DNA of 64,000 bases from contig JAKOMQ010000015.1 of assembly GCA_022241605.1 (NCBI GenBank), forward strand, positions 36,846 through 100,845, given 5' to 3'. The position numbers and the translations under genes are program-made. This document shows, piece by piece, positions 1-64,000 of this stretch. The notes beneath the pieces are model-generated. The model was not told the DNA's origin and searched no databases. It worked only from the letters and a program-made list of their open reading frames with translations. Numbering within the stretch: the stretch's first letter is position 1; each line of letters begins with the position of its first letter. The DNA is from Aquimonas sp. (GTDB lineage Bacteria; Pseudomonadota; Gammaproteobacteria; Xanthomonadales; Xanthomonadaceae).

Positions 1-2162
1 CGCACCAGCGCCTCACAGCCGAGCAGGCCACCGTCCGCGAGGTTCACCACGGGCTGGAAGTGCAGCTCGAACTCACAGCGCTCCAGTGCGAGCCGCAGGT
101 CGGTCTGCAGCTCGAAGCGCCGCTGCGCCTCTGCGTGCATCGCCTCGTCGAAGACCACGAAACGTGCCTTGCCGGCTCCCTTGGCCTGGTACATGGCGGT
201 ATCCGCATCGCGCAGGACCTGCTCCGGCCAGCGATAGTCCGGGCGCCCCAGCACGATTCCGATACTGGCCGCGGAAAACACCTCGGTACCGTCCACCACG
301 AATGGACGCTCGAACAGGCGGGCCACCTCACCGGCGAGCCTGAGCGCCTGCTCGCGCGAGCAGGGGCCGCTCGGCAGCAGGCCGAACTCGTCGCCGCCGT
401 AGCGGGCCAGCAGGCACTGACGCCCCACCTGCAGGCTGAGCCGTTCACCAATGGCGACCAGAAGCCGATCACCGGCACCGTGCCCGAGGCTGTCGTTGAC
501 CCACTTGAAGCCATCGAGGTCAAGAAACAGGACCGCGTAGTCCGTGCGCCCGCTGGCCTGGGCCTCCCCGAGCACCAGCAGCAGCTTCTGCTCGAACTGC
601 CAGCGGTTGGGGAGTCCGGTAAGGGGGTCGTAGTTGGCGTGGAAGCGCAGCAGGTGCTCGGCCTCGCGCTGGCGGCTGATGTCCATCGCCGACCCGACCA
701 ACTCGTAGCCCTGCTCGCTCATGGCGCCGCGGCTGACCGAAAGGCTGGCCCAGACCAAACTGCCGTCGGCTCCGATAAGGCGAGTGGCGAAGTCACGGAC
801 CTCGCCGCACCCGGACAGCTCCGCCAACAGGCGCTCGCGGTCACCCGGATCGGCGTACAGGCGCTCAACCGAATCGACGCCTTGGACCAGGTCCACGCTG
901 GTGGCGTAGCGGAGCATTCGTGCCAGCGCCGCATTCGCCTCCAGCATTCGCCCGGTTTCGGTGCTGCGGAACAGACCGACCGGAGAGCCTTCGAACAGCT
1001 CCCGGTAGCGGGCCTCGGCCTGCAGCAGGGCGGACTGCTGCTGATCGTCCTGGGTAACGTCGCGCATGATCCCGGTCGAGGCGATATCGCCCTGGTACTC
1101 GATTGCATCCGCATGCACCTCGAACACCCGTTTGCCACCGTCCCGGTGCAGCACCCGGATCCGGTAGCGCTGCACGTCCAAGGATCCATCCTCGCGGGCT
1201 TTGCGACGATCGGCCTGGGCTGCCGCGTCTTCTTCCGCGACCAGGCTCATGTAGGGACTGCCGATCAGGTCTGCTGGCGCATAGCCCAAGGACTCGGCCA
1301 GCGCTTCGTTGACGAACAGCATCCGACCGCGTTGGATCAGGAACACACCGTCGCGGCAGTTGTGTACAAGCGACCGGTAGAGGGCTTCGGATTCGCGCAG
1401 CGCGGACTCCGCCTGCTGCTGGGCGCTGATATCGACCAGCGAACCCTCGAAGAACAGGCTGCGGCCCAGCGCATCACGAACCGTGCGCGCGTTCTCGCTG
1501 GCCCAGATCAGCTGGCCATCCCGCCTGCGCATCCGCAGACGCCGCTCGCGAACGCGACCGGCGGCCGCGAGTTCCTCGCGCACCGCTTCGGCATCCGCCG
1601 GGCTCGCATACAGCGCGGACACGTCTTCGCGGCACGCCAACAGCATTTCGGCCGGGCTGTCGAATCCGAACATCCGCGCCATCGCGGGATTGACGTCGAT
1701 GAGCCCGGCGCCGGGAAGGCTGCGATACAGGCCTTCCGCCGCATGCCAGTAGAGCGAGCGATAGCTCTCGCGGGGCGGCTCGACGCAGCCATCGTCCGTG
1801 CGCCCTTCACCGAGCACCTGCAGCAGCGAAAACACTTGGACCTTGCCGGCCACGTCCACCAGCTCGCACTGCACGCAGCAGGACAGCACCCGTCCGTCTG
1901 CGTGGCGTACCGACACCGCCAGGTTGGACACCCGCCGATGCTCGCGCAGACTCGCCCAGATCGAGGCGCGCGTGCTCAGATCCGGCCACAGGTCGATTTC
2001 AAGCGGCATTCGACCCACCACGTCTTCCGCGCGGTGGCCGAGCACCCGTTCGAAGGCCGGATTGACGGCAAGAAAGCAGCCGCTTTCTGCGCTGAGCAGC
2101 GCGGCCACGCTCTCGGACAGTGCGAACGCGTCGATCAGACCCACATGCCCCCCCTGACTCAC
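1..2162 (-). CDS. PAS(x4)-GGDEF-EAL cyclic-di-GMP signalling protein, 3' end off window
   Basis: Probable cytoplasmic c-di-GMP enzyme. The minus strand reads open from the window edge to a GTG at 2162 preceded by AAGG; a second GTG lies at 2144. About 720 codons are visible: four PAS-type sensor repeats (roughly residues 8-490), each ending in a short linker such as 'DISAQQQAESALRESE', then a GGDEF domain starting near 'ANYDPLTGLPNRW' with intact 'RYGGDEF', then the start of an EAL domain ('FQPVVNLADGGLLGCEALVRW' region). The usual inhibitory RxxD site before GGDEF reads RQCL, so product inhibition is probably lost. No membrane segment is seen, so the PAS domains likely sense an internal cue. 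The EAL catalytic residues lie mostly outside the window, so phosphodiesterase activity cannot be judged. The ORF track misses it because it is open at the edge; the + strand 749-aa ORF here is its shadow. Confidence 0.9.
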   Translation of the reverse strand, partial: MSQGGHVGLIDAFALSESVAALLSAESGCFLAVNPAFERVLGHRAEDVVGRMPLEIDLWPDLSTRASIWASLREHRRVSNLAVSVRHADGRVLSCCVQCELVDVAGKVQVFSLLQVLGEGRTDDGCVEPPRESYRSLYWHAAEGLYRSLPGAGLIDVNPAMARMFGFDSPAEMLLACREDVSALYASPADAEAVREELAAAGRVRERRLRMRRRDGQLIWASENARTVRDALGRSLFFEGSLVDISAQQQAESALRESEALYRSLVHNCRDGVFLIQRGRMLFVNEALAESLGYAPADLIGSPYMSLVAEEDAAAQADRRKAREDGSLDVQRYRIRVLHRDGGKRVFEVHADAIEYQGDIASTGIMRDVTQDDQQQSALLQAEARYRELFEGSPVGLFRSTETGRMLEANAALARMLRYATSVDLVQGVDSVERLYADPGDRERLLAELSGCGEVRDFATRLIGADGSLVWASLSVSRGAMSEQGYELVGSAMDISRQREAEHLLRFHANYDPLTGLPNRWQFEQKLLLVLGEAQASGRTDYAVLFLDLDGFKWVNDSLGHGAGDRLLVAIGERLSLQVGRQCLLARYGGDEFGLLPSGPCSREQALRLAGEVARLFERPFVVDGTEVFSAASIGIVLGRPDYRWPEQVLRDADTAMYQAKGAGKARFVVFDEAMHAEAQRRFELQTDLRLALERCEFELHFQPVVNLADGGLLGCEALV

Positions 2163-2372
2163 GCTGCCAAACCTTGCAGTCTTTGCCGACGCTCCGGCTG
2201 CGCAGAGGCGGCCCGCTGCCGCCGATCGCGCCCAAGGCCGCTTCTTCCGACTATACCCGCCCGGCTCGCGCCCGCCGTTGCCGGCCCGGGTCGCTTTGAA
2301 GCAAGCTAGCGGCCCGTCGGGCGCAGGCGGCATGCAAACTCCGCGCCCGGCCCCTCGCAACGGCGCCAAACC

Positions 2373-4655
2373 TTGAACCCAGCCACGCTGCGCCCCCAAT
2401 CCAGAATTCCTCCGGGCAACAGGCCGCGCCTGCAGCGCCTCGCCGTAGCCACCGCACTGGCCTGTGGCGCACTGCTGGCGCCGGCTGCATCGGCAAGCCC
2501 TGCCGCCAGACTCGACTGGAGCCTCTGTCGGCCCAGCGCCATGCCCTCGTTTTTCCTTCCTGGCCTGCCGCAAACGGGCGACCGCAATGCGGCCCCGGTT
2601 GACATCTCGGCGCGCCGCTTCAGCGTGGACGGCGCTGGCGGCTACCTGCTGGAAGATCAGGCCGAGCTGATCCGACTGGACCAGCGGCTGCTGGCGCCTC
2701 AACTGCTCTACCGGGTCGACCTGCAAACCTACGAAGCCGAGCAAGGCCTCAGCTATCAGGACCGCATGTTGCTTGTCGAAGCCGAGCGCGCGCGCGGCGA
2801 CCTTGGCGCGGACCGCAGCGAACTGGAGGCACTGCGCTACCGGCTGGTCGCCCAGCGCGGCAACGGAGAAGCGCGGCGGGCCCGGGTCGAGGGCGACGTC
2901 AGCAGCCTCGACGACGTCACCTACAGCACCTGCGAGCCCGAACAGCTGGCCTGGCTGTTCCGGGCCGAGCGGATCGATCTCGACACCGCCGAGGGCGTGG
3001 GCTACGCGCGCAACGCGCGGGTCGAACTGGGCGGCGTGCCGGTCTTCTACTTTCCCTACGTCAGCTTCCCGATCGACGAGCGCAGGCGCAGCGGCTTCCT
3101 CTACCCCGGCGTGAGCTCAGGCAACAGCAACGGCCTGGACATCCGGCTGCCGTATTACCTCAACCTGGCCCCGAATTACGACGCCACCCTCAACCTGCGC
3201 AGCCTTGGGCGACGCGGCCTCATGTTTGGCGGTGAATTCCGCTACCTCGGCCGCAGCTTCGACGGCATCCTTGAGGCCGACTGGCTACCCAACGACCGCG
3301 TCTCCGACCGGGATCGCGGCGCCTTTCGCTACCGCCACGGCGGACGACTCTCGGACACCTGGCTGCTGCGCGCCGACCTGAACCACGTCTCCGACGACCG
3401 TTACTTCGAGGACTTCGGTGACTCGCTGACAAGCATCAGCACCACCCTGCTGGAGAGCCTGGTTGGCGTGTACGGCCGCGGCGACACCTGGCAGGCCAGC
3501 GCGGTGCTGCGTGATTTCCAGCTGGTTGACCCGCTGATCCCCAATTCCGCCGCGCCCTTCCAGCAGCTGCCACAGCTGCGCTACAGCATTGCGCGGCCAC
3601 TTGCGGGCGGCCTGCAGGCGGGAGGGCGCGCGGAAGCCGTGGCGTTCGGTCACAGCGATCGTGATGCCGGCCAGCGCTACGACTTCTATCCCTGGCTGCG
3701 TTGGCCGGTGGAGCGGGCCTGGGGCTTCCTGCGGCCGGAGCTTGGCCTGCGCCACACCCGCTATCAGCTGGAGCGCGGCTTCCTCGATGCCCTGCCCGAG
3801 CGCAGCCCGGAGCGCAGCCTACCGATCGTGAGCGTTGATGCCGGCCTGCTGTTCGAGCGCCCGGCAAAGCTGTTCGGCCAAGCCCTCAACCAAACCCTCG
3901 AGCCGCGTCTTTACTACCTGCGGGTGCCTTTCGAGGACCAATCGAACCTGCCGCTGTTCGATACCCAGGAACTTTCCTTCAGCTTCGCCCAGCTGTTCCG
4001 GCCAAACCGCTTCACGGGCGCAGACCGTCAGGCCGACGCCAACCAGCTGACGCTTGCGCTGGGCAGTCGCTTTTTCGATACCGGCGACGGCCGCGAACGC
4101 TTTGCGGTAAGCGCAGGCCAGGTCCGCTACTTCGACGCCCCCCGAGTCGGACTCGACGGCATGCAGCCCGACGGCGAGCGGCGCGCGTCGCCCTTCGTCG
4201 GCGAGGTGGCGATGAACTTCAACCGCCGGTTCTCGGCGGGTATCGGCAGCCAGTGGGATCCGGACGAACGACGCACCGACCTGAGCGCGATACGCGCGCA
4301 GTACCGTGGCGATGAGGGCGCCGTCGCCAACATCGGGTATCGGTTCCGACGCACCTCGGGCACGCCGGTAGAGCAGGTCGACGCAAGCTGGCTGGCCCCG
4401 ATCGGACCCAACTGGCGCCTGCTGGGCCGTTGGAACTACTCGATCGCCGACCGCCGAACCATCGAGGCCTTCGCCGGCCTCCAGTGGGAGAGCTGCTGCC
4501 TGGCGGTGCGCGTTCTGGGTCGTCATTACGTCAGAAATCGTGAAGGCGAGAAGAACAATGCGCTGTTCTTGGAAGTCGAACTCAAGGGCCTCGGCCGCTT
4601 CGGGCGCGACTCCGAGGAGCTTCTGCAGCGTGCTATTCTGGGCTACTCGCGTTGA
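2373..4655 (+). CDS. lptD: LPS-assembly outer membrane protein LptD
   Basis: Outer-membrane beta-barrel that, with lipoprotein LptE, inserts lipopolysaccharide into the outer leaflet. The 760-residue protein starts at a TTG; no in-frame ATG lies upstream. It has a signal peptide ending near 'LLAPAASA', an OstA-like periplasmic N-domain (about 75-215), the family motif 'VPVFYFPYVSFP' and a long barrel ending at an aromatic-poor C-terminus. Four cysteines match the disulfide set known in E. coli LptD: C52, C187 and the CC pair 708-709. It is first in the conserved lptD-surA-pdxA-rsmA-apaG-apaH order. The divergent GGDEF gene starts about 210 bases away, so the promoter lies in that gap. I found no convincing sigma-E promoter there. 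The TTG start is the least certain part. Confidence 0.95.
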   Translation: MNPATLRPQSRIPPGNRPRLQRLAVATALACGALLAPAASASPAARLDWSLCRPSAMPSFFLPGLPQTGDRNAAPVDISARRFSVDGAGGYLLEDQAELIRLDQRLLAPQLLYRVDLQTYEAEQGLSYQDRMLLVEAERARGDLGADRSELEALRYRLVAQRGNGEARRARVEGDVSSLDDVTYSTCEPEQLAWLFRAERIDLDTAEGVGYARNARVELGGVPVFYFPYVSFPIDERRRSGFLYPGVSSGNSNGLDIRLPYYLNLAPNYDATLNLRSLGRRGLMFGGEFRYLGRSFDGILEADWLPNDRVSDRDRGAFRYRHGGRLSDTWLLRADLNHVSDDRYFEDFGDSLTSISTTLLESLVGVYGRGDTWQASAVLRDFQLVDPLIPNSAAPFQQLPQLRYSIARPLAGGLQAGGRAEAVAFGHSDRDAGQRYDFYPWLRWPVERAWGFLRPELGLRHTRYQLERGFLDALPERSPERSLPIVSVDAGLLFERPAKLFGQALNQTLEPRLYYLRVPFEDQSNLPLFDTQELSFSFAQLFRPNRFTGADRQADANQLTLALGSRFFDTGDGRERFAVSAGQVRYFDAPRVGLDGMQPDGERRASPFVGEVAMNFNRRFSAGIGSQWDPDERRTDLSAIRAQYRGDEGAVANIGYRFRRTSGTPVEQVDASWLAPIGPNWRLLGRWNYSIADRRTIEAFAGLQWESCCLAVRVLGRHYVRNREGEKNNALFLEVELKGLGRFGRDSEELLQRAILGYSR

Positions 4656-4838
4656 TCGGCCGGGCCCTACCGGGCGGAACGCCGGCGGGCCCCTTCCAGC
4701 GCCGGCCGCGCAGCGTTCAAGCCCGATCAATGCGCCGCATGCGAGCGTGCTACTTCTGGCACGCAGCCACGCTGCATGCCCCCACGCCAGTACCCAGCGC
4801 CGAGGCTACCGCCCGGGCTTGACGGAGACGCTCCGCCG

Positions 4839-6149
4839 ATGAACTCCAAATTCCTGCACGCCTTTTCCTGCACCTTGCTGGCAGCCCTGCTGGCCGGCAC
4901 CTCCCTGCCCGCGGGCGCTCAGCTGGCGCAGCCGCTGCAGCCAGTGGACAGCGTGGTCGCCGTGGTCGACGAGGACGTGATCCTGCGCAGCGAGCTGGAT
5001 CGCGCAGTCGCCAACATCCTGGCCCAGTTCGCCGACCGCCGCGACCAGCTGCCGCCGCAGTCGGCGCTTGAACGGCAGGTGCTGGAGCGTCTGGTGCTGG
5101 TGCGTCTGCAGGTGCAGCGCGCACGCGAGGGCGGGGTCCGCATCAGCGACGCCGAAGTCGAGGAAGCAATCGGCCGAATCGCCCAGCAGAACAACATCAG
5201 CCTTGACCAGATGCGTCGCCAGCTGGCAATGGATGGCATCGAGTTCAGCGAGTTCGCGCAGTCGCTGCGCGAGGAAATCGTGGTCCAGCGACTTCGCCAG
5301 TCGATCGTGCAGAGCCGGGTGCAGGTCAGCGAGAGCGAGATCGACATCCTGCTGGCCAGCGACAGCCTGCAGTCCGGCATGGTCCGCGCCGCCAACATTC
5401 TCGTTGCGCTTCCGGATGGCGCCACCGCGGAGCAGCTCGAGCTTGCACGCACCAAGATCGACGGCGTGCGCGCCCTGATCGATCGCGGTGAAATGAGCTT
5501 CGAGGCGGCAGCGATCCGCTACTCGGACGCACCCAACGCGCTGGAGGGCGGTGACCTCGGCTGGCGCCGCTTCGATGAAGTGCCGCCGCTGTTCGCGCGC
5601 ATGCTCGAAGGCATGAGCACTGGCGAAGTCTCGCCCGCCGTGCGCGGCCCCAGTGGCTTCCATCTCCTGCAGCTGGTCGAGCGCCGCGACTCTGGGCAGC
5701 AGACCGTGACCGAGTACAGCGCCCGCCACATCATGGTTCGCACCACCGAGATCGTCAGCAATGAGCGCGCGCGCGACCGCGCCCGCGAGCTCAAGGCCCG
5801 GCTCGATGGCGGCGCTGACTTCGCCGAGCTGGCGCGCGCTGAATCCGACGACGCCATGACCCGCAATGCCGGGGGCGACATGGGCTGGTTCCCGCTGTAT
5901 GGCTGGGGTCAGGCCGTGGGCGACGCCGTGCTGTCACTTGAGGATGGGCAGGTCTCGCAGCCTTTCGCCAGCGAGGCCGGCTGGCACATCGTCCAGCGCA
6001 ACGGATCGCGCGAGCAGGACATCACCGAGCGGGTCCGTCGCGACGAAGCACGCGAGGCAATCGGTCGCCGCAAGGCCGAGGACGAATACGAACGCTTCCT
6101 GCGCCAGCTGCGCGACGAGGCCTACGTCGAAACGCGCCTCGCCGGCTGA
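4839..6149 (+). CDS. surA: Periplasmic chaperone and peptidyl-prolyl isomerase SurA
   Basis: Escorts unfolded outer-membrane proteins across the periplasm to the BAM complex; LptD is a known client. I start it at ATG 4839 rather than the track's 4776, because the signal peptide ('MNSKFLHAFSC...AGAQ') begins there with GGAG upstream. The 436-residue protein has the SurA N-domain after the signal ('VDSVVAVVDEDVILRSELD'), a first parvulin domain (about 180-285) and a second (about 290-390) with the usual 'ARHIMVRT' and 'GGDMGWF' motifs, then a short C-terminal helix. Length and order match the family (E. coli 428). It lies about 180 bases after lptD, and pdxA begins 8 bases after its stop, so it is probably co-transcribed with pdxA. 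Confidence 0.95.
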   Translation: MNSKFLHAFSCTLLAALLAGTSLPAGAQLAQPLQPVDSVVAVVDEDVILRSELDRAVANILAQFADRRDQLPPQSALERQVLERLVLVRLQVQRAREGGVRISDAEVEEAIGRIAQQNNISLDQMRRQLAMDGIEFSEFAQSLREEIVVQRLRQSIVQSRVQVSESEIDILLASDSLQSGMVRAANILVALPDGATAEQLELARTKIDGVRALIDRGEMSFEAAAIRYSDAPNALEGGDLGWRRFDEVPPLFARMLEGMSTGEVSPAVRGPSGFHLLQLVERRDSGQQTVTEYSARHIMVRTTEIVSNERARDRARELKARLDGGADFAELARAESDDAMTRNAGGDMGWFPLYGWGQAVGDAVLSLEDGQVSQPFASEAGWHIVQRNGSREQDITERVRRDEAREAIGRRKAEDEYERFLRQLRDEAYVETRLAG

Positions 6150-6157
6150 GCCCCGCG

Positions 6158-7168
6158 ATGATCGCGCCGCCGCTCCGCAGCGCGGGCCCGGCGCGGCTGC
6201 TTCTGCTACCCGGTGAGCCTGCGGGCATCGGCCCCGAGCTGGCCCTGCAGCTGGCCCTGCGGCCGCGCAACGTGGAGCTGGTGGCGCTGGCCGACCCCCA
6301 GCACCTGCTCGACCTGACCGAGCGGCTCGGCCTTGCGCTGCAGGTCCAGCCCTGGTCCGGAGGGTCGGTCGATCGGCGGGCCGGTCACCTTCCAGTGCTG
6401 GCGGAGCCCGTGGCACGACCGCCGCAGCCCGGAACCCTAGACCGCGACAATGTCCCCCACGTCCTGCGCTGCATCGACCGCGGCGTCGCCCTGTGCCTGT
6501 CGGGCGAGTTCGATGGGTTGGTCACCGGCCCGGTCCACAAGGGCATCATCAACGCGACAGGCGAGGCCTTCAGTGGCATGACGGAGCGACTGGCCGCACA
6601 GGCCGGTGGCGCTGACGTAGTCATGATGCTGGCCTCGCCAACGCTTCGTGTAGCGCTGGTCACGACCCACCTGCCGCTGCGTGCGGTTCCCGATGCGATC
6701 ACCGGCGAGGCCATCGCGCGGGTGGCGCGCAGCCTGCACGCCGGCCTGCGCCGCGACTTCGGCATCGCTGCGCCGCGCATCGGCGTGCTCGGCCTGAATC
6801 CGCACGCCGGCGAGGATGGCCACCTTGGCAGGGAGGAAATCGAAGTCATCGCGCCCTGCCTGGACGCCTTGCGCACTGAAGGCCTCGATCTGGTCGGCCC
6901 ACTTCCGGCCGACACCGCCTTCTTGCCACAGTTGCTGCCAGGGCTGGATGCAATCCTCGCCATGTACCACGACCAGGGTCTTCCCGTACTCAAATACAGC
7001 GGCTTCGAGCTGGCGGTGAATATCAGCCTCGGCCTGCCCTTCGTGCGGGTAGCAGTGGACCACGGCACCGCGCTGGCCCTGGCCGGCAGCGGTCGCGCCG
7101 ACGTCTCCAGCCTCGCCGAGGCGCTCGCCACCGCCGAGCGCATGGCGCTCAACCGGCGCTCCAGATGA
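6158..7168 (+). CDS. pdxA: 4-hydroxythreonine-4-phosphate dehydrogenase PdxA
   Basis: Cytoplasmic NAD-dependent enzyme that oxidises and decarboxylates 4-phosphohydroxy-L-threonine on the DXP-dependent pyridoxal phosphate route. The 336-residue length is usual. The three metal-binding histidine regions are visible: 'VTTHLPLRAV', 'GLNPHAGEDGHLGREE' and 'MYHDQGLPVLKY'. The substrate-binding 'TGPVHKG' loop is also present. It starts 8 bases after surA and its last four bases overlap the rsmA start (ATGA), so the two are translationally coupled. Nothing looks broken. Confidence 0.96.
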   Translation: MIAPPLRSAGPARLLLLPGEPAGIGPELALQLALRPRNVELVALADPQHLLDLTERLGLALQVQPWSGGSVDRRAGHLPVLAEPVARPPQPGTLDRDNVPHVLRCIDRGVALCLSGEFDGLVTGPVHKGIINATGEAFSGMTERLAAQAGGADVVMMLASPTLRVALVTTHLPLRAVPDAITGEAIARVARSLHAGLRRDFGIAAPRIGVLGLNPHAGEDGHLGREEIEVIAPCLDALRTEGLDLVGPLPADTAFLPQLLPGLDAILAMYHDQGLPVLKYSGFELAVNISLGLPFVRVAVDHGTALALAGSGRADVSSLAEALATAERMALNRRSR

Positions 7169-7962
7169 GCCACCAGACCAAGAAATCCCTCGGGCAGCAT
7201 TTCCTCGCCGACCCCGGCATGATCGAGAAGATCGTGCGCGCGGTCGACCCGCGGCCGGGCCAGCGACTCGTCGAGATCGGCCCCGGCGCCGGCGCCATCA
7301 CCCGCCCCCTGCTGCAGCGTCACCAGACCTTGACCGTGATCGAGTTCGATCGGGACCTGATTGAACCGCTGGCGGCCATGGGCGAGGAACTCGGCGCCGA
7401 ACTCACCATCGTCCACGCCGATGTGCTGGCCGTCGATTTCACCGAGCTGGCCGGCACAGGCTTGATCCGACTCGTCGGCAACCTGCCCTACAACATCTCC
7501 TCGCCGATCCTGTTCCACGCGCTGGACCATCTCTCCGTGGTGAGCGACATGCACTTCATGCTGCAGAAGGAAGTCGTTGACCGCATGGCCGCAGGCCCCG
7601 GCAGCAAGGTCTATGGCCGGCTGTCGGTGATGCTGCAGGCGCGCTGCCATGTCACTCCCCTGTTCCGGGTGCCGCCGGGCTGCTTCCGGCCGCCACCGAA
7701 GGTCGACTCCGCGGTAGTTCGACTCACGCCGCGCGACCCGGCCGAGCTGGGGCTGACGCAGCCCAAGCGCTTCGAGCAGGTGGTGCGCGCTGCCTTCTCA
7801 CAGCGCCGAAAGACCTTGCGCAATGCGCTGGCCACGGTCTGCGGATCCGAGGTTATCGAAGCCTGCGGCATCAACCCCGGCTGCCGCGCCGAAACAGTGC
7901 CGGTGGCTGGCTTTGTCGCCTTGGCCAACGCGCTCGGCGATGTGTGCGTGTCAGAGCCTTAG
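7165..7962 (+). CDS. rsmA: 16S rRNA (adenine1518/1519-N6)-dimethyltransferase RsmA (KsgA)
   Basis: Adds two methyl groups each to A1518 and A1519 in helix 45 of 16S rRNA, a late check in 30S assembly. The 265-residue protein opens with the family signature 'KKSLGQHFLADP', has the SAM-binding 'VEIGPGAGAIT' loop and the catalytic 'NLPYNIS' motif, and ends with the helical C-domain carrying 'AAFSQRRKTLRNAL'. The start overlaps pdxA by four bases. apaG follows after 1-10 bases, as in E. coli. Confidence 0.97.
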   Translation: MSHQTKKSLGQHFLADPGMIEKIVRAVDPRPGQRLVEIGPGAGAITRPLLQRHQTLTVIEFDRDLIEPLAAMGEELGAELTIVHADVLAVDFTELAGTGLIRLVGNLPYNISSPILFHALDHLSVVSDMHFMLQKEVVDRMAAGPGSKVYGRLSVMLQARCHVTPLFRVPPGCFRPPPKVDSAVVRLTPRDPAELGLTQPKRFEQVVRAAFSQRRKTLRNALATVCGSEVIEACGINPGCRAETVPVAGFVALANALGDVCVSEP

Positions 7963-7972
7963 AATGCACGGC

Positions 7973-8356
7973 ATGAGCACCACCAGCCCCGCGCGCATCC
8001 GCATCGAGATCGAGACCCGCTATCTTCCGGAGCAGTCCCAGCCTGAGGCGGCGCGCTATGCCTTCGCCTACACCGTGCGCATGAGCCACGAGGGGGGTGC
8101 CCCGGCGCGCCTGCTGGATCGCCACTGGATCATCACTGACGCGGATGGGCACAGCGAGGAGGTGCGCGGTCCCGGAGTGGTCGGTCAGCACCCGCGGCTT
8201 GAGCCGGGCGAAAGTTTCCAATACACGTCGGGTGCGGTGCTGCGCACGCCGGTCGGGCAGATGAGCGGAAGCTACGGCTGGCAGACCGACGACGACGAGC
8301 ACTTCCGCTCGCCGATTGATGGCTTCGTGCTCAGCATGCCGCGCGTGCTGCACTGA
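7973..8356 (+). CDS. apaG: ApaG (DUF525/FN3-like) protein
   Basis: Small cytoplasmic beta-sandwich protein of the ApaG family; its exact role is unsettled, though it is linked with ApaH and pyrophosphate-containing ligands. From ATG 7973 it encodes 127 residues, the usual length; ATG 7964 is an alternative that adds three residues. Family features include 'YAFAYTVRMSHEG', 'LLDRHWIITDADG', 'VRGPGVVGQHPRL' and the C-terminal 'GSYGWQTDDDEHF'. Its stop codon overlaps the apaH start by one base. The track ORF at 7823 is an upstream extension inside rsmA. Confidence 0.95.
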   Translation: MSTTSPARIRIEIETRYLPEQSQPEAARYAFAYTVRMSHEGGAPARLLDRHWIITDADGHSEEVRGPGVVGQHPRLEPGESFQYTSGAVLRTPVGQMSGSYGWQTDDDEHFRSPIDGFVLSMPRVLH

Positions 8357-9192
8357 TGGCGGTCTGGGCGATCGGCGATGTGCAGGGTTGCCTGGAGCCG
8401 CTGCAGCGGCTGCTTGAGGCAATCCGCTTCGATCCCTCGGCCGATCGCCTGTGGTTCTGCGGAGACCTGGTCAACCGCGGCGGTCAGTCGCTGGAGGTGC
8501 TGCGGCTGGTGCGCTCGCTGGACATCCACAGCACCGTGGTGCTGGGCAACCACGATCTCTCCCTGCTGGCGATCGCCGCGCGTCCGGAGAGCGAGCGCCG
8601 CCGCACCAATGCCGAGCTGCAGGCGGTGTTGTTCGCCGACGATGGCCCGGAGCTTCTGGACTGGCTGCGCACGCGCAAGCTGGTGCACGTCGACAACCAC
8701 CTCGGCTGGATGATGGTGCACGCGGGGCTGGCGCCGAAATGGACCGTGAAGATCGCGCGCGCCCGCGCCGAGGAAGTCGAGGCGCGCCTGCATGGACCGA
8801 ACCACGGCAAACTGCTGCGCAGCATGTTCGGCAACCAACCGGCCACCTGGAGCCCCAAGCTCGAAGGAATGGACCGGATGCGCGCGATCATCAATATCTT
8901 CACGCGCATGCGCTACTGCACGCCCAAGGGCACGCTGAGCTTCGAGAGCAAAGGCACGCCCGGCACCCAGAAGCCGGGGCTCTACCCCTGGTTCGAAGTG
9001 CCCGGCCACGTCCGCCGCGAGCTGCGCATCGTCTGCGGCCACTGGTCAACGCTTGGCCTGTTCCAGGGCTTTGGCGTGCACGCCATCGACACCGGCGCGG
9101 TCTGGGGAGGCAAGCTCACCGCACTGCGTCTGGACACAGAACTGCCGCAGGTGGTGCAGGTAGCCGGGCGCGTCGGCGGACGTCCTGAATGA
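8356..9192 (+). CDS. apaH: Symmetrical bis(5'-nucleosyl)-tetraphosphatase ApaH
   Basis: Cleaves Ap4A into two ADP and removes Np4 caps from RNA in bacteria where this has been tested. The 278-residue protein carries the metallophosphatase motifs in order: 'IGDVQGC' at the N-terminus, 'GDLVNRGGQS', 'LGNHDLSLL', a later histidine in 'VHAGLAP', and 'CGHWSTLGL'. It starts within the apaG stop (TGATG) and its end overlaps the next start by four bases, so it sits in a tightly coupled operon. Confidence 0.96.
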   Translation: MAVWAIGDVQGCLEPLQRLLEAIRFDPSADRLWFCGDLVNRGGQSLEVLRLVRSLDIHSTVVLGNHDLSLLAIAARPESERRRTNAELQAVLFADDGPELLDWLRTRKLVHVDNHLGWMMVHAGLAPKWTVKIARARAEEVEARLHGPNHGKLLRSMFGNQPATWSPKLEGMDRMRAIINIFTRMRYCTPKGTLSFESKGTPGTQKPGLYPWFEVPGHVRRELRIVCGHWSTLGLFQGFGVHAIDTGAVWGGKLTALRLDTELPQVVQVAGRVGGRPE

Positions 9193-9770
9193 ATCTCCGA
9201 CGGGTCCTCGCCGTGCTGGGTCTCGGCTGCCCTGTGCTGGTGCCTGCACAGGCGCACGCGGAGACTCCTCCGAGCGAAGTCGAGCGCGTCGCCGAACACG
9301 GGCTGGTTGAAGGTGACGCGCACTCCGCTGAAGACCACGACCCACCAGACCATGAGGCGCTGGTCGACCCGCGCCTGCGCGCCGTGCTGGAAGCCGAAGG
9401 CCTTGAGTACACGGTCGGGCACGGCGGCGATCTGGAGGTGTTGATCCGTTTCAGCGACGATTCGCGCAGCCAGTTCGTGCGCCTGCAGTCCAGCACCCGG
9501 CGCTACCGCAATATTGAATTCCGCGATATCTACTCGACTGCTTACCAGTTCGACCTGTCGCGCGGCCTGGATCCGGCGCTGGCGCGACGACTGCTGGAAG
9601 CCAACAACACCTACACCGTGGGCTTCTGGGCCGTGCAGGACGACAGGGTCTTCAGCATCGCCCGGATCCCCGGCCAGGCCAGCCCGGCCATGGTGCGCGA
9701 GGCGATCCGCTTCGTCGCCGCCGAGGCGGACGAGTTGGAGAGGGAGCTGCTGGGCAGCGACGACTACTGA
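9189..9770 (+). CDS. Secreted YbjN-like protein of unknown role
   Basis: A 193-residue protein beginning with a signal peptide that ends near 'PAQAHAE', followed by an acidic, histidine-containing linker ('DAHSAEDHDPPDHE'). The rest (about 60-185) resembles the YbjN / type III chaperone-like fold: 'DPRLRAVLEAEGLEYTV', a beta-rich part, and 'LLEANNTYTVGFWAV'. YbjN proteins are called putative sensory regulators, without a defined reaction. The start overlaps apaH, so it belongs to the same operon, an addition to the E. coli order. Its TGA stop is supplied by the end of a dispersed repeat (9767 onward). Assignment to YbjN is by pattern only. Confidence 0.75.
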   Translation: MNLRRVLAVLGLGCPVLVPAQAHAETPPSEVERVAEHGLVEGDAHSAEDHDPPDHEALVDPRLRAVLEAEGLEYTVGHGGDLEVLIRFSDDSRSQFVRLQSSTRRYRNIEFRDIYSTAYQFDLSRGLDPALARRLLEANNTYTVGFWAVQDDRVFSIARIPGQASPAMVREAIRFVAAEADELERELLGSDDY

Positions 9771-9835
9771 GAGGGTGTCAAAAAACCATCCGCCTACTGC
9801 GGCTGCCGGTGGCGGGACTCCGCGGGCTCACTCAA
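9767..9835 (+). repeat. Arm of the dispersed palindromic repeat family
   Basis: Begins 'CTGAGAGGGTGTCAAAAAAC' and continues 'CATCCGCCTACTGCGGCTGC'. This closely matches the right arm (read on the minus strand) of the full element at 10159-10343. The first four bases contain the stop codon of the preceding YbjN-like gene. The opposite arm is not evident nearby, so this copy is partial or degraded. The right boundary is approximate. Confidence 0.7.
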
Positions 9836-10158
9836 GGCGAATGTGCCGAATGCAGAAGCTATCGGCGCTTGACGGGTCTTTGGTACGGATCGGCGGTGGT
9901 CATCGTCGCCACGGCCGCACCTTGGCTGCTCCTGCCGCCTCGTTCCGCCGCCGGACAGCTCGCGATGTGTCATGCGCGGCACACCTGGTGCAGTGATTCG
10001 CACTTGAGCGGACGTATCTGCGGCGTCTTTGCGCGGCTGTCAGCGTTCCTCATCCTCGCCATAGCGCTGCGATGACTCGTCGTCGCGCCTTGCCAGCCAC
10101 ACAAATCCGCGCGCAGCGACTGCCTGCCAAGTACGAATCACTACCCTAGCGGCTGAGC

Positions 10159-10343
10159 TCAGAGCGTGTGAAAAAATCCAGACGCCGTCGCGAGGGGGTC
10201 GCTGGTCGTTCGTGGCAAGGCGCGCTGCGCGAATTCAAGGAAGTTTGGCGGGCCAAATGACCGCAGGATTCGCGCAGCGCGCTGCCGCCACGAGCGTCCA
10301 GCGGCGGCCGCAGCAGGCGGATGGTTTTTTCACATGCTCTCAG
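10159..10343. repeat. MITE-like long palindromic element, full copy
   Basis: About 185 bases whose two halves are imperfect inverted copies. The left end reads 'CAGAGCGTGTGAAAAAATCC'; the reverse complement of the right end reads 'GAGAGCATGTGAAAAAACC'. Further in, both arms carry 'GCGCGCTGCGCGAAT', and the centre is 'TTTGGCGGGCCAAA'. The whole element could fold into one long hairpin. No ORF is inside. Arms or relatives occur at 9767, 36175, 49381, about 50984 and 51274. Ends are set by the extent of the match; a flanking duplication was not established. Confidence 0.8.
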
Positions 10344-10398
10344 TACCCGACGACGGCCCGAACCAGGCCGGCAGCTCGCAGTCGCGGCAAGCAAGCGG

Positions 10399-10428
10399 GG
10401 GCGGGCAGTCGTTGAGGGCTGCCCGCCC
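10399..10428 (-). terminator. Hairpin just past degQ
   Basis: Arms GGGCGGGCAG and CTGCCCGCCC form a 10-bp perfect stem with a 10-base loop, lying 9 bases beyond the minus-strand degQ stop. No T-run follows on the minus strand, so efficiency as an intrinsic terminator is uncertain. Confidence 0.45.
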
Positions 10429-10436
10429 GCGCCGGC

Positions 10437-11861
<1,425 letters not shown>

Positions 11862-11973
11862 GGGCGTCCTGTCCTCGTGGTGACATGGGAATGGCGTGAG
11901 CGCGCCGCGGGCCGCGGGCGCGAAGTGATTCGATGCGGACTCAAGCCGCAGGATTCAAGCGAGCACACTGCAT

Positions 11974-12408
11974 TCAACGTGGAGTCTCAGGAGTGTCGGA
12001 CGCCGCCAGCGTGGCTGCCGTGAACATCCTCAGCTGTGGCTGAATGGCCGGAAGACGGCCTGCCATCCACACCGCGAGCAACACCCCAAGCGAGGCGCCG
12101 AGAGCCGCAGCGGTGTTACCCCAGGGCTGCAATGCCGCAGCGCCACCGACCAGCCCCAGCAGGGGCATCCCGTAGCCACGCAGAGCCTGCGCCCTCAATA
12201 CGTCATCAGGAAGCAGCAATTCCACCTCCAGCCCCGGCGTAAGCCCGTGCGGCAGCCGCGCCGATGGCAGCCGCAGCCGATCATCGGAGCCGGTCAGGAA
12301 AATCTGGCAGCGCCCGCCACAGCCCTGGCAATCGCTGCAACGCTGGGTGCAGCGCAGTTCAACCGCATCGGCTCGGACGCTGAGCACCTCGGCACGCCGG
12401 CTTGCCAT
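11974..12408 (-). CDS. rseC: RseC/MucC-type membrane protein (SoxR-reducing/sigma-E modulator family)
   Basis: A 144-residue inner-membrane protein. The N-terminus has a cysteine cluster 'CTQRCSDCQGCGGRC', the family hallmark, followed by a beta-rich cytoplasmic part and two hydrophobic segments (about 76-93 and 98-116). In E. coli RseC sits in the rpoE operon, and the family also contributes to a SoxR-reducing complex. The cluster has more cysteines than the usual four-cysteine pattern, so iron-sulfur binding is plausible but unproven. It lies 11 bases after rseA. Confidence 0.85.
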   Translation of the reverse strand: MASRRAEVLSVRADAVELRCTQRCSDCQGCGGRCQIFLTGSDDRLRLPSARLPHGLTPGLEVELLLPDDVLRAQALRGYGMPLLGLVGGAAALQPWGNTAAALGASLGVLLAVWMAGRLPAIQPQLRMFTAATLAASDTPETPR

Positions 12409-12419
12409 CCGCAGCGCGA

Positions 12420-13040
12420 TCAGTGCTGTCCAACAGGCTTGAGCGGCGGCGCCAGCGGGTGGCTGGGCGGCGGCAGCGGCTGCAGAGGCGAATACGGGAC
12501 CAGCAGAAGGCTCCCGTCGGGCTGCAGCACCGGGATGTACCGGATCGGCACGCTGCCCGCAGCAGGCGATGGCTCCAGGCCGGCCTGACCGGCGACAGCC
12601 TGGGCTGCGCGGCTTAGATCGGGCCGCAGATCGGCCTCGCGCAGCGGGCTGGTCACAACCTCAGCGACCAGGCTTGCAGGCTGCAGGGCAGGCTCGCGCG
12701 CGGGCTGTGGCACCACCAGCAAAGCCAACAGCGCAACCGAGGCGGCTACGGCACCGCCTCCTGCCCAGCGCAACCAGCCGTGTCCAGCCGGCGCAGTGCT
12801 TTCCGCCTCAAGTGCTGACTGCACCCGGCTGGCGAAGTCCAAGGGCAGCGGCGGTGCGGAGTGGCCACGCAGGGCGTCGCCGATCAGGTGATACCGGCTC
12901 CAGGCCTGCTTCAGCTCAGCATTGTCACCGAGCCTGCGGATCAGGAAACGGCTTTGATCCGCGGCGAGCTCACCGTCGCACAGGGCCGACAGCTGTTCGC
13001 TGATATCGGGGGAAGCGCTGGAGCGGGGTTCATTGCTCAT
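12420..13040 (-). CDS. rseA: Anti-sigma-E factor RseA
   Basis: Single-pass inner-membrane protein that holds RpoE until envelope stress triggers proteolysis. Of 206 residues, positions 12-90 form the sigma-binding domain ('EQLSALCDGELAADQSRFLI', 'WSRYHLIGDALRG'). A membrane segment follows at about 92-112, then a periplasmic, Pro-rich tail that carries the site-1 protease region in this family. Its start overlaps the rpoE stop (ATGA), giving translational coupling that would keep the two in balance. Confidence 0.9.
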   Translation of the reverse strand: MSNEPRSSASPDISEQLSALCDGELAADQSRFLIRRLGDNAELKQAWSRYHLIGDALRGHSAPPLPLDFASRVQSALEAESTAPAGHGWLRWAGGGAVAASVALLALLVVPQPAREPALQPASLVAEVVTSPLREADLRPDLSRAAQAVAGQAGLEPSPAAGSVPIRYIPVLQPDGSLLLVPYSPLQPLPPPSHPLAPPLKPVGQH

Positions 13041-13798
13041 GGACGGACTCGCTCAGTGCCCATCAGCGGGCGCAATTTCTGGTCGATGGCGTCGCGGGCG
13101 CGGAAGATCCGCGAGCGCACGGTGCCGATGGGGCAGCCCATGGTCTGGGCGATTTCCTCGTAGGAGAGGCCTTCCACTTCGCGCAGGGTGATCGCCATCC
13201 GCAGTTCCTCGGGCAGCGCCTCCACGGTTTCGGCGACCGTGCGCTCGACCTCCTGGCGGGCGAGCTCGTGCTCAGGGGTGTCGGTGTCCCGCAGCCAGGT
13301 ACCACCGTCGAACTGGACAGCGTCGGAGGCATCGATATCGTCGGTCGGCGGGCGCCGGCCCTTGGCCACAAGATGGTTCTTCGCGGTGTTGACGGCGATC
13401 TTGTACAGCCAGGTGTAGAACTGGGCATCGCCGCGGAAATTGCCCAGGGCGCGATAGGCGCGGATGAAACTCTCCTGGGCCACATCCTGGCATTCGCTCC
13501 AGTCGTTGATGTAGCGGGAGATCACGCTGACCAGCTTGTGCTGATACTTGCGCACGAGCAGATCGAACGCGCTCTTGTCGCCGGCCTGCACGCGCCGCAC
13601 CAGCTCCTGATCGACTGCGTTTTCTGCCGCCCGCGGGGAGTCGGGGACGGCTGAACCTGCGGCTGCAGGCGCTACATGCTCGGGGGCGTCGATGCGGGGG
13701 GACACGGTGCTGGAAATCTCCCGCACTCGGGAAAAGGGAGCCTCGAAGCCGAGAAGAGCGGCCGGAGACGACAGGTTCAGGGCAGAGGAGGCATTCAT
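13037..13798 (-). CDS. rpoE: ECF sigma factor RpoE (sigma-E) with an N-terminal extension
   Basis: Directs RNA polymerase to envelope-stress genes. The core begins near residue 62 ('DQELVRRVQAGDKSAF') and carries region 2 ('YINDWSECQDVAQESFIRAY', 'FYTWLYKIAVNTAKNHL') and region 4 ('LPEELRMAITLREVEGLSYE', 'GTVRSRIFRARDAI'). At 253 residues it is about 60 longer than E. coli RpoE; the extra N-terminal stretch is Ala/Pro-rich and of unknown role. ATG 13798 has an excellent Shine-Dalgarno (GGAGG, 5-base gap), which supports the long form; an internal GTG in the extension is a weaker alternative. rseA overlaps its stop. Confidence 0.92.
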   Translation of the reverse strand: MNASSALNLSSPAALLGFEAPFSRVREISSTVSPRIDAPEHVAPAAAGSAVPDSPRAAENAVDQELVRRVQAGDKSAFDLLVRKYQHKLVSVISRYINDWSECQDVAQESFIRAYRALGNFRGDAQFYTWLYKIAVNTAKNHLVAKGRRPPTDDIDASDAVQFDGGTWLRDTDTPEHELARQEVERTVAETVEALPEELRMAITLREVEGLSYEEIAQTMGCPIGTVRSRIFRARDAIDQKLRPLMGTERVRP

Positions 13799-13805
13799 GA
13801 CGACC

Positions 13806-13833
13806 TCCGACCCCGGGTGTAGTGTGAAAGTTC
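13806..13833 (-). promoter_or_regulatory. Possible sigma-E-type promoter before rpoE
   Basis: On the minus strand GAACTT (13828-13833) matches the core of the sigma-E -35 element and is followed after 17 bases by TCGGA, a partial match to the -10 element. Autoregulation is common for rpoE. However, a transcript from here would start almost at ATG 13798 and lose its Shine-Dalgarno. Treat as a candidate only. Confidence 0.3.
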
Positions 13834-14023
13834 ACTCGGATGTGGCGACGCTTGCATCTGCCGCTGCGGCCAGCGCACCTGACGAGCAGCTCTGCTGCCC
13901 TGCTGGTGTCTGCCGTACGCTCCCGGATTGACCCGGGTGCACGCGAGTCCGGATCATAAGCCCTTCGGCCCAGGTTGCGCCGGTGCACTCGCCCGGCCGA
14001 TCCGCCCCAAGCAGGAGACTCAC

Positions 14024-16066
14024 ATGTTCGACGGTTTGCGCTTCAAGCACTGGCGCCCTGAGCTTCGCGACGAGCGCGTGGTGGTGCTGACCTTCGACCG
14101 CGCCGAGTCCAGCGTGAACACACTGGCCCACGAGGTACTGGAGGAGCTGGAGCAGCTCATCGAGCGCATCGCGATCGAAAAGCCCAAGGGCGTGGTGGTG
14201 ATTTCGGGCAAGGCCTCCGGCTTCGTCGCCGGCGCCGACATCGCCGAGTTCAAGACCTACCACGAGCGTGGCACGGTCTTCGAATCGATCCGCTACGGCC
14301 AGAGTGTTTTCCAGAAGCTGGCCGAGCTGCCCTGCCCCACCGTCGCGGCCATCCACGGCTTCTGCATGGGCGGCGGCACCGAGCTGTCGCTGGCCTGCCG
14401 CTACCGCGTGGCCAGCACCGATGACAGCACCCGCATCGGCCTGCCAGAAGTCAAGCTCGGCATCTATCCCGGCTGGGGTGGCAGCGTACGTCTGCCGCCC
14501 TTGGTCGGCGCACCTGCAGCCTTCGACATGATGCTGACCGGCCGCGCCCTGTCGGCCTCGAACGCCCGCGCGATCGGCCTGGTCGACAAGACCTGCGAGC
14601 CGGCCATGCTGCTCGACACCGCACTCGGCCTGCTCAAGCGCGGCGCCAAGCGCCCGCTCAAGCAGCGCCTGATGGGCTGGGCCACCAACTGGTGGCCGGT
14701 GCGCCAGGCGCTGGCGCCGATGCTGGTCAAGCAGGTCAGCCGCAAGGCGCGCAAGGCGCACTACCCCGCGCCGTATGCGCTGATCGAAACCTGGCGCCGC
14801 AGCGGTGGCACCCCCGAAGCGCGGCTGGTGGCCGAGGCCAAGTCCGTGGCCAAGCTGGCCGGCACGCCGACCGCGCAGAATCTGGTGCGGGTGTACTTCC
14901 TGCAGGAGCGTCTGAAGGGACTGGGCGGCAAGGATCATTCGATCAAGCATGTGCACGTGATCGGCGCGGGCGTGATGGGCGGCGACATCGCGGCCTGGAG
15001 TGCACTGCGCGGCTTCGAGACCACGCTGCAGGACCGCGCGATGGAGCAGATCCAGCCGGCGATTGCCCGCGCGCATGCCTTCTATGGCAAGAAAATCAAA
15101 CGTGAGGACAAGCGCGCCGCGGCGATTGCACGCCTGAATGCCGATGTCGACGGCGCCGGCGTGGCGAAGGCGGATCTGGTCATCGAAGCGATCTTCGAGA
15201 ATCTCGACGCCAAGCGAGAGCTCTACGCCGAGGTCGAAGCCAGCCTGCCGGAGAGCAGCCTGCTCACCTCCAACACCTCGTCGATCCCGCTCACCGACCT
15301 GCGTGCCGAGCTGAAGCATCCGGCCCAATTCGCCGGCCTGCACTTCTTCAACCCGGTGTCGATGATGCCGCTGGTCGAGATCGTCCGGCACGACGGCATG
15401 GACGCCGACACCGAGCGTCGCCTGGCCGCCTTCTGCCGCGCCATCGACAAGCTGCCGGTGCCGGTCGCCGGCACCCCGGGCTTCCTGGTCAACCGCATCC
15501 TGATGCCCTACCTGCTGGAGGCGATGACGCTCTACAGCGAAGGCGTGCCCGGCCCGGTGATCGACAAAGCCGCGCTGGCCTTCGGCATGCCGATGGGCCC
15601 GATCGAGCTGGCCGACACCGTCGGCCTCGACGTCGCTGCCAGCGTCGGCAAGATCATGGCCGAGTTCTTGAACCTGCCGATCCCCAGCGGCCTCGATGGC
15701 CTGCTGGCCGCGGGCAAGCGCGGACGCAAGGACGGCCAGGGCTTCTACACCTGGGAAAATGGCCGCGCCAGGAAGCCTGAGGTGCCGAAGGACTACACCG
15801 CCCCCGAAGACCTCACCGACCGGCTGGTGCTGGCCTTCGTCAACGAGGCCGTGGCCTGCCTGCACGAGGGCGTGGTCGCCGATGCCGACCTGCTCGACGC
15901 CGGCGTGATCTTCGGCACCGGCTTCGCGCCCTTCCGCGGCGGCCCGATCCAGTACGTGTGCAGCGAGGGCGCAGCCAAGCTGAAGGCCCGCCTCGAACAG
16001 CTCGCCAGCCGCCACGGCCCGCGCTTTACTCCGCGGCCGGGGTGGGATGCGCTGATCACGGGCTGA
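14024..16066 (+). CDS. FadB-type fatty-acid oxidation protein: enoyl-CoA hydratase / 3-hydroxyacyl-CoA dehydrogenase
   Basis: Bifunctional cytoplasmic enzyme hydrating trans-2-enoyl-CoA and oxidising L-3-hydroxyacyl-CoA with NAD. I start at ATG 14024 because AGGAG lies just upstream; the track start at 13928 is an extension. The 680 residues hold a crotonase domain (about 10-200, with 'GFCMGGGTELSLACRY'), a linker helix region, a Rossmann domain opening with 'VIGAGVMGGDIAAW' (about 310), and the two C-terminal 3HCDH domains with 'GLHFFNPVSMMPLVEIV'. The usual third glycine of GAGVMGAG is replaced (GAGVMGGD), a small variation. No fadA thiolase lies next to it; it stands alone between the sigma-E operon and a strong terminator. 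Confidence 0.92.
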   Translation: MFDGLRFKHWRPELRDERVVVLTFDRAESSVNTLAHEVLEELEQLIERIAIEKPKGVVVISGKASGFVAGADIAEFKTYHERGTVFESIRYGQSVFQKLAELPCPTVAAIHGFCMGGGTELSLACRYRVASTDDSTRIGLPEVKLGIYPGWGGSVRLPPLVGAPAAFDMMLTGRALSASNARAIGLVDKTCEPAMLLDTALGLLKRGAKRPLKQRLMGWATNWWPVRQALAPMLVKQVSRKARKAHYPAPYALIETWRRSGGTPEARLVAEAKSVAKLAGTPTAQNLVRVYFLQERLKGLGGKDHSIKHVHVIGAGVMGGDIAAWSALRGFETTLQDRAMEQIQPAIARAHAFYGKKIKREDKRAAAIARLNADVDGAGVAKADLVIEAIFENLDAKRELYAEVEASLPESSLLTSNTSSIPLTDLRAELKHPAQFAGLHFFNPVSMMPLVEIVRHDGMDADTERRLAAFCRAIDKLPVPVAGTPGFLVNRILMPYLLEAMTLYSEGVPGPVIDKAALAFGMPMGPIELADTVGLDVAASVGKIMAEFLNLPIPSGLDGLLAAGKRGRKDGQGFYTWENGRARKPEVPKDYTAPEDLTDRLVLAFVNEAVACLHEGVVADADLLDAGVIFGTGFAPFRGGPIQYVCSEGAAKLKARLEQLASRHGPRFTPRPGWDALITG

Positions 16067-16099
16067 TATACGCCCCGCGCAGTCCGAGCGCTGCAATCC

Positions 16100-16140
16100 A
16101 ACGCCAAGAGGGCGGGCCGCGAGGCCCGCCCTCTTGCGTT
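16100..16140 (+). terminator. Strong hairpin terminator after the fadB-type gene
   Basis: AAGAGGGCGGGCC, loop GCGA, GGCCCGCCCTCTT: a 13-bp perfect stem, extended by AACGC/GCGTT across one bulged C. It lies 33 bases after the stop. Only a short T-rich tail follows, but the stem is very stable and nearly symmetrical, so it may act in both directions. Confidence 0.8.
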
Positions 16141-16178
16141 GCGCGTCCATCAGGCCAGTCTTGCCCGGGGGCGAATCC

Positions 16179-16212
16179 ACTGTGCATACCGTATCCATTA
16201 CACATGCACAGT
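16179..16212. promoter_or_regulatory. Palindromic operator candidate before the GntR remnant
   Basis: ACTGTGCAT (16179-16187) and ATGCACAGT (16204-16212) are perfect 9-bp inverted repeats separated by 16 bases. The site ends 10 bases before the GTG of the GntR-type gene. GntR/YtrA regulators bind such dyads and usually repress their own operon. The site is intact although the genes behind it are damaged. Confidence 0.55.
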
Positions 16213-16222
16213 AAGTACCCGC

Positions 16223-16634
16223 GTGGAACCGCTCCTGCTCCTTTCGGCCTCGGACCCGCGGCCGATGGACCAGCAGATCATCGATCAGATCACCGCACGG
16301 GTGATTGCGGGGGACTGGGCGCCGCCAGGCCCTGCCCTCCATCCGAGAGCTCGCGGCGAGCTGCGGCGTCAGCGTGATCACGGTCAAACGCGCTTACGAA
16401 GAGCTGGAGGCCGCCGGGGTGATCCTGACCCGTCACGGCAAGGGCTCGGTGGTGGCCGATCGGCCCGATCTCGCCCGACAACTACTGCGACAGGAGCCGG
16501 CCCGGCAGCTCGACGCTGCCGCCGACAGCGGACAGCGGCTCGGGCTTGCGCGCAGCGAGCTGCATGGCCAACTGGAGGCCGCCCTGGATGCGCGCGGCCT
16601 GCCCCACTCCCGCCTCGAAGGAACCACCCCATGA
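16223..16634 (+). pseudogene. Frameshifted GntR (YtrA-like) transcriptional regulator
   Basis: GTG 16223 opens 'VEPLLLLSASDPRPMDQQII' and reads to 'AGDWAP'. The frame then shifts and resumes one register over as 'QALPSIRELAASCGVSVITV', the rest of the GntR winged helix, ending at TGA 16632-16634. Restoring two bases (GG) near 16325 gives the normal GDWAPGQALPSIREL, so a 2-base deletion is the simplest explanation. The C-terminal tail is short and helical, as in the YtrA subfamily, which regulates ABC transporters. The stop overlaps the ATG of an ABC-ATPase remnant. A sequencing error is possible, but the neighbouring gene is clearly decayed too. Confidence 0.8.
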
Positions 16635-16922
16635 GCACTGCCTTTGCCGTCTCCGGCCTGTGCAAGCACAACCCCCAGTCAGGGCATCGAGCAGCTGGCG
16701 GATTCGGTGAGCTTGCTGCACGGCGGCCGGCTGGCGGCCAGCCCCTACTGGACCTACCTGATTCACCTGCCGCTGGTGCTTGTTCTGCAGTTCCTGCTGC
16801 TCGAGCTGGAGCTGCCGTGGCTGCTCAAGCTGGCGCTGGCCGTCACTGCAACCTGGGCCCTGTGTCTGGCGAGCCATGCGCTTCTGGTGCAGCGCACGGC
16901 GCTGCGCCGCCACGTGGGCTGA
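16631..16922 (+). pseudogene. Fused remnants of an ABC-transporter ATPase and an acyltransferase-like membrane protein
   Basis: ATG 16631 starts an ABC-ATPase-like N-terminus ('MSTAFAVSGLCKHNPQ') that breaks off after about 16 residues. In a different frame the sequence picks up what looks like the end of an ABC ATPase ('GIEQLADSVSLLHGGRLAAS'), with the nucleotide-binding core missing. It runs directly into 'PYWTYLIHLPLVLVLQFLLL', typical of the last two helices of acyltransferase-3/OpgC-like membrane proteins, and stops at 16922. Two large internal deletions best explain this. The 331-aa track ORF at 16139-17134 is a chance reading through this rubble. Confidence 0.65.
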
Positions 16923-16997
16923 GAAGCGCCCTCGGGCTCTGCCCCCGACTACCGCAGCCGCCGCTGGGCGCCCGTGGCGGCGGCTCCAAGCTTGGCC

Positions 16998-18302
16998 TCA
17001 ATGCCGCATGCGATGCCGCACTCGCTTCAGGCCGAGCGTTACCAGCAACAGAATCGGAAGCACCGCCACTCCGGTCCAGAAGGTCGGCTGCACCGCAACG
17101 CCGGCGTCGCTCGCAGCTTTCAGGCCAAGGCTGACGAGACCGACCGCGTAGTAGGTGATGGCAACCACGGAGAGGCCCTCGACGGTTTGCTGCAGACGCA
17201 ACTGCAGTTGTGCGCGTCGATCCATGGAAGCGAGCAGGCTCTGGTTCTGCCGCTCCAGCTCCACCTCTACGCGGGCGCGCAGCAGCTGGCTCTGGCGCGC
17301 GATGCGCTGCGACAGCTCGTGCAACCTGCGCGCCGTCCATTGGCAGGTGCGCAGCGCGGGGGTCAGGCGCCGATCCATGAACTCCCTGAGGCTCTGCACG
17401 CCGGCGAGCGGCCTTTCCTTCAATTCCTCAAGGCGGTGGGCAACCAGTTCACCGTAGGCCTCGGCGGCGGTGAAACGCACCCCGTGTGCGGCGATCAGGC
17501 CCTCGACTCGCCCCGCGAGCGCGCTCAAGCGGCGCAGCAGACCCAGATCGGAGGCCGTATCCACCCCGGCGGCGGCCCCGGCCAGCTCCTCGGCAATGGC
17601 GGCGAGCTCCCGCTCGTCGCCCTCCAGCTGGGGCAGCACGGCCTGAGCTATGGGCAAGCTCAGCAGCGCCATCATCCGGTAGGACTCGATTTCGACCAGG
17701 CGCTGCACATAGCGTCCTGCCTGACACTCACCCATGCTCTCGTTATGCAGCAGCATGCGCGTCCAGCCGCGGCGGTCAATCCGGAATCCGGTATAGACGC
17801 GCCCATCGCCTCCCCCGACATCGCTGCCCACTGGCTGTCCGCTCTGCAGCCTCTCTGCCGCTGCACGAAGGTCAGGCGCGACCCGCGACGGCTGGGTATC
17901 GATGTGGATCGCAACCATGAGGCGGCCTGGCAGTGCCTCGAATCCACGTTCGCCGAGCAGTGTCTCGACATCGCGGTGCCGCGCATCAGGCTCGGGGGCG
18001 GGGCTGTAGACCCACCAGCTGCTGAACTCGCCGTGGCGCTCGTACTTCAAGCGCAGACGTCGGCCGTCCGCCTGCGTTTCAGCGACCCAGTGCGAGGGCA
18101 TGCGCGTCGGCACAGGCTCACCCATGCGGACCATGCACGCTGCCAGCGCCTCGGTCTCACGGGCGCGATCCTCGGTATCCATCAACAGCGCGACGTAGTG
18201 AAGCTGGTCGCCCGCGGACAGGGGCAAGGGCGGCCGCGCATGCACCTCGTCGTTCAAGACGTGGCGCGCGGGGTGTGCGGACGGCAGGTTCCAAGCGGAC
18301 AT
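16998..18302 (-). CDS. DUF3422 family membrane-anchored protein
   Basis: Unknown function. I start at ATG 18302, where the family N-terminus 'LPSAHPARHVLNDEVHARPP' follows; the track ORF adds 70 unlikely residues. The 434-residue protein has a long, mostly helical soluble part including 'GDQLHYVALLMDTEDRARE' and a coiled-coil-like region rich in Arg/Glu/Gln (about 290-370). Two C-terminal membrane helices follow (about 373-396 and 405-425), with a basic tail. The layout suggests a cytoplasmic coiled-coil protein tethered to the inner membrane. It is divergent from the gbsR-like gene, with a gap of about 275 bases. Confidence 0.85.
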   Translation of the reverse strand: MSAWNLPSAHPARHVLNDEVHARPPLPLSAGDQLHYVALLMDTEDRARETEALAACMVRMGEPVPTRMPSHWVAETQADGRRLRLKYERHGEFSSWWVYSPAPEPDARHRDVETLLGERGFEALPGRLMVAIHIDTQPSRVAPDLRAAAERLQSGQPVGSDVGGGDGRVYTGFRIDRRGWTRMLLHNESMGECQAGRYVQRLVEIESYRMMALLSLPIAQAVLPQLEGDERELAAIAEELAGAAAGVDTASDLGLLRRLSALAGRVEGLIAAHGVRFTAAEAYGELVAHRLEELKERPLAGVQSLREFMDRRLTPALRTCQWTARRLHELSQRIARQSQLLRARVEVELERQNQSLLASMDRRAQLQLRLQQTVEGLSVVAITYYAVGLVSLGLKAASDAGVAVQPTFWTGVAVLPILLLVTLGLKRVRHRMRH

Positions 18303-18500
18303 CGACGGCTCCAGATGCGTTCCGGGGCCGAGCGTACGCGGAGGCAGGTCAGCCAAACTTGAATTGGCGCGGGTCCGGCCCGGCGCCCGCGGCTTTTGGC
18401 AGGTCAGCGCCTCAGGGCATAAGCCGAAGGCGGACGCTGGCGATATGCACCTGTGGCTTGGCAGCGCAGAAAGCACCTCTCCTGCGCGGGCAGCAGCGCA

Positions 18501-18530
18501 TTCACCGTGCAATCACAGGGCCGAGATAAT
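18501..18530 (+). promoter_or_regulatory. Candidate sigma-70-like promoter for the gbsR-cydAB operon
   Basis: TTCACC (18501-18506) and GATAAT (18525-18530), spaced by 18 bases, lie in a relatively AT-richer patch upstream of the gbsR-like ATG. The palindromic site at 18545-18562 would then fall just after the transcription start. Confidence 0.4.
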
Positions 18531-18544
18531 CCTCCGTATCCAGT

Positions 18545-18562
18545 TTTCAGAAACTTCTGAAA
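18545..18562. promoter_or_regulatory. Palindromic operator candidate before the gbsR-like gene
   Basis: TTTCAGAA-AC-TTCTGAAA is a perfect 8-bp inverted repeat with a 2-base spacer, ending 14 bases before the ATG. It is AT-rich in an otherwise GC-rich region. Size and symmetry suit a dimeric MarR/GbsR-type winged-helix repressor, so autoregulation of the regulator and the downstream cyd genes is likely. Confidence 0.6.
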
Positions 18563-18576
18563 CAACGGAGATCACG

Positions 18577-19188
18577 ATGAACCTTCCCCCGCTCAGTCAG
18601 TCCTTCGTGCTTCACTTTGGCGAGATGGGCAGCCGCTGGGGCATCAACCGCACGGTCGGGCAGATCTACGCCCTGCTCTACGTCAGCCGCGAGGCACAGA
18701 CCGCCGACGACATCGTCGAGAAGCTGGGCGTCTCGCGCAGCAACGTCAGCATGGGCCTCAAGGAGCTGCAGAGCTGGCGGCTGGTCAAGCTTGAACACCA
18801 TCCGGGTGACCGCCGCGACTTCTACTCGGCCCCCGAGGATGTCTGGCAGATCTTCAAGACCCTCGCCGAGGAGCGCCAGCGCCGCGAGGTGGACCCCACG
18901 CTCTCGATGCTGCGTGACGCCCTGCTGGAGCCCGCCGGCGGCAGCGAAGACGCCTATGCGCAGGAGCGCATGCGCAAGATGCATGAACTGATCGAGCAGA
19001 TCACCGACTGGTTCGCGGAGGTGCGGAAGCTCTCGCCGGAAACCCTGCAGAGCCTGATGGGCCTGGGCAGCAAGGTGGTCAAGCTGCTGGAGCTCAAGGA
19101 GCGCGTGATGGGTGGCGGGCGCCGCAGCGAGCCTGAAACGAAAGCGCCACCTGAATCGGGTGAGCGCGCGTTGAAGGCGGTGGACTGA
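18577..19188 (+). CDS. GbsR/MarR-type winged-helix regulator linked to cytochrome bd
   Basis: DNA-binding regulator of 203 residues. The N-terminal half is a MarR/GbsR winged helix ('TADDIVEKLGVSRSNVSMGL' is the recognition region, 'LVKLEHHPGDRRDFYSAPED' the wing); the rest is helical and probably dimerises. ATG 18577 follows CGGAG and a perfect palindrome. It stands directly before cydA and cydB on the same strand, so its likely role is to control terminal oxidase expression; GbsR-type genes beside bd oxidases are common in this group of bacteria. The last 25 residues are charged and poorly conserved in character. The signal it senses is unknown. Confidence 0.85.
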   Translation: MNLPPLSQSFVLHFGEMGSRWGINRTVGQIYALLYVSREAQTADDIVEKLGVSRSNVSMGLKELQSWRLVKLEHHPGDRRDFYSAPEDVWQIFKTLAEERQRREVDPTLSMLRDALLEPAGGSEDAYAQERMRKMHELIEQITDWFAEVRKLSPETLQSLMGLGSKVVKLLELKERVMGGGRRSEPETKAPPESGERALKAVD

Positions 19189-19368
19189 CAACGGCGCTGG
19201 CTTGCCTCGGCCTGCCAACGCTCCGCCCTCTCCCCAGCCCCACCTTCGCTGCGCTCGGGCTCACCAAGCCACGGACTCCCTCCGGGAATCCGTATGCGGC
19301 CCGGCTCGCTCCGATGGGAGAGAGGCTCAGATCGAGAAGCTGAGAGCTTGCGCCAAGCGCGCTCCAAC

Positions 19369-19397
19369 GAATCCCGAATCCCCAATCCCGAATCCCG
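19369..19397 (+). repeat. Short tandem AATCCCG-type repeat
   Basis: Four near-identical units (GAATCCC, GAATCCCC, AATCCC, GAATCCC) lie ten bases before the cydA ATG. Pattern seen directly; function unknown. It occupies the place where the cydA ribosome-binding site would be expected, and no clear Shine-Dalgarno is present. Confidence 0.7.
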
Positions 19398-19406
19398 GCT
19401 CCCAAA

Positions 19407-20765
19407 ATGGACATCCTCGACCCGATCCTCCTGGCCCGCATCCAGTTTGCGGCCAACATCAGCTTCCACATCCTGTTCCCCACGATCACCATCGCGCTGG
19501 GCTGGCTGCTGCTGTTCTTCAAGCTGCGCTGGCGCGCCACCGGCGACGCCAAATGGAATGCGGCCTACCGGACCTGGGTGAAGGTGTTTGCCCTGTCGTT
19601 CGCGCTGGGCGTGGTCAGCGGCATCACGATGAGCTTCCAGTTCGGCACCAACTGGCCGGGCTTCATGGAGCGCGTCGGCAACATCGCGGGTCCGCTGCTG
19701 GGCTACGAGGTGCTGACCGCGTTCTTCCTGGAGGCGGCCTTCCTCGGAATCATGCTGTTCGGCCAGGGCCGGGTGTCAGACCGCGTGCATACCGTGGCTA
19801 CCTTCCTGGTCGCGTTCGGCACCACGCTGTCGGCGTTCTGGATTCTGGTGCTGAACTCCTGGATGCACACCCCGGTGGGCTTCGAGATGATCGACGGCCA
19901 GGCGCATCCGACCAGCTGGCTGGCGATCGTCTTCAATCCTTCGTTCCCGTACCGACTCACCCACATGCTGCTGGCTTCAGGTCTGACCGTGGCCTTCCTG
20001 GTCGCGGGCCTTTCAGCCTGGCGGCGCCTGCGCGGCGACCGCAGCCCTGAAGTGCAGGCCACACTGCGCACGGGTCTGGTGCTGGGCGCGGTGTTGATTC
20101 CGCTGCAGATCCTCGCCGGCGACATGCATGGCCTCAACACGCTGGAGCACCAGCCGGCCAAGGTGGCGGCGATGGAGGGCATCTGGGAGACCGAGCGCGG
20201 CGCCGGACTGCGACTGTTCGCCTGGCCCGACGAAGAGACCCGCAGCAACCGCTTCGAGGTGCAGATCCCGAAGCTGGCCAGCCTGATCCTCACCCACTCG
20301 CTGGACGGCGAAGTGCAGGGGCTCAACGAGTTCGAGCACATCCCGCCGGTGGCGCCCGTGTTTTTCTCGTTCCGGGTCATGGTTGGCATCGGCATGCTGA
20401 TGCTGGCGGTGAGCTGGCTCGGCGTGTGGCAGCTCAAGCGCCGCGGCGAGCCCGCCGGCTGGCTGCTGCGGGTGCTGGTGGGCATGAGTTTCTCGGGCTG
20501 GGTGGCGACGCTGGCCGGGTGGTATGTCACCGAGATCGGCCGCCAGCCGTGGGTGGTCTACGGCGTGCTCAGCACGGCAGATGCCGCATCGGCGGTGCCC
20601 GCGCCGCTGATCAGCATCAGCCTCGGCCTGTACCTGTCGATCTACGTAGTGCTGCTGGTGGCCTACATCAGCGTGCTGTTCCACCTGATGCACAAGGCGA
20701 TGCAGGGCCAGTCCGCGCAAGAGGCCGAGACGATGCTGCCGCCTGCGCAGGGGGCTCCGGCATGA
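19407..20765 (+). CDS. cydA: Cytochrome bd-type quinol oxidase subunit I (short Q-loop, CioA-like)
   Basis: Inner-membrane subunit binding the haems and oxidising quinol. The 452 residues contain 'RIQFAANISFHILFPTITIA' with the haem-ligand His near residue 21, the conserved 'GRQPWVVYGVLST', and several long hydrophobic helices. The Q-loop lacks the roughly 60-residue insert of E. coli CydA (522 residues), placing it with the short-loop, cyanide-insensitive (Cio) type; this is inferred from length. It overlaps cydB by four bases (ATGA). No cydDC haem/thiol exporter lies near. The start follows a short tandem repeat rather than a clear Shine-Dalgarno. Confidence 0.95.
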   Translation: MDILDPILLARIQFAANISFHILFPTITIALGWLLLFFKLRWRATGDAKWNAAYRTWVKVFALSFALGVVSGITMSFQFGTNWPGFMERVGNIAGPLLGYEVLTAFFLEAAFLGIMLFGQGRVSDRVHTVATFLVAFGTTLSAFWILVLNSWMHTPVGFEMIDGQAHPTSWLAIVFNPSFPYRLTHMLLASGLTVAFLVAGLSAWRRLRGDRSPEVQATLRTGLVLGAVLIPLQILAGDMHGLNTLEHQPAKVAAMEGIWETERGAGLRLFAWPDEETRSNRFEVQIPKLASLILTHSLDGEVQGLNEFEHIPPVAPVFFSFRVMVGIGMLMLAVSWLGVWQLKRRGEPAGWLLRVLVGMSFSGWVATLAGWYVTEIGRQPWVVYGVLSTADAASAVPAPLISISLGLYLSIYVVLLVAYISVLFHLMHKAMQGQSAQEAETMLPPAQGAPA

Positions 20766-21754
20766 GCGCCTGGCTGCCGGAAATCTTCCTCGCGCTGATG
20801 GCGTTCGCCATGCTGGCCTACGTGGTGCTGGACGGCTTCGACCTTGGCGTCGGCATCCTCCTGCCCGGTGGCGACGACGCCCAGAAAGACACCATGGTCG
20901 CCTCGATCGGACCGTTCTGGGACGCCAACGAAACCTGGCTGGTGCTGGGCGTCGGCATCCTGCTGATCGCGTTCCCGATCGCCCACGGGGTCATCCTCAG
21001 CTCGCTCTACCTGCCGGTGACCCTGATGCTGATCGCGCTGATCCTGCGCGGCGTGGCCTTCGACTTCCGGGTCAAGGCCCGTGCCAAGCACAAGCACCTC
21101 TGGGACCGCACCTTCTTCGCCGGCTCGGCGCTGGCCGCACTGTCGCAGGGCTTCATGCTGGGCGCCTACATCCTCGGTTTCGAATGGGGGCTGGCCAATT
21201 TCGCCTTCGCGACCTTCATCGGCGTCTGCCTGCTGGCCGGCTATGCACTGCTGGGCTCGACCTGGCTGCTGATGAAGACCGAAGGCGCGCTGCAGATGAA
21301 AGCCGTGCGCTGGGCGCAGTGGTCGCTGTGGCTGACCGGCATTGGCATTGCTGCCGTGTCGATCGCCACCCCGCTGGTGAGCGCGCGTATCTTCGAAAAG
21401 TGGTTCAGCCTGCCGAACTTCATCCTGCTGCTGCAGATCCCCCTGATCACCGCCGTGCTGTTCTTCATCGCCGTGCGGGCGCTGCAGCGCATGCGCGGCG
21501 GTGAGCTGCGCGGCCAGTGGCAGCCCTTCGCCTGCTCGGTGGGTCTGTTCGTGTTCGCCTTCCTGGGGCTGGCCTACAGCCTGTTCCCCTACCTCGTGGT
21601 CGACCGCATCACCATCCACGAGGCCGCCGCGGCGCCGGGCTCGCTGCTGATCATCCTGTTCGGCGTGGCCATCACCCTGCCCGCGATTCTGGCCTACTCG
21701 GCCTACACCTACCGGGTGTTCTGGGGCAAGGCGACGCAGCTGCGCTACTACTGA
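20762..21754 (+). CDS. cydB: Cytochrome bd-type quinol oxidase subunit II
   Basis: Inner-membrane partner of CydA. ATG 20762 overlaps the cydA stop; the track's 442-aa ORF includes an antecedent out-of-place extension. The 330-residue protein opens 'MSAWLPEIFLALMAFAMLAY', followed by the family motif 'LDGFDLGVGILLPG' and 'DANETWLVLG', and has about eight membrane helices. No small CydX-like ORF follows; the next gene starts 51 bases downstream. Short-loop bd oxidases often lack CydX. Confidence 0.95.
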   Translation: MSAWLPEIFLALMAFAMLAYVVLDGFDLGVGILLPGGDDAQKDTMVASIGPFWDANETWLVLGVGILLIAFPIAHGVILSSLYLPVTLMLIALILRGVAFDFRVKARAKHKHLWDRTFFAGSALAALSQGFMLGAYILGFEWGLANFAFATFIGVCLLAGYALLGSTWLLMKTEGALQMKAVRWAQWSLWLTGIGIAAVSIATPLVSARIFEKWFSLPNFILLLQIPLITAVLFFIAVRALQRMRGGELRGQWQPFACSVGLFVFAFLGLAYSLFPYLVVDRITIHEAAAAPGSLLIILFGVAITLPAILAYSAYTYRVFWGKATQLRYY

Positions 21755-21805
21755 AGCGTTCCCAGCAGGCAGACTTGGCGCCCTCAGCACTCCAAGGCGC
21801 CGCGC

Positions 21806-23038
21806 GTGAAGCCCCTGCACATCGCCATCGCCGGCTACGGCACCGCGGGCCAGGCGGCCAGCCTGCTGCTGGCCCGCGACGGTCATCGCGTCGAGGTCTT
21901 CGAGCGCGTGGCCACGCCTGGGCCGGTAGGCGCCGGATTCCTGCTGCAGCCCACCGGCATGGGCGTGCTGCTGGAGCTGGGCCTGCTGGATGCCGCGCTG
22001 CAGCTGGGCGCACCAGTGCGACGCCTGTTCGGCGATCTACCGGGCGGGCGTCGCATCATGGACATGCGCTATGCCGAACTGCAGCCGCAGCTGTTTGGTC
22101 TCGGCATGCAGCGCACGGCCCTGTTCGAGCTGTTGCACGCCGCACGCACGAGCGCCACCCAGCTGCACTTTGCTGCAAACGTCGAAACCGTTGACGCCGA
22201 GCAGGGGCGGCTGCGCACCGCGGACGGCCGTGAACATGGCCCCTTCGACCTTGTGCTCGCCGCCGATGGATCCGGCTCGCGCCTGCGCGAGGCGCTTGGC
22301 CCGCAGCGTCTGAACCGGCCCTACCCCTGGGGTGCGCTGTGGTGCCTGCTGCCGGTGCGCGACTGGCCTCATGTGGATGAGCTGCGCCAGCGCTATCGGG
22401 GCGCACAGCGCATGATCGGGCTGCTGCCGGTGGGCGGCCGAGTGACCGACGCCAGCCCTCGGCTGAGCTTCTTCTGGAGCCTGCCGACCAGCGATTTCGA
22501 GCGCTGGCGCGCTCGCGGCATGCCGGCCTGGCGCGAGGAGCTCAACGCACTCTGGCCGCAGGCATGCGGGGTGTTCGAGCAGCTGCCCGAAGACCCCGCT
22601 GGACTGGCCCGCGCCACCTATCGCGACGCCGTGCCCAAGCGCTGGCACCACGGACGCCTGTGCGCGGTCGGGGATGCCGCGCATGCGATGAGCCCGCAGC
22701 TTGGCCAAGGCGTCAACATGGCCCTGCTCGATGCGCTCGCCCTGAGCGATGCCCTGCGCGCCGAGCCCAACGTCCAGACCGCGCTGCGGCGCTATGCCGC
22801 CGAGCGGCGGCGCCATGTCGGCATCTACCAGCTCTGGTCACGCTGGCTGACGCCGCTGTTTCAATCCCACCATATCGCCCTTGCCCGCTTGCGCGACCTG
22901 CTGTTCCTGCCGCTGTCGCGCCTGCCCCTCAGCCGCGGCCAGAGCCTGAGCGTGCTGTCAGGCACCCAGCAGGGCCTGTTCGGCCGTCGCCCGCTGGACC
23001 CGCGACTGCTGCAGCGGCTCACCAAGCCGCTGCGCTGA
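21806..23038 (+). CDS. FAD-dependent monooxygenase (UbiH/PHBH-like)
   Basis: A 410-residue group A flavoprotein monooxygenase-like protein. It has an N-terminal FAD-binding 'IAIAGYGTAGQAASLLLARD' with the glutamate of 'VEVFER', the middle 'VLAADGSGSRLREALG' (DG motif), and the second FAD motif 'GDAAHAMSPQLGQGVNMAL'. A helical C-terminal extension (about 325-410) is present. The substrate cannot be told: members hydroxylate aromatics, ubiquinone precursors or tetracyclines. The first glycine motif is GYGTAG rather than GxGxxG, a mild deviation. It lies 51 bases after cydB in the same direction, so it may be read through from the oxidase operon. Confidence 0.82.
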   Translation: MKPLHIAIAGYGTAGQAASLLLARDGHRVEVFERVATPGPVGAGFLLQPTGMGVLLELGLLDAALQLGAPVRRLFGDLPGGRRIMDMRYAELQPQLFGLGMQRTALFELLHAARTSATQLHFAANVETVDAEQGRLRTADGREHGPFDLVLAADGSGSRLREALGPQRLNRPYPWGALWCLLPVRDWPHVDELRQRYRGAQRMIGLLPVGGRVTDASPRLSFFWSLPTSDFERWRARGMPAWREELNALWPQACGVFEQLPEDPAGLARATYRDAVPKRWHHGRLCAVGDAAHAMSPQLGQGVNMALLDALALSDALRAEPNVQTALRRYAAERRRHVGIYQLWSRWLTPLFQSHHIALARLRDLLFLPLSRLPLSRGQSLSVLSGTQQGLFGRRPLDPRLLQRLTKPLR

Positions 23039-23382
23039 GACGCTGGGCGGCGCTTCGGCCTGCCCAGTGCAGACGAATCTGAACCGATCGAACGCAGCAC
23101 ACGGCATCTCGTTCTCGCGCAGGCGACGCGCGCGGGCACGCGACTTCAACCCCCACTAGATCAGGCCAGCGGCAGCGGCGTCTGTCCGGCGCCGTACAGA
23201 CGCGCTCCTGCCAGACAGTTACGCTGCAGAGCGCATGCAGCGCGGTGGCATCCGCGCCCTCAATTCACTCGACCGCCCTGCGACCGCAAACGCCCGCAGT
23301 GCCGCCGCATCGGTCACGCCGGCGAGCACCCGCTCACCGGCTCGCTACGCCCGCGTCCTGGCGGGCCTCAAAAGGATTAGCG
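23039..23382. other. Gap of about 340 bases before the glucan synthase gene
   Basis: No coding signal. It contains an inverted repeat GTCTGT (23180-23185) / ACAGAC (23196-23201) with a 10-base spacer, which could be a weak regulatory dyad. The promoter of the following gene should lie here, but I see no clear -35/-10 pair. Confidence 0.4.
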
Positions 23383-26300
23383 ATGCCAGAGCTGCCGACG
23401 CTTGCGAAGAGGTGGGCACGGCGTCTGGGCGACCTGCTGCGACGCCCGGATCCGCAAGACCGCTGCCTCGACACGCGCCCCCACGGTCTACGGCTGCTGG
23501 CGGGCGAGCAGATCGAGCAGCGTGGACAAGCGCTTGGACGCCTCCACCGCCTGCATCCCGGGCGGCGCCCGGATCGTCTGTTGGGCAGACTGCGTTCCAA
23601 CGAGGCCAGCATCGACGCCGGCTGCGCGCTGCTGCTGCAGATGGTCCAGGACGAGCTGCGCATCACCCCGGCCGGCGAATGGCTGCTCGACAACCATTAC
23701 CTCATTCAGGAACAGATCCAGACCGCGCGTCGGCATTTGCCGCCCGGCTACAGCCGCGAGCTGCCGACGCTGAGCCACGGGCCGTCGGCGCAGCTGCCGC
23801 GGGTGTATGACCTTGCCTCCGACAGCATCCGCCACGCCGATGGGCGCATTGATGCCGAAGCCATCAGCCGCTTCATCAGCGCCTACCAGACGGTGACGCC
23901 GCTCAAGCTGGGAGAGCTGTGGGCGATACCGATCATGCTGCGCCTGGCCCTGATTGAAAACCTGCGCTGCGTCTGCGACCGGGTGGTGGATGCCGCGGGC
24001 GATCGCCGCCTGGCGGGGCTCTGGGCGACCCGCCTCAATACAGTTTGCGGACAGAACCCCAAGGACATCGTGCTGGTGATGGCCGACCTGGCGCGCTCTG
24101 CGCCTCCGCTGACCGGCGCATTCGTGGCCGAGCTCAGCCGCGGCCTGCACGGTCGCTCCGCCGCGCTGGCCATGCCGATCCAATGGATCGACCAGTGGCT
24201 GGCCGATGCCGGTCACAGCATCGAGACCTTGGTCAATGCCGACAGCCAGCAGCAGGCCATCGACCAGGTCGCGATCAGCAACAGCATCGGCAGCCTGCGC
24301 TTTCTCTCCAACATGGACTGGCGCGAGTTTGTCGAGACCCTGAGCACGGTGGAACAGACCCTGCGCCAGGATCCGGCCGGCACCTACGCCCAGATGGACT
24401 TCGCCACCCGCGACAGCTATCGGCATGCGGTAGAGCGGATGGCCCGACAAACCGGCCTGGCAGAGACCGACGTAGCCCGGATCGTGCTCGACCTGGCCCA
24501 GGCGCAGGCGAACCAGGGCCCCTTGCCGGGCGCCATCGAGGCCCATGTCGGCTACTACCTTGTCGATGAAGGCCAGCAACAGAGCAAGCGCTCCATCGCC
24601 GCCGCCGGAGATCTCGCCGGGGCCAAGCGGCGTCCGCTGCGGCTGCGCCGGCCACGCCTTCCGCTGCCGCTGTACCTGCTGCCGATCGGCCTGACCGCGG
24701 CGGCGTTCACGGCCGCGCTGTTGATCCAACTGCCGTCCGGACAAGCGCTCGGCGCGCTTCCCTGGCTGGTCGCAGGCCTGGGCCTGATCGCCTTCAGCGA
24801 CCTCGGCATCGCGCTCGTCAACGGGGCCGCGACCCGGCTGGTTGCGCCACAGCCGCTGCCGCGGCTCGACTTCGCCAAGGGCATCCCCAGCACGGCGCGC
24901 ACTCTGGTGGTGGTGCCGTGCATGCTGAGCAATGCGCGAGCGGTAGCCGGCCTGATCGAAGCGCTGGAGGTGCGGTTCCTCGGCAATCGAAGTGCGAACC
25001 TGCATTTTGCTCTGCTGACCGACCTGCTGGACGCCAGCAGCCAACACCTGCCCGAGGATGACGCCCTGCTGACCCAGGCCGAGGCGGGTGTGGCCGGCCT
25101 CAATGCGCGCTACGCGGATGCCCGTGGCGACACTTTCTTCCTGTTCCACCGGGCCCGCGCCTGGAACCCGCGCGAGGGGGTGTGGATGGGCTTTGAGCGC
25201 AAGCGCGGCAAGCTGTCGGCGTTGAATCGCCTGCTGCGCAACGTCATCCACGAGCACGCCCTGGCGGGCTTCGAGCGCGTGGTCGGAGACGTCCGACCGC
25301 TGCTGAACGTCCGCTACGTGATCACCCTGGACACCGACACCACGCTGCCGCGCGACAGTGCCCGCAAGCTGGTGGGCACCATCGCCCACCCTCTCAACCG
25401 CGCACGCTTCGACCCGCTGCGGCGCACCGTGAAACGCGGCTACGGCATCCTGCAGCCGAGCGTTGGCAGCAGCTGCAGCGGCAGTGGCGCAGTGACCCGC
25501 TATACGCGCCTGTTCGGCGCCAGCGCCGGCATCGACCCCTACACCCTGACCACCTCGGACGTGTATCAGGATCTGTTCGGCGAAGGATCCTTCATCGGCA
25601 AGGGCATCTACGACGTTGATGCCTTCGAGCATGCGCTGCACGACCGCCTGCCCGACAACCGCATCCTCAGCCACGATCTGCTGGAGGGCTGCTATGCGCG
25701 CGCTGGCCTGGTCAGCGACGTCTGGCTCTACGAAACGCCGCCCTCGCGCTATGCCGTCGATGCCAAGCGCCGCTATCGCTGGATCCGCGGTGACTGGCAG
25801 CTGCTGGCGTGGCTGCTGCCGTGGGTGCCCCGCGCAGCCGGCGGGCATGAGCGCAATCCGCTGAGCCTGCTGGCGCGCGGCAAGCTGCTGGACAACCTGC
25901 GCCGAAGCCTGGTGCCGGCGGCGCTCACCGCGCTGCTGATGATCGGCTGGAGCGTGCTCGACGCGCCCCTGGTCTGGACCCTGTGGCTGCTCGGCGTACC
26001 GCTGCTGCCGGTGCTGCTGCCGACGCTTCCTGCGCTCGTGGAAAAGCCCGCCGGCATGGCGGTGCGGCCGCATATCCGCCAGGTGTTGGCAGCGGCAGGA
26101 CGCCGGCTCGCGGCTGCGCTGGTGGGCGTAGCCTGCCTCTGCTTCGAGGCCTGGTACAGCCTGGATGCCGCCGCGCGCAGCCTGTGGCGGACCGGCGTCA
26201 GCCGACGTCATCTGCTGCAGTGGAACCCCTCCAGCGAAGTCGAGCGCAGCCTGGGCGCGCGCGCCAGCCCCGAGTTGCGCAGCATGCTCTTCGCGCCTGG

Positions 26301-29300
26301 CTTCGCGCTGCTTGGCGCGGGCCTGCTGTGGCAGTTCAATCCGGGCGCGCTGTGCGTGGCCGCGCCCATCCTCGGCGCCTGGCTGCTGTCTCCGGGGCTC
26401 ATGGCCTGGCTGGGCAGGCCACGACCGCATCGCCGCGCCCCGCTGGCGGCCGCCGATCTTGCGTTTCTCGGCCGACTCGCGCGCCGCACCTGGGGGTTTT
26501 TCGAAGCGCAGGTGCGCCTTGAAGATCACTGGCTGCCGCCGGACAACGTGCAGGAGCACCCTGCCTGGGTAGTCGCACGACGCACCTCACCCACCAACAT
26601 CGGACTGTCGCTGCTGGCCAATCTTGCGGCCCGTGATTTCGGCTATCTGCAGTCCGAGGGCGTGATTGAACGAACCCGCAATGTGTTCGACACGCTCGAT
26701 CGTCTGCAGCGCTACCGCGGGCACTTCTACAACTGGTACGACACCGAGACCCTGCTGCCGCTGCAGCCGCTGTATGTCTCCACCGTCGACAGCGGCAACC
26801 TTGCCGGCCATCTGCTGACCCTGCGGCAGGGCCTGCTGGCGCTGATCGACGCGCCGATCCTGGCGCCGGCCAGCCTGCAGGGCCTGGCCGACACGCTGGG
26901 CGTGCTCGAGGACTCGCGCACGCGTCTGCCTGCCGCGGAACGCGCAATGGAGTTGGACGCTGCCATCGCCGCCTTCCGGGTTCGGCTGCAGCTGGAGCAG
27001 CTGAGCCCGCAGGTACGCCCGTCTGCCGCGGCCGAGGGCCTGGCAGCGCTGGAGGCGCTGGCCGCGGCTATCGCCACTGCCTGGCCTACACCTACCGACG
27101 ATCCTGCGGGCGCAGCCGAGCCGCTCTGGCCACAGGCGTTGCAGCAGGCGTGCAGGCATGCACGGACCGAGCTTGCGCCGCTTGCGCCGATAGCGGGCAG
27201 CGAGACTGCGGCGGAGCGCGCGAGCGTCGAGCCGGCGCGTCTGCCCACCTTGCGTGAGATGTCTGCGTCCGCTCACAGCCCCGCTGCCGCCGAATGGGCC
27301 CGGCAGCGCATCGAGGTGCTGGAGCAACTGGCGCATCGCGCCGGACAATTCGCGCTGCTGGACTACGACTTTCTCTACGATCGCGGACGCCGCCTGCTGG
27401 CGATCGGCTACAGCGTCGAGGAGCGTCGGCTCGACAGCGGCCACTACGATCTGCTGGCCTCGGAGGCTCGCCTGTGCAGCTTCGTCGCCATCGCCCAGGG
27501 CCGGCTGCCGCAGGAAACCTGGTTCGCGCTCGGCCGGCTGCTGACCTCGACCGAGGGCAAGCCCACCCTGCTGTCGTGGAGCGGCTCGATGTTCGAGTAC
27601 CTGATGCCGCAGCTGGTGATGCCCAGCTACCCGGACACCCTGCTCGACCAGACCGCCCGCCACGCCGTGCACGCCCAGCGGCTGTACGCAAAGCGCCGCG
27701 GCCTGCCCTGGGGGATCTCCGAATCCGGCTACAACGCCCGCGACGCCCGCCTGAACTACCAGTACCGCGCGTTCGGCGTGCCCGGCCTGGGCCTGAAGCG
27801 CGGGCTCAGCCAGGACCTGGTGATCGCGCCCTACGCCAGCATGATGGCCTTGATGGTGGCGCCGGTTGAGGCCTGCGAAAACCTGCAGCGGCTGACTGCG
27901 GAAGGTTTCGCCGGCCGCTTCGGCCTGTTCGAGGCGATCGACTACACACCCGAACGTCTGCCGCGTGGACATACCCATGCGGTGGTGCGCTCGTTCATGG
28001 CCCACCACCAGGGCATGGGCCTGCTGGCGCTCGCGCACCTGCTGCATGACCAGCCCATGCAGAAGCGCTTCTGCGCCGACCCCGAGATCCAGGCCACCCT
28101 GCTTCTGCTGCAGGAGCGGATTCCGAATGCCGGCTTCTTCCATCCGCACCAGGCCGAGGCCAACGACAGCCGCGCGGCACCACCCGCCGCCGAAACCCAG
28201 CTGCGCATCATCAGGGATCCCAACCGCAGCCAGCCGGCCGTGCAGCTGCTCTCCAACGGGCGCTACCACAGCCTGCTGAGCAGCGCCGGCGGCGGCTACA
28301 GTCGCCTGCAGGACATGGCCGTCACCCGCTGGCGCGAGGACGGCACCCGCGACAACTGGGGGAGCTTCTGCTACCTGCGCGATCTCGAGAGCGGTGCGCT
28401 GTGGTCGGCAACCTACCAGCCCAGCTGCGTCGAGTTCGAGCACTACGAGGCGATCTTCTCGGATGCAAAGGCCGAGTACCGCACGCGGCTGCACGGCATC
28501 GACACCCATCTCGAAATCGCGATCTCGCCCGAAGACAACATCGAGCTGCGGCGACTGCATCTGCGCAACCGCTCGCGGGGCCCACGGCGGATCGAGATCA
28601 CCACCTATGCCGAGGTCGCGCTGTCGCCACCGCTGGCGGACGAGCTGCACCCGGCCTTCAGCAATCTGTTCGTGCAGACCGAGGTGCTGGCCGCCAAGCA
28701 GGCGCTGCTGTGCACGCGCCGCGCGCGCTCGCACGAAGAGATACCGCCATGGATGCTGCACCTGATGGCGGTGCACGATGCCGATGCGATGGCGGTGTCC
28801 TACGAGACCGATCGCAGCCGCTTCCTGGGCCGCGGCGGCAGCCCGCGGCAGCCGCAGGCACTGCAGCCGGGGGCCTCGCTGTCCGGCAGCGCCGGCTCGG
28901 TGCTGGATCCGATCGTCGCGATCCGCTGCCAGCTGCTGCTGCAGCCGGAGCAAAGCGCGGTCATCGACATGGTGACCGGCGTCGGCGCCGACCGCCATGC
29001 CTGCACCGAGCTGATCGACAAGTACCGCGACCGCACCCTCGCCGACCGCGTGTTCGACCTGGCCTGGACCCACAGCCAGGTGGTTCGCCTGCAGATCAAT
29101 GCCACCCAGGCCGACGCCCAGCTCTATGAGCGTCTTGCCGGATTGATGGTGTTCGCCAATCCGCTGCTGCGCTCGGACCCCGCCGTGCTGCTGCAGAACC
29201 GCCGCGGCCAGTCCGGACTTTGGCGGCATTCGATCTCCGGCGACCTGCCGATCGTGCTGGTGCAGATCGCCGATGTCGCCAACATCGAGCTGGTCCGCCA

Positions 29301-32199
29301 GATGGTGCAGGCGCATGCCTACTGGCGACTGAAGGGCCTGCAGGTGGATCTGGTGATCTGGAACGAGGACCAGGCCGGGTATCGCCAACAGTTGCAGGAC
29401 CAGATCCTGGCCCTGGTCTCGGCTGGACCGGAGGGCAACGTGCTCGACAAGCCGGGCGGCATCTTCGTGCGCCCGATCCAGCAGATCTCGCAGGAGGAGC
29501 GGATCCTGCTGCAGGCGGTGGCGCGGGTAGTGGTGGGAGACCGCCACGGCACCCTCGCGGCACAGATGGACAGGCGGCCGCCAGCCGTGCGCCTGCCGCC
29601 CCCGCTGCTGGCCGATCCGGCCGCCGCTGAACGCACACAAGGCGGCCCGGACACGCTTGCGCAGCCGCCGGAACAATCGCCCTGGGCTCAGCCCGCGCAA
29701 GGCGGGCCTGGCACAAGCGGCACGGCGGAAGCCCGGCAGTTCGAAAACACGTTCGGTGGCTTCAGTGCCGACGGCAGTGAGTATGTGATCGATCTGCGCG
29801 AGGGCCACCCCACGCCAGCACCCTGGTGCAACGTGCTCGCCAATGCTCGCTTCGGCAGCGTGGTCAGCGAGAGCGCGCCCGGCTACACATGGTTCGAGAA
29901 CGCCCACGCCTTCCGCTTGACGCCCTGGCATAACGATCCGGTGGCCGACAGCGGCGGCGAGGCCTATTACCTGCGCGACGAAGTCAGCGGCGAGGCCTGG
30001 TCGCCGATGCCGCTGCCGCTGCGTGGGCGCGGCGACTATCGCACCCGCCATGGCTTCGGCTACAGCGTGTACACGCACGAGCAGGACGGCATCGCCAGCG
30101 AGCTCTGGGTGTTCGTGGCCCGCGAGGAACCCATCAAGTTCGCGCTGCTCAAAGTGCACAACCGCTCGCAGCGCCCGCGCCGGCTGTCGGCCATCGGCTA
30201 TGTGGAGTGGGTGCTTGGCGATCTGCGCCTGCGCACGCAGATGCACCTGGCCTGCGATCTCGATCCCTTGAGTGGCGCGCTGCGCGCACACAATCCCTAC
30301 AGCGAGGAGTTCAGCGGCCGCGTGGCCTTCTTCGATGCCGACGCCGACACCCGCTCGGCGTCCGACGCCGGGCCGCGCAGCTTCACCGCGGACCGCTGCG
30401 AGTTCCTCGGCCGCAACGGCAGCCTCGGGCAGCCTGCAGCGCTGCGCCGCGAGCGCCTGTCGGGGCGGCTGGGCGTGGGTCTGGATCCCTGTGCAGCGAT
30501 CCAGATTCCGTTCGAGCTTGCGCCCGGTGAGCATTTCGAGACCTGTTTCCGCCTCGGGGTCGGCATCGACGCGCAGGCGGCCAGCAGCTTGGCCCTGGGC
30601 AGCCAAGGCAGCGCTGCCGCCCATGCCGCCCTGCAGGACGTTCGCGATTCATGGCAGCGGACCTTAAGCCAGCTGCAGGTGCACACCCCCGAGCCCGGCC
30701 TCGACCTGCTGGCCAATGGCTGGCTGCTTTACCAGACCCTGGCCAGCCGATGCCTGGGGCGCAGCGGCTTCTACCAGTCGGGCGGGGCCTTCGGATTCCG
30801 CGACCAGCTGCAGGACACCATGGCGAGCCTGCACGCCGAGCCCGCCCTCACCCGCGAACACCTGCTGCGCTGCGCAGCCAAGCAGTTCGTGGAGGGCGAC
30901 GTGCTGCACTGGTGGCATCCGCCGCAGGGCCGCGGCGTGCGCACGCACTGTTCAGATGACTACCTGTGGCTGCCTTTGGCGACCTGTCGCTATCTGGACG
31001 TGACCGCCGACTTCGGCATCCTCGACGAGCCGGCGACGTATCTGGAAGGCCGTTCGCTCAACGCCGACGAGGAGTCCTACTACGACCTGCCGCTCGTCAC
31101 CGGCCTGCAGGAGCCGCTGTATGCGCACTGCGTGCGCGCGCTCAAGCGCGGCATGCGCCTGCAGGGGGCACGCGGCCTGCCGCTGATCGGCAGCGGTGAC
31201 TGGAACGACGGCATGAACCGGGTCGGCATCGAAGGCCGCGGCGAAAGCGTCTGGCTGGGCTTTTTCCTGTTCGACGTGCTCAGCCGATTCGCGAAGGTGG
31301 CGCAGGCGCACGGCGACGACCGCTTCGCCGGGGAGTGCCTGCAGGCGGCAGAGCGGCTCCGGCGCAGCCTCAAGGAACACGCATGGGACGGCGACTGGTT
31401 CCGGCGCGCCTGGTACGACGACGGCACGCCGCTGGGCTCGGCCAGCAGCGACGAATGCCGGATCGATTCGATCTCGCAGAGCTGGTCGGTGCTCTCGGGC
31501 GCAGCCGACGAGGCGCGCGCGCGTCAGGCCATGGAATCGCTGCACGCGCACCTGGTGCGCGCCGACGCCGGCCTGATCCAGCTGCTGCACCCGCCCTTCG
31601 ACCGCACCGAGAAAGACCCCGGCTACATTCGCGGCTACGTGCCCGGCGTGCGCGAGAACGGCGGCCAGTACACCCATGCCGCGGTGTGGGCGGCGATGGC
31701 GTTCGCCAGACTTGGCGACCGCGAACGCGCCTGGCAGCTGGCGCGGATGATCAATCCGATCGGGCACAGCCTGAATGCCGAGGCGGCCGCGCGCTACCGG
31801 GTCGAGCCCTACGTGCTGGCCGCCGATGTCTACGGCGTTGCCCCGCACATCGGCCGCGGTGGCTGGACCTGGTACACGGGTTCGGCCAGCTGGATGTATC
31901 GCCTGCTGGTCGAATCCCTGCTCGGCCTGCAGCGCGAGGGCCCTGCGCTGGTGCTTCGTCCCTGCATTCCCGCCGACTGGCGCGAGTATCGGATCGACTA
32001 CCGCTTCGGCAGCAGTGTTTATCGGATCCTGCTGCGCCAGCGCCATCCGGAATCGCGGGTCGAGGGCGAGCCGGCCTGGCGGAACGACAGCGACGTGGCC
32101 ATCGAAGCGCTGGACGACGGTGGCTTCCGCCTCGCGCTTCGCGACGACGGCCAGGAGCACTGCATCGAACTGCAGCTCGCCGGCGACGGCCGGCCATGA
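23383..32199 (+). CDS. ndvB: Cyclic beta-1,2-glucan synthase (NdvB/ChvB-like)
   Basis: Giant inner-membrane enzyme that builds, elongates and cyclises beta-1,2-glucan from UDP-glucose for the periplasm. I start at ATG 23383, after AAAAGGA; the track's GTG at 23245 has no such site. Of 2938 residues, a cytoplasmic N-part is followed by hydrophobic helices (about 425-485), then the GT84 glycosyltransferase core with 'TLDTDTTLPRDSARKLVG' (near 650) and 'YRWIRGDWQ' (near 797). More helices lie at about 845-1005. A glycoamylase-like domain follows (about 1300-1560, 'GISESGYNARDARLNYQYRA'), then two beta-sandwich/GH94-type phosphorylase repeats, the last with 'GSGDWNDGMNRVG' near 2602, which trims and sets glucan size. 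Length is close to that of Rhizobium and Brucella enzymes (about 2830-2870). No dedicated exporter (ndvA) is adjacent. Confidence 0.93.
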   Translation: MPELPTLAKRWARRLGDLLRRPDPQDRCLDTRPHGLRLLAGEQIEQRGQALGRLHRLHPGRRPDRLLGRLRSNEASIDAGCALLLQMVQDELRITPAGEWLLDNHYLIQEQIQTARRHLPPGYSRELPTLSHGPSAQLPRVYDLASDSIRHADGRIDAEAISRFISAYQTVTPLKLGELWAIPIMLRLALIENLRCVCDRVVDAAGDRRLAGLWATRLNTVCGQNPKDIVLVMADLARSAPPLTGAFVAELSRGLHGRSAALAMPIQWIDQWLADAGHSIETLVNADSQQQAIDQVAISNSIGSLRFLSNMDWREFVETLSTVEQTLRQDPAGTYAQMDFATRDSYRHAVERMARQTGLAETDVARIVLDLAQAQANQGPLPGAIEAHVGYYLVDEGQQQSKRSIAAAGDLAGAKRRPLRLRRPRLPLPLYLLPIGLTAAAFTAALLIQLPSGQALGALPWLVAGLGLIAFSDLGIALVNGAATRLVAPQPLPRLDFAKGIPSTARTLVVVPCMLSNARAVAGLIEALEVRFLGNRSANLHFALLTDLLDASSQHLPEDDALLTQAEAGVAGLNARYADARGDTFFLFHRARAWNPREGVWMGFERKRGKLSALNRLLRNVIHEHALAGFERVVGDVRPLLNVRYVITLDTDTTLPRDSARKLVGTIAHPLNRARFDPLRRTVKRGYGILQPSVGSSCSGSGAVTRYTRLFGASAGIDPYTLTTSDVYQDLFGEGSFIGKGIYDVDAFEHALHDRLPDNRILSHDLLEGCYARAGLVSDVWLYETPPSRYAVDAKRRYRWIRGDWQLLAWLLPWVPRAAGGHERNPLSLLARGKLLDNLRRSLVPAALTALLMIGWSVLDAPLVWTLWLLGVPLLPVLLPTLPALVEKPAGMAVRPHIRQVLAAAGRRLAAALVGVACLCFEAWYSLDAAARSLWRTGVSRRHLLQWNPSSEVERSLGARASPELRSMLFAPGFALLGAGLLWQFNPGALCVAAPILGAWLLSPGLMAWLGRPRPHRRAPLAAADLAFLGRLARRTWGFFEAQVRLEDHWLPPDNVQEHPAWVVARRTSPTNIGLSLLANLAARDFGYLQSEGVIERTRNVFDTLDRLQRYRGHFYNWYDTETLLPLQPLYVSTVDSGNLAGHLLTLRQGLLALIDAPILAPASLQGLADTLGVLEDSRTRLPAAERAMELDAAIAAFRVRLQLEQLSPQVRPSAAAEGLAALEALAAAIATAWPTPTDDPAGAAEPLWPQALQQACRHARTELAPLAPIAGSETAAERASVEPARLPTLREMSASAHSPAAAEWARQRIEVLEQLAHRAGQFALLDYDFLYDRGRRLLAIGYSVEERRLDSGHYDLLASEARLCSFVAIAQGRLPQETWFALGRLLTSTEGKPTLLSWSGSMFEYLMPQLVMPSYPDTLLDQTARHAVHAQRLYAKRRGLPWGISESGYNARDARLNYQYRAFGVPGLGLKRGLSQDLVIAPYASMMALMVAPVEACENLQRLTAEGFAGRFGLFEAIDYTPERLPRGHTHAVVRSFMAHHQGMGLLALAHLLHDQPMQKRFCADPEIQATLLLLQERIPNAGFFHPHQAEANDSRAAPPAAETQLRIIRDPNRSQPAVQLLSNGRYHSLLSSAGGGYSRLQDMAVTRWREDGTRDNWGSFCYLRDLESGALWSATYQPSCVEFEHYEAIFSDAKAEYRTRLHGIDTHLEIAISPEDNIELRRLHLRNRSRGPRRIEITTYAEVALSPPLADELHPAFSNLFVQTEVLAAKQALLCTRRARSHEEIPPWMLHLMAVHDADAMAVSYETDRSRFLGRGGSPRQPQALQPGASLSGSAGSVLDPIVAIRCQLLLQPEQSAVIDMVTGVGADRHACTELIDKYRDRTLADRVFDLAWTHSQVVRLQINATQADAQLYERLAGLMVFANPLLRSDPAVLLQNRRGQSGLWRHSISGDLPIVLVQIADVANIELVRQMVQAHAYWRLKGLQVDLVIWNEDQAGYRQQLQDQILALVSAGPEGNVLDKPGGIFVRPIQQISQEERILLQAVARVVVGDRHGTLAAQMDRRPPAVRLPPPLLADPAAAERTQGGPDTLAQPPEQSPWAQPAQGGPGTSGTAEARQFENTFGGFSADGSEYVIDLREGHPTPAPWCNVLANARFGSVVSESAPGYTWFENAHAFRLTPWHNDPVADSGGEAYYLRDEVSGEAWSPMPLPLRGRGDYRTRHGFGYSVYTHEQDGIASELWVFVAREEPIKFALLKVHNRSQRPRRLSAIGYVEWVLGDLRLRTQMHLACDLDPLSGALRAHNPYSEEFSGRVAFFDADADTRSASDAGPRSFTADRCEFLGRNGSLGQPAALRRERLSGRLGVGLDPCAAIQIPFELAPGEHFETCFRLGVGIDAQAASSLALGSQGSAAAHAALQDVRDSWQRTLSQLQVHTPEPGLDLLANGWLLYQTLASRCLGRSGFYQSGGAFGFRDQLQDTMASLHAEPALTREHLLRCAAKQFVEGDVLHWWHPPQGRGVRTHCSDDYLWLPLATCRYLDVTADFGILDEPATYLEGRSLNADEESYYDLPLVTGLQEPLYAHCVRALKRGMRLQGARGLPLIGSGDWNDGMNRVGIEGRGESVWLGFFLFDVLSRFAKVAQAHGDDRFAGECLQAAERLRRSLKEHAWDGDWFRRAWYDDGTPLGSASSDECRIDSISQSWSVLSGAADEARARQAMESLHAHLVRADAGLIQLLHPPFDRTEKDPGYIRGYVPGVRENGGQYTHAAVWAAMAFARLGDRERAWQLARMINPIGHSLNAEAAARYRVEPYVLAADVYGVAPHIGRGGWTWYTGSASWMYRLLVESLLGLQREGPALVLRPCIPADWREYRIDYRFGSSVYRILLRQRHPESRVEGEPAWRNDSDVAIEALDDGGFRLALRDDGQEHCIELQLAGDGRP

Positions 32200-32245
32200 G
32201 GGCAAAGGCCAAGCCCCCACTCGGACAGCGGCCAAACACGGTGAA

Positions 32246-32262
32246 GGGTGGCCACGCCACCC
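32246..32262 (+). terminator. Short hairpin after the glucan synthase gene
   Basis: GGGTGGC-CAC-GCCACCC, a 7-bp perfect stem with a 3-base loop, 47 bases past the stop. No T-run follows. A possible terminator or RNA-stabilising hairpin. Confidence 0.35.
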
Positions 32263-32364
32263 GGCCACGCTGAAGGCTTCGTCGCTGCGGCCACGCGCCG
32301 CGGCTTGACCCGACGGCTACGCTGCGGCTTCATCCACGGCACGCCTATCTTGTGAATCCCACGC

Positions 32365-33198
32365 ATGACCCTGCTCAGCCTGCTCGCCCTGTTCGTCCTG
32401 CTGGTGCTGCTTCAGCCCTTCGTGCACCGGCTGTGGCTGGCGCGCAAGCGCGAGCAGCTGCGCCATCGGATCGAGGCAGAGCGCGGCAGCCGCCTGATCC
32501 TGCTGGTGCATCGCGAGGAGCGCATGAGCATGCTGGGTGTGCCGCTGCTGCGCTACATCGACATGGACGACGCCGAATCGGTGGTGCGCGCGGTGCACCA
32601 GACACCGCCGGAACAGCCCATCGACCTGGTGCTGCACACCCCCGGAGGCCTGGTGCTGGCCTCGCTGCAGATCGCCCGCGCGCTGGCGCGGCACCCAGGG
32701 CCGGTGCGGGCGCTGGTGCCGCATTACGCGATGTCGGGCGGCACCCTGCTGGCGATCGCGGCCGATGAAATCATCATGAGCCCACATGCGGTGCTGGGCC
32801 CGCTTGACCCCGCCATCGAGGGCGTGCCCGCCGCCTCGATCCTGCGCGCGGTGGCGCAGAAGGATGCCAAGGACGTCGATGACGGCACCCTGATCCTGGC
32901 TGATCAGGCGCAGATGGCGATCCGCCAGCTGCGCGAAAGCCTGGTCGACCTGCTGGTCGAGCGGCTGGGCAAGGAGCGCGCCGAGGAAGTCGCAGTAGCC
33001 CTGACCGAAGGCCGCTGGACACACGACTACCCGATCATGCCGGAACAGATCGCCGAGCTCGGCTTCAAGGTGGACATCGAGATGCCGGAGCGCGTGCTTG
33101 AACTGATGAGCCTCTATCCGCAGCCGCTGCGCGGGCTGGGCGGCGTGGAGTACGCGCGCCGACCGCGGGATGATGAGCCGCCGCAGCAGGAGGCTTGA
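32365..33198 (+). CDS. SDH-family (serine dehydrogenase proteinase) Clp-fold membrane protease
   Basis: A 277-residue protein with one N-terminal membrane helix (about 3-20) and a ClpP/SppA-like domain. The likely catalytic residues are S124 in 'HYAMSGGTLLAIA', D148 in 'LGPLDPAI' and H220 in 'WTHDYPI'; these positions fit Pfam's SDH_sah family. 'LVLHTPGGLVLASLQIARAL' forms the oxyanion/substrate-groove strand. Members resemble signal-peptide peptidases and are thought to cut membrane-associated peptides, but substrates are unknown. It ends at a hairpin shared with the convergent PepSY gene and is about 165 bases from ndvB. Confidence 0.88.
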   Translation: MTLLSLLALFVLLVLLQPFVHRLWLARKREQLRHRIEAERGSRLILLVHREERMSMLGVPLLRYIDMDDAESVVRAVHQTPPEQPIDLVLHTPGGLVLASLQIARALARHPGPVRALVPHYAMSGGTLLAIAADEIIMSPHAVLGPLDPAIEGVPAASILRAVAQKDAKDVDDGTLILADQAQMAIRQLRESLVDLLVERLGKERAEEVAVALTEGRWTHDYPIMPEQIAELGFKVDIEMPERVLELMSLYPQPLRGLGGVEYARRPRDDEPPQQEA

Positions 33199-33207
33199 AC
33201 CTCCTGC
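33186..33207. terminator. Hairpin between convergent genes
   Basis: GCAGGAGG, loop CTTGAA, CCTCCTGC: an 8-bp stem that includes the stop codon of the SDH protease gene and lies 17 bases beyond the minus-strand PepSY stop. It could end transcription from both sides. Confidence 0.5.
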
Positions 33208-33224
33208 GGCGGACGGCAGTGGTT

Positions 33225-33680
33225 TCAGTCGTCGCGCTCGCTGTGCAGCACGCGACCATCGTGGGCGCTCACCCGTAGATCGACCTCATAGCCCTCCGGG
33301 CTCATGGCGTCCGCATCCCAGGTGGCGCCCTCGCGATCCAGATCCTTGATGTCGCGATAGCCCTGCGCCTCCAAGGCGCGCGTGATGGCCTCGGCATCCA
33401 GCAGGGCGCGGCCGGTGTGACGATCGAAGATCTCGCCGGTGGCTGGATCGACATGGATCTCACCCCAGCGGCCGGTGTCGCGCCGTACCTCGACCTCCCA
33501 GAGTCCACTATCCAGCTCGATGTCACGGACCTCGGCATAGCCGGCCTGCTGCAGCAGCGCGGCAACTTCGCCGGCCTGCTGCACGGGGGCGGCCACGGCC
33601 GCAAGGCTGAGGCCCAGGCCCGTGAGGGCGGCCAGCGCCAAGGGGTGGAAACGCTTGAGGGGGCGGATGCGCTTGTGCAT
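33225..33680 (-). CDS. Periplasmic PepSY-domain protein (two repeats)
   Basis: A 151-residue secreted protein. The signal peptide ends near 'LAAVAAPVQQ'. Two PepSY-like repeats follow (about 35-90 and 92-150), each an Ala/Leu helix followed by strands and 'VDPATGEIFDRHTG' or 'VSAHDGRVLHSERDD'. PepSY domains are associated with peptidase inhibition or envelope sensing, but no activity is known here. It is divergent from a second PepSY gene that leads a two-component operon; the shared promoter gap is about 135 bases, suggesting joint control by that response regulator. Confidence 0.8.
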   Translation of the reverse strand: MHKRIRPLKRFHPLALAALTGLGLSLAAVAAPVQQAGEVAALLQQAGYAEVRDIELDSGLWEVEVRRDTGRWGEIHVDPATGEIFDRHTGRALLDAEAITRALEAQGYRDIKDLDREGATWDADAMSPEGYEVDLRVSAHDGRVLHSERDD

Positions 33681-33814
33681 GGGACTGTCCTTGCGGTGAT
33701 GGGATGGGCGCCGATCTGCGGGACCGGCGTGCTGGGCACTCTGCCGGGCTGCCGGAAACCCCCGATGAAGCGCCGGTTCACGGCGCGTTTAATCGGCTGC
33801 GGCAGCCTTTGCGC

Positions 33815-34129
33815 ATGCGTGCCCGATCTGCCTCGCTCCGCCACCCGGCGTGCTGTGCCCTGCTGCTGGCGCTGCTGACGACGCCTGTGCCTGCAGCCGC
33901 GGTGGAGGACACCCGCAGCCTGCGCGAGGCCGTGCAGCTCGGTCGACTGGCGCCGCTCGAACGCATCCTGGAGGACGCGCTGCGTCGAGTGCCGGGGCGG
34001 GTGGTGAAGGTCGAGCTGGACGCGGAGGACGACGAGTACGAAATCGAAATCCTCGACGCGCTGGGCCGGGTCTGGGAGCTGGAGTACCGTGCCAGCAGCG
34101 GCGAACTCAAGAGCAAGGAACGGGACTGA
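33815..34129 (+). CDS. Small periplasmic PepSY-domain protein
   Basis: A 104-residue protein starting at ATG 33815 (the track start at 33704 has no signal peptide). The signal peptide ends near 'TPVPAAAVED', followed by one PepSY-like unit: helix 'LAPLERILEDALRRVPG', strands 'VVKVELDAEDDEYEIEILD' and 'GELKSKERD'. Its stop overlaps the response regulator start (TGATG). PepSY proteins upstream of OmpR-type regulators are often targets or accessory sensors of that system. Confidence 0.8.
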   Translation: MRARSASLRHPACCALLLALLTTPVPAAAVEDTRSLREAVQLGRLAPLERILEDALRRVPGRVVKVELDAEDDEYEIEILDALGRVWELEYRASSGELKSKERD

Positions 34130-34791
34130 TGCGCATCCTGGTGGCCGAGGACGATGCCGAACTTGCGGTCCGCCTGTGCGCCGCTCTGGCCGAGGCGGGC
34201 TTTGCCGCGGAGGCCTGTGCGGACGGGCGCGAGGCCGAGTTCCGCGGCGCTACCGAGGCCTTCAACGCCGCCGTGCTGGACCTGGGCCTGCCTTCGATGG
34301 ACGGGTTGTCCGTGCTCCATCGCTGGCGTGAGCAGGGCATCAAGCTGCCGGTGCTGGTGCTGACCGCGCGCGGCCGCTGGCACGACAAGCTGGCCGGCTT
34401 CAACGCCGGCGCCGACGACTACCTGACCAAGCCCTTCCTGCTCGACGAAGTGGTGCTGCGGGTGCGTGCATTGATCCGCCGCTCCAGCGGCCACGCCAGC
34501 CCGGTGATCGAATGCGGGCCACTGAGCCATGACGTCAACAGCGGCCGCTTCGCGCTCGACGGCGCCAGCCTGGGGCTCACCGCGCAGGAGTCGCGCATCC
34601 TCGGCTACCTGCTGCACAACATCGGCCGCATCGTCAGCCGCGGCGAACTGGGCGAGCACGTCTACGAAGGCGGCCACGATCCGGACTCCAACGTCATCGA
34701 CGTCCTGGTCGGCCGGATCCGCCGCAAGATCGGCCCCGGCCTGCTGCACACCCATCGCGGCCAGGGCTTCAGGCTGGAATCCGAAGCTTGA
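34129..34791 (+). CDS. OmpR/PhoP-family response regulator
   Basis: A 220-residue two-domain regulator. The receiver has the acidic pair at 8-9 ('VAEDDAELAV'), phospho-acceptor D51 ('AVLDLGLPSMDG'), T79 region 'VLTARG' and K101 ('YLTKPF'). A winged-helix DNA-binding domain follows (about 125-220, 'LTAQESRILGYLLHN', 'VDVLVGRIRRKI'-like 'IDVLVGRIRRKIG'). It lies between the small PepSY gene and the kinase gene with overlaps on both sides, so all three form one operon. It most resembles PhoP/QseB-type regulators; the specific stimulus is not evident. Confidence 0.93.
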   Translation: MRILVAEDDAELAVRLCAALAEAGFAAEACADGREAEFRGATEAFNAAVLDLGLPSMDGLSVLHRWREQGIKLPVLVLTARGRWHDKLAGFNAGADDYLTKPFLLDEVVLRVRALIRRSSGHASPVIECGPLSHDVNSGRFALDGASLGLTAQESRILGYLLHNIGRIVSRGELGEHVYEGGHDPDSNVIDVLVGRIRRKIGPGLLHTHRGQGFRLESEA

Positions 34792-36158
34792 GGCTGCCTC
34801 GCGCCGGCTCGCTGCACGGGCGTCTGCTGTGGGTGGGGCTGCTGGGCGGCCTGCTGGTCAGCCTGGGCGCCGCCTGGCTGCTGGGCGAAGCCTTCCGGAG
34901 CACCGCCGAGCGCGCACAGCTGCGGATCCTGGAGCAGGAGCTGGCCGGCCTTGTCGGTCGCATGGAGGTCGGCGACGCAGCGCAGCTCGAACTGCGCGAT
35001 CGGCCCGGCGACCCTGACTACCAGCGCATCTTCTCCGGCCGCTACTGGCAGATCGGTGACGAGGCCAGCGGCCTGACCTCGCGTTCGCTCTGGGATTTCC
35101 GGGTGCAGTTCGACTCACCGGCGCGCGCACGCGCGCAGCTCGACCGGGTCGACGGCCCGGCCGGCCAGCGCCTGCGGGTGCTGCGCCAGCAGGTGACACA
35201 CCCGCGGCTCGCAGCGCCGGTGACCGTCTGGGTCGCCAGCGACGTAACCCCGCTGCTGGACGACACCCGCGCTTTCCAGCGCTTCACCCTGATCGCCGTC
35301 GGCCTGCTGTTCCTGCTGCTGGCAGTGGTGCTGGCGGTACAGGTGCGGCTGGGCCTGCGGCCGCTGCGCCAGCTCACCGCCCAGCTGGCCGAAGTGCGTC
35401 GCGGCGAACGCGAGCGCTTGGGCGATGCGCGCCTGCCCGCCGAGCTCCGCCCTCTGGCCGACCATCTCGACGAACTGCTGGCCCATCACGAGCGCAGCGT
35501 GCAGCGGGCCCGCCATGCCGCCGCGGACCTTGCACACGCCCTGAAGACCCCGCTGGCGGCGCTGGATGCGGCCGCCCAGCGTCCCGGCCCCGAACTGGCA
35601 GACACCGTGCTGACGCAAAGCGCACGCATGCAGGCGGTGGTCCGTCGCCAGCTGCAGGGCGGGCTCGCCAGCGGTTTCCGCGCGCGAACCGAGCTGTTGC
35701 CGGTCGCCCGCTCGCTGATGGAGCTGATGCGGCGCATCCATGCCGAGCACGCGCTGCAGCTGGACCTGCAGATCCCAGACGAGCTGCGCGTCGGCTGCGG
35801 CGAGGAAGACCTGCAGGAGCTGTTGGGCAATCTGCTGGACAACGCCTGCAAGTGGGCGCGCTCGCGGGTCTGCGTGAGCGCCGGCTTCGAGACGGGCCGC
35901 GTATGGCTGCAGGTCGACGACGACGGCCCCGGCATGGACGCCGAAGGCACACGGAACGCCCGCCAGCGCGGCATCCGGCTGGACGAGCGGGTGCCCGGCA
36001 GCGGCCATGGGCTTGCCATCGTCGAGGACATCCTGGAGTCACTGCAGGGCGTTCTGCTGATGGAGCGCTCGGCACTGGGCGGCCTGCGCGCGCGGATCGA
36101 GTTCGCCACCGATGCGCAGGACCGTCCCGGAACAGCGGAGCCTGCCGCCGCCGGATGA
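34788..36158 (+). CDS. Membrane sensor histidine kinase
   Basis: Cognate kinase of the preceding regulator. It starts at TTG 34788, overlapping the regulator stop. The 456 residues comprise a first membrane helix (about 12-33), a periplasmic domain (about 34-165), a second helix (about 166-186), a HAMP-like linker, the phospho-acceptor H250 in 'DLAHALKTPLAAL', and an ATPase domain with the N-box 'NLLDNACKWA', 'DDDGPGM' and 'GSGHGLAIVEDI'. Its architecture matches PhoQ/QseC-type kinases. The periplasmic domain has no clear metal- or peptide-binding motif. A repeat arm lies 16 bases after the stop. Confidence 0.92.
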   Translation: MRLPRAGSLHGRLLWVGLLGGLLVSLGAAWLLGEAFRSTAERAQLRILEQELAGLVGRMEVGDAAQLELRDRPGDPDYQRIFSGRYWQIGDEASGLTSRSLWDFRVQFDSPARARAQLDRVDGPAGQRLRVLRQQVTHPRLAAPVTVWVASDVTPLLDDTRAFQRFTLIAVGLLFLLLAVVLAVQVRLGLRPLRQLTAQLAEVRRGERERLGDARLPAELRPLADHLDELLAHHERSVQRARHAAADLAHALKTPLAALDAAAQRPGPELADTVLTQSARMQAVVRRQLQGGLASGFRARTELLPVARSLMELMRRIHAEHALQLDLQIPDELRVGCGEEDLQELLGNLLDNACKWARSRVCVSAGFETGRVWLQVDDDGPGMDAEGTRNARQRGIRLDERVPGSGHGLAIVEDILESLQGVLLMERSALGGLRARIEFATDAQDRPGTAEPAAAG

Positions 36159-36174
36159 TCCGGGCCGGCGCCAC

Positions 36175-36222
36175 CTGAGCGCATGTGAGAACCATCCGCC
36201 GACTGCGGCCGCCGCCCAGGCT
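36175..36222 (+). repeat. Arm of the dispersed palindromic repeat family
   Basis: 'CTGAGCGCATGTGAGAACC' then 'ATCCGCCGACTGCGGCCGCC' matches the right arm of the 10159-10343 element (minus-strand reading). It fills most of the 91-base gap between the convergent kinase genes. The partner arm is absent, so this is a solo arm. Confidence 0.65.
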
Positions 36223-36249
36223 TGGATCGCCCGAGCCGACCCGAGACGG

Positions 36250-39018
36250 TCAGATCCCGATGGTCGCTGCCGCCAGCGCACTTGCCACACGCTCTCGCTC
36301 GGCCGCGAAGGTGTCGGCATCGCCAGCCAGTGGGCCCTCAGGGCCGTAGGCGACAGCGAGGGCGTCCAGTTCGGCCAGTGCCTCGGCGCTCTGGCCGATG
36401 CCGGCCAGGGCACGGGCTCGCTGGAAGCGCAGGGCCAGAATCTGCGGATTCTCGGCACCGTAGATGCCCGCCATGATCCCGATGGTGAGTTCGAGCAGGG
36501 GCAAGGCTTCGGCAGGGCGGCCCTGCAGCATGCGGAGCTTGGCCAGCATTTCCGAGGAATAGGCGTGGTCGTAGCTGCCCTCGCCGAAGATGTCGAGCAT
36601 GCGCTCAGCCACCTGCAGCAGTGCCGGCTCGGCCGCGTCGAGCTGCCCGATCTCGGCGCGCACCTCGGCCGCCGCGGCCAGGCTGGCCCAGGTGAGCCCG
36701 GCGCGCTCGCCGAGCGCGGTCAGAAACACCGCATGCGCTGTCTCGAAGGCGGTGATCGCCTGCTCTGGCTGATCGGTGGCTCGCGCCAGCTGGCCGCGGT
36801 TGAACCAGATCTGGCCGCGCTCGGCGCTGCCGTCGGGGAAGCACTGCTCGGCCTCATCGAAGGCCTGCGCCGCAGCGTCCGCATCGCCCATCCTGCGCAG
36901 CGCATCGCCCATCCGCAGCAGCTGTGCGCCCAACAGGGGATGCCCCGCGCCGACCTGATCGCGGGCGATCGCAATCGCCCGCTCGTACAGGGGCCGCGCC
37001 CGCTCGGGATAGCCGCCCCGCCGCAGCAGGTCGGCGCGCACCGACAGCGGCCTGACCAGCCGCGCATGGCCGGGCCCGAGCGCCGCTTCGAGGCCGTCCA
37101 CCACACGCACGAACACGGCATCCGCCTCGTCCAGACGCGCCGACTGCTCCAAGGCCGAGCCCACCAGATAAAGCGCCGACAGGCTGTCGGGATGCTCCGC
37201 TCCCAGGCGCTCCGCCGTGGCCGCATGTACGCGCTCACTCACCGCCAGCGCCTCGGCGGCGTCGCCGCGCAGCAGGCGGGTCCGGGCAAAGTGCACCTCC
37301 GCCTGCAGGGTGGTGGGGTGTTCAGGCCCCAGCCCGGCCCGCAGCACCGGCAGGGCCGCCTGCAGCAGCGGCTCGGCCACATCGATGCCGCCGCGCTGCA
37401 TCTCTGCCGCTGCCAGCAGCGCCGCCACCTCGGCGCTGCGCATCGAGGGGCGAGCCTCGCTCGCTGCGTACTCCGCGCTCAGGGCCTGCAGGGTCTGCAG
37501 CGCCTGCGGCACGTCGCCCAGCGCCAGGGCCAGCTTGCCGAGGTCGGCAAGCACCTCGCGCCGCAGCGCCGGATCCTGCGCGAGCTGCGCCTCCGCGCGG
37601 CCAATGCCGTCGGCCACCAGCTCGCGCGGGCTGCGCGCCTGTACCCGCGCCCGCGCCACCGGGTCGCTTTCCTCGAACAGCGAGACCAGGAAGTCCTTGA
37701 CCAGCTCGGCGCGCACGGCCTGGGCGCGCGCCACCTCGGCCTGCCAGAGCGCTGCGGCCAGCCCGCCCAGCAGGGACAGCAGCACCACCGCCGAGGCCGC
37801 TACGCCCCAGGCATGCCGCTGCACGAAGCGGCGCATGCGATAGCCCACGCTGTCGCGGCGGGCGCTGACCGGACGCGAGTCCAGCCAGGCGTGCAGGTCG
37901 GCGGCCAGCGCGGCGGCGCTCTGGTAGCGGCGCGCCGGCTCACTGCGCAGGGCGGTGGACAGGATCAGATCAAGATCACCGCGCAGCTCGCGCGCCAGCC
38001 GGCGACGGTCCACCGCTGCGCCATAGGCAGTGGCCAGCTCAGCCGGTTCGGCCTGGGCCAGCGCCCGGCTGGCCGCCTCGCGGGTGTCCTCGGCCTCGAT
38101 TCCCGCCGCCAGCGCGGAGACGTCGCTGGTGTTGCGCCGGTGCGGCAGCCGGCCGGTCAACAGCTGGTAGCCGATGACGCCCAGCGCATACACGTCGGTC
38201 GTGGTACCCACCGGCCGGCCGAGGATCTGCTCGGGTGCGGCATAGCCCGGCGAGAGCACGCGCACGCCGGTGGCGGTAACGGTCTCGCCTTCGGTCTGCT
38301 CCAGCAGTTTGGCGATACCAAAGTCCAGCAGATGCGGCTGACCTTGCGCATCGACGAGGATGTTGCCGGGCTTGAGGTCGCGGTGCACCACCAGCTGGCC
38401 GTGCGCGTAGGCCACGGCCTCGGCGATCCGCGCCAGCAGGCGCACCCGTCCGCGCAGATCCAGCTGCGTGCGCGCTGCAAAGCCGGTGATCGGCTCGCCC
38501 TCGACGCAGGCCATGGCGTACCAGGGCCGGCCATCCGGGCTCATGCCGCCGTCGAAGATGTGGACGATGTCCGGGTGGTCGAGGCGGGCCAGGATGCTGC
38601 GCTCCTGCAGGAAGCGGCGCAGGATGGCGCGGGTGTCCATGCCGCGCTTCAGCAGCTTGATCGCGACCTGCTGCTGGTAGGCGCCGTCCGCGCGCTCGGC
38701 GCGCCAGACCTCGCCCATGCCGCCTTCGCCGATGGGCTCGATCAGCCGATACGGGCCGAACGCGCTGCCGGCGGCGGTTTCCCAGGGCGCTCCGCGCGAG
38801 GCATCGGCCAGCTCCGGCGCCACCCGCCCGAGCGTGGCGTCGAGCGGGCCGGCGGCGGCTTCGTCGGCGCGCAGCAGCGCGCGCAGCTCGCGGGCCAGTT
38901 CGGGTTCACTGGCATCCAGCGCCTCCAGCCTGGCCTCGCGCTCGGCCGGATCGAGCTCCAGCAAATCGCCAAACAGCGCGGACACCCGCGCCCATACGGC
39001 TGGATCCTTTGCCGCCAT
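36250..39018 (-). CDS. Membrane Ser/Thr protein kinase with long C-terminal helical-repeat tail
   Basis: A 922-residue PknB-type kinase. A helical N-terminal region (1-80) precedes the kinase domain: P-loop 'IGEGGMGEVW' (96-105), ATP lysine K121, catalytic 'HRDLKPGN' (D214), 'DFG' (D232) and 'GYAAPEQILGRPVG'. One membrane helix follows near 390-415, then about 500 residues of TPR-like helical repeats ('ALAVSERVHAATAERLGAEH', 'AVFVRVVDGLEAALGPGHAR') facing the periplasm. All catalytic residues are present. It shares layout and wording with the kinase at 57425-60094. Substrate and signal are unknown; the tail suggests protein binding. Confidence 0.9.
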   Translation of the reverse strand: MAAKDPAVWARVSALFGDLLELDPAEREARLEALDASEPELARELRALLRADEAAAGPLDATLGRVAPELADASRGAPWETAAGSAFGPYRLIEPIGEGGMGEVWRAERADGAYQQQVAIKLLKRGMDTRAILRRFLQERSILARLDHPDIVHIFDGGMSPDGRPWYAMACVEGEPITGFAARTQLDLRGRVRLLARIAEAVAYAHGQLVVHRDLKPGNILVDAQGQPHLLDFGIAKLLEQTEGETVTATGVRVLSPGYAAPEQILGRPVGTTTDVYALGVIGYQLLTGRLPHRRNTSDVSALAAGIEAEDTREAASRALAQAEPAELATAYGAAVDRRRLARELRGDLDLILSTALRSEPARRYQSAAALAADLHAWLDSRPVSARRDSVGYRMRRFVQRHAWGVAASAVVLLSLLGGLAAALWQAEVARAQAVRAELVKDFLVSLFEESDPVARARVQARSPRELVADGIGRAEAQLAQDPALRREVLADLGKLALALGDVPQALQTLQALSAEYAASEARPSMRSAEVAALLAAAEMQRGGIDVAEPLLQAALPVLRAGLGPEHPTTLQAEVHFARTRLLRGDAAEALAVSERVHAATAERLGAEHPDSLSALYLVGSALEQSARLDEADAVFVRVVDGLEAALGPGHARLVRPLSVRADLLRRGGYPERARPLYERAIAIARDQVGAGHPLLGAQLLRMGDALRRMGDADAAAQAFDEAEQCFPDGSAERGQIWFNRGQLARATDQPEQAITAFETAHAVFLTALGERAGLTWASLAAAAEVRAEIGQLDAAEPALLQVAERMLDIFGEGSYDHAYSSEMLAKLRMLQGRPAEALPLLELTIGIMAGIYGAENPQILALRFQRARALAGIGQSAEALAELDALAVAYGPEGPLAGDADTFAAERERVASALAAATIGI

Positions 39019-39141
39019 GTCCTGCCCCCGCCTGCCCGGAACGCCGCCATCCTACCCGCTGCCGACGCTGCGATCCGCCGCGTTGAGCGGCACGGCGGCG
39101 CCAGCCCGCGCCCTCGGCGCCCAAGCCTGCGATCATGGCGC

Positions 39142-40512
39142 ATGTCGACATTCCAAGAACTTGAACTCATCCCTGCCCTGCGGCAGGCCATCGAAGCCGC
39201 AGGCTTCCACACGCCCACCCCGATCCAGGCCCTGGCCCTGCCGCCGATCCTCGCGCGCGCCGACGTGCTGGCGCAGGCGCCCACCGGCAGCGGCAAGACC
39301 GCAGCCTTCGGGCTCGGCCTGCTGCAGCGGCTGGATGCCTCGGCCATCCGCACCCAGGCCCTGGTGCTGTGCCCCACCCGCGAGCTCGCCGATCAGGTCG
39401 GCAAGGAGCTGCGCCGGCTGGCAATGGCGATTCCCAACGTCAAGCTGAGCCTGCTGACCGGCGGCATCGCGCTGGGCCCGCAGCTGGCCTCGCTGACGCA
39501 TGCACCGCACATCGTGGTCGGCACGCCGGGCCGCGTGCAGGAACTGCTGCACAAGCGCGCGCTGGACCTGTCCGAGATCGACGTGCTGGTGCTCGACGAA
39601 GCCGACCGCATGCTCGACATGGGCTTCGAGAAATCGATCAAGGACATCCTCAAGCGCCTGCCCAAGGCGCGGCAGAGCCTGCTGTTCTCGGCGACCTGGC
39701 CTGAAGAGATCCGCGCACTCGCCAAGGAAAGCCTGCGCGAGCCGGTGGAGGTCGCGATCGAAGGCGAGGCGCACGCGCCGGACATCGACGCGCGCTTCTA
39801 CGAGGTCGCGCTGGACGCCAAACCCGCCGCCCTGATGGGCCTGCTGCTGCAGCTGAAGCCGGAGTCGGCGGTGGTGTTCTGCAACACCCGCCGCGATGTC
39901 GACGATGTGGCCACCGCGCTCGCAAATGCGGGCTTCTCGGCGGCCGCCCTGCACGGCGACATGGAGCAGCGCGACCGCGACGAAGTGCTGGTGATGTTCG
40001 CCAACCGATCCTTGGGCGTGCTGGTGGCCAGCGACGTCGCCGCCCGCGGCCTCGACGTCAAGGACCTCGCCTGCGTCGTCAACTACGAGCTGCCGCACGA
40101 AGCCGACGTCTACCTGCACCGCACCGGCCGCACCGCCCGCGCCGGCGGCAGCGGCCTGGCCCTGAACCTGGTGACCTCACGCGAAATGCCGCGCGCGCAG
40201 GCCATCGAAGCCGGCCGCGGCGAGCCCATCCGCTGGAATCGCGCGCCGCTCAACGCGCGCCCCAGCGAGGTGCCCAAACCCGCCATGCGCACCCTGCGCA
40301 TCGACGCCGGCCGCACCGACAAACTGCGCCCCGGCGACATCCTGGGCGCGCTCACCGGCGCCGCAGGCCTGAAGTCCGACGCCATCGGCAAGATCGACGT
40401 CTTCCCCACCCGCAGCTACGTGGCCGTGCGCGCAGACGTGCTCACATTCGCGGTCGCCGGCCTGCAGGCCGGCAAGATCAAGGGCCGCAGCTTCCGGGTG
40501 CGAGCGATGTAG
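39142..40512 (+). CDS. dbpA: ATP-dependent RNA helicase DbpA
   Basis: DEAD-box helicase acting on 23S rRNA during 50S assembly. I start at ATG 39142; the 1466-aa track ORF is an antisense reading of the kinase joined to this gene. The 456 residues contain the Q-motif '[14 protein letters not shown]', Walker A 'APTGSGKT' (46-53), 'DEAD' in '[16 protein letters not shown]', 'SAT', and the C-lobe '[20 protein letters not shown]'-type and '[10 protein letters not shown]' motifs. The C-terminal RNA-binding domain (about 385-456, '[15 protein letters not shown]', '[14 protein letters not shown]') is specific to DbpA. Confidence 0.94.
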
Positions 40513-40587
40513 TGAAGCGCTGCCGGCGGCCCCAGCGGCTCGGGCCGCCGCGCGGCGGACCAGCAAACCCCATTGCGCGCCGCCGAC

Positions 40588-43500
40588 CTATCGCTCCAGC
40601 CGGTAGTTGAGCGAGGCGCGATTCTCGCGTTCGCTGGCGTCCAGCTGCAGGTCCCAGAGTTCGTTGAGCAAGTACTTGACGGTGAACACCTGGCCCTCAC
40701 CGAACAGGGCGACGCCGTAGCTGACGTAGAGCCGCGGCGACAGGAATTTGCCGACAGTGAGCGCAGCACCGCCCAGCGCGCTGGATTCCTCGATGCCGGC
40801 GGTGTCGAAGCCGAGCCGGGCACCGAGGCGTTCAGCGATGAAGTTGCCGCCGGCACCCAGTGCGGCGGCGGCGGCATTGAGCTGGCGGCCTTCGTCGCCA
40901 CGCGCGGCACGCAGGGGCCGACCGAGAACGAGATAGGACAGGATGTCGGCCTGGTCCAGCGCCGGGCTCGACCACAGGCTCAACTGCGGATCGAGCGCGC
41001 TACCGGTGACGCGGATGCCGGCGGTGACACGGTCGAAGCGACGCTCGGCGCTGATGTCGAGGTTGGGGTTCTCCAGCGGCGACTGGGCGAAGGCCAGCCG
41101 GCCACGCGTGATATCGAGATCCTGGCCGTAGGCCTTGTAGCGACCGGTGACATTCAGGCTGCCGCTGCCGGTGGTGGCGCGGCCGGGGCGATCGCGCACC
41201 CGCAGTTCGCCGGCGATGCGACCGTCCAGGCCGAAGCCCTCCAGGCGCACATCCTCCCCCAGCGCCACCCGCACGTCGGCGTCCACCTGCTGCGCGGCAG
41301 CGACCTCGGCGCGCGGGTCGACGGGATCCAGCACGACCACGTCGCGGCTGGGCTGGGCCGTGCCCTCGATACGATCCAGCCGGATCAGGGCCTCGGGCAC
41401 CTGCACGTCCCCACGCACCCGGATCAGGTCACCGCGCCGCGCCAGCTGCAGGCGCGGCGAAGCGATCAGGCGCAGCTCCGGCGTGTCCGCCAGCAGAACG
41501 CGCTCTCCGGTGATGTCCATCTCCAGCAGGGTCTCGGCATCGGGCGAGAAATCCAGCCGACCGCGGCCCTCAAGGCGCCCGCCGGAAACCAGCGAAAAGC
41601 TCAGCTCAGCGACCTCGGGCGATCCGGTCTGCAGCTCGAACTCGCCCTGCTCGAAGCGCACGCCCATCGCCGGCAGCTCGCCGGAAAAACCGTCCAGGCG
41701 CAGGCGCGCATCCAGCTCCGGGCGGTTGCGCTGCCCTGCCAGATCCAGGCTCGCGGAGAGCCGGCCCTGTGGATCGGTGATCTCGCCCGCGCTGAGCAGC
41801 TGCAGCGCGCCCAGATCGTTCAGCGACAGCAGCAACTGACCCTGCAGGTCGCCCTCAGGCTCCAGCGGCCGCTGCAGGTTGACCTGGCCATCGATCCGGC
41901 CATCTGTGCCGAGGCCGCCCTCCACCGCCAGACGCGCGGCGGCGGGCGAGGCGTCAATCGACACCCGCAGCGCGCTCCACTCCAGCAGGGGCTGGTTGGC
42001 CGCTTCGAAGCTGGCGATGCCGCCGGCCTCGCTGAGCAGCTCGCCATCGATTTGCCAGCTATCGCCCTGCAGCTGCAGGCGCAGCTCACCGTCCAGCGCG
42101 CCGCTCCAGCGCCAGGGCGGGTTCTGCTCCAGCGCCCGCGACAGCAGGCCGCCGGGCAGGGCAAGCGGCAGCGCCTGCAGGCGCAGCGCGGCCTCGCCAC
42201 GGCCCGCAGCGAGGTCGGCCTGCAGGCAGAGCGCGCCGGCGTCTTCGGGTGCGTCCTCACTGTTGCGCGCACCGCCGCGGCGCGCGGCCTGCGGGCGCAG
42301 GCACAGGGTCTCGATGCGCTGGCGATCGCCCGACAGGCTCAGCGCCGCCGGCGACTCCAGGCGCCAGCGGCCCATGCCGGCACGGCGACGCCCCGGCTCG
42401 AAGTCGAGGCTGTCCAGGCGCCCGCTCCAGGCCTCGGGCGCGCCGTTCGCGGAGAAGGCGAGCCCGCCCGCGGCCGACAGGCTGAGCTGGCCCTCTTCAC
42501 CGACCACGCGCAGATCGATGTCGTGAGCGTCGGCGCGCCCCGCCGCGGCCAGCTCCAGCTCGGCGAAATCCTGCCCGGCGGCGCTCAGGTTGGAGGCCTC
42601 CAAGCGCAGCTCCACGGTTTCGCCCCGGGCCAGCCCAGCGGACACCGAGAACCGCAGGCCGCCGACGCGGAGAGTCTTGTCCAGCGCCAGCGCGCTGCCC
42701 ACCAATTCACCGGTAATGCGCGGCGCCTGACGCTGGCCGGACAGGCGCAGCTCGCCCTCGATACGCCCCTCGCCGCCGTCAATCCAGTCCGCCAGCACCA
42801 TCGGTGCGAGCCGCAGCTGGGCCTGCAGGGGGCCCTCTAGGCCCTCACGGGCGCCGGCCAGCAGGCGCAGCCGGCTGTCGCCCAGCGCCAGCGAGAGATC
42901 ACCGCTAAGCGCGCCGCTGGCGTCGAGTTCGGCTTCGCCGCCGCCTTCAAGCGCGCGCCCGCGCAGCTGGCCCGACAAGGACTGCAGCTGCACCTGACCC
43001 TGCGGTCCGCCTTCACCCAGCCGTCCGCGGCTGTCGATGCGCGCGTCCACCGCGCCCGGCCAGTCCGGCGCCAACAGCGCGGGGTCGAAGCGATCCAGCG
43101 CCAGCTGCAGGTCCCAGGCCAGTGCCTCGCCGAGGGTGACGCGACCGGTCAAATCGAGGCGACCTTCCGGGCTGCGCAGCTGCAGGGCGATGGCCTCCAG
43201 CGCCGGCACGGCGTCCGCAGGCAGGGCCAGCTGCAGTTGGCCCTGCAGATCCACTGCAAGACCGTCGCGGGACAGGCGCAGCGCGGGGCTCAGCTCAAGG
43301 GCCTGCAGCGGACCCTGCGCCGAAACGCGGCCGTCGATACGCAGTGGCGGAGCGCCGGCCTCATGGACCACGAACTGCTCGAAATCGACGCGCGCATCGA
43401 GCAGCGGCGCTGGCCCGGACAGATCAAGCTGGCCCGCCAGCGCCACTGCCCCGCCCTCGCGCCGCAGGCGCAGGGCCTCGATATCGAGCAGCAGACCGCT

Positions 43501-44460
43501 GCCGATCGACAGCACCGCCTGCTCCAGCTCGATCCGACGCCCGTCGAACATCAGCTCGCCGCGGGCCTCCACGCGCTCCAGCCCGCCCTCCAGCTCCAGC
43601 GCCAGCGCCGCCAGCGGCAGGTCGATGCCCAAGGCAGGCGGCAGCGCAGCCATCTGCAGCTCGATCCGCGCCTGCGGCGAGGGCAGGCCGGCTTGAGTCT
43701 CGATGCGCAGGCGCAGCGCCTCCGGCCCGCGCGCGGCCAGTTCAAGCTGCAGCGCATCGAGGCCGCCCGCGACGCTCAGGCCGAAATCCAGCGGCGGCTG
43801 ATCGATCGGCGTCCAGGCGCCCGCGCCCTCGAGCTGCAGGGCCCACTGCGGCGGCCGGGTATCGATGCTGCCGTCCAGCGCCAGCCGGCCCAGCGGCGCG
43901 TCCAGCTGCAGGCGCATCAGCTGCAGCTGGCCGCCGCTGAGATCCGCGGCCAGCTGCAGGCTGTCGACCTCGAAAGCGGGCGCTTCCGCCTCACCCAGCA
44001 GTGCGAAATCCACGAGCTCCAGAGACTGCAGCCGCACGGCTACCGGCAGTTCCAGCGCCGGCAGGCGCTGCGGCAGCGCAGGCGGCCAAGGCATCGCTTC
44101 CACCGGCTCGGGCGTGGGCTCCGCCAGCAGCCGCAGCCGCACCGTTTCCAGCTGCAGACGCTGTATGTCCAGCCGCCGGCCGAGCAGCGGCATCGCCACC
44201 AGCTTCAGCGACACCCGATCGACGTCGAGCTCGATGGCCTCGTCGCGGTAGCGCAGGCCGCGCAGCTCCAGCCCGCCCAGCAGGCTGCCTTGCTCGGACT
44301 CCCAGCTCAGCGCCTGCTCCGGCAGCGCCGAGCGCAGCTGCGACAGCGCCAGCTGGCGGCCCAAGCCACTGCCCAGCAGCAGCCACAGCGCCAGCAGCAG
44401 CACCAGCAGCGCAGCCAGGCTCAGCCACAGCCCCCAGCGCAGCCACGGTGGCGCGCTCAC
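40588..44460 (-). CDS. tamB: Translocation and assembly module subunit TamB
   Basis: Inner-membrane-anchored, periplasm-spanning partner of TamA. The 1290 residues start with one membrane helix (about 10-30, 'LSLAALLVLLLALWLLLGSG'), continue as a very long repetitive beta-rich region typical of bridge-like lipid-transfer proteins ('LDLSGPAPLLDARVDFEQF' style), and end in the DUF490/TamB domain (about 950-1290, with 'GRLAFAQSPLENPNLDISAE' and 'LSYLVLGRPLRAARGDEG'). Length is close to E. coli TamB (1259). Its start overlaps the tamA stop by four bases. Recent work on the family points to phospholipid transport to the outer membrane as well as autotransporter assembly. Confidence 0.93.
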   Translation of the reverse strand: MSAPPWLRWGLWLSLAALLVLLLALWLLLGSGLGRQLALSQLRSALPEQALSWESEQGSLLGGLELRGLRYRDEAIELDVDRVSLKLVAMPLLGRRLDIQRLQLETVRLRLLAEPTPEPVEAMPWPPALPQRLPALELPVAVRLQSLELVDFALLGEAEAPAFEVDSLQLAADLSGGQLQLMRLQLDAPLGRLALDGSIDTRPPQWALQLEGAGAWTPIDQPPLDFGLSVAGGLDALQLELAARGPEALRLRIETQAGLPSPQARIELQMAALPPALGIDLPLAALALELEGGLERVEARGELMFDGRRIELEQAVLSIGSGLLLDIEALRLRREGGAVALAGQLDLSGPAPLLDARVDFEQFVVHEAGAPPLRIDGRVSAQGPLQALELSPALRLSRDGLAVDLQGQLQLALPADAVPALEAIALQLRSPEGRLDLTGRVTLGEALAWDLQLALDRFDPALLAPDWPGAVDARIDSRGRLGEGGPQGQVQLQSLSGQLRGRALEGGGEAELDASGALSGDLSLALGDSRLRLLAGAREGLEGPLQAQLRLAPMVLADWIDGGEGRIEGELRLSGQRQAPRITGELVGSALALDKTLRVGGLRFSVSAGLARGETVELRLEASNLSAAGQDFAELELAAAGRADAHDIDLRVVGEEGQLSLSAAGGLAFSANGAPEAWSGRLDSLDFEPGRRRAGMGRWRLESPAALSLSGDRQRIETLCLRPQAARRGGARNSEDAPEDAGALCLQADLAAGRGEAALRLQALPLALPGGLLSRALEQNPPWRWSGALDGELRLQLQGDSWQIDGELLSEAGGIASFEAANQPLLEWSALRVSIDASPAAARLAVEGGLGTDGRIDGQVNLQRPLEPEGDLQGQLLLSLNDLGALQLLSAGEITDPQGRLSASLDLAGQRNRPELDARLRLDGFSGELPAMGVRFEQGEFELQTGSPEVAELSFSLVSGGRLEGRGRLDFSPDAETLLEMDITGERVLLADTPELRLIASPRLQLARRGDLIRVRGDVQVPEALIRLDRIEGTAQPSRDVVVLDPVDPRAEVAAAQQVDADVRVALGEDVRLEGFGLDGRIAGELRVRDRPGRATTGSGSLNVTGRYKAYGQDLDITRGRLAFAQSPLENPNLDISAERRFDRVTAGIRVTGSALDPQLSLWSSPALDQADILSYLVLGRPLRAARGDEGRQLNAAAAALGAGGNFIAERLGARLGFDTAGIEESSALGGAALTVGKFLSPRLYVSYGVALFGEGQVFTVKYLLNELWDLQLDASERENRASLNYRLER

Positions 44461-46322
44461 AGCTCGGGCCCCAGGGTGAGGTGGAGCTGCCAGGGGCTGC
44501 GCGGATCGTCGAGTCCGCGTGCGACGTCGAGGCTGACCGGCCCCACCGGCGAGCGCCAGCGCAGGCCGATGCCTGCGCCGCGGCGCAGTCCATCGCTGCG
44601 GCTGTTGAAGGCGTTGCCGGCATCGAGGAACACGGCAGCACCCCAGCTCTCGCTGAACATGCGCTCGAACTCGACGCTGGCCACCAGCAGGTTGCGGCCA
44701 CCGATCGGGTCGCCGGCCGCATTCAGCGGACTGATTTCCTGAAAGTTGTAGCCGCGCACGCTGCGGTCGCCACCGGCGAAGAAGCGCAGCGAGGACGGCA
44801 GCTCCAGCAGGTCATCCGAGAAGGTGCGCCCCAGCTGCCCGCGCAGCAGCAGGCGTGAGTGCTCGCCCACCGTGCGCAGCCAGCGCGCATCCAGCAGCAC
44901 CTGCGCGAAGTCGATGTCGGAACCGATGGCCGTGCTGCCAGCCTTCAGCTCGGTGCCGAAAGTCAGCCCGCGGGTGGCGTACAGCGGATGGTCATAGCGA
45001 TGGAAGCGCGCACGCACGGCGGGATACACCAGGGTGTCGATGCCGCTGGTGCCCACGCTGCGCGCGCTGCCGATCGAATAGCGCTCGCGCTGCACGTGCA
45101 TGGCGGTGGACAGGGCCCAGTCGCCGAGGCGCCCGCTGCGGCTGGCGACAAGCTCCGCAATCTCAGCCTCGACCGTATCGCTGCTCTCGTCACGCACGCT
45201 CAGGCCAAGCTGGTACCAGCCCTCGACCAAGGCGAAGGCCGGCACACGGTAGGTCGTGCTGAGCGCGCTGCGGCGCTGAGCCAGATCCAGCTGGCTGTAG
45301 AACTTGTGGCCGCGGTCATTGACCCAGCGCCGATCCAGCCCCAAACGCAGGCCAGCACCGGAGTCGGTGCCAAAGCTCACGCCGGCGGTGTAGATGTTCT
45401 GCAGCGCCGGGACCACCCCGATGGCGATGTCGACGACACCGGTGTCCGCGTCCGGCTGCGGCTGGATGTCGATGAAGGTGAAGTAGTCGAGGTCGGTCAG
45501 CCGCTGGTTGAGGCGCGCCAGCCGCTGTTGATCAAAGGGCTCGCCCGGCTCGAAATTGAGCCAGCGCTCGGCCGTGCCCTCGCGCAGCTGGCTGCCCTTG
45601 AAACGACCCTCGCCGAACGCGTAGCGCGGGCCGCTTTCCCAGGCCATGCGCAGCTCGGCGCGGCTCTCGGCCCGGGTCACCTCCACCCGGTGCTCGACGA
45701 GGCGCGCCTCGAAGAAACCGCGCGCAGCCAGGGCGCGGTTCACCGCCGCCTTCGAGGATTCGTAGCGCCCATGGTTGAGGATGCCGCCACGACGCGGCAG
45801 GAACTCACGCAGGGCCGCCTGCACCTCAGGGTCGTCGGCGCCGGGGCCGGTGACACGCAGGTCCGTGGCGCGCACCCTGACGGGCGGCCCACGCTCGACC
45901 TTGAGCTCCACCACGGCCCCCGCCGGCGAGGCATTCACCTGCACGTCCACGGCCACCGCGTAGTAGCCGAAGGGCTCCATGGCGCGACGCAGCTCGTCTG
46001 GCGCTCGCCGCAGCAGCAACGCCAGCCTGCCGGGAGTGATGGCAGTGCGCTGCGCGGCGTCCAGGCGCAGCAGCCCGACCAGGGCGCGGACATTGTCGGC
46101 CTGGGCACCCGACAGCCCGCTGATACGCACCTCGGCAAGGCCGCTGGCGCGCACCTCACGCACTGCCTGGCGTACCTGCGAGCGACCGCTGCGCGGTTCG
46201 GCGCGCTCACTCACGCGCTCGGCCGTACGGCCGCCTGCAGGCGACTGGGCCGCCGTGGGCCAAGGCGCCAGGGCAAGGCTGCAGGCCAGGCCAAGCATTG
46301 GCAGTCGCAATCGACGTCTCAT
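44457..46322 (-). CDS. tamA: Translocation and assembly module subunit TamA (Omp85 family)
   Basis: Outer-membrane barrel of the BamA/Omp85 superfamily. I start at ATG 46322, where the signal peptide 'LPMLGLACSLALAPWPTAAQ' begins; ATG 46334 is possible, and the track start at 47099 lies inside kbl on the other strand. The 621 residues contain three POTRA domains (about 50-290, 'GYYAVAVDVQVNASPAGAVV', 'GRYESSKAAVNRALAARGFF') and a 16-strand barrel with the Omp85 lid motif 'RFFAGGDRSVRGYNFQEISP'. The arginine of the RGY motif is present. It forms a coupled operon with tamB. Confidence 0.93.
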   Translation of the reverse strand: MRRRLRLPMLGLACSLALAPWPTAAQSPAGGRTAERVSERAEPRSGRSQVRQAVREVRASGLAEVRISGLSGAQADNVRALVGLLRLDAAQRTAITPGRLALLLRRAPDELRRAMEPFGYYAVAVDVQVNASPAGAVVELKVERGPPVRVRATDLRVTGPGADDPEVQAALREFLPRRGGILNHGRYESSKAAVNRALAARGFFEARLVEHRVEVTRAESRAELRMAWESGPRYAFGEGRFKGSQLREGTAERWLNFEPGEPFDQQRLARLNQRLTDLDYFTFIDIQPQPDADTGVVDIAIGVVPALQNIYTAGVSFGTDSGAGLRLGLDRRWVNDRGHKFYSQLDLAQRRSALSTTYRVPAFALVEGWYQLGLSVRDESSDTVEAEIAELVASRSGRLGDWALSTAMHVQRERYSIGSARSVGTSGIDTLVYPAVRARFHRYDHPLYATRGLTFGTELKAGSTAIGSDIDFAQVLLDARWLRTVGEHSRLLLRGQLGRTFSDDLLELPSSLRFFAGGDRSVRGYNFQEISPLNAAGDPIGGRNLLVASVEFERMFSESWGAAVFLDAGNAFNSRSDGLRRGAGIGLRWRSPVGPVSLDVARGLDDPRSPWQLHLTLGPEL

Positions 46323-46460
46323 GCCTGCCAGCATAGCGGCAGCGCCAAGGGGCACGGTCAAGACGTGTTCAGGTGCGCGCCACGCCACGCTGCCTGTATC
46401 TGCACGGCCGGCTGGGGGACAATGCGCGTCCTGTCTGCAACCGCCTGCGAGTCCACCCTC

Positions 46461-47663
46461 ATGAGCCAAAGCCTGAACGCCCGTCTTGCCGCCGAACTGG
46501 AGGAGATCCGCGCCGCCGGCCTGTTCAAGAGCGAGCGCATCATCGTCTCGCCGCAGGCAGCCGAGATCGAATTGGCCGACGGCCGCCGGGTGCTGAACTT
46601 CTGCGCCAATAATTATCTGGGTCTGGCTGACGATCCCGGCGTGATCGAAGCCGCCAAGCACGCGCTCGACACCCACGGCCACGGCATGGCCAGCGTCCGC
46701 TTCATCTGCGGCACCCAGGACCTGCACAAGCAGCTGGAGGACAAGATCGCAGAGTTCTTCGGCAAGGACGACGCCATCCTGTATGCCGCCTGCTTCGACG
46801 CCAACGGCGGCCTGTATGAGCCGCTGCTGGGCGAGCAGGACGCGATCATTTCCGACGCGCTCAACCACGCCTCGATCATCGACGGCGTCCGCCTGTGCAA
46901 GGCCAAACGCTACCGCTACGCCAACTGCGACATGGCCGATCTCGAGAAACAGCTGCAGCAGGCCCGCGCCGACGGCGTGCGCGACATCCTGATCACCACC
47001 GACGGCGTGTTCTCGATGGACGGTTTCATCGCTCCACTCGATGAGATCAGCGCACTGGCGCTGAAGTACGGCGCCAGCGTGCACATCGACGAATGCCACG
47101 CCACCGGCTTCCTCGGAGAAACCGGCCGCGGATCGGCCGAGGTCAAGGGCGTGCTGGAGCAGATCGACCTGATCACCGGCACCCTGGGCAAGGCACTGGG
47201 CGGCGCAATTGGCGGCTTTACCTGCGGCTCGCGCGAGGCCATCGAAATGCTGCGCCAGCGCTCACGGCCCTACCTCTTCTCCAACGCCCTGCCGCCTTCG
47301 GTGGTGGCCTCGGGCCTGGCGGTGTTCGAGCGCGTCGAGGCCGCCGGCGACCTGCGCGCGCGCCTGCGCGAGAACACCGCACGCTTCCGCGGCACGCTGG
47401 CCGCCGCCGGCTTTGATCTGAAGCCCGGCGAACACCCGATCGTGCCGGTGATGCTCTACGACGCCCCGCTGGCCCAGCGCTTCGCCACCGAGCTGCTGGA
47501 CGAAGGCGTCTACGCGATCGGCTTCTTCTTTCCGGTAGTGCCCAAGGGCCAGGCCCGGATCCGCACCCAGATGAGCGCCGCGCACACGCCCGAGCAGATC
47601 GACCGCGCCGCCGAGGCCTTCATCAAGGTCGGCAGGCGGCTGGGCGTGATCGCAGAGGGCTGA
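46461..47663 (+). CDS. kbl: 2-amino-3-ketobutyrate CoA ligase (glycine C-acetyltransferase)
   Basis: PLP enzyme converting 2-amino-3-ketobutyrate and CoA to glycine and acetyl-CoA, the second step of threonine breakdown through threonine dehydrogenase. The start is ATG 46461; the 934-aa track ORF is an upstream antisense extension. The 400 residues match the family length. Features: 'RVLNFCANNYLGLADDP', 'MASVRFICGTQDLHKQLE', 'VHIDECHATGFLGETGRG' and the PLP lysine K244 in 'LITGTLGKALGGAIGG', the same residue number as in E. coli. No tdh gene is next to it. Confidence 0.95.
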   Translation: MSQSLNARLAAELEEIRAAGLFKSERIIVSPQAAEIELADGRRVLNFCANNYLGLADDPGVIEAAKHALDTHGHGMASVRFICGTQDLHKQLEDKIAEFFGKDDAILYAACFDANGGLYEPLLGEQDAIISDALNHASIIDGVRLCKAKRYRYANCDMADLEKQLQQARADGVRDILITTDGVFSMDGFIAPLDEISALALKYGASVHIDECHATGFLGETGRGSAEVKGVLEQIDLITGTLGKALGGAIGGFTCGSREAIEMLRQRSRPYLFSNALPPSVVASGLAVFERVEAAGDLRARLRENTARFRGTLAAAGFDLKPGEHPIVPVMLYDAPLAQRFATELLDEGVYAIGFFFPVVPKGQARIRTQMSAAHTPEQIDRAAEAFIKVGRRLGVIAEG

Positions 47664-47818
47664 AGCGCCGGCACCGCGCCGACGCACTGTCAGGCAGGGA
47701 ACGATCCCGCGCTTGACCGGTCAGCCCAGGCTCTCGCAGCATTCAGCGGCCCCTGGCCACGGCGGACGGCCGCCGATTGCTGGGGGCCGTATCGATTTCC
47801 CTGCATGGGCCTTGAAAC

Positions 47819-48847
47819 ATGAATCTCCTGACTCCTCCGGCGCGCAGGCGCTGGTTGTTTTCTGCGCTTGCCGTCGCCTTGCTCGCCGCCTTGGCCGTTG
47901 CCTTGGCGCTTGGCCAGCGCAACCCGGATCCGCCGGCAGACCGTACCGCTGCCGCGCAGACCGTCGCTCCGACCGAGGCAGCAGGCGCGGCTGACGCCCC
48001 GCCGGAAGCCCTGCCCGATCCGCTCGACGCGCCCGCGATTCCGCTGCCTGCAATCGCCTCGGCGCCCACGATCCTTGCGCCGCTGCCGCCCGCCGACGCC
48101 CCACTGGCCGACATCTTCGATGAACTGCTCGACCGCCTGCAGCGCGGCGATGCGCGCGCGGGCTGCCGGCTGTATCGGGAGATTCGGCGGTGTTGGAAGT
48201 ACGCCGATGTCGCCGGCTCGCACCAGCGGCTGATGGCCATGGCGGCCAAGGGAAACGCCAGCGCAGCGGAGCTCGATATCGCCATAGACCTGCTTGCGCT
48301 CAACGAGTCGATGGCTCCCGGTGGACCGCAATCGGCCGAGGTCTGCGCGGGCATCGAGCTTGAGCGGCTGGAGAGCCACTACTTCGATACAGTCAGGCGC
48401 ACTGCGGAGCTGGGCGATGCCTTGGCCATGGTCGAGTTCGCCGAGGGCCGCGCCTTCCTGGCGCGTGAGTACGCGCGCCATCCCGAACGCTTGGCGCTCT
48501 GGCATCGCTTGGCGCCGGAGATGGCCGAGCGCGCCCTGCGCATGGGCACTCCCGAAGCCGCATGGCTGATCGCAGAAGCGAGGTCCGGCCCCAACGGATT
48601 GCTGGGTGAGCTGCTTCCCACCGACCGCGTCGAGGCCGAGGCCATGCGTCGCCTGCTGCAGATCGCCCGCCCCAGGAACCGCTTTTCACCCGACCACGAG
48701 CTCTCGACAGAGGAAACGGAGATCGCCCGACTGCGCGCCGAGACGCTGTACGAACGGTACTTCAAGCATCAGCCGCAACCAAAGACCATGCGCCGATGGC
48801 GCGACGACCTTACGCCTGAGATCGAGCAGTGCGAGCCTCTGACCTGA
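47819..48847 (+). CDS. Membrane-anchored protein of unknown function
   Basis: I do not recognise this 342-residue protein. A basic N-terminus and one membrane helix (about 12-33, 'FSALAVALLAALAVALALG') are followed by a Pro/Ala-rich linker (about 35-95). The helical periplasmic domain has 'DELLDRLQRGDARAGCRLYR' and 'IRRCWKYADVAG', where two cysteines lie close enough to bond. Alternating helices around 'AEYGDAL'-like 'TAELGDALAMVEFAEGRAF' and 'RALRMGTPEAAWLIAEARSG' recall Sel1/TPR-like repeats. It stands alone, about 155 bases from kbl. Confidence 0.75.
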   Translation: MNLLTPPARRRWLFSALAVALLAALAVALALGQRNPDPPADRTAAAQTVAPTEAAGAADAPPEALPDPLDAPAIPLPAIASAPTILAPLPPADAPLADIFDELLDRLQRGDARAGCRLYREIRRCWKYADVAGSHQRLMAMAAKGNASAAELDIAIDLLALNESMAPGGPQSAEVCAGIELERLESHYFDTVRRTAELGDALAMVEFAEGRAFLAREYARHPERLALWHRLAPEMAERALRMGTPEAAWLIAEARSGPNGLLGELLPTDRVEAEAMRRLLQIARPRNRFSPDHELSTEETEIARLRAETLYERYFKHQPQPKTMRRWRDDLTPEIEQCEPLT

Positions 48848-48988
48848 GCCCGAGCTCTTCGAGGGCATCACGCCCGCCAGACGCGAGCTGGGTCAGCTTC
48901 CTTCCGGTACTCGGCCAGGTGCATGGCGCCCGTGGCGCCTGACCCCTCCCGCGCAAACGGCTTCAGAAGCGCGTTACGCCCAAACCCC

Positions 48989-49384
48989 ATGCGCCCCACC
49001 CTCAAACGCCTGTTCCTGCTCGCGCTGGATCACGACGCCCAGGCCGAGCACCTGCCTGACGGCCGCTGGCGCACGCGCTGCCTGCACTGCCGGGCAAGGC
49101 TGGAGTTCAAGGCCGACGGCGAGCCGCTGGGTGCGGGCTCGCTGGAGCACGTGGTGCCGCAGGCCTGGTTCGGCAAGCGCGCGGCGGACGCGCTGTGCGC
49201 GCGGGTGGACCATGCGCCCAACGACGCCCGCAACCTGGCGCTGGCCTGCGCCACCTGCAACCAGTCCAAGGGCAAGGGCCCGGACGCCCGCGGGCCGCAG
49301 GACGCGCGCGCGCTGGAGGTCGTCACCGCCCTGCTGGAGCGGCGCCTGCAGCGCTGGCGGGATGCGCCGGGCTCGGGCGACTGA
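48989..49384 (+). CDS. HNH endonuclease-domain protein
   Basis: A 131-residue protein starting at ATG 48989. Zinc-site cysteines are in 'CLHCRA' and 'CATCN', the HNH core is 'LEHVVPQAWFG' with 'NDARNLALACATCNQSKGKG', and a helical tail follows. HNH domains cut DNA in many contexts; small stand-alone versions like this are common and mostly uncharacterised. No methyltransferase, toxin or phage gene lies beside it. Its TGA stop lies within the end of a repeat copy (49381 onward). Confidence 0.85.
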   Translation: MRPTLKRLFLLALDHDAQAEHLPDGRWRTRCLHCRARLEFKADGEPLGAGSLEHVVPQAWFGKRAADALCARVDHAPNDARNLALACATCNQSKGKGPDARGPQDARALEVVTALLERRLQRWRDAPGSGD

Positions 49385-49469
49385 AGGCATGTGAGAAGTA
49401 TCTGCCTGCTGCGGCCGCCGCTGGACGCCCCACCCGCTGCGGCGTCCGAGTTTTTTCACAGGCGGTGAG
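49381..49469. repeat. Short palindromic copy of the dispersed repeat family
   Basis: An 89-base element opening 'CTGAAGGCATGTGAGAAG', then 'CTGCCTGCTGCGGCCGCCGC', and closing with 'GTTTTTTCACAGGCGGTGAG', an inverted partner of the opening. An inner stem GGACGCC/GGCGTCC lies between. It looks like a shorter (internally deleted) version of the 10159-10343 element. The HNH stop codon falls within its first four bases. Confidence 0.7.
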
Positions 49470-49591
49470 CCGAAGCTCGCTGGGCTGTTGGCCACCCGCT
49501 AGGCCAGCACCGTGCTGCACAGCCAGAGCATTGTGCCGCGGCCGTACCGCTGACCAGGACGCCGGCCCTGCGCGCTCAGGCGCTGCCAAAT

Positions 49592-50188
49592 TCAGTAGCC
49601 CAGGCTGTCGAACTCGTTGATGTTCTCCAGCAGCAGGGTCACCCCTTGCTCAAGCTGCTCGCGCGAGCGGGCATTCGACACCTGGCGGATGCTGTCGACG
49701 ATCGCGATCCACCAGCGCATGTGGCGCGCGCTGACCTGTGCGGCCACCGGCACCATGTCGCGGGCCAGGCCGAGGATGTCCATGCATTCGGTCTTCAGCG
49801 CCACCATGCTTTCGAGGTCAAGCCGGCTGCCCTGCAGCTCGCGCAGGTAGCGGCGCACGATCTTCGGGTCCTGCTCCAGCACCGCGGTCGGGGCCGGTTC
49901 GGCGTGCGGCGGCAGCAGCGCGATGTCGAGCTTGGACAGGAAGCCGCGCAAGGTGCCGCGCAGCGACAGCCACAGCTCTATGCGGTGGGCGCGCTCGCGC
50001 GAGAGCTGCAGCAGCGACAGCAGGCCGACCAGGAAGAAGCCCTCCAGCGCGAACGCGAACAGCTCCGGCGTCAGGTTCTCGAATACCGGCTCCTTGCCGT
50101 AGACGATCATCCAGCTCAGCAGGCCGATGCCCAGAAGCGCGAGCGCCGCCATCGAGAGGATGATGTAGAAGGCATTACTGGTGCGCAT
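49592..50188 (-). CDS. Two-helix inner-membrane protein of unknown function
   Basis: A 198-residue protein from ATG 50188 (preceded by GGAGCGGACG; the track start at 50203 is less well supported). Two hydrophobic segments at the N-terminus (about 7-30 and 41-66, 'ALEGFFLVGLLSLLQL') are followed by a helical cytoplasmic domain with 'VLEQDPKIVRRYLRELQGSR' and 'LEQGVTLLLENINEFDSLGY'. I do not recognise a family. The start overlaps the upstream gene by 14 bases, so the two are translated together and probably act together. Confidence 0.7.
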   Translation of the reverse strand: MRTSNAFYIILSMAALALLGIGLLSWMIVYGKEPVFENLTPELFAFALEGFFLVGLLSLLQLSRERAHRIELWLSLRGTLRGFLSKLDIALLPPHAEPAPTAVLEQDPKIVRRYLRELQGSRLDLESMVALKTECMDILGLARDMVPVAAQVSARHMRWWIAIVDSIRQVSNARSREQLEQGVTLLLENINEFDSLGY

Positions 50189-50747
50189 CGTCCGCTCCAG
50201 CACCGTCCGTCGCCGCCAGCGCCATCACCACGCGCGCGATGCGTCCTGCTTCTGCCGCGCTGAGATCGAAGGGCAGGTTGCTGATGTACACGGTCACACC
50301 GTCGCGCAGCGGCACCGTCAGGTAGTCCTTGCGCCGTTCGCTGACGGCCAGCGCGATGTCCTCCAGAGCGCGCGCTTCTTCAGCGTTGTCAGGCGGCGAC
50401 ACAAAGCAGCGCAGATCGCGCCGCAGTGCGTTTCCGCTGATGGTGGCGAAGTCTCCGGGGTTGCCGAGCCAGGCGAGGTAGTCGACCAGCGCCTCGCCAA
50501 CGCGGATGCGGTACAGCTCGAGGACTTCCGGGCGGATCGTGCTGCCCTGCACCTTGTGCAGCCGTCCGGGCAAGCGGTCGACGTCGATGCGGCGGATATC
50601 GGCGCGCTCAGCGGGCGTCAGCACGGTGAACAGGGCGTCGATCGCGTTGGCGCGGCTGCGCGCCACGGCCGGATTCAGCAGGCCCTGTTTCGGCGCCTCG
50701 CGGAGGAAATCGAGCAAACGTTCTGGGGTGAAATCTTGGTCGGACAC
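50175..50747 (-). CDS. Unknown protein with an integrase core-binding-like N-terminus
   Basis: A 190-residue protein. I start at GTG 50747 ('VSDQDFTPERLLDFLREAPK'); the extra 57 residues of the track ORF lack family character, but the GTG has no strong Shine-Dalgarno, so the start is uncertain. Residues 5-95 ('NPAVARSRANAIDALFTVLT' to 'YRIRVGEALVDYLAWLGNPG') resemble the SAM-like core-binding domain of tyrosine recombinases. There is no catalytic R-H-R-Y domain after it; instead a beta-rich part ('RKDYLTVPLRDGVTVYISNL', 'FDLSAAEAGRIARVVMAL') closes the protein. Function unknown; a DNA-binding role is inferred. Confidence 0.6.
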   Translation of the reverse strand: MSDQDFTPERLLDFLREAPKQGLLNPAVARSRANAIDALFTVLTPAERADIRRIDVDRLPGRLHKVQGSTIRPEVLELYRIRVGEALVDYLAWLGNPGDFATISGNALRRDLRCFVSPPDNAEEARALEDIALAVSERRKDYLTVPLRDGVTVYISNLPFDLSAAEAGRIARVVMALAATDGAGADDAHQ

Positions 50748-50983
50748 GGCGGCGTTCGTCGGTCGGAAAGGGCGCGCGCGGCTGCCGCCGCACGGGCTGC
50801 ATCCTACCGTGGCCACGCCGGCATGGGTGGCAGGCAGCGCTCGGCAGGGATCCGCAAAGCAGTGCATGCCCTCGGCCACCCGCGATCCTCGGCTGCAGGC
50901 GGGATCGTCTCGACGCACGCATGGTGCAACGCCATCGAAGCCACATGTCCATCACCGCTCTGTGCAGCGCTGGCTGCGGTAGC

Positions 50984-51067
50984 TTCAGAGCGTGTGAAAC
51001 ATCCGAACACTACCGCTGCGCGCGTACAACGGCAGCTGCAGAGGGCGGGCGGTCTTTCAGATGTGCC
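50984..51067. repeat. Diverged copy of the dispersed repeat family
   Basis: Opens 'TTCAGAGCGTGTGAAACATCC', matching the left end of the full element, and ends 'GGTCTTTCAGATGTGCCC', a weak inverted partner. The interior is divergent. Boundaries are approximate. Confidence 0.5.
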
Positions 51068-51273
51068 CACGAAATTGATCCCTCACTCCGACGCTTGTCG
51101 TGGCCCCCCCGCAAACACCGGCTGTTCGTGGGAGTGAGCTTGCTCGCGACGCGCAGGGTGGGTGTGGGGCGCAGGCTGCAGTCGCCGGCAAGCAGGCGCC
51201 TTCCAAGAGCGCGAGCGGACGGATTCAGGTTTCTTGAAGAACGCCCGCACCGCTGCGCGGGATTGAAAAGCCC

Positions 51274-51325
51274 TCAGAGCGTGTGAACAAACCCAGATGC
51301 CGCAGCTGCAGTAGCCGGGCGGCTT
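51274..51325 (+). repeat. Arm of the dispersed repeat family
   Basis: 'TCAGAGCGTGTGAACAAACC' followed by 'CAGATGCCGCAGCTGCAGTA' matches the left end of the full element. It lies 15 bases from the stop of the convergent DUF418 gene. No opposite arm is evident. Confidence 0.55.
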
Positions 51326-51340
51326 CTATACCACCTGCTG

Positions 51341-52555
51341 TCAGGCCGTCACCGGCCTGCGCCAGCCAGGCCGCACCCCGCGGATGGCCCATCGCCACAG
51401 CCACTCCAGCGGGCCCAACCGGTGATGGCGCAGCCACAGCGCGGACAGACCGATCTGCAGCAGCGCGAGGGCCAGCGCGATCGGCACCGCCACGGCCGGC
51501 CCGATCCGGCCATACAGGCCCAGCCCGACTCCATAGAAGATCAGCCAGGCAAGCACCGACTGCATCAGGTAGTTGGTGAGCGTCATGCGCCCGGCCGGCG
51601 CCAGCCAGCGCAGCCCGGCATGCCAGAACGGATGGGTGGCCAGCACCGCGACCGCACCCAGATACCCCAGCGCCAGCACTGGCGCCGCGGCGAAGTGCAT
51701 CAGCGCGGCCAGCACCATGTGTGCCGGTGACGCCTGCGGCCCCATCAACCACCACAGCAGGGTGGAGCCCCCCTGCAGCAGCAGGCCGAAGAGCAGGCCG
51801 CGCTGCGTCAGCCGCAGCAGGTCCGCGCGATGCGACAGCGCATCCTGCAGCCAGCCAGTGCGTGCCAGCCACAGGCCCAGCAGGAAACAGCCGAGGATCG
51901 GCAGCACCGTGCCGAACAGCGAGACCGGCAGGTAGAGCCCCATCGCGAGCTGGTGGTTGAGCGCGATCAGGGGCAGGGGCGAGGATGAGGTGTGGCCGGC
52001 ATGGATCTCGGCGATGTCCGGCATGCCGCCACCGAGATCCATGCCCAGCATGCGGGCGATCGCGAAGAACAGGAACGGCCCCAGCGTGGTCGCAAACGCG
52101 ATCATCGCCCACAGCGCGCGGCCCGGCAGCCGCCACAGCAACAGCAGCAGCAGGCCCGCGATCACGTACAGGCGCAGCACATCGAAGCCATACAGCAGGT
52201 GCCCGTGCAGCAGCCCGATCACGGCCAGCACCGCCATGCGCCGCGCGAACACGCGCTCGAAGTGCTCGCCCAGCTGCTGCGAGCGCTGGAGCTGCAGCGC
52301 GAAGGCCACGCCGAACATCAGCGCGAACAGCGCGCGCGACTTCTCGCGCAGGAAGAACTCAAGCGCCCAGGCGACCGACCCATCCAGCGCGGCGAGCGGC
52401 AGGCCGGGAAGCGCCTCCTTGGGGATCGTCCAGCCCCAGCCGGTGAAGTCGAAGGCGCAGTGCACCACCAGAATCAGCACCAGCGCGAGTCCGCGCAGGA
52501 TGTCGATGGTCTCCTGCCGTTCGGCGGATGGAAAAGCGCTGTCGGGTTGGCTCAT
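51341..52555 (-). CDS. DUF418 family polytopic membrane protein
   Basis: A 404-residue inner-membrane protein from ATG 52555 (GGAG upstream); the track ORF extends into the neighbouring gene. It opens with the family signature 'RQETIDILRGLALVLILVVH', has about nine or ten membrane helices, and ends in the DUF418 domain (about 225-390) with 'LRWLAPAGRMTLTNYLMQS'. The fold is related to acyltransferase-3/OpgC-like proteins that modify surface or exported molecules, but no substrate is known for DUF418. It is followed by a 45-base gap from the secreted propeller gene on the same strand. Confidence 0.87.
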   Translation of the reverse strand: MSQPDSAFPSAERQETIDILRGLALVLILVVHCAFDFTGWGWTIPKEALPGLPLAALDGSVAWALEFFLREKSRALFALMFGVAFALQLQRSQQLGEHFERVFARRMAVLAVIGLLHGHLLYGFDVLRLYVIAGLLLLLLWRLPGRALWAMIAFATTLGPFLFFAIARMLGMDLGGGMPDIAEIHAGHTSSSPLPLIALNHQLAMGLYLPVSLFGTVLPILGCFLLGLWLARTGWLQDALSHRADLLRLTQRGLLFGLLLQGGSTLLWWLMGPQASPAHMVLAALMHFAAAPVLALGYLGAVAVLATHPFWHAGLRWLAPAGRMTLTNYLMQSVLAWLIFYGVGLGLYGRIGPAVAVPIALALALLQIGLSALWLRHHRLGPLEWLWRWAIRGVRPGWRRPVTA

Positions 52556-52604
52556 CGCGACTCCTCGGGAAGTCATCAGCATCCGCCTTTCCGGCAGGGC
52601 CGGC

Positions 52605-53552
52605 TTATGGCTCGAACCCGTCCTCAAAGATGCAGTCGTCATCGACCGCCGCGATTCGGCTGATGCGGCCTCCACTGTAGTGCGACAGATACAGGCTGCG
52701 GTCGGGGCCAAACTTGATGTCGTAGGGCGAGCCGGTGAACCCGGATCCGACATCGGTGATCTGACCCGGGGCATCGACCCGGTGCAGCGTGCCCGTCGCC
52801 TGCCGCAGCACCCAAAGTCCGCGCCCGAACGCACAGCCCGGGCCGAAGTCCAGCGCCACGCGCGACGGGAATTGCGCATAGCTCAGGATCAAGAGGCTGC
52901 CGTCGGCGGCAAAGACGGTGATCCGGCCATTGCCATCTGCTGCGAAGACGCGTCCGTCGGGCGCAATGGCAAGGTGGAAGGCCGTGCGGTTGTTCGGCAG
53001 TGTTGCGAACACCGTCGGCGCCTCCCCGGCCTCGCTGATCCAGATTTGTCCGGAGCCCGCGTCGGCGAAGAACAGGCGCCCCTGACGATCGAAGCGCATC
53101 TCGGAAGGGTTGGTCCAGGCCGTGGACGTCCACAGCTGCACAACCTGCTGATCGGGTCGAACCGCACTGATCGAGCCGCGCGTCGGCGAGGTCGAGTTGC
53201 CGCCGGTGAGGACGCTGCCCGGCACGCCGGACACCACGCCCAGCCCGTCGAAGACCACCGGATCAGGATCAGGTGTCTGCGTGTTTCCGTAGTTCTGGAT
53301 CGGCGCACCACCAGGCCCGATACGGATGAGAAACTGCGGCGCGATGCTGCCGACCGGCGGCGAGAGGTCGCGGCCGGCGTACAGGGTTCCATCCGGCGCA
53401 AACGCCAGAAACACGGGTCCCATCACCGGCTCCGCATAGGTGCTGACGGTGAAGCCGGGCACGGACTGGGCGGCGACGGGAAGCGAGGCCACCAGCAGGG
53501 CGGCCCACACTGCGCCGAATCGGGAAACCTGTGGCGCGCGGCAGGTGTTCAT
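52605..53552 (-). CDS. Secreted beta-propeller (SMP-30/NHL-like) protein with DGFE tag
   Basis: A 315-residue protein from ATG 53552 (GAGGAG upstream). The signal peptide ends near 'ASLPVAAQS'. The body is a six-blade-like propeller with repeated 'FAPDGTLYAGRDL', 'RFDRQGRLFFADAGSG', 'AIAPDGRVFAADGNGR' and 'KFGPDRSLYLSHYSGG' units, as in SMP-30/gluconolactonase and NHL families; no catalytic metal site is clear. It ends 'DDCIFEDGFEP', the C-terminal tag shared by many secreted proteins in this bacterial group. Ligand unknown. The tag suggests export or surface sorting, which is inference. Confidence 0.8.
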   Translation of the reverse strand: MNTCRAPQVSRFGAVWAALLVASLPVAAQSVPGFTVSTYAEPVMGPVFLAFAPDGTLYAGRDLSPPVGSIAPQFLIRIGPGGAPIQNYGNTQTPDPDPVVFDGLGVVSGVPGSVLTGGNSTSPTRGSISAVRPDQQVVQLWTSTAWTNPSEMRFDRQGRLFFADAGSGQIWISEAGEAPTVFATLPNNRTAFHLAIAPDGRVFAADGNGRITVFAADGSLLILSYAQFPSRVALDFGPGCAFGRGLWVLRQATGTLHRVDAPGQITDVGSGFTGSPYDIKFGPDRSLYLSHYSGGRISRIAAVDDDCIFEDGFEP

Positions 53553-53705
53553 GCGCTGCTCCTCGAAGATAACGAAGGGGGAGCCAAGCAACTCACTTGG
53601 CATAGCGGCCAGCAGTGCGGCATGTCATGCGCTGCGCTGCTGAAGTGGAGGAGGCTCATCCGGGCCGTCCATGGCCCAGTGGAGCGCTGGGAAATGCATC
53701 GGCGC

Positions 53706-55418
53706 TCAGCGCGGCTGCGCCAGCGCTGTCTCCAGGCGATCCAATCGCCGCCCGATCTCGGAAGACTCCACGCGCAGATCCACCAGCCCCTCGCGCTGCT
53801 CGCGCTGCCGCAAGGCAAGCTCGCGGGTGGCGGCCGTGGTCAGCACGTGGATATCGGACAGGTTGACCTGCAGCAGCGCCTCCGCGGCGTGTGCAGCCAC
53901 CTCCTCGACCGTGACCGCCGTGGGCCAGACCTCGGCGAGCTCCTGCGCGATGAAGCCGAAGTGCTCACGGTCTTCTGCGCCCAGCGTCGCGAGGTAGTCC
54001 GGACGATAGCGATAACGCACCGGGCGCAGCGCGAGCAGGGTTTCGACCGCCCCCTGCAGCGGCTCGATCCGGTGCTTGACCCGCGCGTCGGAAGTGGTGT
54101 CCCAGAGGCTCTGGCCATCGTTACGGCGGGCGCCGGCGGTTGCCCAGAAGACGCCGGGGTTGGGGATGACCAGGACGCCGCTGCCGACCCGCACGCCGGC
54201 ATCGCTGGTCGTCAACAGCACCGTGGTGAAGCCCGAGGAGACCACAAAGGGAAAGCGCTGCGCAGGCGCACGCACGCGGAACCAGTCGACGCTGTTGCCG
54301 GTGGTGTTGTCATCATGGGTGAACTGCACCGAGCCCTCGGCGCGCGCCAAAAACTGATTGGTGCCGCGGGAGACGAAGTCCTCGTTGCGGCTGTCGGCCC
54401 AGGCGAAGGTGCCCTGGTCACCCGCTTCGCCCACGCCCTCGATGTCGCCGCAGCGGAGCAAGGGAAGACCCTCCGCGCGTGGCCGGACCTTGGCCCGACG
54501 CCCGCCTGCCCAAGAGTAGTCGCCGCCCGCGCAGTTGAGCGCGCCACCGTCGGCCGTCGAGGAAACACCCGCTGCCCTGTTGCTGGCACCGCCCATCACG
54601 ACACCGGCTGCACCGCTGCCGATGTTGTCCTCGCCACCCAGTACGGTCGCCCTGTCGCTGTGCGCGTCGTTGGAGCGGCCTCCGCCGAGGGTGGTGGCTT
54701 CTCCTGACCAGACGATGTGACCCAGACCGCCCCCCATCACGCTGAACGCGGAGGCGATGGTGTCTCCAACCGCAACATTGCGCGCACCGCCGCGCACCGT
54801 TCCGTAGTGGACCGACATCAGATGGTTGCCGGCGGCGGGCTCGGCGGGGTCCCCGGCTACGGGGGAACCGCCTCCCGAAATGGTCGTCCCCCTGGCATTG
54901 CCACCGAGGACGTTCTGGGCGGCACCAGCACCGATATTGGCCGTGATGGTCGACCCGCCCACCGAACGTGGCTCGATCCACAGGCTGCGCTGACCGTTGC
55001 TGGCCAGAGTGAAAGACATGTCGTCTGTCGTGCCCACCGAGTGAACGCTGGCGCTGAGGCCAATGTTGCCGACGCTGCTCCAGCAGGCAGCAGGGGAACC
55101 ACCGGCTTCGAAGCCATCGGCGAACAGCCCGCCCGGGCCGCAGCCGGCAGCTGCGGCGGCTTTGGTCCCTGTGGCGATGGGCGCGCTCACGTTGGCATCC
55201 AGCGCCGCGGTTTGGTGCGCCTTGGCCAGCAGCACGAAGCGCCCATCTTCACTGGCAGCGTTTGGCCGCAGTTGGCCGTGCAACGCGTAGCGCGCCGCGG
55301 GCTCAGCGGCCAGGGCTGGCACAGCAAGCGCCAGCGCCAGGCCAAGCGCGGTGAGCACTCCAGGGCCGCGGCGGGATGCCAAGCATCCATGGCCCTGCCG
55401 AAACTTGCGGCCTGCCAT
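53706..55418 (-). CDS. Secreted YadA-head-like protein with S74 endosialidase-chaperone domain
   Basis: A 570-residue protein from ATG 55418. The signal peptide ends near 'LAVPALAAEP'; an internal 'GLFADGFEAGG' resembles the DGFE tag. The middle carries YadA-like head repeats with 'VLGGEDNIGSGAAGVVMGGA'-type turns. The C-terminal part has the peptidase S74 intramolecular chaperone: 'TTSDARVKHRIEPL' with the S443-D444 self-cleavage pair and 'DREHFGFIAQELAEVWPTAV', then a short coiled coil. In phage tail spikes this domain guides trimer formation and cuts itself off. No outer-membrane anchor is visible. It begins one base after the stop of its paralog, so the two are one operon. Confidence 0.82.
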   Translation of the reverse strand: MAGRKFRQGHGCLASRRGPGVLTALGLALALAVPALAAEPAARYALHGQLRPNAASEDGRFVLLAKAHQTAALDANVSAPIATGTKAAAAAGCGPGGLFADGFEAGGSPAACWSSVGNIGLSASVHSVGTTDDMSFTLASNGQRSLWIEPRSVGGSTITANIGAGAAQNVLGGNARGTTISGGGSPVAGDPAEPAAGNHLMSVHYGTVRGGARNVAVGDTIASAFSVMGGGLGHIVWSGEATTLGGGRSNDAHSDRATVLGGEDNIGSGAAGVVMGGASNRAAGVSSTADGGALNCAGGDYSWAGGRRAKVRPRAEGLPLLRCGDIEGVGEAGDQGTFAWADSRNEDFVSRGTNQFLARAEGSVQFTHDDNTTGNSVDWFRVRAPAQRFPFVVSSGFTTVLLTTSDAGVRVGSGVLVIPNPGVFWATAGARRNDGQSLWDTTSDARVKHRIEPLQGAVETLLALRPVRYRYRPDYLATLGAEDREHFGFIAQELAEVWPTAVTVEEVAAHAAEALLQVNLSDIHVLTTAATRELALRQREQREGLVDLRVESSEIGRRLDRLETALAQPR

Positions 55419-55419
55419 G

Positions 55420-57198
55420 TCAGCGGCCTCCCTGCGAACGCTGCAGCAGGGCCTCCATGCGCTCCAGACGTGCGCGCAGATTCGCATTCTCTCCGCGCAG
55501 GTCGACCAGTTCGGCCTCCAGCGCCTGCTGCTGGATCGCGAGCTCGCGCGCGGCGGCAGTGGTGAGCACCTGGATATCCGATGTGTTGACTCTCAGCAGG
55601 GGCGCGGTTTTCGGGTCAGCCTCTGGATCGACGCTGACCGCATTCGGCAGGGTCTCCAGCAGCTCCTGGGCGATGTAGCCGAGGTGCTCGCGATCCTCGC
55701 CGCCGTTGTCGGCGAGATACTCGGGGCGATAGCGGAAGCGCGTGGGACTGAGCGCCAGCAGCGCCTCGGTGGCGGCCTCGATGTCCTTGACCTGGTGCTT
55801 GACCCGCGCGTCCGAGGTCGTGTCCCAGGTGCTCTGGTTGTCGCTGCGCCGAGCGCCGCCCATCACCAGAAGCCCATTGGCGCCCGGCGTCGGTGGGACC
55901 AGGCCGGTGACATTGCCGATCCGCAGGCCGCCGTTGGCGAAACCGGTAAGCACGCCGGTGCCACCAACGCTCACGCGCAGCGGATCGCGACCCTCCGGCG
56001 CGCGGATGGTGAACCATGCGGCCGCGTTGTTGGAGACAAGGTTGTCGTGGGTGAACTGGACCGATCCCTGCGCCCGCACCAGGAACTGGTCCTCTCCACC
56101 GGAGATGAAGTTGCCGTCCTGGCTGTCGGCCCAGGCGAAGGTGCCGCGGTGGCCATTGACGCCCTCGGCGAACACGCCTGTACAACCCTCACCCGGCTCG
56201 CCGGATGCCGAACCCGGCCGGATCTTGGCGCGACGCCCGCCGGCCCAGGACCAGGCGCCACCGGCGCAATTCAGCGCGCCCCCGCCGACGGTGGCGGTGG
56301 AGCCGCTGGCGGTGTTGCTGGCGCCGCCGCCGACGGTGCTGCGGACACCGCTGGCGGTGTTCTGCAGCCCGCCGCCCACCGTCGAGGCCTCTGCGCTCGC
56401 AAGGTTTTCGCGGCCGCCAACCACGGTGCTGACGCGCCCGCTGGCGGTGTTGCCCGCGCCCCCGCCGACCGTGGCGAACGCGGCATCGGCCGCGTCAGGG
56501 TTGTCGTTGCCGGCGCGATTGCCGGCGCCGCCGCCGACGGTGCCGTAATGGTCAGTGACCCGGTTCGGGCCCTCGCCCGCCACCGCCGGATCCGAGTCCA
56601 CCGGCGCGCCACCGCCGCCCACCGTGGCGCCCCGCACGGAAGAGCCGATCGCGGCCGGACGATTGGCGCTGGAGCCGGCCACCACGTTGGCGCTGATGGC
56701 GGTGCCGGAGACCACGTTGGGGGTGATCCGCAGGCTCGCCATGTTGTTGGTGCGGATCACCAGCGGCACGTTGTCGGTGGTGCCGAGGAAGTTGACCAAG
56801 GCGCTGCTGCCGGCATCGCCCGTGGTGCTCCAGCAGGTGCCAATGCTGCCGCCCTTGGCCTGGCTGCGGCCGGGCAGGCCGCTGAAGGCCGCGCTGCCGG
56901 CCTCGCGTACAGCCACCTCCAGCCAGACCTCGTCGGCATTCCGCAGCGGCAGATCAAGGTCCAGCCGGAAGCGGCCCTCCACCACCTCCACCCCGTGGAA
57001 GGTGATCGGCTCGGCCAGCGCGGCACCGAGGATCTGATGTGTATACGCGCTGAGCTTCAAGTCATAGCGGCCATTGGCCGGCTGGCCGGCGTCATCGAGT
57101 CGGCCTTCGTAGACAAAGCTGGCGGCCAGCGCGGCAGGGCTCAACAGGGCGAACGTGAGGGTGGCAGTCAGGACGTGGGCCAATCGGGTAGGCGACAT
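55420..57198 (-). CDS. Secreted YadA-head-like protein with S74 endosialidase-chaperone domain (paralog)
   Basis: A 592-residue paralog of the next gene. The signal peptide ends near 'SPAALAASF'; an N-terminal beta domain follows (about 27-115, 'EGRLDDAGQPANGRYDLKLS'), then YadA-like head repeats including five 15-residue units 'TVGGGxxNTASGxxS' (243-317). The S74 domain has 'TTSDARVKHQVKDI' with S462-D463 and 'DREHLGYIAQELLETLPNAV', and ends in a coiled coil (about 555-592). Retention of the Ser-Asp pair implies self-cleavage after trimer assembly. Phage genes are absent, so this is a chromosomal surface or secreted fibre-like protein; its attachment is unknown. Confidence 0.84.
   Translation of the reverse strand: MSPTRLAHVLTATLTFALLSPAALAASFVYEGRLDDAGQPANGRYDLKLSAYTHQILGAALAEPITFHGVEVVEGRFRLDLDLPLRNADEVWLEVAVREAGSAAFSGLPGRSQAKGGSIGTCWSTTGDAGSSALVNFLGTTDNVPLVIRTNNMASLRITPNVVSGTAISANVVAGSSANRPAAIGSSVRGATVGGGGAPVDSDPAVAGEGPNRVTDHYGTVGGGAGNRAGNDNPDAADAAFATVGGGAGNTASGRVSTVVGGRENLASAEASTVGGGLQNTASGVRSTVGGGASNTASGSTATVGGGALNCAGGAWSWAGGRRAKIRPGSASGEPGEGCTGVFAEGVNGHRGTFAWADSQDGNFISGGEDQFLVRAQGSVQFTHDNLVSNNAAAWFTIRAPEGRDPLRVSVGGTGVLTGFANGGLRIGNVTGLVPPTPGANGLLVMGGARRSDNQSTWDTTSDARVKHQVKDIEAATEALLALSPTRFRYRPEYLADNGGEDREHLGYIAQELLETLPNAVSVDPEADPKTAPLLRVNTSDIQVLTTAAARELAIQQQALEAELVDLRGENANLRARLERMEALLQRSQGGR
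56248..56472 (-). repeat. Five in-frame 45-base repeats inside the S74 protein gene
   Basis: Units translate as TVGGGAGNTASGRVS, TVVGGRENLASAEAS, TVGGGLQNTASGVRS, TVGGGASNTASGSTA and TVGGGALNCAGGAWS. The exact 15-codon period means recombination between units would change the fibre length without a frameshift. Confidence 0.8.
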
Positions 57199-57363
57199 GA
57201 AGGTGGGACTCCGTAGCGAGTACAGGAGGCGCTGCCGCGACTGCGACAGGCCGGATTCGGGCCATGGGCCCGCGCTCCCTCACTTCCACGCAAAGCGTCA
57301 GCCGCAGGGGCCAAACGGAGACACCAGGGTGAGCGGCCGGGCATTCGGGCAGACGTGCCCGGG

Positions 57364-57391
57364 GCAGGCGAGGTCCTCGCGGGGCGCCTGC
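57364..57391 (-). terminator. Hairpin candidate between the kinase and S74 genes
   Basis: GCAGGCG and CGCCTGC form a 7-bp stem around a 14-base loop, 34 bases past the minus-strand kinase stop. No T-run follows. It may separate the kinase from the S74 operon. Confidence 0.3.
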
Positions 57392-57424
57392 GTCTCGCGC
57401 CGAGGGCCGCTGGCTGCGCTGGTG

Positions 57425-60094
57425 CTACCAGACCAAGCGCGTGATCGGGTCCAGCGCCATCGCTTCGGCGATGCGCGGACTGTCGCTCCCGAAGACCTGT
57501 TCCAGCATGTCCGCGGCCTGCCCGCGGCGTTGGGCGGCAAGGTCTTCGCGCCCGGCGGCCGCCTCGATATCGGCCAGGGTCAGCAGCAGCAGGGCGCGCT
57601 CGTCATGCACGGCAAGTCCGGCCCGGTCGAACTCGGGCAGCAGGGCATCGGACAGTACGCGGGCCCCCTCGTGGTCGCCGTTGATCTGGCGCAAGGCAGC
57701 CAGAACGTGGCGGGCGCGCAGATGCATCAGGGAGAGGCGGTCAGGCTCTGCCGCGACCGCAGGCTCCAGCAGGGCCAGCGCATCGTCGGAGCGGCCGAGC
57801 TGGGCGATCAGATACGCGCGACGCAGAGCCCCGCCAAGCTGGTTTCGTGCCAGCTCGGCCCGGAAGGCACTGCTGTTGGCGATGGCCTCGTCGAGGGCCA
57901 ACGCTTCGTCGAATCGTCCCAGCGCGGACAGCGCCCGCACACGCGTGTTGGCCAGACCGATCCCGATGGGGTGCTCCTCACCAAGGTACTCGCGCACGAC
58001 CGCGAGACCTTCTTCGGCCGATCGGATCGCCTCCTCGTTGCGTCGCTGGTTGCGCAGCAGAATCGCCTGCGCGTTACGGATCCAGGCGATCCGCGCGCGC
58101 GGCGCGGACGGGCTCGAAAGCAGCAGCGTCTCAGCGTGAGCGCAATCGGATTCCGCTTCCGCGTGCTGCGCCAGCAGGGTTCGCGCCACGCAGCGGTTGA
58201 GGTAGTCGACCGCGGAACGGACGTCCTCAACGCCATTGACGGCAATCCGATCACGAAGTGTGCCCTCGGCGATTTCCAGTCCAAGCGCATGGTCACCGGT
58301 TGCCGTGGCAAGAATGCCCATCGTGGTGCGGATCGCAAGTCGACGCGGCGCGACATCCGCGCCTGAAGCCTCCCCGACAGCGAGAATCTGCAGGGCCTCC
58401 TCGATCAGGGCGCGTGCCGGCTCGAACTCACGCGCACGCACGTGGACTGAGGCCCGGTCGTGCAAGGTGGACGCGAGCGAGCCCTCCGGCAGCCTACCCC
58501 TGCCCTCGCGATGTTCGACGAGCACCCGGTCCAACTCGCGAACTGCGGCCTCCTCTCGCCCCAACTCGACCAACACCTGGGCCAACTCCGACCTCAGCTC
58601 CAGGCGGGCCGAGGGGGCCACCGTCAACTCCTGCTCGATCCGCGCAAGCGTGGCCTCTACAAAGTCGCCGAGATTCAGATTGGCCCCATCCCGGGCCCGG
58701 CCCGGATTGCTGGAACCAAACGAGCGCACGAGAAAGCTCTGCATCGCGGTAGCCACCTCGGCCTGAGTGCGAGCCCGTGCCGTGGCGGCTTCAGCTTCGG
58801 CCAGCGCTGCCGTGGCAACCTTGGCTTGCCACAGCGCACTGCCCAGCCCACCGATCAGGGCCAACAATACGATGCCGGCCGCCGCCACGCCCCCCGCGTG
58901 CCGCCGCATGAAACGCCGCGTGCGATAGCCGGCGCTGTCTCCACGCGCGAGCACCGGGCGCTGCTGCAGCCAGGCCCGCAGCTCGGCGGCAAACTCGGCC
59001 GCACCGGCGTAGCGTCGCTCCGGCTCCGGCCGCAGGGCCATCGCGAGGATGTGGTCGAGATCGCCGCGCAACTGGCGGGCGAGCCGGACCGGGTCGAGGA
59101 CATGGCCGTAATGCCGGCCGATCTCGTCGGCATGGCTGGCAGCCACCGCCTGGCTGGCGCGCAGGCTCTGGGTCTCGCGGCTGACCTCACCGGCAAGGGC
59201 TGCCATCTCGCGGCTGCTGCGCTGGTGCGGCAGGCGCCCGCTGAGCAGCTCGTAGCCGAGTACGCCGAGCGCGTAGACGTCGGTGGCGGTGCTGACCGGC
59301 TCGCCCAGGATCTGCTCGGGTGCGGCATAGGCCGGAGAGAGCACGCGCACGCCGGTGCCGGTGAGCGTGTCCTCGCCGCTGTCCTCCAACAGTTTGGCGA
59401 TGCCGAAATCCAGCAGGCGCGGCCGCCCGGCGGCATCGATCATCACGTTGCCGGGCTTCAGATCGCGATGCACCACCAGCCGCGCATGCGCGTAGGCCAC
59501 GGCATCGGCGATCTGCGCCAGCAGCTCGACTCGGGCTCGAAGATCCAGCGAGCGGGCGCTGGCATGGCGAAGCAGGGTGTCACCCTCGACCCGTTCCATC
59601 GCGTACCAGGGGCGCCCGCCCTCGCTCATGCCGCCGTCCAGCAGCCGCACGATGCCGGGGTGCTGCAGCCGCGCCAGGATGTGCCGCTCCTGCACGAAGC
59701 GCCGGAGAATCGACTGGGTGTCCAGGCCGCGCTTCAGCAGCTTCAGTGCCACCCGCTGCTCATAGACGCCGTCGGTGCGCTGCGCGGCCCAGACTTCACC
59801 CATGCCGCCCTCGCCCAGCGGCTCCAGCAGGCGATAAGGGCCGAGCTGTTCACCGCGGCACGTTTCCCAATCGGCGTGACCGCGGGCAGCGCCGAGCTCG
59901 GTGGGCAGGCCCGGCAGGCTGCGATCCAGCAGACCTTCCGCTTCGGCATCAGCGGCCAGCATCCGCTGCAGCGCGGCTGCGAGTTCAGGCGACTCGGCCT
60001 CGATCACCACCATGCGGGCTTCGCGCGCCTGCGGGTCGAGCTCGATCAGCTCGGAGAACAGCGCCAGTCGGCGCGCCTGCGTTGCGTCACCCAT
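57425..60094 (-). CDS. Membrane Ser/Thr protein kinase with C-terminal helical-repeat tail (paralog)
   Basis: An 889-residue kinase with the same plan as 36250-39018. A helical N-terminal region is followed by 'LGEGGMGEVWAAQR' (93 onward), K118, 'HRDLKPGN' (D211), 'DFG' (D229) and 'YAAPEQILGEPVS'. A membrane helix near 385-410 ('AAAGIVLLALIGGLGSALW') precedes about 480 residues of TPR-like repeats ('AESDCAHAETLLLSSPSAPR', 'GRSDDALALLEPAVAAEPDR'). All catalytic residues are present. It is upstream of the S74 operon on the same strand with about 225 bases between, so control of surface-protein expression or assembly is a possibility, not shown. Confidence 0.9.
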   Translation of the reverse strand: MGDATQARRLALFSELIELDPQAREARMVVIEAESPELAAALQRMLAADAEAEGLLDRSLPGLPTELGAARGHADWETCRGEQLGPYRLLEPLGEGGMGEVWAAQRTDGVYEQRVALKLLKRGLDTQSILRRFVQERHILARLQHPGIVRLLDGGMSEGGRPWYAMERVEGDTLLRHASARSLDLRARVELLAQIADAVAYAHARLVVHRDLKPGNVMIDAAGRPRLLDFGIAKLLEDSGEDTLTGTGVRVLSPAYAAPEQILGEPVSTATDVYALGVLGYELLSGRLPHQRSSREMAALAGEVSRETQSLRASQAVAASHADEIGRHYGHVLDPVRLARQLRGDLDHILAMALRPEPERRYAGAAEFAAELRAWLQQRPVLARGDSAGYRTRRFMRRHAGGVAAAGIVLLALIGGLGSALWQAKVATAALAEAEAATARARTQAEVATAMQSFLVRSFGSSNPGRARDGANLNLGDFVEATLARIEQELTVAPSARLELRSELAQVLVELGREEAAVRELDRVLVEHREGRGRLPEGSLASTLHDRASVHVRAREFEPARALIEEALQILAVGEASGADVAPRRLAIRTTMGILATATGDHALGLEIAEGTLRDRIAVNGVEDVRSAVDYLNRCVARTLLAQHAEAESDCAHAETLLLSSPSAPRARIAWIRNAQAILLRNQRRNEEAIRSAEEGLAVVREYLGEEHPIGIGLANTRVRALSALGRFDEALALDEAIANSSAFRAELARNQLGGALRRAYLIAQLGRSDDALALLEPAVAAEPDRLSLMHLRARHVLAALRQINGDHEGARVLSDALLPEFDRAGLAVHDERALLLLTLADIEAAAGREDLAAQRRGQAADMLEQVFGSDSPRIAEAMALDPITRLVW

Positions 60095-60256
60095 GCCTGC
60101 CCCCGTTCAAATCCGGCTCGCGGCTGTCTGCGACGAGCTTATAGCGTGCCGCGCGCGTCGCTGTCCGCATCCGCTGCAAACGACCCGCCGCATCGCCCTG
60201 GACCACTTCGACTGCGCGGCCTGTTGCCAGCCCGCGCAGTCGCCAAGCGCCTGTGC

Positions 60257-61936
60257 CTACTGTTGCTCGAACGCTCCGCTGTCGCAGGGCCCTGCTGCGC
60301 GCGGCATGCCGCGCACGTCCACCGGCAGGCAGTGCTCGCTGCGGCCCAGCCCACGCTGCGGCCTGTGCGCGCCGTCGCTGGGCCAGCCGACCACCGGGAA
60401 AGCCCCGCCGAAGCTGCCAATCTGCACGCCCAGCGCGTTGTCCCCACTCACGGACTGGTCAAGCCCGGGCAGCTGCGGGCAGGGCCAGCCGCGCGGGCCG
60501 TACTGGTTGCCGCCCAGGCTGATGATGCCGCCGTGGGGAGCATGGCAGAGCTCGGCCACCAGGCTGTTCGAGAGGCGCATCTGGGCGGTGGGGAATTGGG
60601 TGCTGTAGTCCTTGACCAGCGCGCGATTCATCGCGGGGGAGAGCAGCAGCGGCGACTGCTCGAACACGCTGATGTGGCGAAGGTCGGCGCTGCCGATGCT
60701 GTAGACGGCGGTGGCACCCGGCAGCTGCTGGTAGCGCTGGCCGCTGGAGAAGCTGGCGTTTTCGATGTGCACATCAGGGCCGGCGTTGTGAACGGCAGCG
60801 CCGCCGTTGAGGCTGAGGTTGCCCTGGAAGGAGGTCTGCGCGATCAGACGGGTGCCGTTGCTGACGCTGAGCGCGCTGCCGGGATCTGCGAGATGAATCG
60901 CGCCGCCGCCGCCTGCCAGCGCCTGGTTGCCGCTGAACCAGCTGTTCTCGACGTGCAGATCGCGTCTGACATGGAGGGCGCCGCCCAGATTGGCGCGATT
61001 GCCTTGGAAGATCAGCCCGGTTATGTCCACAGCTCCTGACGCGAGCATGGTGTTGCCCAAGGAGGAGACGGCACCGCCATCGTTGCCTGCCTGGTTGTCC
61101 ACGATCCGGAACTTGCCGCTGCTGCTCAGTCGCAGATTGTGCATACCGAGGCTGATCGCGCCACCGTGTGACCCGGCAGCGTTGTTGCTGAACTCGGTGT
61201 CGGCCAAGGCCTGCCATTCCACCCAGTTGCGGCTGTCCCAAATGTTTCCGCCAACAGCAAGCGCGCCGCCCGTGCCGATGGCCTGATTGCCGCGCACAGC
61301 CGTCTTGCTTGAGCTGACCTGGACTCGAAGCAGTGCCATGGCACCGCCATGCGAAGCCGAGTTGCCCTGCATGACCACGTCATCCAGCTGCAACGCTCCG
61401 TCGTAGTAGAAGAGCGCGCCGCCGCTCATCTCCGACTGGCACTGTTCGAGGATCATCCTGGTGAGGCTCAAGCTGCCGAAGCCACCACCGGCCTGAACGC
61501 AGCCACCGTGCCAGGCATTGCGGCCGTGACTGATGCGCAGGTGCTCCAGGCTCACCTTTCGACCCAGCGTATCCACACGGATCAGCGGCTGCGCATGACC
61601 CACGGCGATGGCGCTCCAGCGCAGATGCGAGGGGGTCTTGCCGATGCCGATCAGGCTCATGTCGGCACGCAGCTGCAGGGCCCCGCGGGTATCGTCGTTG
61701 GGCTGTGAGGCCAACGGCTTCCGGCTGAGCTGATAGGTGCCCGATGGCAACAGGATCCGCACCGGCTTGACCGAGGCGTTGGCGGCCAGCACCGCCGAGC
61801 GCAGGCTGCAGTCGCGCGGGCTGCAGGCATTCGGCACCGGATCATCGAAGCGGGTGACCAGCAGTTCGCTGGCGGCGGCCAGGCCAGGGCTGAGGGCGAG
61901 TGCTGCGCACAGCAGGGTGATGCGTGGGGTGGACAT
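60257..61936 (-). CDS. Secreted right-handed beta-helix (polymorphic outer-membrane-like) protein
   Basis: A 559-residue secreted protein from ATG 61936 (the track ORF adds 168 upstream residues on the far side of the true signal peptide). The signal peptide ends near 'SPGLAAASE'. It then shows 'CSPRDCSLRSAVLAANASVK', typical of this class, and repeated beta-helix turns with 'GGAxxL' and 'NxxxxxGGA' ('NSASHGGAMALL', 'NQAIGTGGALAV', 'NNAAGSHGGAISL', 'NQALAGGGGAIHL'). It closes with 'GPCDSGAFEQQ', the common C-terminal end of such proteins. No catalytic site is recognisable. Role unknown; surface or secreted localisation is inferred. Confidence 0.82.
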   Translation of the reverse strand: MSTPRITLLCAALALSPGLAAASELLVTRFDDPVPNACSPRDCSLRSAVLAANASVKPVRILLPSGTYQLSRKPLASQPNDDTRGALQLRADMSLIGIGKTPSHLRWSAIAVGHAQPLIRVDTLGRKVSLEHLRISHGRNAWHGGCVQAGGGFGSLSLTRMILEQCQSEMSGGALFYYDGALQLDDVVMQGNSASHGGAMALLRVQVSSSKTAVRGNQAIGTGGALAVGGNIWDSRNWVEWQALADTEFSNNAAGSHGGAISLGMHNLRLSSSGKFRIVDNQAGNDGGAVSSLGNTMLASGAVDITGLIFQGNRANLGGALHVRRDLHVENSWFSGNQALAGGGGAIHLADPGSALSVSNGTRLIAQTSFQGNLSLNGGAAVHNAGPDVHIENASFSSGQRYQQLPGATAVYSIGSADLRHISVFEQSPLLLSPAMNRALVKDYSTQFPTAQMRLSNSLVAELCHAPHGGIISLGGNQYGPRGWPCPQLPGLDQSVSGDNALGVQIGSFGGAFPVVGWPSDGAHRPQRGLGRSEHCLPVDVRGMPRAAGPCDSGAFEQQ

Positions 61937-62096
61937 GGGTGTGGTTCCGTGGCGGGTGTGGTTCTGTCCACGCAAGCCGGGGGCGGCAGGGGCCAACGCC
62001 ATCGAGATGCCCTGCGCTGGCCCCCGATGCGCTCGATTTGCGTGGTCCAGCACGCGGCTGACTGCAGCTGCAGCCATCACCACGGGAGATCCGACC

Positions 62097-62918
62097 ATGC
62101 ACAAGCACACCCTCACCGCCCTGCTCGCCCTGCTGCTGGGCAGCGCCACTGCCCACGCCCAGACCGAGGTCCGCGGCCATCTGCAGTTCGACGGCGAACG
62201 CAGCGCCGCCGTTGGCGGCATCGCCTGGATCGAGGACGAGGTCCTGCAGCTGGTGCTCGCCGATGTCGAACCCGATATGGACGCCATCGCCGCGGACGGA
62301 CAGCTGGACCGGATGGACCTGCTGCAGCTGGGCGGGCGCCAGCTTGAGCTGCGCATCGACCCTGAGAGCGGCGAGCTCTGGGGACTCACGCTCAGCCAGC
62401 CCGGCGAGGTGCTGAGTGGAGGCCATGAAGGCATGGACACGGCGCTGGTGCTCTCGACGTCCGGGCCATGGGCCGTGGGTGATCAGGTCAAGGGCCGCTT
62501 CGACGACGGCAGCCATGCCATCGAGTTCGATCTTGCCGTGCTGGGCACCGAATTGCCCAAGCCGGGCACGCCATTGCCCGCCGATGGCGGCGCTCCCGGC
62601 GCGGTGTTCCGAGCCATGGTGGAGGCGATTGGACGTGGCGACCTGGAAATCCTACTCACCAGCCAGGCGGCGGCCAACCGTGCCGAAATGCAGGAGGCTG
62701 TCGACGAGGGATTCGGCGCCAGCCTGATCGCCCGCGCGCAGAGCTTCACCGTCAAGCCCGAGGGCCTGCAGCTCCACGGCGGCCGCGCCACGGCGCAACG
62801 CGCGTGGGTGGACTACAGCGGCCGCGATGGTTTCGGCGGCACCCGCGGCACCGCCAGCCTGGTGATGGAAGACGGGGCCTGGAAGTTCGAGCAAACCGAC
62901 TCGGTGGCGACGGACTAG
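62097..62918 (+). CDS. Secreted protein of unknown function (first of a paralog pair)
   Basis: A 273-residue protein from ATG 62097, preceded by GGGAG. The signal peptide ends near 'SATAHAQTE'. The N-terminal domain (about 20-150) contains 'GGIAWIEDEVLQLVLADVEP' and 'GGRQLELRIDPESGELWGLT'; the C-terminal half has 'GAVFRAMVEAIGRGDLEILL' and a lipocalin/NTF2-like ending 'ASLVMEDGAWKFEQTD'. No family is recognised with confidence. The next gene repeats its N-terminal half with the same motifs. It is divergent from the beta-helix gene across 160 bases. Confidence 0.75.
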   Translation: MHKHTLTALLALLLGSATAHAQTEVRGHLQFDGERSAAVGGIAWIEDEVLQLVLADVEPDMDAIAADGQLDRMDLLQLGGRQLELRIDPESGELWGLTLSQPGEVLSGGHEGMDTALVLSTSGPWAVGDQVKGRFDDGSHAIEFDLAVLGTELPKPGTPLPADGGAPGAVFRAMVEAIGRGDLEILLTSQAAANRAEMQEAVDEGFGASLIARAQSFTVKPEGLQLHGGRATAQRAWVDYSGRDGFGGTRGTASLVMEDGAWKFEQTDSVATD

Positions 62919-63233
62919 GTTCTCTTGCAACGGCGCCGCGGTCCGCGACCGTCTCGGAGCAGCGCGACCGCAAGCCGCTGCCCACCTCAAAGACCGGCAT
63001 CGAGTGCGCCTCGGCGCACCTTGGGGTGTTCGGCCTCGCTCCGGTGGCGCTCATGGGAGGGTTCGGAAAACCCGAAACGCGACCCGTGCGCAGGCCCAAG
63101 CAGGCGCCACTGCTGCCGGCTCGGGGCTGGCCGGGCAGCGGCAGCCGTCGGCGATGGCCCCTGGAGGGACTGCATTGCGTGGTCTCAACAGCGGCGAACT
63201 GCAGCCGCGTCTGTCGTCCCGGGAGAACAAGCC
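62919..63233. other. Gap of about 315 bases between the paralogs
   Basis: No gene seen. It holds a small hairpin near 63062-63076 (TTCGG/CCGAA around an A-rich loop), and GGGAG just before the next ATG. Otherwise nothing recognisable. Confidence 0.4.
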
Positions 63234-63755
63234 ATGCGAATCCACGCCCGCGTCACCCTGTTGACCCTTCTCCTGGCCTGCGTGCCAGCCCGAGCGGAAG
63301 TCAGCGGGCACCTGCATTTGGGCGACCTGCGCAGCCCGGTCGTCGGCGGCATCGCCTGGATCGAAGATGGCGTGCTGCTGATCGTGCTCGCCGACACCCT
63401 GCCCGACACGCGGGCCCTCTCCGACGACGGCCGTCTGGATGTCATGGACCTGCAGCGTATGGGCGGTCGGCAGCTGGAGCTGCGCATCGACCCGCGGCGC
63501 GGTGAAGTCCTCGGTTACACCCTCAGCCAGCCCGGCGCTGTCCGCAGCGGCGGCTACGAGGACATCGAGGCGGGCCTGGTCCTCACGCGCTCCGCCCCAT
63601 GGCGCGTCGGGGATCGGGTCGCGGGCCACCTCAGGTACGGCCGCCATGCCGTCGAATTCGATCTGCCGGTGTCCGGTTCCGAAATTGACACAGGCGAGGT
63701 GACCTGCCGGCTTTTTCAGGACCACCGATTAGTTGAGGGAGGCTCGGTGGGTTGA
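63234..63755 (+). pseudogene. Second paralog, truncated by an IS3-family insertion
   Basis: ATG 63234 follows GGGAG. Native coding runs to about 63700 and matches the 62097-62918 protein: signal peptide to 'LACVPARAE', 'GGIAWIEDGVLLIVLADTLP', 'GGRQLELRIDPRRGEVLGYT', 'HAVEFDLPVSGSE'. After 'EIDTGE' the reading enters the insertion element and stops at TGA 63753-63755. The paralog has about 100 more residues, so the C-terminal domain is lost. The rest may lie beyond the element outside the window. Confidence 0.8.
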
Positions 63756-64000
63756 TGCTTCGTTCTTCTGCTTCTGTTCGTCCTTGAACTGCTTCGGGGT
63801 CCGGTAGCCGAGGCTCGAGTGGGGGCGATCTTCGTTGTAGTGGCGGCGCCAGCTCTCGATGATCACCCGCGCCTCGGCCCGGCTCCGGAACCACTCCATG
63901 CTCAGGCACTCGTCGCGGAACTTGCCGTTCAAGCTCTCCGCGGTGCCATTCTGCCAAGGCTTGCCGGGGTCGATGTGCGCCGTTTCGATGCCCTCCTGCT
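63701..64000 (-). mobile_element. End of an IS3-family insertion sequence
   Basis: The left edge in this window is set at 'TGACCTGCCGGCTTTTTCAG', which has the TG start typical of IS3-family ends and sits where the interrupted gene loses similarity to its paralog. The transposase reads on the minus strand toward this edge. The other end and the target duplication lie outside the window. Confidence 0.8.
63729..64000 (-). CDS. IS3-family transposase OrfB (integrase domain), partial
   Basis: C-terminal 90 residues of a DDE transposase, open at the window edge. 'HIDPGKPWQNGTAESLNGKF' contains the family signature and the catalytic glutamate (NGTAE). Then 'RDECLSMEWFRSRAEARVII' and 'YNEDRPHSSLGYRTPKQF' follow, typical of IS3-type (IS407-like) transposases. 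It stops at TAA 63729. The first two catalytic aspartates and OrfA lie outside the window. Confidence 0.93.
   Translation of the reverse strand, partial: QEGIETAHIDPGKPWQNGTAESLNGKFRDECLSMEWFRSRAEARVIIESWRRHYNEDRPHSSLGYRTPKQFKDEQKQKNEASTHRASLN

Follow-up and report, generated by a model that had tools for sequence, protein, structure and literature searches.

The near-palindrome described here is a true insertion element, since most of its orthologous empty sites carry one CTGAG and its filled sites two. It was studied in a stretch of 64,000 nucleotides (hereafter the window) on contig C63 of an Aquimonas draft genome (Lysobacteraceae, G000; 2.98 Mb, 75% complete). A sequence-only reading of the window had described a palindrome with inverted halves, which is real and whose limits are now refined to 186 bp with the ends CTCAGAGCGTGTGAAAAAATCC...GGTTTTTTCACATGCTCTCAG (Table 1). 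The window copy is laid out as an A-run followed by a GC-rich stem and a T-run, and folds at −129 kcal/mol versus −78 kcal/mol for shuffles (z = −11.5). The five other sites named there (9767, 36175, 49381, about 50984 and 51274) are all related to the element, and every copy in the window is located at, or just past, the 3′ end of a gene. At 9767, 49381 and 51341–51343 the end of the element coincides in part with a stop codon. Specifically, a gene that ends at 49384 has its stop in the CTGA with which the short form at 49381 starts, while the right end of the copy starting at 51273 holds the stop (TCA, 51341–51343) of the minus-strand gene 51341–52879. Beyond the right arm at 36175, a weak left-end remnant may be present near 36290.

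Table 1. Location of the palindromic element, its parts and its related copies in the window.
Feature	Position	Strand	Basis
Full-length copy in left-to-right orientation, with CTCAG at either end	10158..10343	+	sequence, genome search, fold
Left flanking/terminal 5-mer CTCAG (target copy)	10158..10162	+	sequence; empty-site comparisons of other copies
Right flanking/terminal 5-mer CTCAG (opposite strand CTGAG)	10339..10343	+	
Hairpin apex, GGAAGTTTGGCGGGCCAAATGACC region, with GGGAG...ATGACC motif kept across genera	10238..10265	+	
Solo right arm; CTGAG includes the TGA stop (9768-9770) of gene 9189-9770	9767..9812	-	
Right arm, 17 bases past the stop of gene 34788-36158	36175..36215	-	
Short form, 89 bp, right arm and inverted left arm	49381..49469	-	
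Degenerate, probably short form; left end TTCAGAGCGTGTGAAA	50984..51063	+	
Degenerate, probably short form, with CTCAG at 51273 as left end	51273..51344	+	

Other repeats were met in the same loci. A second family of about 155 bp, with the inverted ends GTAGTGATTCG(C/T)ACTTG, occupies positions 9990–10144 of the window and was also seen at L007, L086, L088, L091, L101 and L126, only in loci of the same genome; at L101 it is nested inside one of the palindromes, the ends of which lie 344 bp apart. A further dispersed repeat at 51118–51278 of the window opens with the REP-like CGTGGGAGTGAGCTTGCTCGCGACG and has many matches in G003 (Aquimonas voraii) and G002 (the other sister Aquimonas species). 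Additionally, the right flank of the element at L049 (about 1705–1760) holds a sequence of about 57 bp found at about 40 places in these two genomes (AACACGGATCAAGTCCC...GGCCTTGATCCGTGG).

Genome searches led to a sizeable family and not to a few unrelated matches. The G000 genome yielded at least 40 full-length copies (83–100% identity), with further copies in other searches, and about 20 copies are present in each of the two sister species, including one on NZ_FNAG01000014.1 of A. voraii DSM 16957. The ends are conserved among the hits: with up to three mismatches allowed, the end motif CTSAGAGCNTGTGAAAAAACC was counted 141 times in G000 (2.98 Mb), 32 times in G002, 25 times in G003 and not at all in G001, and its reversed control has no match in any of these four genomes, which puts the family far above chance expectation. 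Mean identity between copies is 91% within G002 and 84% in G000, where the copies are more diverse. Two size classes were distinguished, a long form of 182–188 bp and a short form of 74–107 bp that retains both ends without the centre. No gene was found within the 182–188 bp element, and the length differences are not multiples of three. At L016 (1420–1688, G000:C43), a short element and a full-length one stand in tandem with one CTCAG in common, as if the end of one element had been used as target by the next insertion.

Concerning the wider distribution, a core-model search of the bacterial family placed the element in at least seven of 299 genomes and at least five of 54 genera, a lower bound set by the strict filters applied. 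The matching genomes comprise the three Aquimonas species together with G018, G046, G293 and G004, which hold relatives in few copies; the G004 copy has no CTGAG ends. Phages and E. coli gave no match, and plasmids a single one, namely a 171-bp homologue with the same ends on plasmid pAcX50e of Azotobacter chroococcum (67% identity over the full length). Searching Rfam returned no match in the window; the single match met otherwise, to a long-hairpin miRNA, was of a chance type and far under its gathering score. The literature covered, which excludes most subscription journals, held nothing relevant on palindromic repeats in Aquimonas.

Evidence for insertion comes from the comparison of filled and unoccupied orthologous loci across the three Aquimonas species. 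The empty site reads CTGAG/CTCAG in 11 of the 15 scorable insertions, and the filled site has the 5-mer on both sides. For instance, two unoccupied counterparts were found for the copy at L058 (G002): one lies in A. voraii, the other at a distance of 2 kb in a duplicated region of G002 itself, and each has a single CTGAG; single-CTGAG empty counterparts were also found for L057, L060, L070, L075 and others. The remaining four empty sites are one or two bases off CTGAG, which may reflect later drift, although at L069 CTGAG stands against TTGAA of G002 between very similar flanks, leaving room for a looser target. Nearly all insertions are species-specific, and only L081/L092 looks common to species. 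The pAcX50e homologue splits a thiolase-gene fragment at CTGAG; when its flanks are joined over one CTGAG the frame is restored, and the resulting peptide has thiolase matches that span the joint. The gene-less, dispersed and intergenic nature ascribed to the element in the sequence-only reading is thereby complemented by mobility, and its location near gene 3′ ends was borne out as well.

The target 5-mer is locked to the internal orientation of the element. Once the 78 full-length copies were oriented by their internal sequence, the flanks read CTCAG from left to right, barring point variants, and CTGAG at both ends was seen in none of the 78. A symmetric double-strand transposase offers no evident reason for such a lock. 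Outside the 5-mer no base of the target is conserved; guided targeting with a longer recognition site, as in the IS110 type, was judged unlikely, as no consensus extends beyond CTGAG.

The TGA of the right-end CTGAG is the exact stop of the neighboring gene in 38 of 73 copies; the other 35 are intergenic and none lies inside a gene. Unoccupied CTGAG in the same loci falls on stops in 64 cases, between genes in 137 and in coding sequence in 585, all by the gene calls of a simple codon-usage script. Measured against this availability, the avoidance of coding sequence is overwhelming (p ~ 4e-40), while stops are modestly favored over intergenic sites (odds ratio 2.3, p = 0.003). The stop overlap could also be read beside most copies in G046, G293 and G018. 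Read from the right, the target is CTGAG, and hence a gene heading to the right end can keep its TGA stop. A target specific to stop codons was rejected, because the excess over availability is modest and the Azotobacter copy lies inside coding sequence; the target is CTGAG itself for the same two reasons. The location at stops thus follows largely from the CTGAG target and the loss of insertions within genes. For this reason, and because the better-pairing strand is not that of the abutting gene's mRNA and the U-runs are poorly conserved, the evidence gives no support to the suggestion that the element may shape mRNA 3′ ends.

One strand of the element pairs better than the other. In an alignment of 75 copies, 73 hairpin pairs were examined and 90.7% of the cells hold standard pairs. 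On the left-to-right strand the consensus has eight pairs fixed as G.U and none as A.C, and over all cells 657 G.U are found versus 175 A.C. This strand is the more stable in 74 of the 75 copies (mean −106.6 versus −85.5 kcal/mol), which are related and hence not independent events. A stronger control is given by four agreeing copies from other genera or the plasmid, such as those of G046 (−144 versus −112 kcal/mol), G293 (−121 versus −85 kcal/mol) and Azotobacter (−93.5 versus −68.9 kcal/mol); in G018 the asymmetry is missing in one of the two copies tested. Changes from A-T to G.U and from G-C to G.U both contribute, and strand-biased cytosine deamination was therefore rejected as the source, given the share of A-T to G.T changes. 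This is most simply read as a present or past need for one strand to fold as a single-stranded nucleic acid. The better-folding strand is not the one in the mRNA of the abutting gene, and local GC skew gave no sign of a replication-strand preference. The apex motif GGGAG...ATGACC surrounds a short variable stem in Aquimonas, G046, G293 and Azotobacter, and would allow tandem G.A mismatches. For the core by itself, RNAalifold returned a weak consensus (−11 kcal/mol), and compensatory changes exceeded shuffles modestly but did not exceed slid controls. Since this compensatory signal is weak, the argument is drawn from the G.U/A.C asymmetry and not from covariation.

A mobilizing enzyme was sought among Y1 transposases and among elements with the same ends. 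We read 16 Y1 loci with 1.5 kb flanks and saw no element arms, in incomplete drafts in which unlinked RAYTs are possible. The Y1 gene common to all three element-bearing species is bounded by its own perfect inverted ends GGGGTCAGGTTCACTT...AAGTGAACCTGACCCC, which are unrelated to those of the element, and linkage to a RAYT was rejected on these two grounds. Units with these bounds occur at L033, L155, L157, L158 and L159 in three Aquimonas genomes. Two near-identical Y1-transposase genes also lie in tandem at L031/L032 (G000:C39:183131-184109). G001 has Y1 genes and lacks the element, and no GTAG tag was found at the element. Concerning an autonomous parent, the end lists of the three genomes held no near-perfect end pair at insertion-sequence distance, and viral contigs, plasmids and phages held no autonomous element with these ends. 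Of the original description as a MITE or an oversized REP, the mobile, gene-less hairpin family stands, while neither a full-length parent transposon in the three genomes nor a RAYT or Y1 gene flanked by the element, among those read, could be demonstrated.

Taken together, a fixed short target and orientation, the recurrence of the 5-mer at the far end and the presence of one structured strand resemble single-strand (HUH/Y1) transposition. We give about an even chance to a non-autonomous element whose single-stranded DNA is moved by an HUH/Y1-type enzyme acting in trans, as in IS200/IS605 and as has been proposed for REPINs. The moving species would be the structured left-to-right strand, on which the target is read as CTCAG; the enzyme, supplied in trans, would recognize and cut the hairpin, and CTCAG would double as target and end-cleavage site. 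Insertion at CTGAG in one fixed orientation leaves one CTGAG on each side. Insertions within genes would be removed by selection, whereas insertions that hit the last C-TGA-G of a gene could survive because the stop codon is kept, with a strong hairpin placed directly after the gene. What was observed is the copies themselves, their empty sites, the doubled 5-mer and the lock; the HUH-type enzyme, which the searches did not find, we infer. Apart from this missing enzyme, the lack of a GTAG tag, the Y1 genes of G001 without elements, the four empty sites off CTGAG, the G018 copy without asymmetry and the flat result of local GC skew count against it, and the terminal inverted repeats with a duplicated 5-mer suit a double-strand transposase equally. 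The latter would make the family a classical MITE, whose lost or diverged DDE transposase recognized inverted ends of about 20 bp and left a 5-bp duplication at a preferred CTNAG. Such a history agrees with inverted ends that persist in both the long and the short form, with the tolerance of internal deletions and with a 5-mer that is single where the site is empty and double where it is filled. However, symmetric ends do not predict that the center base of CTNAG is fixed to the internal orientation of full-length copies, matched variant duplications are absent, the three genomes and the viral contigs hold no end pairs at insertion-sequence distance, and the one-strand bias is left unexplained, so that we regard a classical MITE as possible but unlikely.

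An RNA intermediate would account for the lock and for a target equal to the 3′ end of the RNA: the left-to-right transcript would fold, and a reverse transcriptase would prime at CTGAG via a 3′-terminal CUCAG. The retention of G.U and not of A.C pairs fits an RNA, yet single-stranded DNA tolerates G.T as well and thus RNA is not required; with no Rfam family to support it, this route seems quite unlikely. Selection by the host for terminators or mRNA stabilizers at gene ends, mobility being incidental, could draw on the stop overlap, which somewhat exceeds CTGAG availability, on the A-run, stem and T-run of the window copy, and on the report that YPAL may influence the stability of upstream transcripts (PMC2229807). 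Against it, insertions are almost never common to two species, the mRNA of the abutting gene has the worse-folding strand, about half of the copies are off stop codons, and runs of at least five A or T occur in just 45 of 75 left and 32 of 75 right ends, the U-runs being poorly conserved. We therefore find it very unlikely. Finally, the family could form a separate palindromic class, spread over two gammaproteobacterial orders and a plasmid, in which a single-stranded hairpin (DNA or RNA) is inserted at CTGAG in a specific orientation by an enzyme other than a RAYT or a DDE transposase; taken jointly, these propositions appear unlikely.

Small palindromic repeats are common in bacteria, and what moves them, and whether their hairpins serve the host or transposition, is mostly not known. 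The present family adds clean evidence in the form of empty sites, an invariant 5-base target, an orientation lock and a measurable one-strand pairing bias, and it opens the question of single-strand transposition to direct tests in A. voraii DSM 16957, an environmental type strain that can be cultured. It also shows how insertion on a stop codon can be tolerated, since the target sequence itself preserves the stop.

Like REPs and REPINs, the REP doublets for which mobilization by RAYT/TnpA-REP has been proposed, as has single-strand transposition (PMC3116915), the element is high-copy, gene-less and extragenic and joins two inverted units in one hairpin, and its solo arms look like decayed remnants. 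GTAG REPs often give flanking ORFs a TAG stop (PMC3733652), much as the CTGAG of the element coincides with TGA. However, REP units measure 20–40 bp and bear a GTAG/CGTC tag, whereas the element measures 182–188 bp, ends in CTSAGAGC..., has no tag at the hairpin foot and has an invariant 5-mer target revealed by empty sites; a linked RAYT flanked by the repeats, as REPs have, was not found among the 16 Y1 loci either. The Stenotrophomonas TnpA-REP cuts REP DNA at CT (PMC8266576). In the IS200/IS605 family, ISDra2 inserts 3′ of the fixed pentanucleotide TTGAT (PMC2806898), and a fixed short target, a fixed orientation and hairpin-forming ends are shared with the element; the strand specificity of that family may likewise find a counterpart in the one-strand pairing bias, although the element holds no tnpA and its inverted ends span its whole length. 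Terminal inverted repeats and a target duplication are also features of DDE MITEs, but here the 5-mer is invariant and locked, and no autonomous element with these ends turned up in the three genomes, viral contigs, plasmids or phages. ERIC, NEMIS/Correia and RUP are similarly hairpins of 100–200 bp with inverted ends and a target duplication, but have TA at their termini (PMC2229807), where the element has CTSAG as termini and target, locked in orientation. YPAL/RU-2 of Yersinia, 168 bp long, is palindromic, mobile and intergenic with known empty and filled sites (PMC2229807), just as the element is; its duplications range from 3 to 26 bp, unlike the constant, orientation-locked 5-mer described here. 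Because the tag and the RAYT link separate it from REP/REPIN, and the variable duplication from YPAL, the element is filed under neither of these two nearest families and is described as a variant of the bacterial palindromic mobile elements.

Follow-up and report, generated by a model that had tools for sequence, protein, structure and literature searches.

The window analysed here is the whole 64,000-nucleotide stretch of contig DNA, and its list of open reading frames (ORFs) contains two tandem minus-strand ORFs, referred to as A and B (Table 1). The ORF listed for B is 593 aa long and overlaps A. Inspection of the sequence placed the start of B at the ATG at 55418, one base past the TGA of A (..GGGAGGCCGCTGACATG) and behind a GGGAGG ribosome-binding-like site. 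This ATG is probably the true start, which corrects B to 570 aa. Because it follows the stop codon of A by one base and is preceded by the GGGAGG site, the A/B pair looks translationally coupled. Only two S74 domains were found in the genome bin, which is 75% complete, and they are those of A and B.

Table 1. Fibre genes A and B, their parts and the adjoining genes (positions in the window)
Feature	Position	Strand	Remarks
Fibre protein A	55420..57198	-	592 aa: signal peptide, N-terminal beta domain, beta-roll head, stalk, S74 chaperone and helical end
A, signal peptide, residues 1-25	57124..57198	-	read from sequence; predicted helix 4-18; signal-like start in homologues
A, N-terminal beta domain, residues 26-114	56857..57123	-	pLDDT mostly 86-93; common to other secreted proteins of the order
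A, left-handed beta-roll (YadA/UspA1-type) head repeats	56209..56541	-	3pr7 match, E 7.4e-16; fold search
A, S74 intramolecular chaperone	55423..55815	-	predicted self-cleavage T461/S462; dyad S462-K467
Fibre protein B	53706..55418	-	570 aa: signal peptide, small DGFE module, head, S74
B, small-partner module, residues 39-104	55107..55304	-	homologous to stand-alone DGFE proteins; FADGFE end at 55107-55124
B, S74 chaperone	53709..54092	-	dyad S443-K448
Secreted beta-propeller-like protein	52605..53603	-	C-terminal IFEDGFEP tag (motif 52611-52628); 102 bp downstream of B
Ser/Thr kinase	57425..60094	-	one transmembrane helix (read from sequence), C-terminal TPR region; 226 bp upstream of A

The domain layout proposed by the initial annotation was largely confirmed. 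The Pfam model Peptidase_S74 matched both proteins above its curated cut-off of 22 bits (A, E 6.6e-14, 52.4 bits; B, E 5.9e-13, 49.3 bits), and the YadA-type head was recovered in a search run for A as a match to Moraxella UspA1. Signal peptides can be read from the sequence of both proteins. No Pfam model of a YadA anchor matched A or B, as the annotation had also stated, and the C-terminus of A consists of S74 and a long helix. The collagen-like repeats were not found: the longest Gly-X-Y run has 3 triplets, and the repeats are instead beta-roll units of about 15 aa of the type TVGGGxxNTASGxxS.

The AlphaFold2 monomer of A contains a confident N-terminal beta domain (26-114), a beta-roll (about 260-380) and S74 with the C-terminal helix (about 465-590). 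Stalks of low confidence were predicted for A (399-459) and B (362-437), and the monomer model of B is poor outside the head and S74 (pLDDT 59). The low-confidence stalk of A may correspond to the part that forms an intertwined trimer in solved S74 proteins. When the model of A was searched with Foldseek, the ICA domain of MYRF (Myelin regulatory factor) was the best PDB match (7dc3, probability 1.00, TMt 0.67, E 2.7e-05); UspA1 was also found, and the endosialidase chaperones 3gw6 and 3gud were weaker matches. The C-terminus of A also matches MYRF outside this fold comparison, and there is a weak match to the distal subunit of a T-even-type long tail fibre (6f45).

The intact catalytic pair had been read as Ser-Asp. 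The Ser was upheld and the Asp was not: both proteins carry SDARVK, and the pair is a Ser-Lys dyad. Ser and Lys are invariant across 35 aligned homologues, whereas the Asp after the Ser varies and can be Ser. About a quarter of the fibre homologues have SSxxxK, with Ser for Asp after the nucleophile (e.g. L094, L100, L121). S587/K592 of MYRF is equivalent to S911/K916 of endoNF, and cleavage occurs immediately before the Ser (PMC8326128). Judged by their motifs, A and B are predicted to cleave themselves between T and S of TSDARVK, which would release C-terminal fragments of 131 aa from A and 128 aa from B.

The distribution of the family was examined by scanning genome contigs. With a single sequence no relatives were recovered; with an alignment, the full-length family of A was found in 413 genome-contig stretches, which are cellular and come from Lysobacterales, Wenzhouxiangella, Phycisphaerae, Verrucomicrobia, Chloroflexi, Kapabacteria and others. 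Matches to A occur in 90 of 200 genomes of the order, often several in tandem, and some of them cover the head only. The signal-like start and the N-terminal domain are kept in the homologues listed. An A-type N-terminal domain is also present in ORFs without head and S74, whose matches are restricted to model positions of about 5-120; such matches make up most of those listed for genome G152. Viral contigs gave one match only (L204), in which the fibre gene lies outside the integrase and phage-type genes and, from the gene order, looks like host flank. Phage genomes match A over its C-terminal part only.

These data bear on whether A and B are prophage tail fibres, remnant or domesticated, that have lost their phage context by decay and have no present cellular role. 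S74 and PHROG tail-fibre profiles do match, and S74 proteins that lack a signal peptide and look like true phage fibres also occur in the genomes of the family (e.g. L008, L009). However, the homologues that match over the full length, signal peptide and N-terminal domain included, are widespread and cellular, only the C-terminal part is common to phages, and signal peptides would be out of place on phage virion proteins. The dyad is intact, and the codon-position GC of the fibre genes is like that of the neighbouring genes. No phage structural (virion) genes were detected among the flanking ORFs tested around A and B, in agreement with the initial annotation. A prophage origin of this kind is largely refuted by the family distribution, with host-flank gene order in the sole viral contig, and we regard it as very improbable. 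That A and B are cellular, exported, S74-processed fibres is well supported by the family distribution, the invariant dyad, the signal peptides and the precedent of the Bdellovibrio fibres discussed below; to this extent, the secreted or surface fibre suggested by the annotation is supported.

The N-terminal region of B differs from that of A. Between signal peptide and head, B does not contain the N-terminal domain of A but a module that ends in LFADGFE, an internal motif missed at first. The module matches stand-alone ORFs of about 90-130 aa that adjoin fibre genes in relatives (hhalign probability 97.8%; profile E 7.3e-14). An alignment of 18 of these small partners showed that they begin with a signal-like segment, contain DGRFxL repeats and a single invariant Cys, and end in F..GFE; no Pfam family matched them above cut-off. 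After the DGFE tag, B continues directly into the head, without a second signal peptide or base domain. A mere loss of the stop codon would be expected to leave such remnants, so the small protein appears to have replaced the base domain of B. This natural fusion argues for a physical partnership of the small protein with the fibre. The fused form was seen in this genome bin only. In genome G037 the gene order is kinase, S74, small protein, S74, all unfused, and in the window it is kinase, S74-A, small protein plus S74-B.

To quantify the association, genes ending in Fx[D/N]GFE were counted in the neighbourhood of 122 deduplicated fibre genes. The interval from -500 to +300 bp contained 45 of them (6.57 per 10 kb), compared with 0.22-0.34 per 10 kb at 1-8 kb. 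At the loci of DGFE-using Lysobacterales, such a gene is directly adjacent to 39 of the 52 evaluable fibre genes, always on the same strand; 35 of these neighbours are small (<200 aa), and seven loci are S74-small-S74 sandwiches. A profile of the small family, built from fibre-adjacent members, was searched against 18 whole genomes, and 39 of its 44 matches lay within 300 bp of a fibre match on the same strand. These sequence data identify a new, conserved, DGFE-tagged small partner beside the S74 fibres of Lysobacterales, which is fused to the fibre in B. Comparison by hhalign gives no more than a hint of homology between it and the N-terminal domain of the fibre (probability 54%). Fibres are also present in genomes that do not use the DGFE tag, such as G241 (5 fibre matches, 3 DGFE matches and no small partner), so that fibre function in general does not depend on the tag. 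At L105, L111, L119, L156 and other loci, the small gene next to the fibre encodes a second kind of partner, SYxxPRQSIDGG...GTIGQPDAG...GGFHR...FANGFE; a relationship with the first kind is probable (hhalign 98%, to which the signal peptide and the tag contribute).

The tag itself extends far beyond the fibres. As a DNA pattern, FxDGFE was found 29 times in this genome versus 1 for the reversed control, mostly 0-6 aa before a stop codon. For Fx[D/N]GFE the counts were 51 versus 2 in this genome, and up to 113 in G152; elsewhere in the class, as far as sampled, the motif does not exceed background, and the same applies to much of the window's own family. Dozens of secreted proteins carry Fx[D/N]GFE as a tag at the C-terminus, and within the class sampled its use is confined to parts of this order. 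In some proteins the motif stands just after the signal peptide (L025, L026, L088). No relevant description of the tag was found in the literature searched, and no model for it was found in Pfam or NCBIfam. S74 fibres were considered as the reason for the tag and rejected: genome G041 has 68 tag matches, no small partner and 2 weak fibre-family matches.

Fx[D/N]GFE resembles the PEP-CTERM, GlyGly-CTERM and MYXO-CTERM sorting tags in being a short signature at the C-terminus of dozens of secreted proteins within a restricted clade. In contrast to these, it has no transmembrane segment or basic tail (0-6 aa to the stop in most), it is also located just after signal peptides or inside B, and no processing enzyme is known. 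One tentative idea, which we hold to be possible but doubtful, is that the motif is an order-specific docking or sorting tag, with the small DGFE subunit as the adaptor that joins S74 fibres to the respective surface-display machinery. This would be a barrel-free way of anchoring trimeric adhesins in Gram-negative bacteria.

The membrane Ser/Thr kinase that had been noted upstream of A was verified (Pkinase, E 1.7e-40). The synteny of S74 genes with DGFE-tagged proteins and kinases, which had been put forward as a check, was clear for the former and weak for the latter. Within 1 kb of fibres, 12 kinases were counted over 218 kb, about 0.55 per 10 kb with some counts sharing one locus, compared with 0.09-0.28 at 1-8 kb. 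The order kinase-S74 recurs in G037, G101 and the Phycisphaerae contig L146. This few-fold enrichment close to fibres and the recurring order would fit a kinase-centred signalling module, in which fibre assembly would be sensed or controlled by the TPR kinase, and the fibres would be signal components rather than adhesins. But the majority of fibre genes lack a kinase in their vicinity, these genomes encode 13-63 such kinases each, and the orientation varies, so that this module seems improbable to us. On the same grounds, the kinase was rejected as an obligate fibre partner; it is a possible regulator of the operon and not a defining part.

Other genes of the window were also noted. A second TPR Ser/Thr kinase (36253-39051, minus strand), with a kinase domain 64% identical to that of the kinase upstream of A, has no adjoining fibre gene. 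Upstream of the latter kinase, on the same strand, lies a secreted protein (60257-62440, minus strand) whose N-terminus is CSLREA-like and whose repeats are of the Chlamydia PMP type. Two neighbouring secreted, paralogue-like proteins (61737-62918 and 62925-63755, plus strand; ...VGGIAWIEDxVLxxVLAD...) have no Pfam match.

Among known systems, the closest is the S74 subgroup of the MAT (mosaic adhesive trimeric) fibres of Bdellovibrio bacteriovorus, e.g. Bd3182; in this family, cleavage at the Ser has been demonstrated, as has a surface or vesicle location (PMC10769870). The MAT family has a mosaic pattern, S74 with SDxxxK and a beta-rich domain of about 130 aa directly after the signal peptide (PMC10769870). 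The likeness includes cellular genes that encode a signal peptide, then a beta-rich domain and a fibre, a C-terminal S74 with SDxxxK, the lack of a YadA-type anchor, and an N-terminal domain joined to varied C-terminal parts. Different from MAT, the shaft here is a YadA/UspA1-type beta-roll head, a small DGFE partner gene and a partner-fibre fusion are present, and no predatory context is known. The base domain is about 90 aa in A and about 130 aa in MAT. Since the N-terminal domains were set against each other by description only, A and B are described as working like MAT fibres and not as MAT members.

Other relatives share single parts. Phage tailspike and tail-fibre chaperones (endosialidase, T5 pb1) have the S74 domain, the Ser-Lys dyad and the predicted fold in common with A and B, but A and B carry an export signal, have no phage genes nearby and are matched by phages at the C-terminus only. 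The trimeric autotransporter adhesins YadA and UspA1 share the left-handed beta-roll head repeats; A and B have S74 where the C-terminal outer-membrane anchor of these adhesins sits, and their opposite end is presumably cell-proximal. MYRF, which has the same Ser-Lys self-cleavage motif besides the fold, is a eukaryotic membrane transcription factor.

Taken together, we consider it probable that A and B are the bacterium's own exported trimeric fibres, which work like the S74-subgroup MAT fibres and use the DGFE subunit as an adaptor at their base. Following export by Sec, the S74 domains at the C-termini would trimerise and template the folding of the stalk and the beta-roll head. They would then cut themselves off by the Ser-Lys dyad (in B at 442/443), leaving a locked trimer made up of an N-terminal base domain and a shaft for recognition or adhesion. 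The partner of the fibre in this order would be the small secreted subunit with C-terminal Fx[D/N]GFE that is encoded beside the fibre gene. The subunit may sit at the N-terminal base of the fibre as an adaptor docking to the machinery that handles DGFE-tagged secreted proteins. Its fusion to B, where it replaces the base domain, raises the possibility that A and B combine into a paired or mixed base.

The fibres could also be autocleaved and then stay soluble, either periplasmic or released, without surface anchoring, and the DGFE protein would be an unrelated secreted neighbour in the operon. This is compatible with the absence of an outer-membrane anchor and with the occurrence of DGFE on many unrelated secreted proteins, but an unrelated neighbour does not agree with a small family that is nearly confined to fibre loci and fused to the fibre in B. 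We therefore judge it unlikely, and favour exported fibres with a DGFE base adaptor.

Outside phages, the experimental precedent for S74 fibres is Bdellovibrio, in which the surface element that holds the N-terminal domain has not yet been named. A conserved small partner that is naturally fused to the fibre in one genome is a candidate for such a holding element in another lineage. FxDGFE marks dozens of secreted proteins per genome and thus raises a testable question on protein sorting in Lysobacterales.
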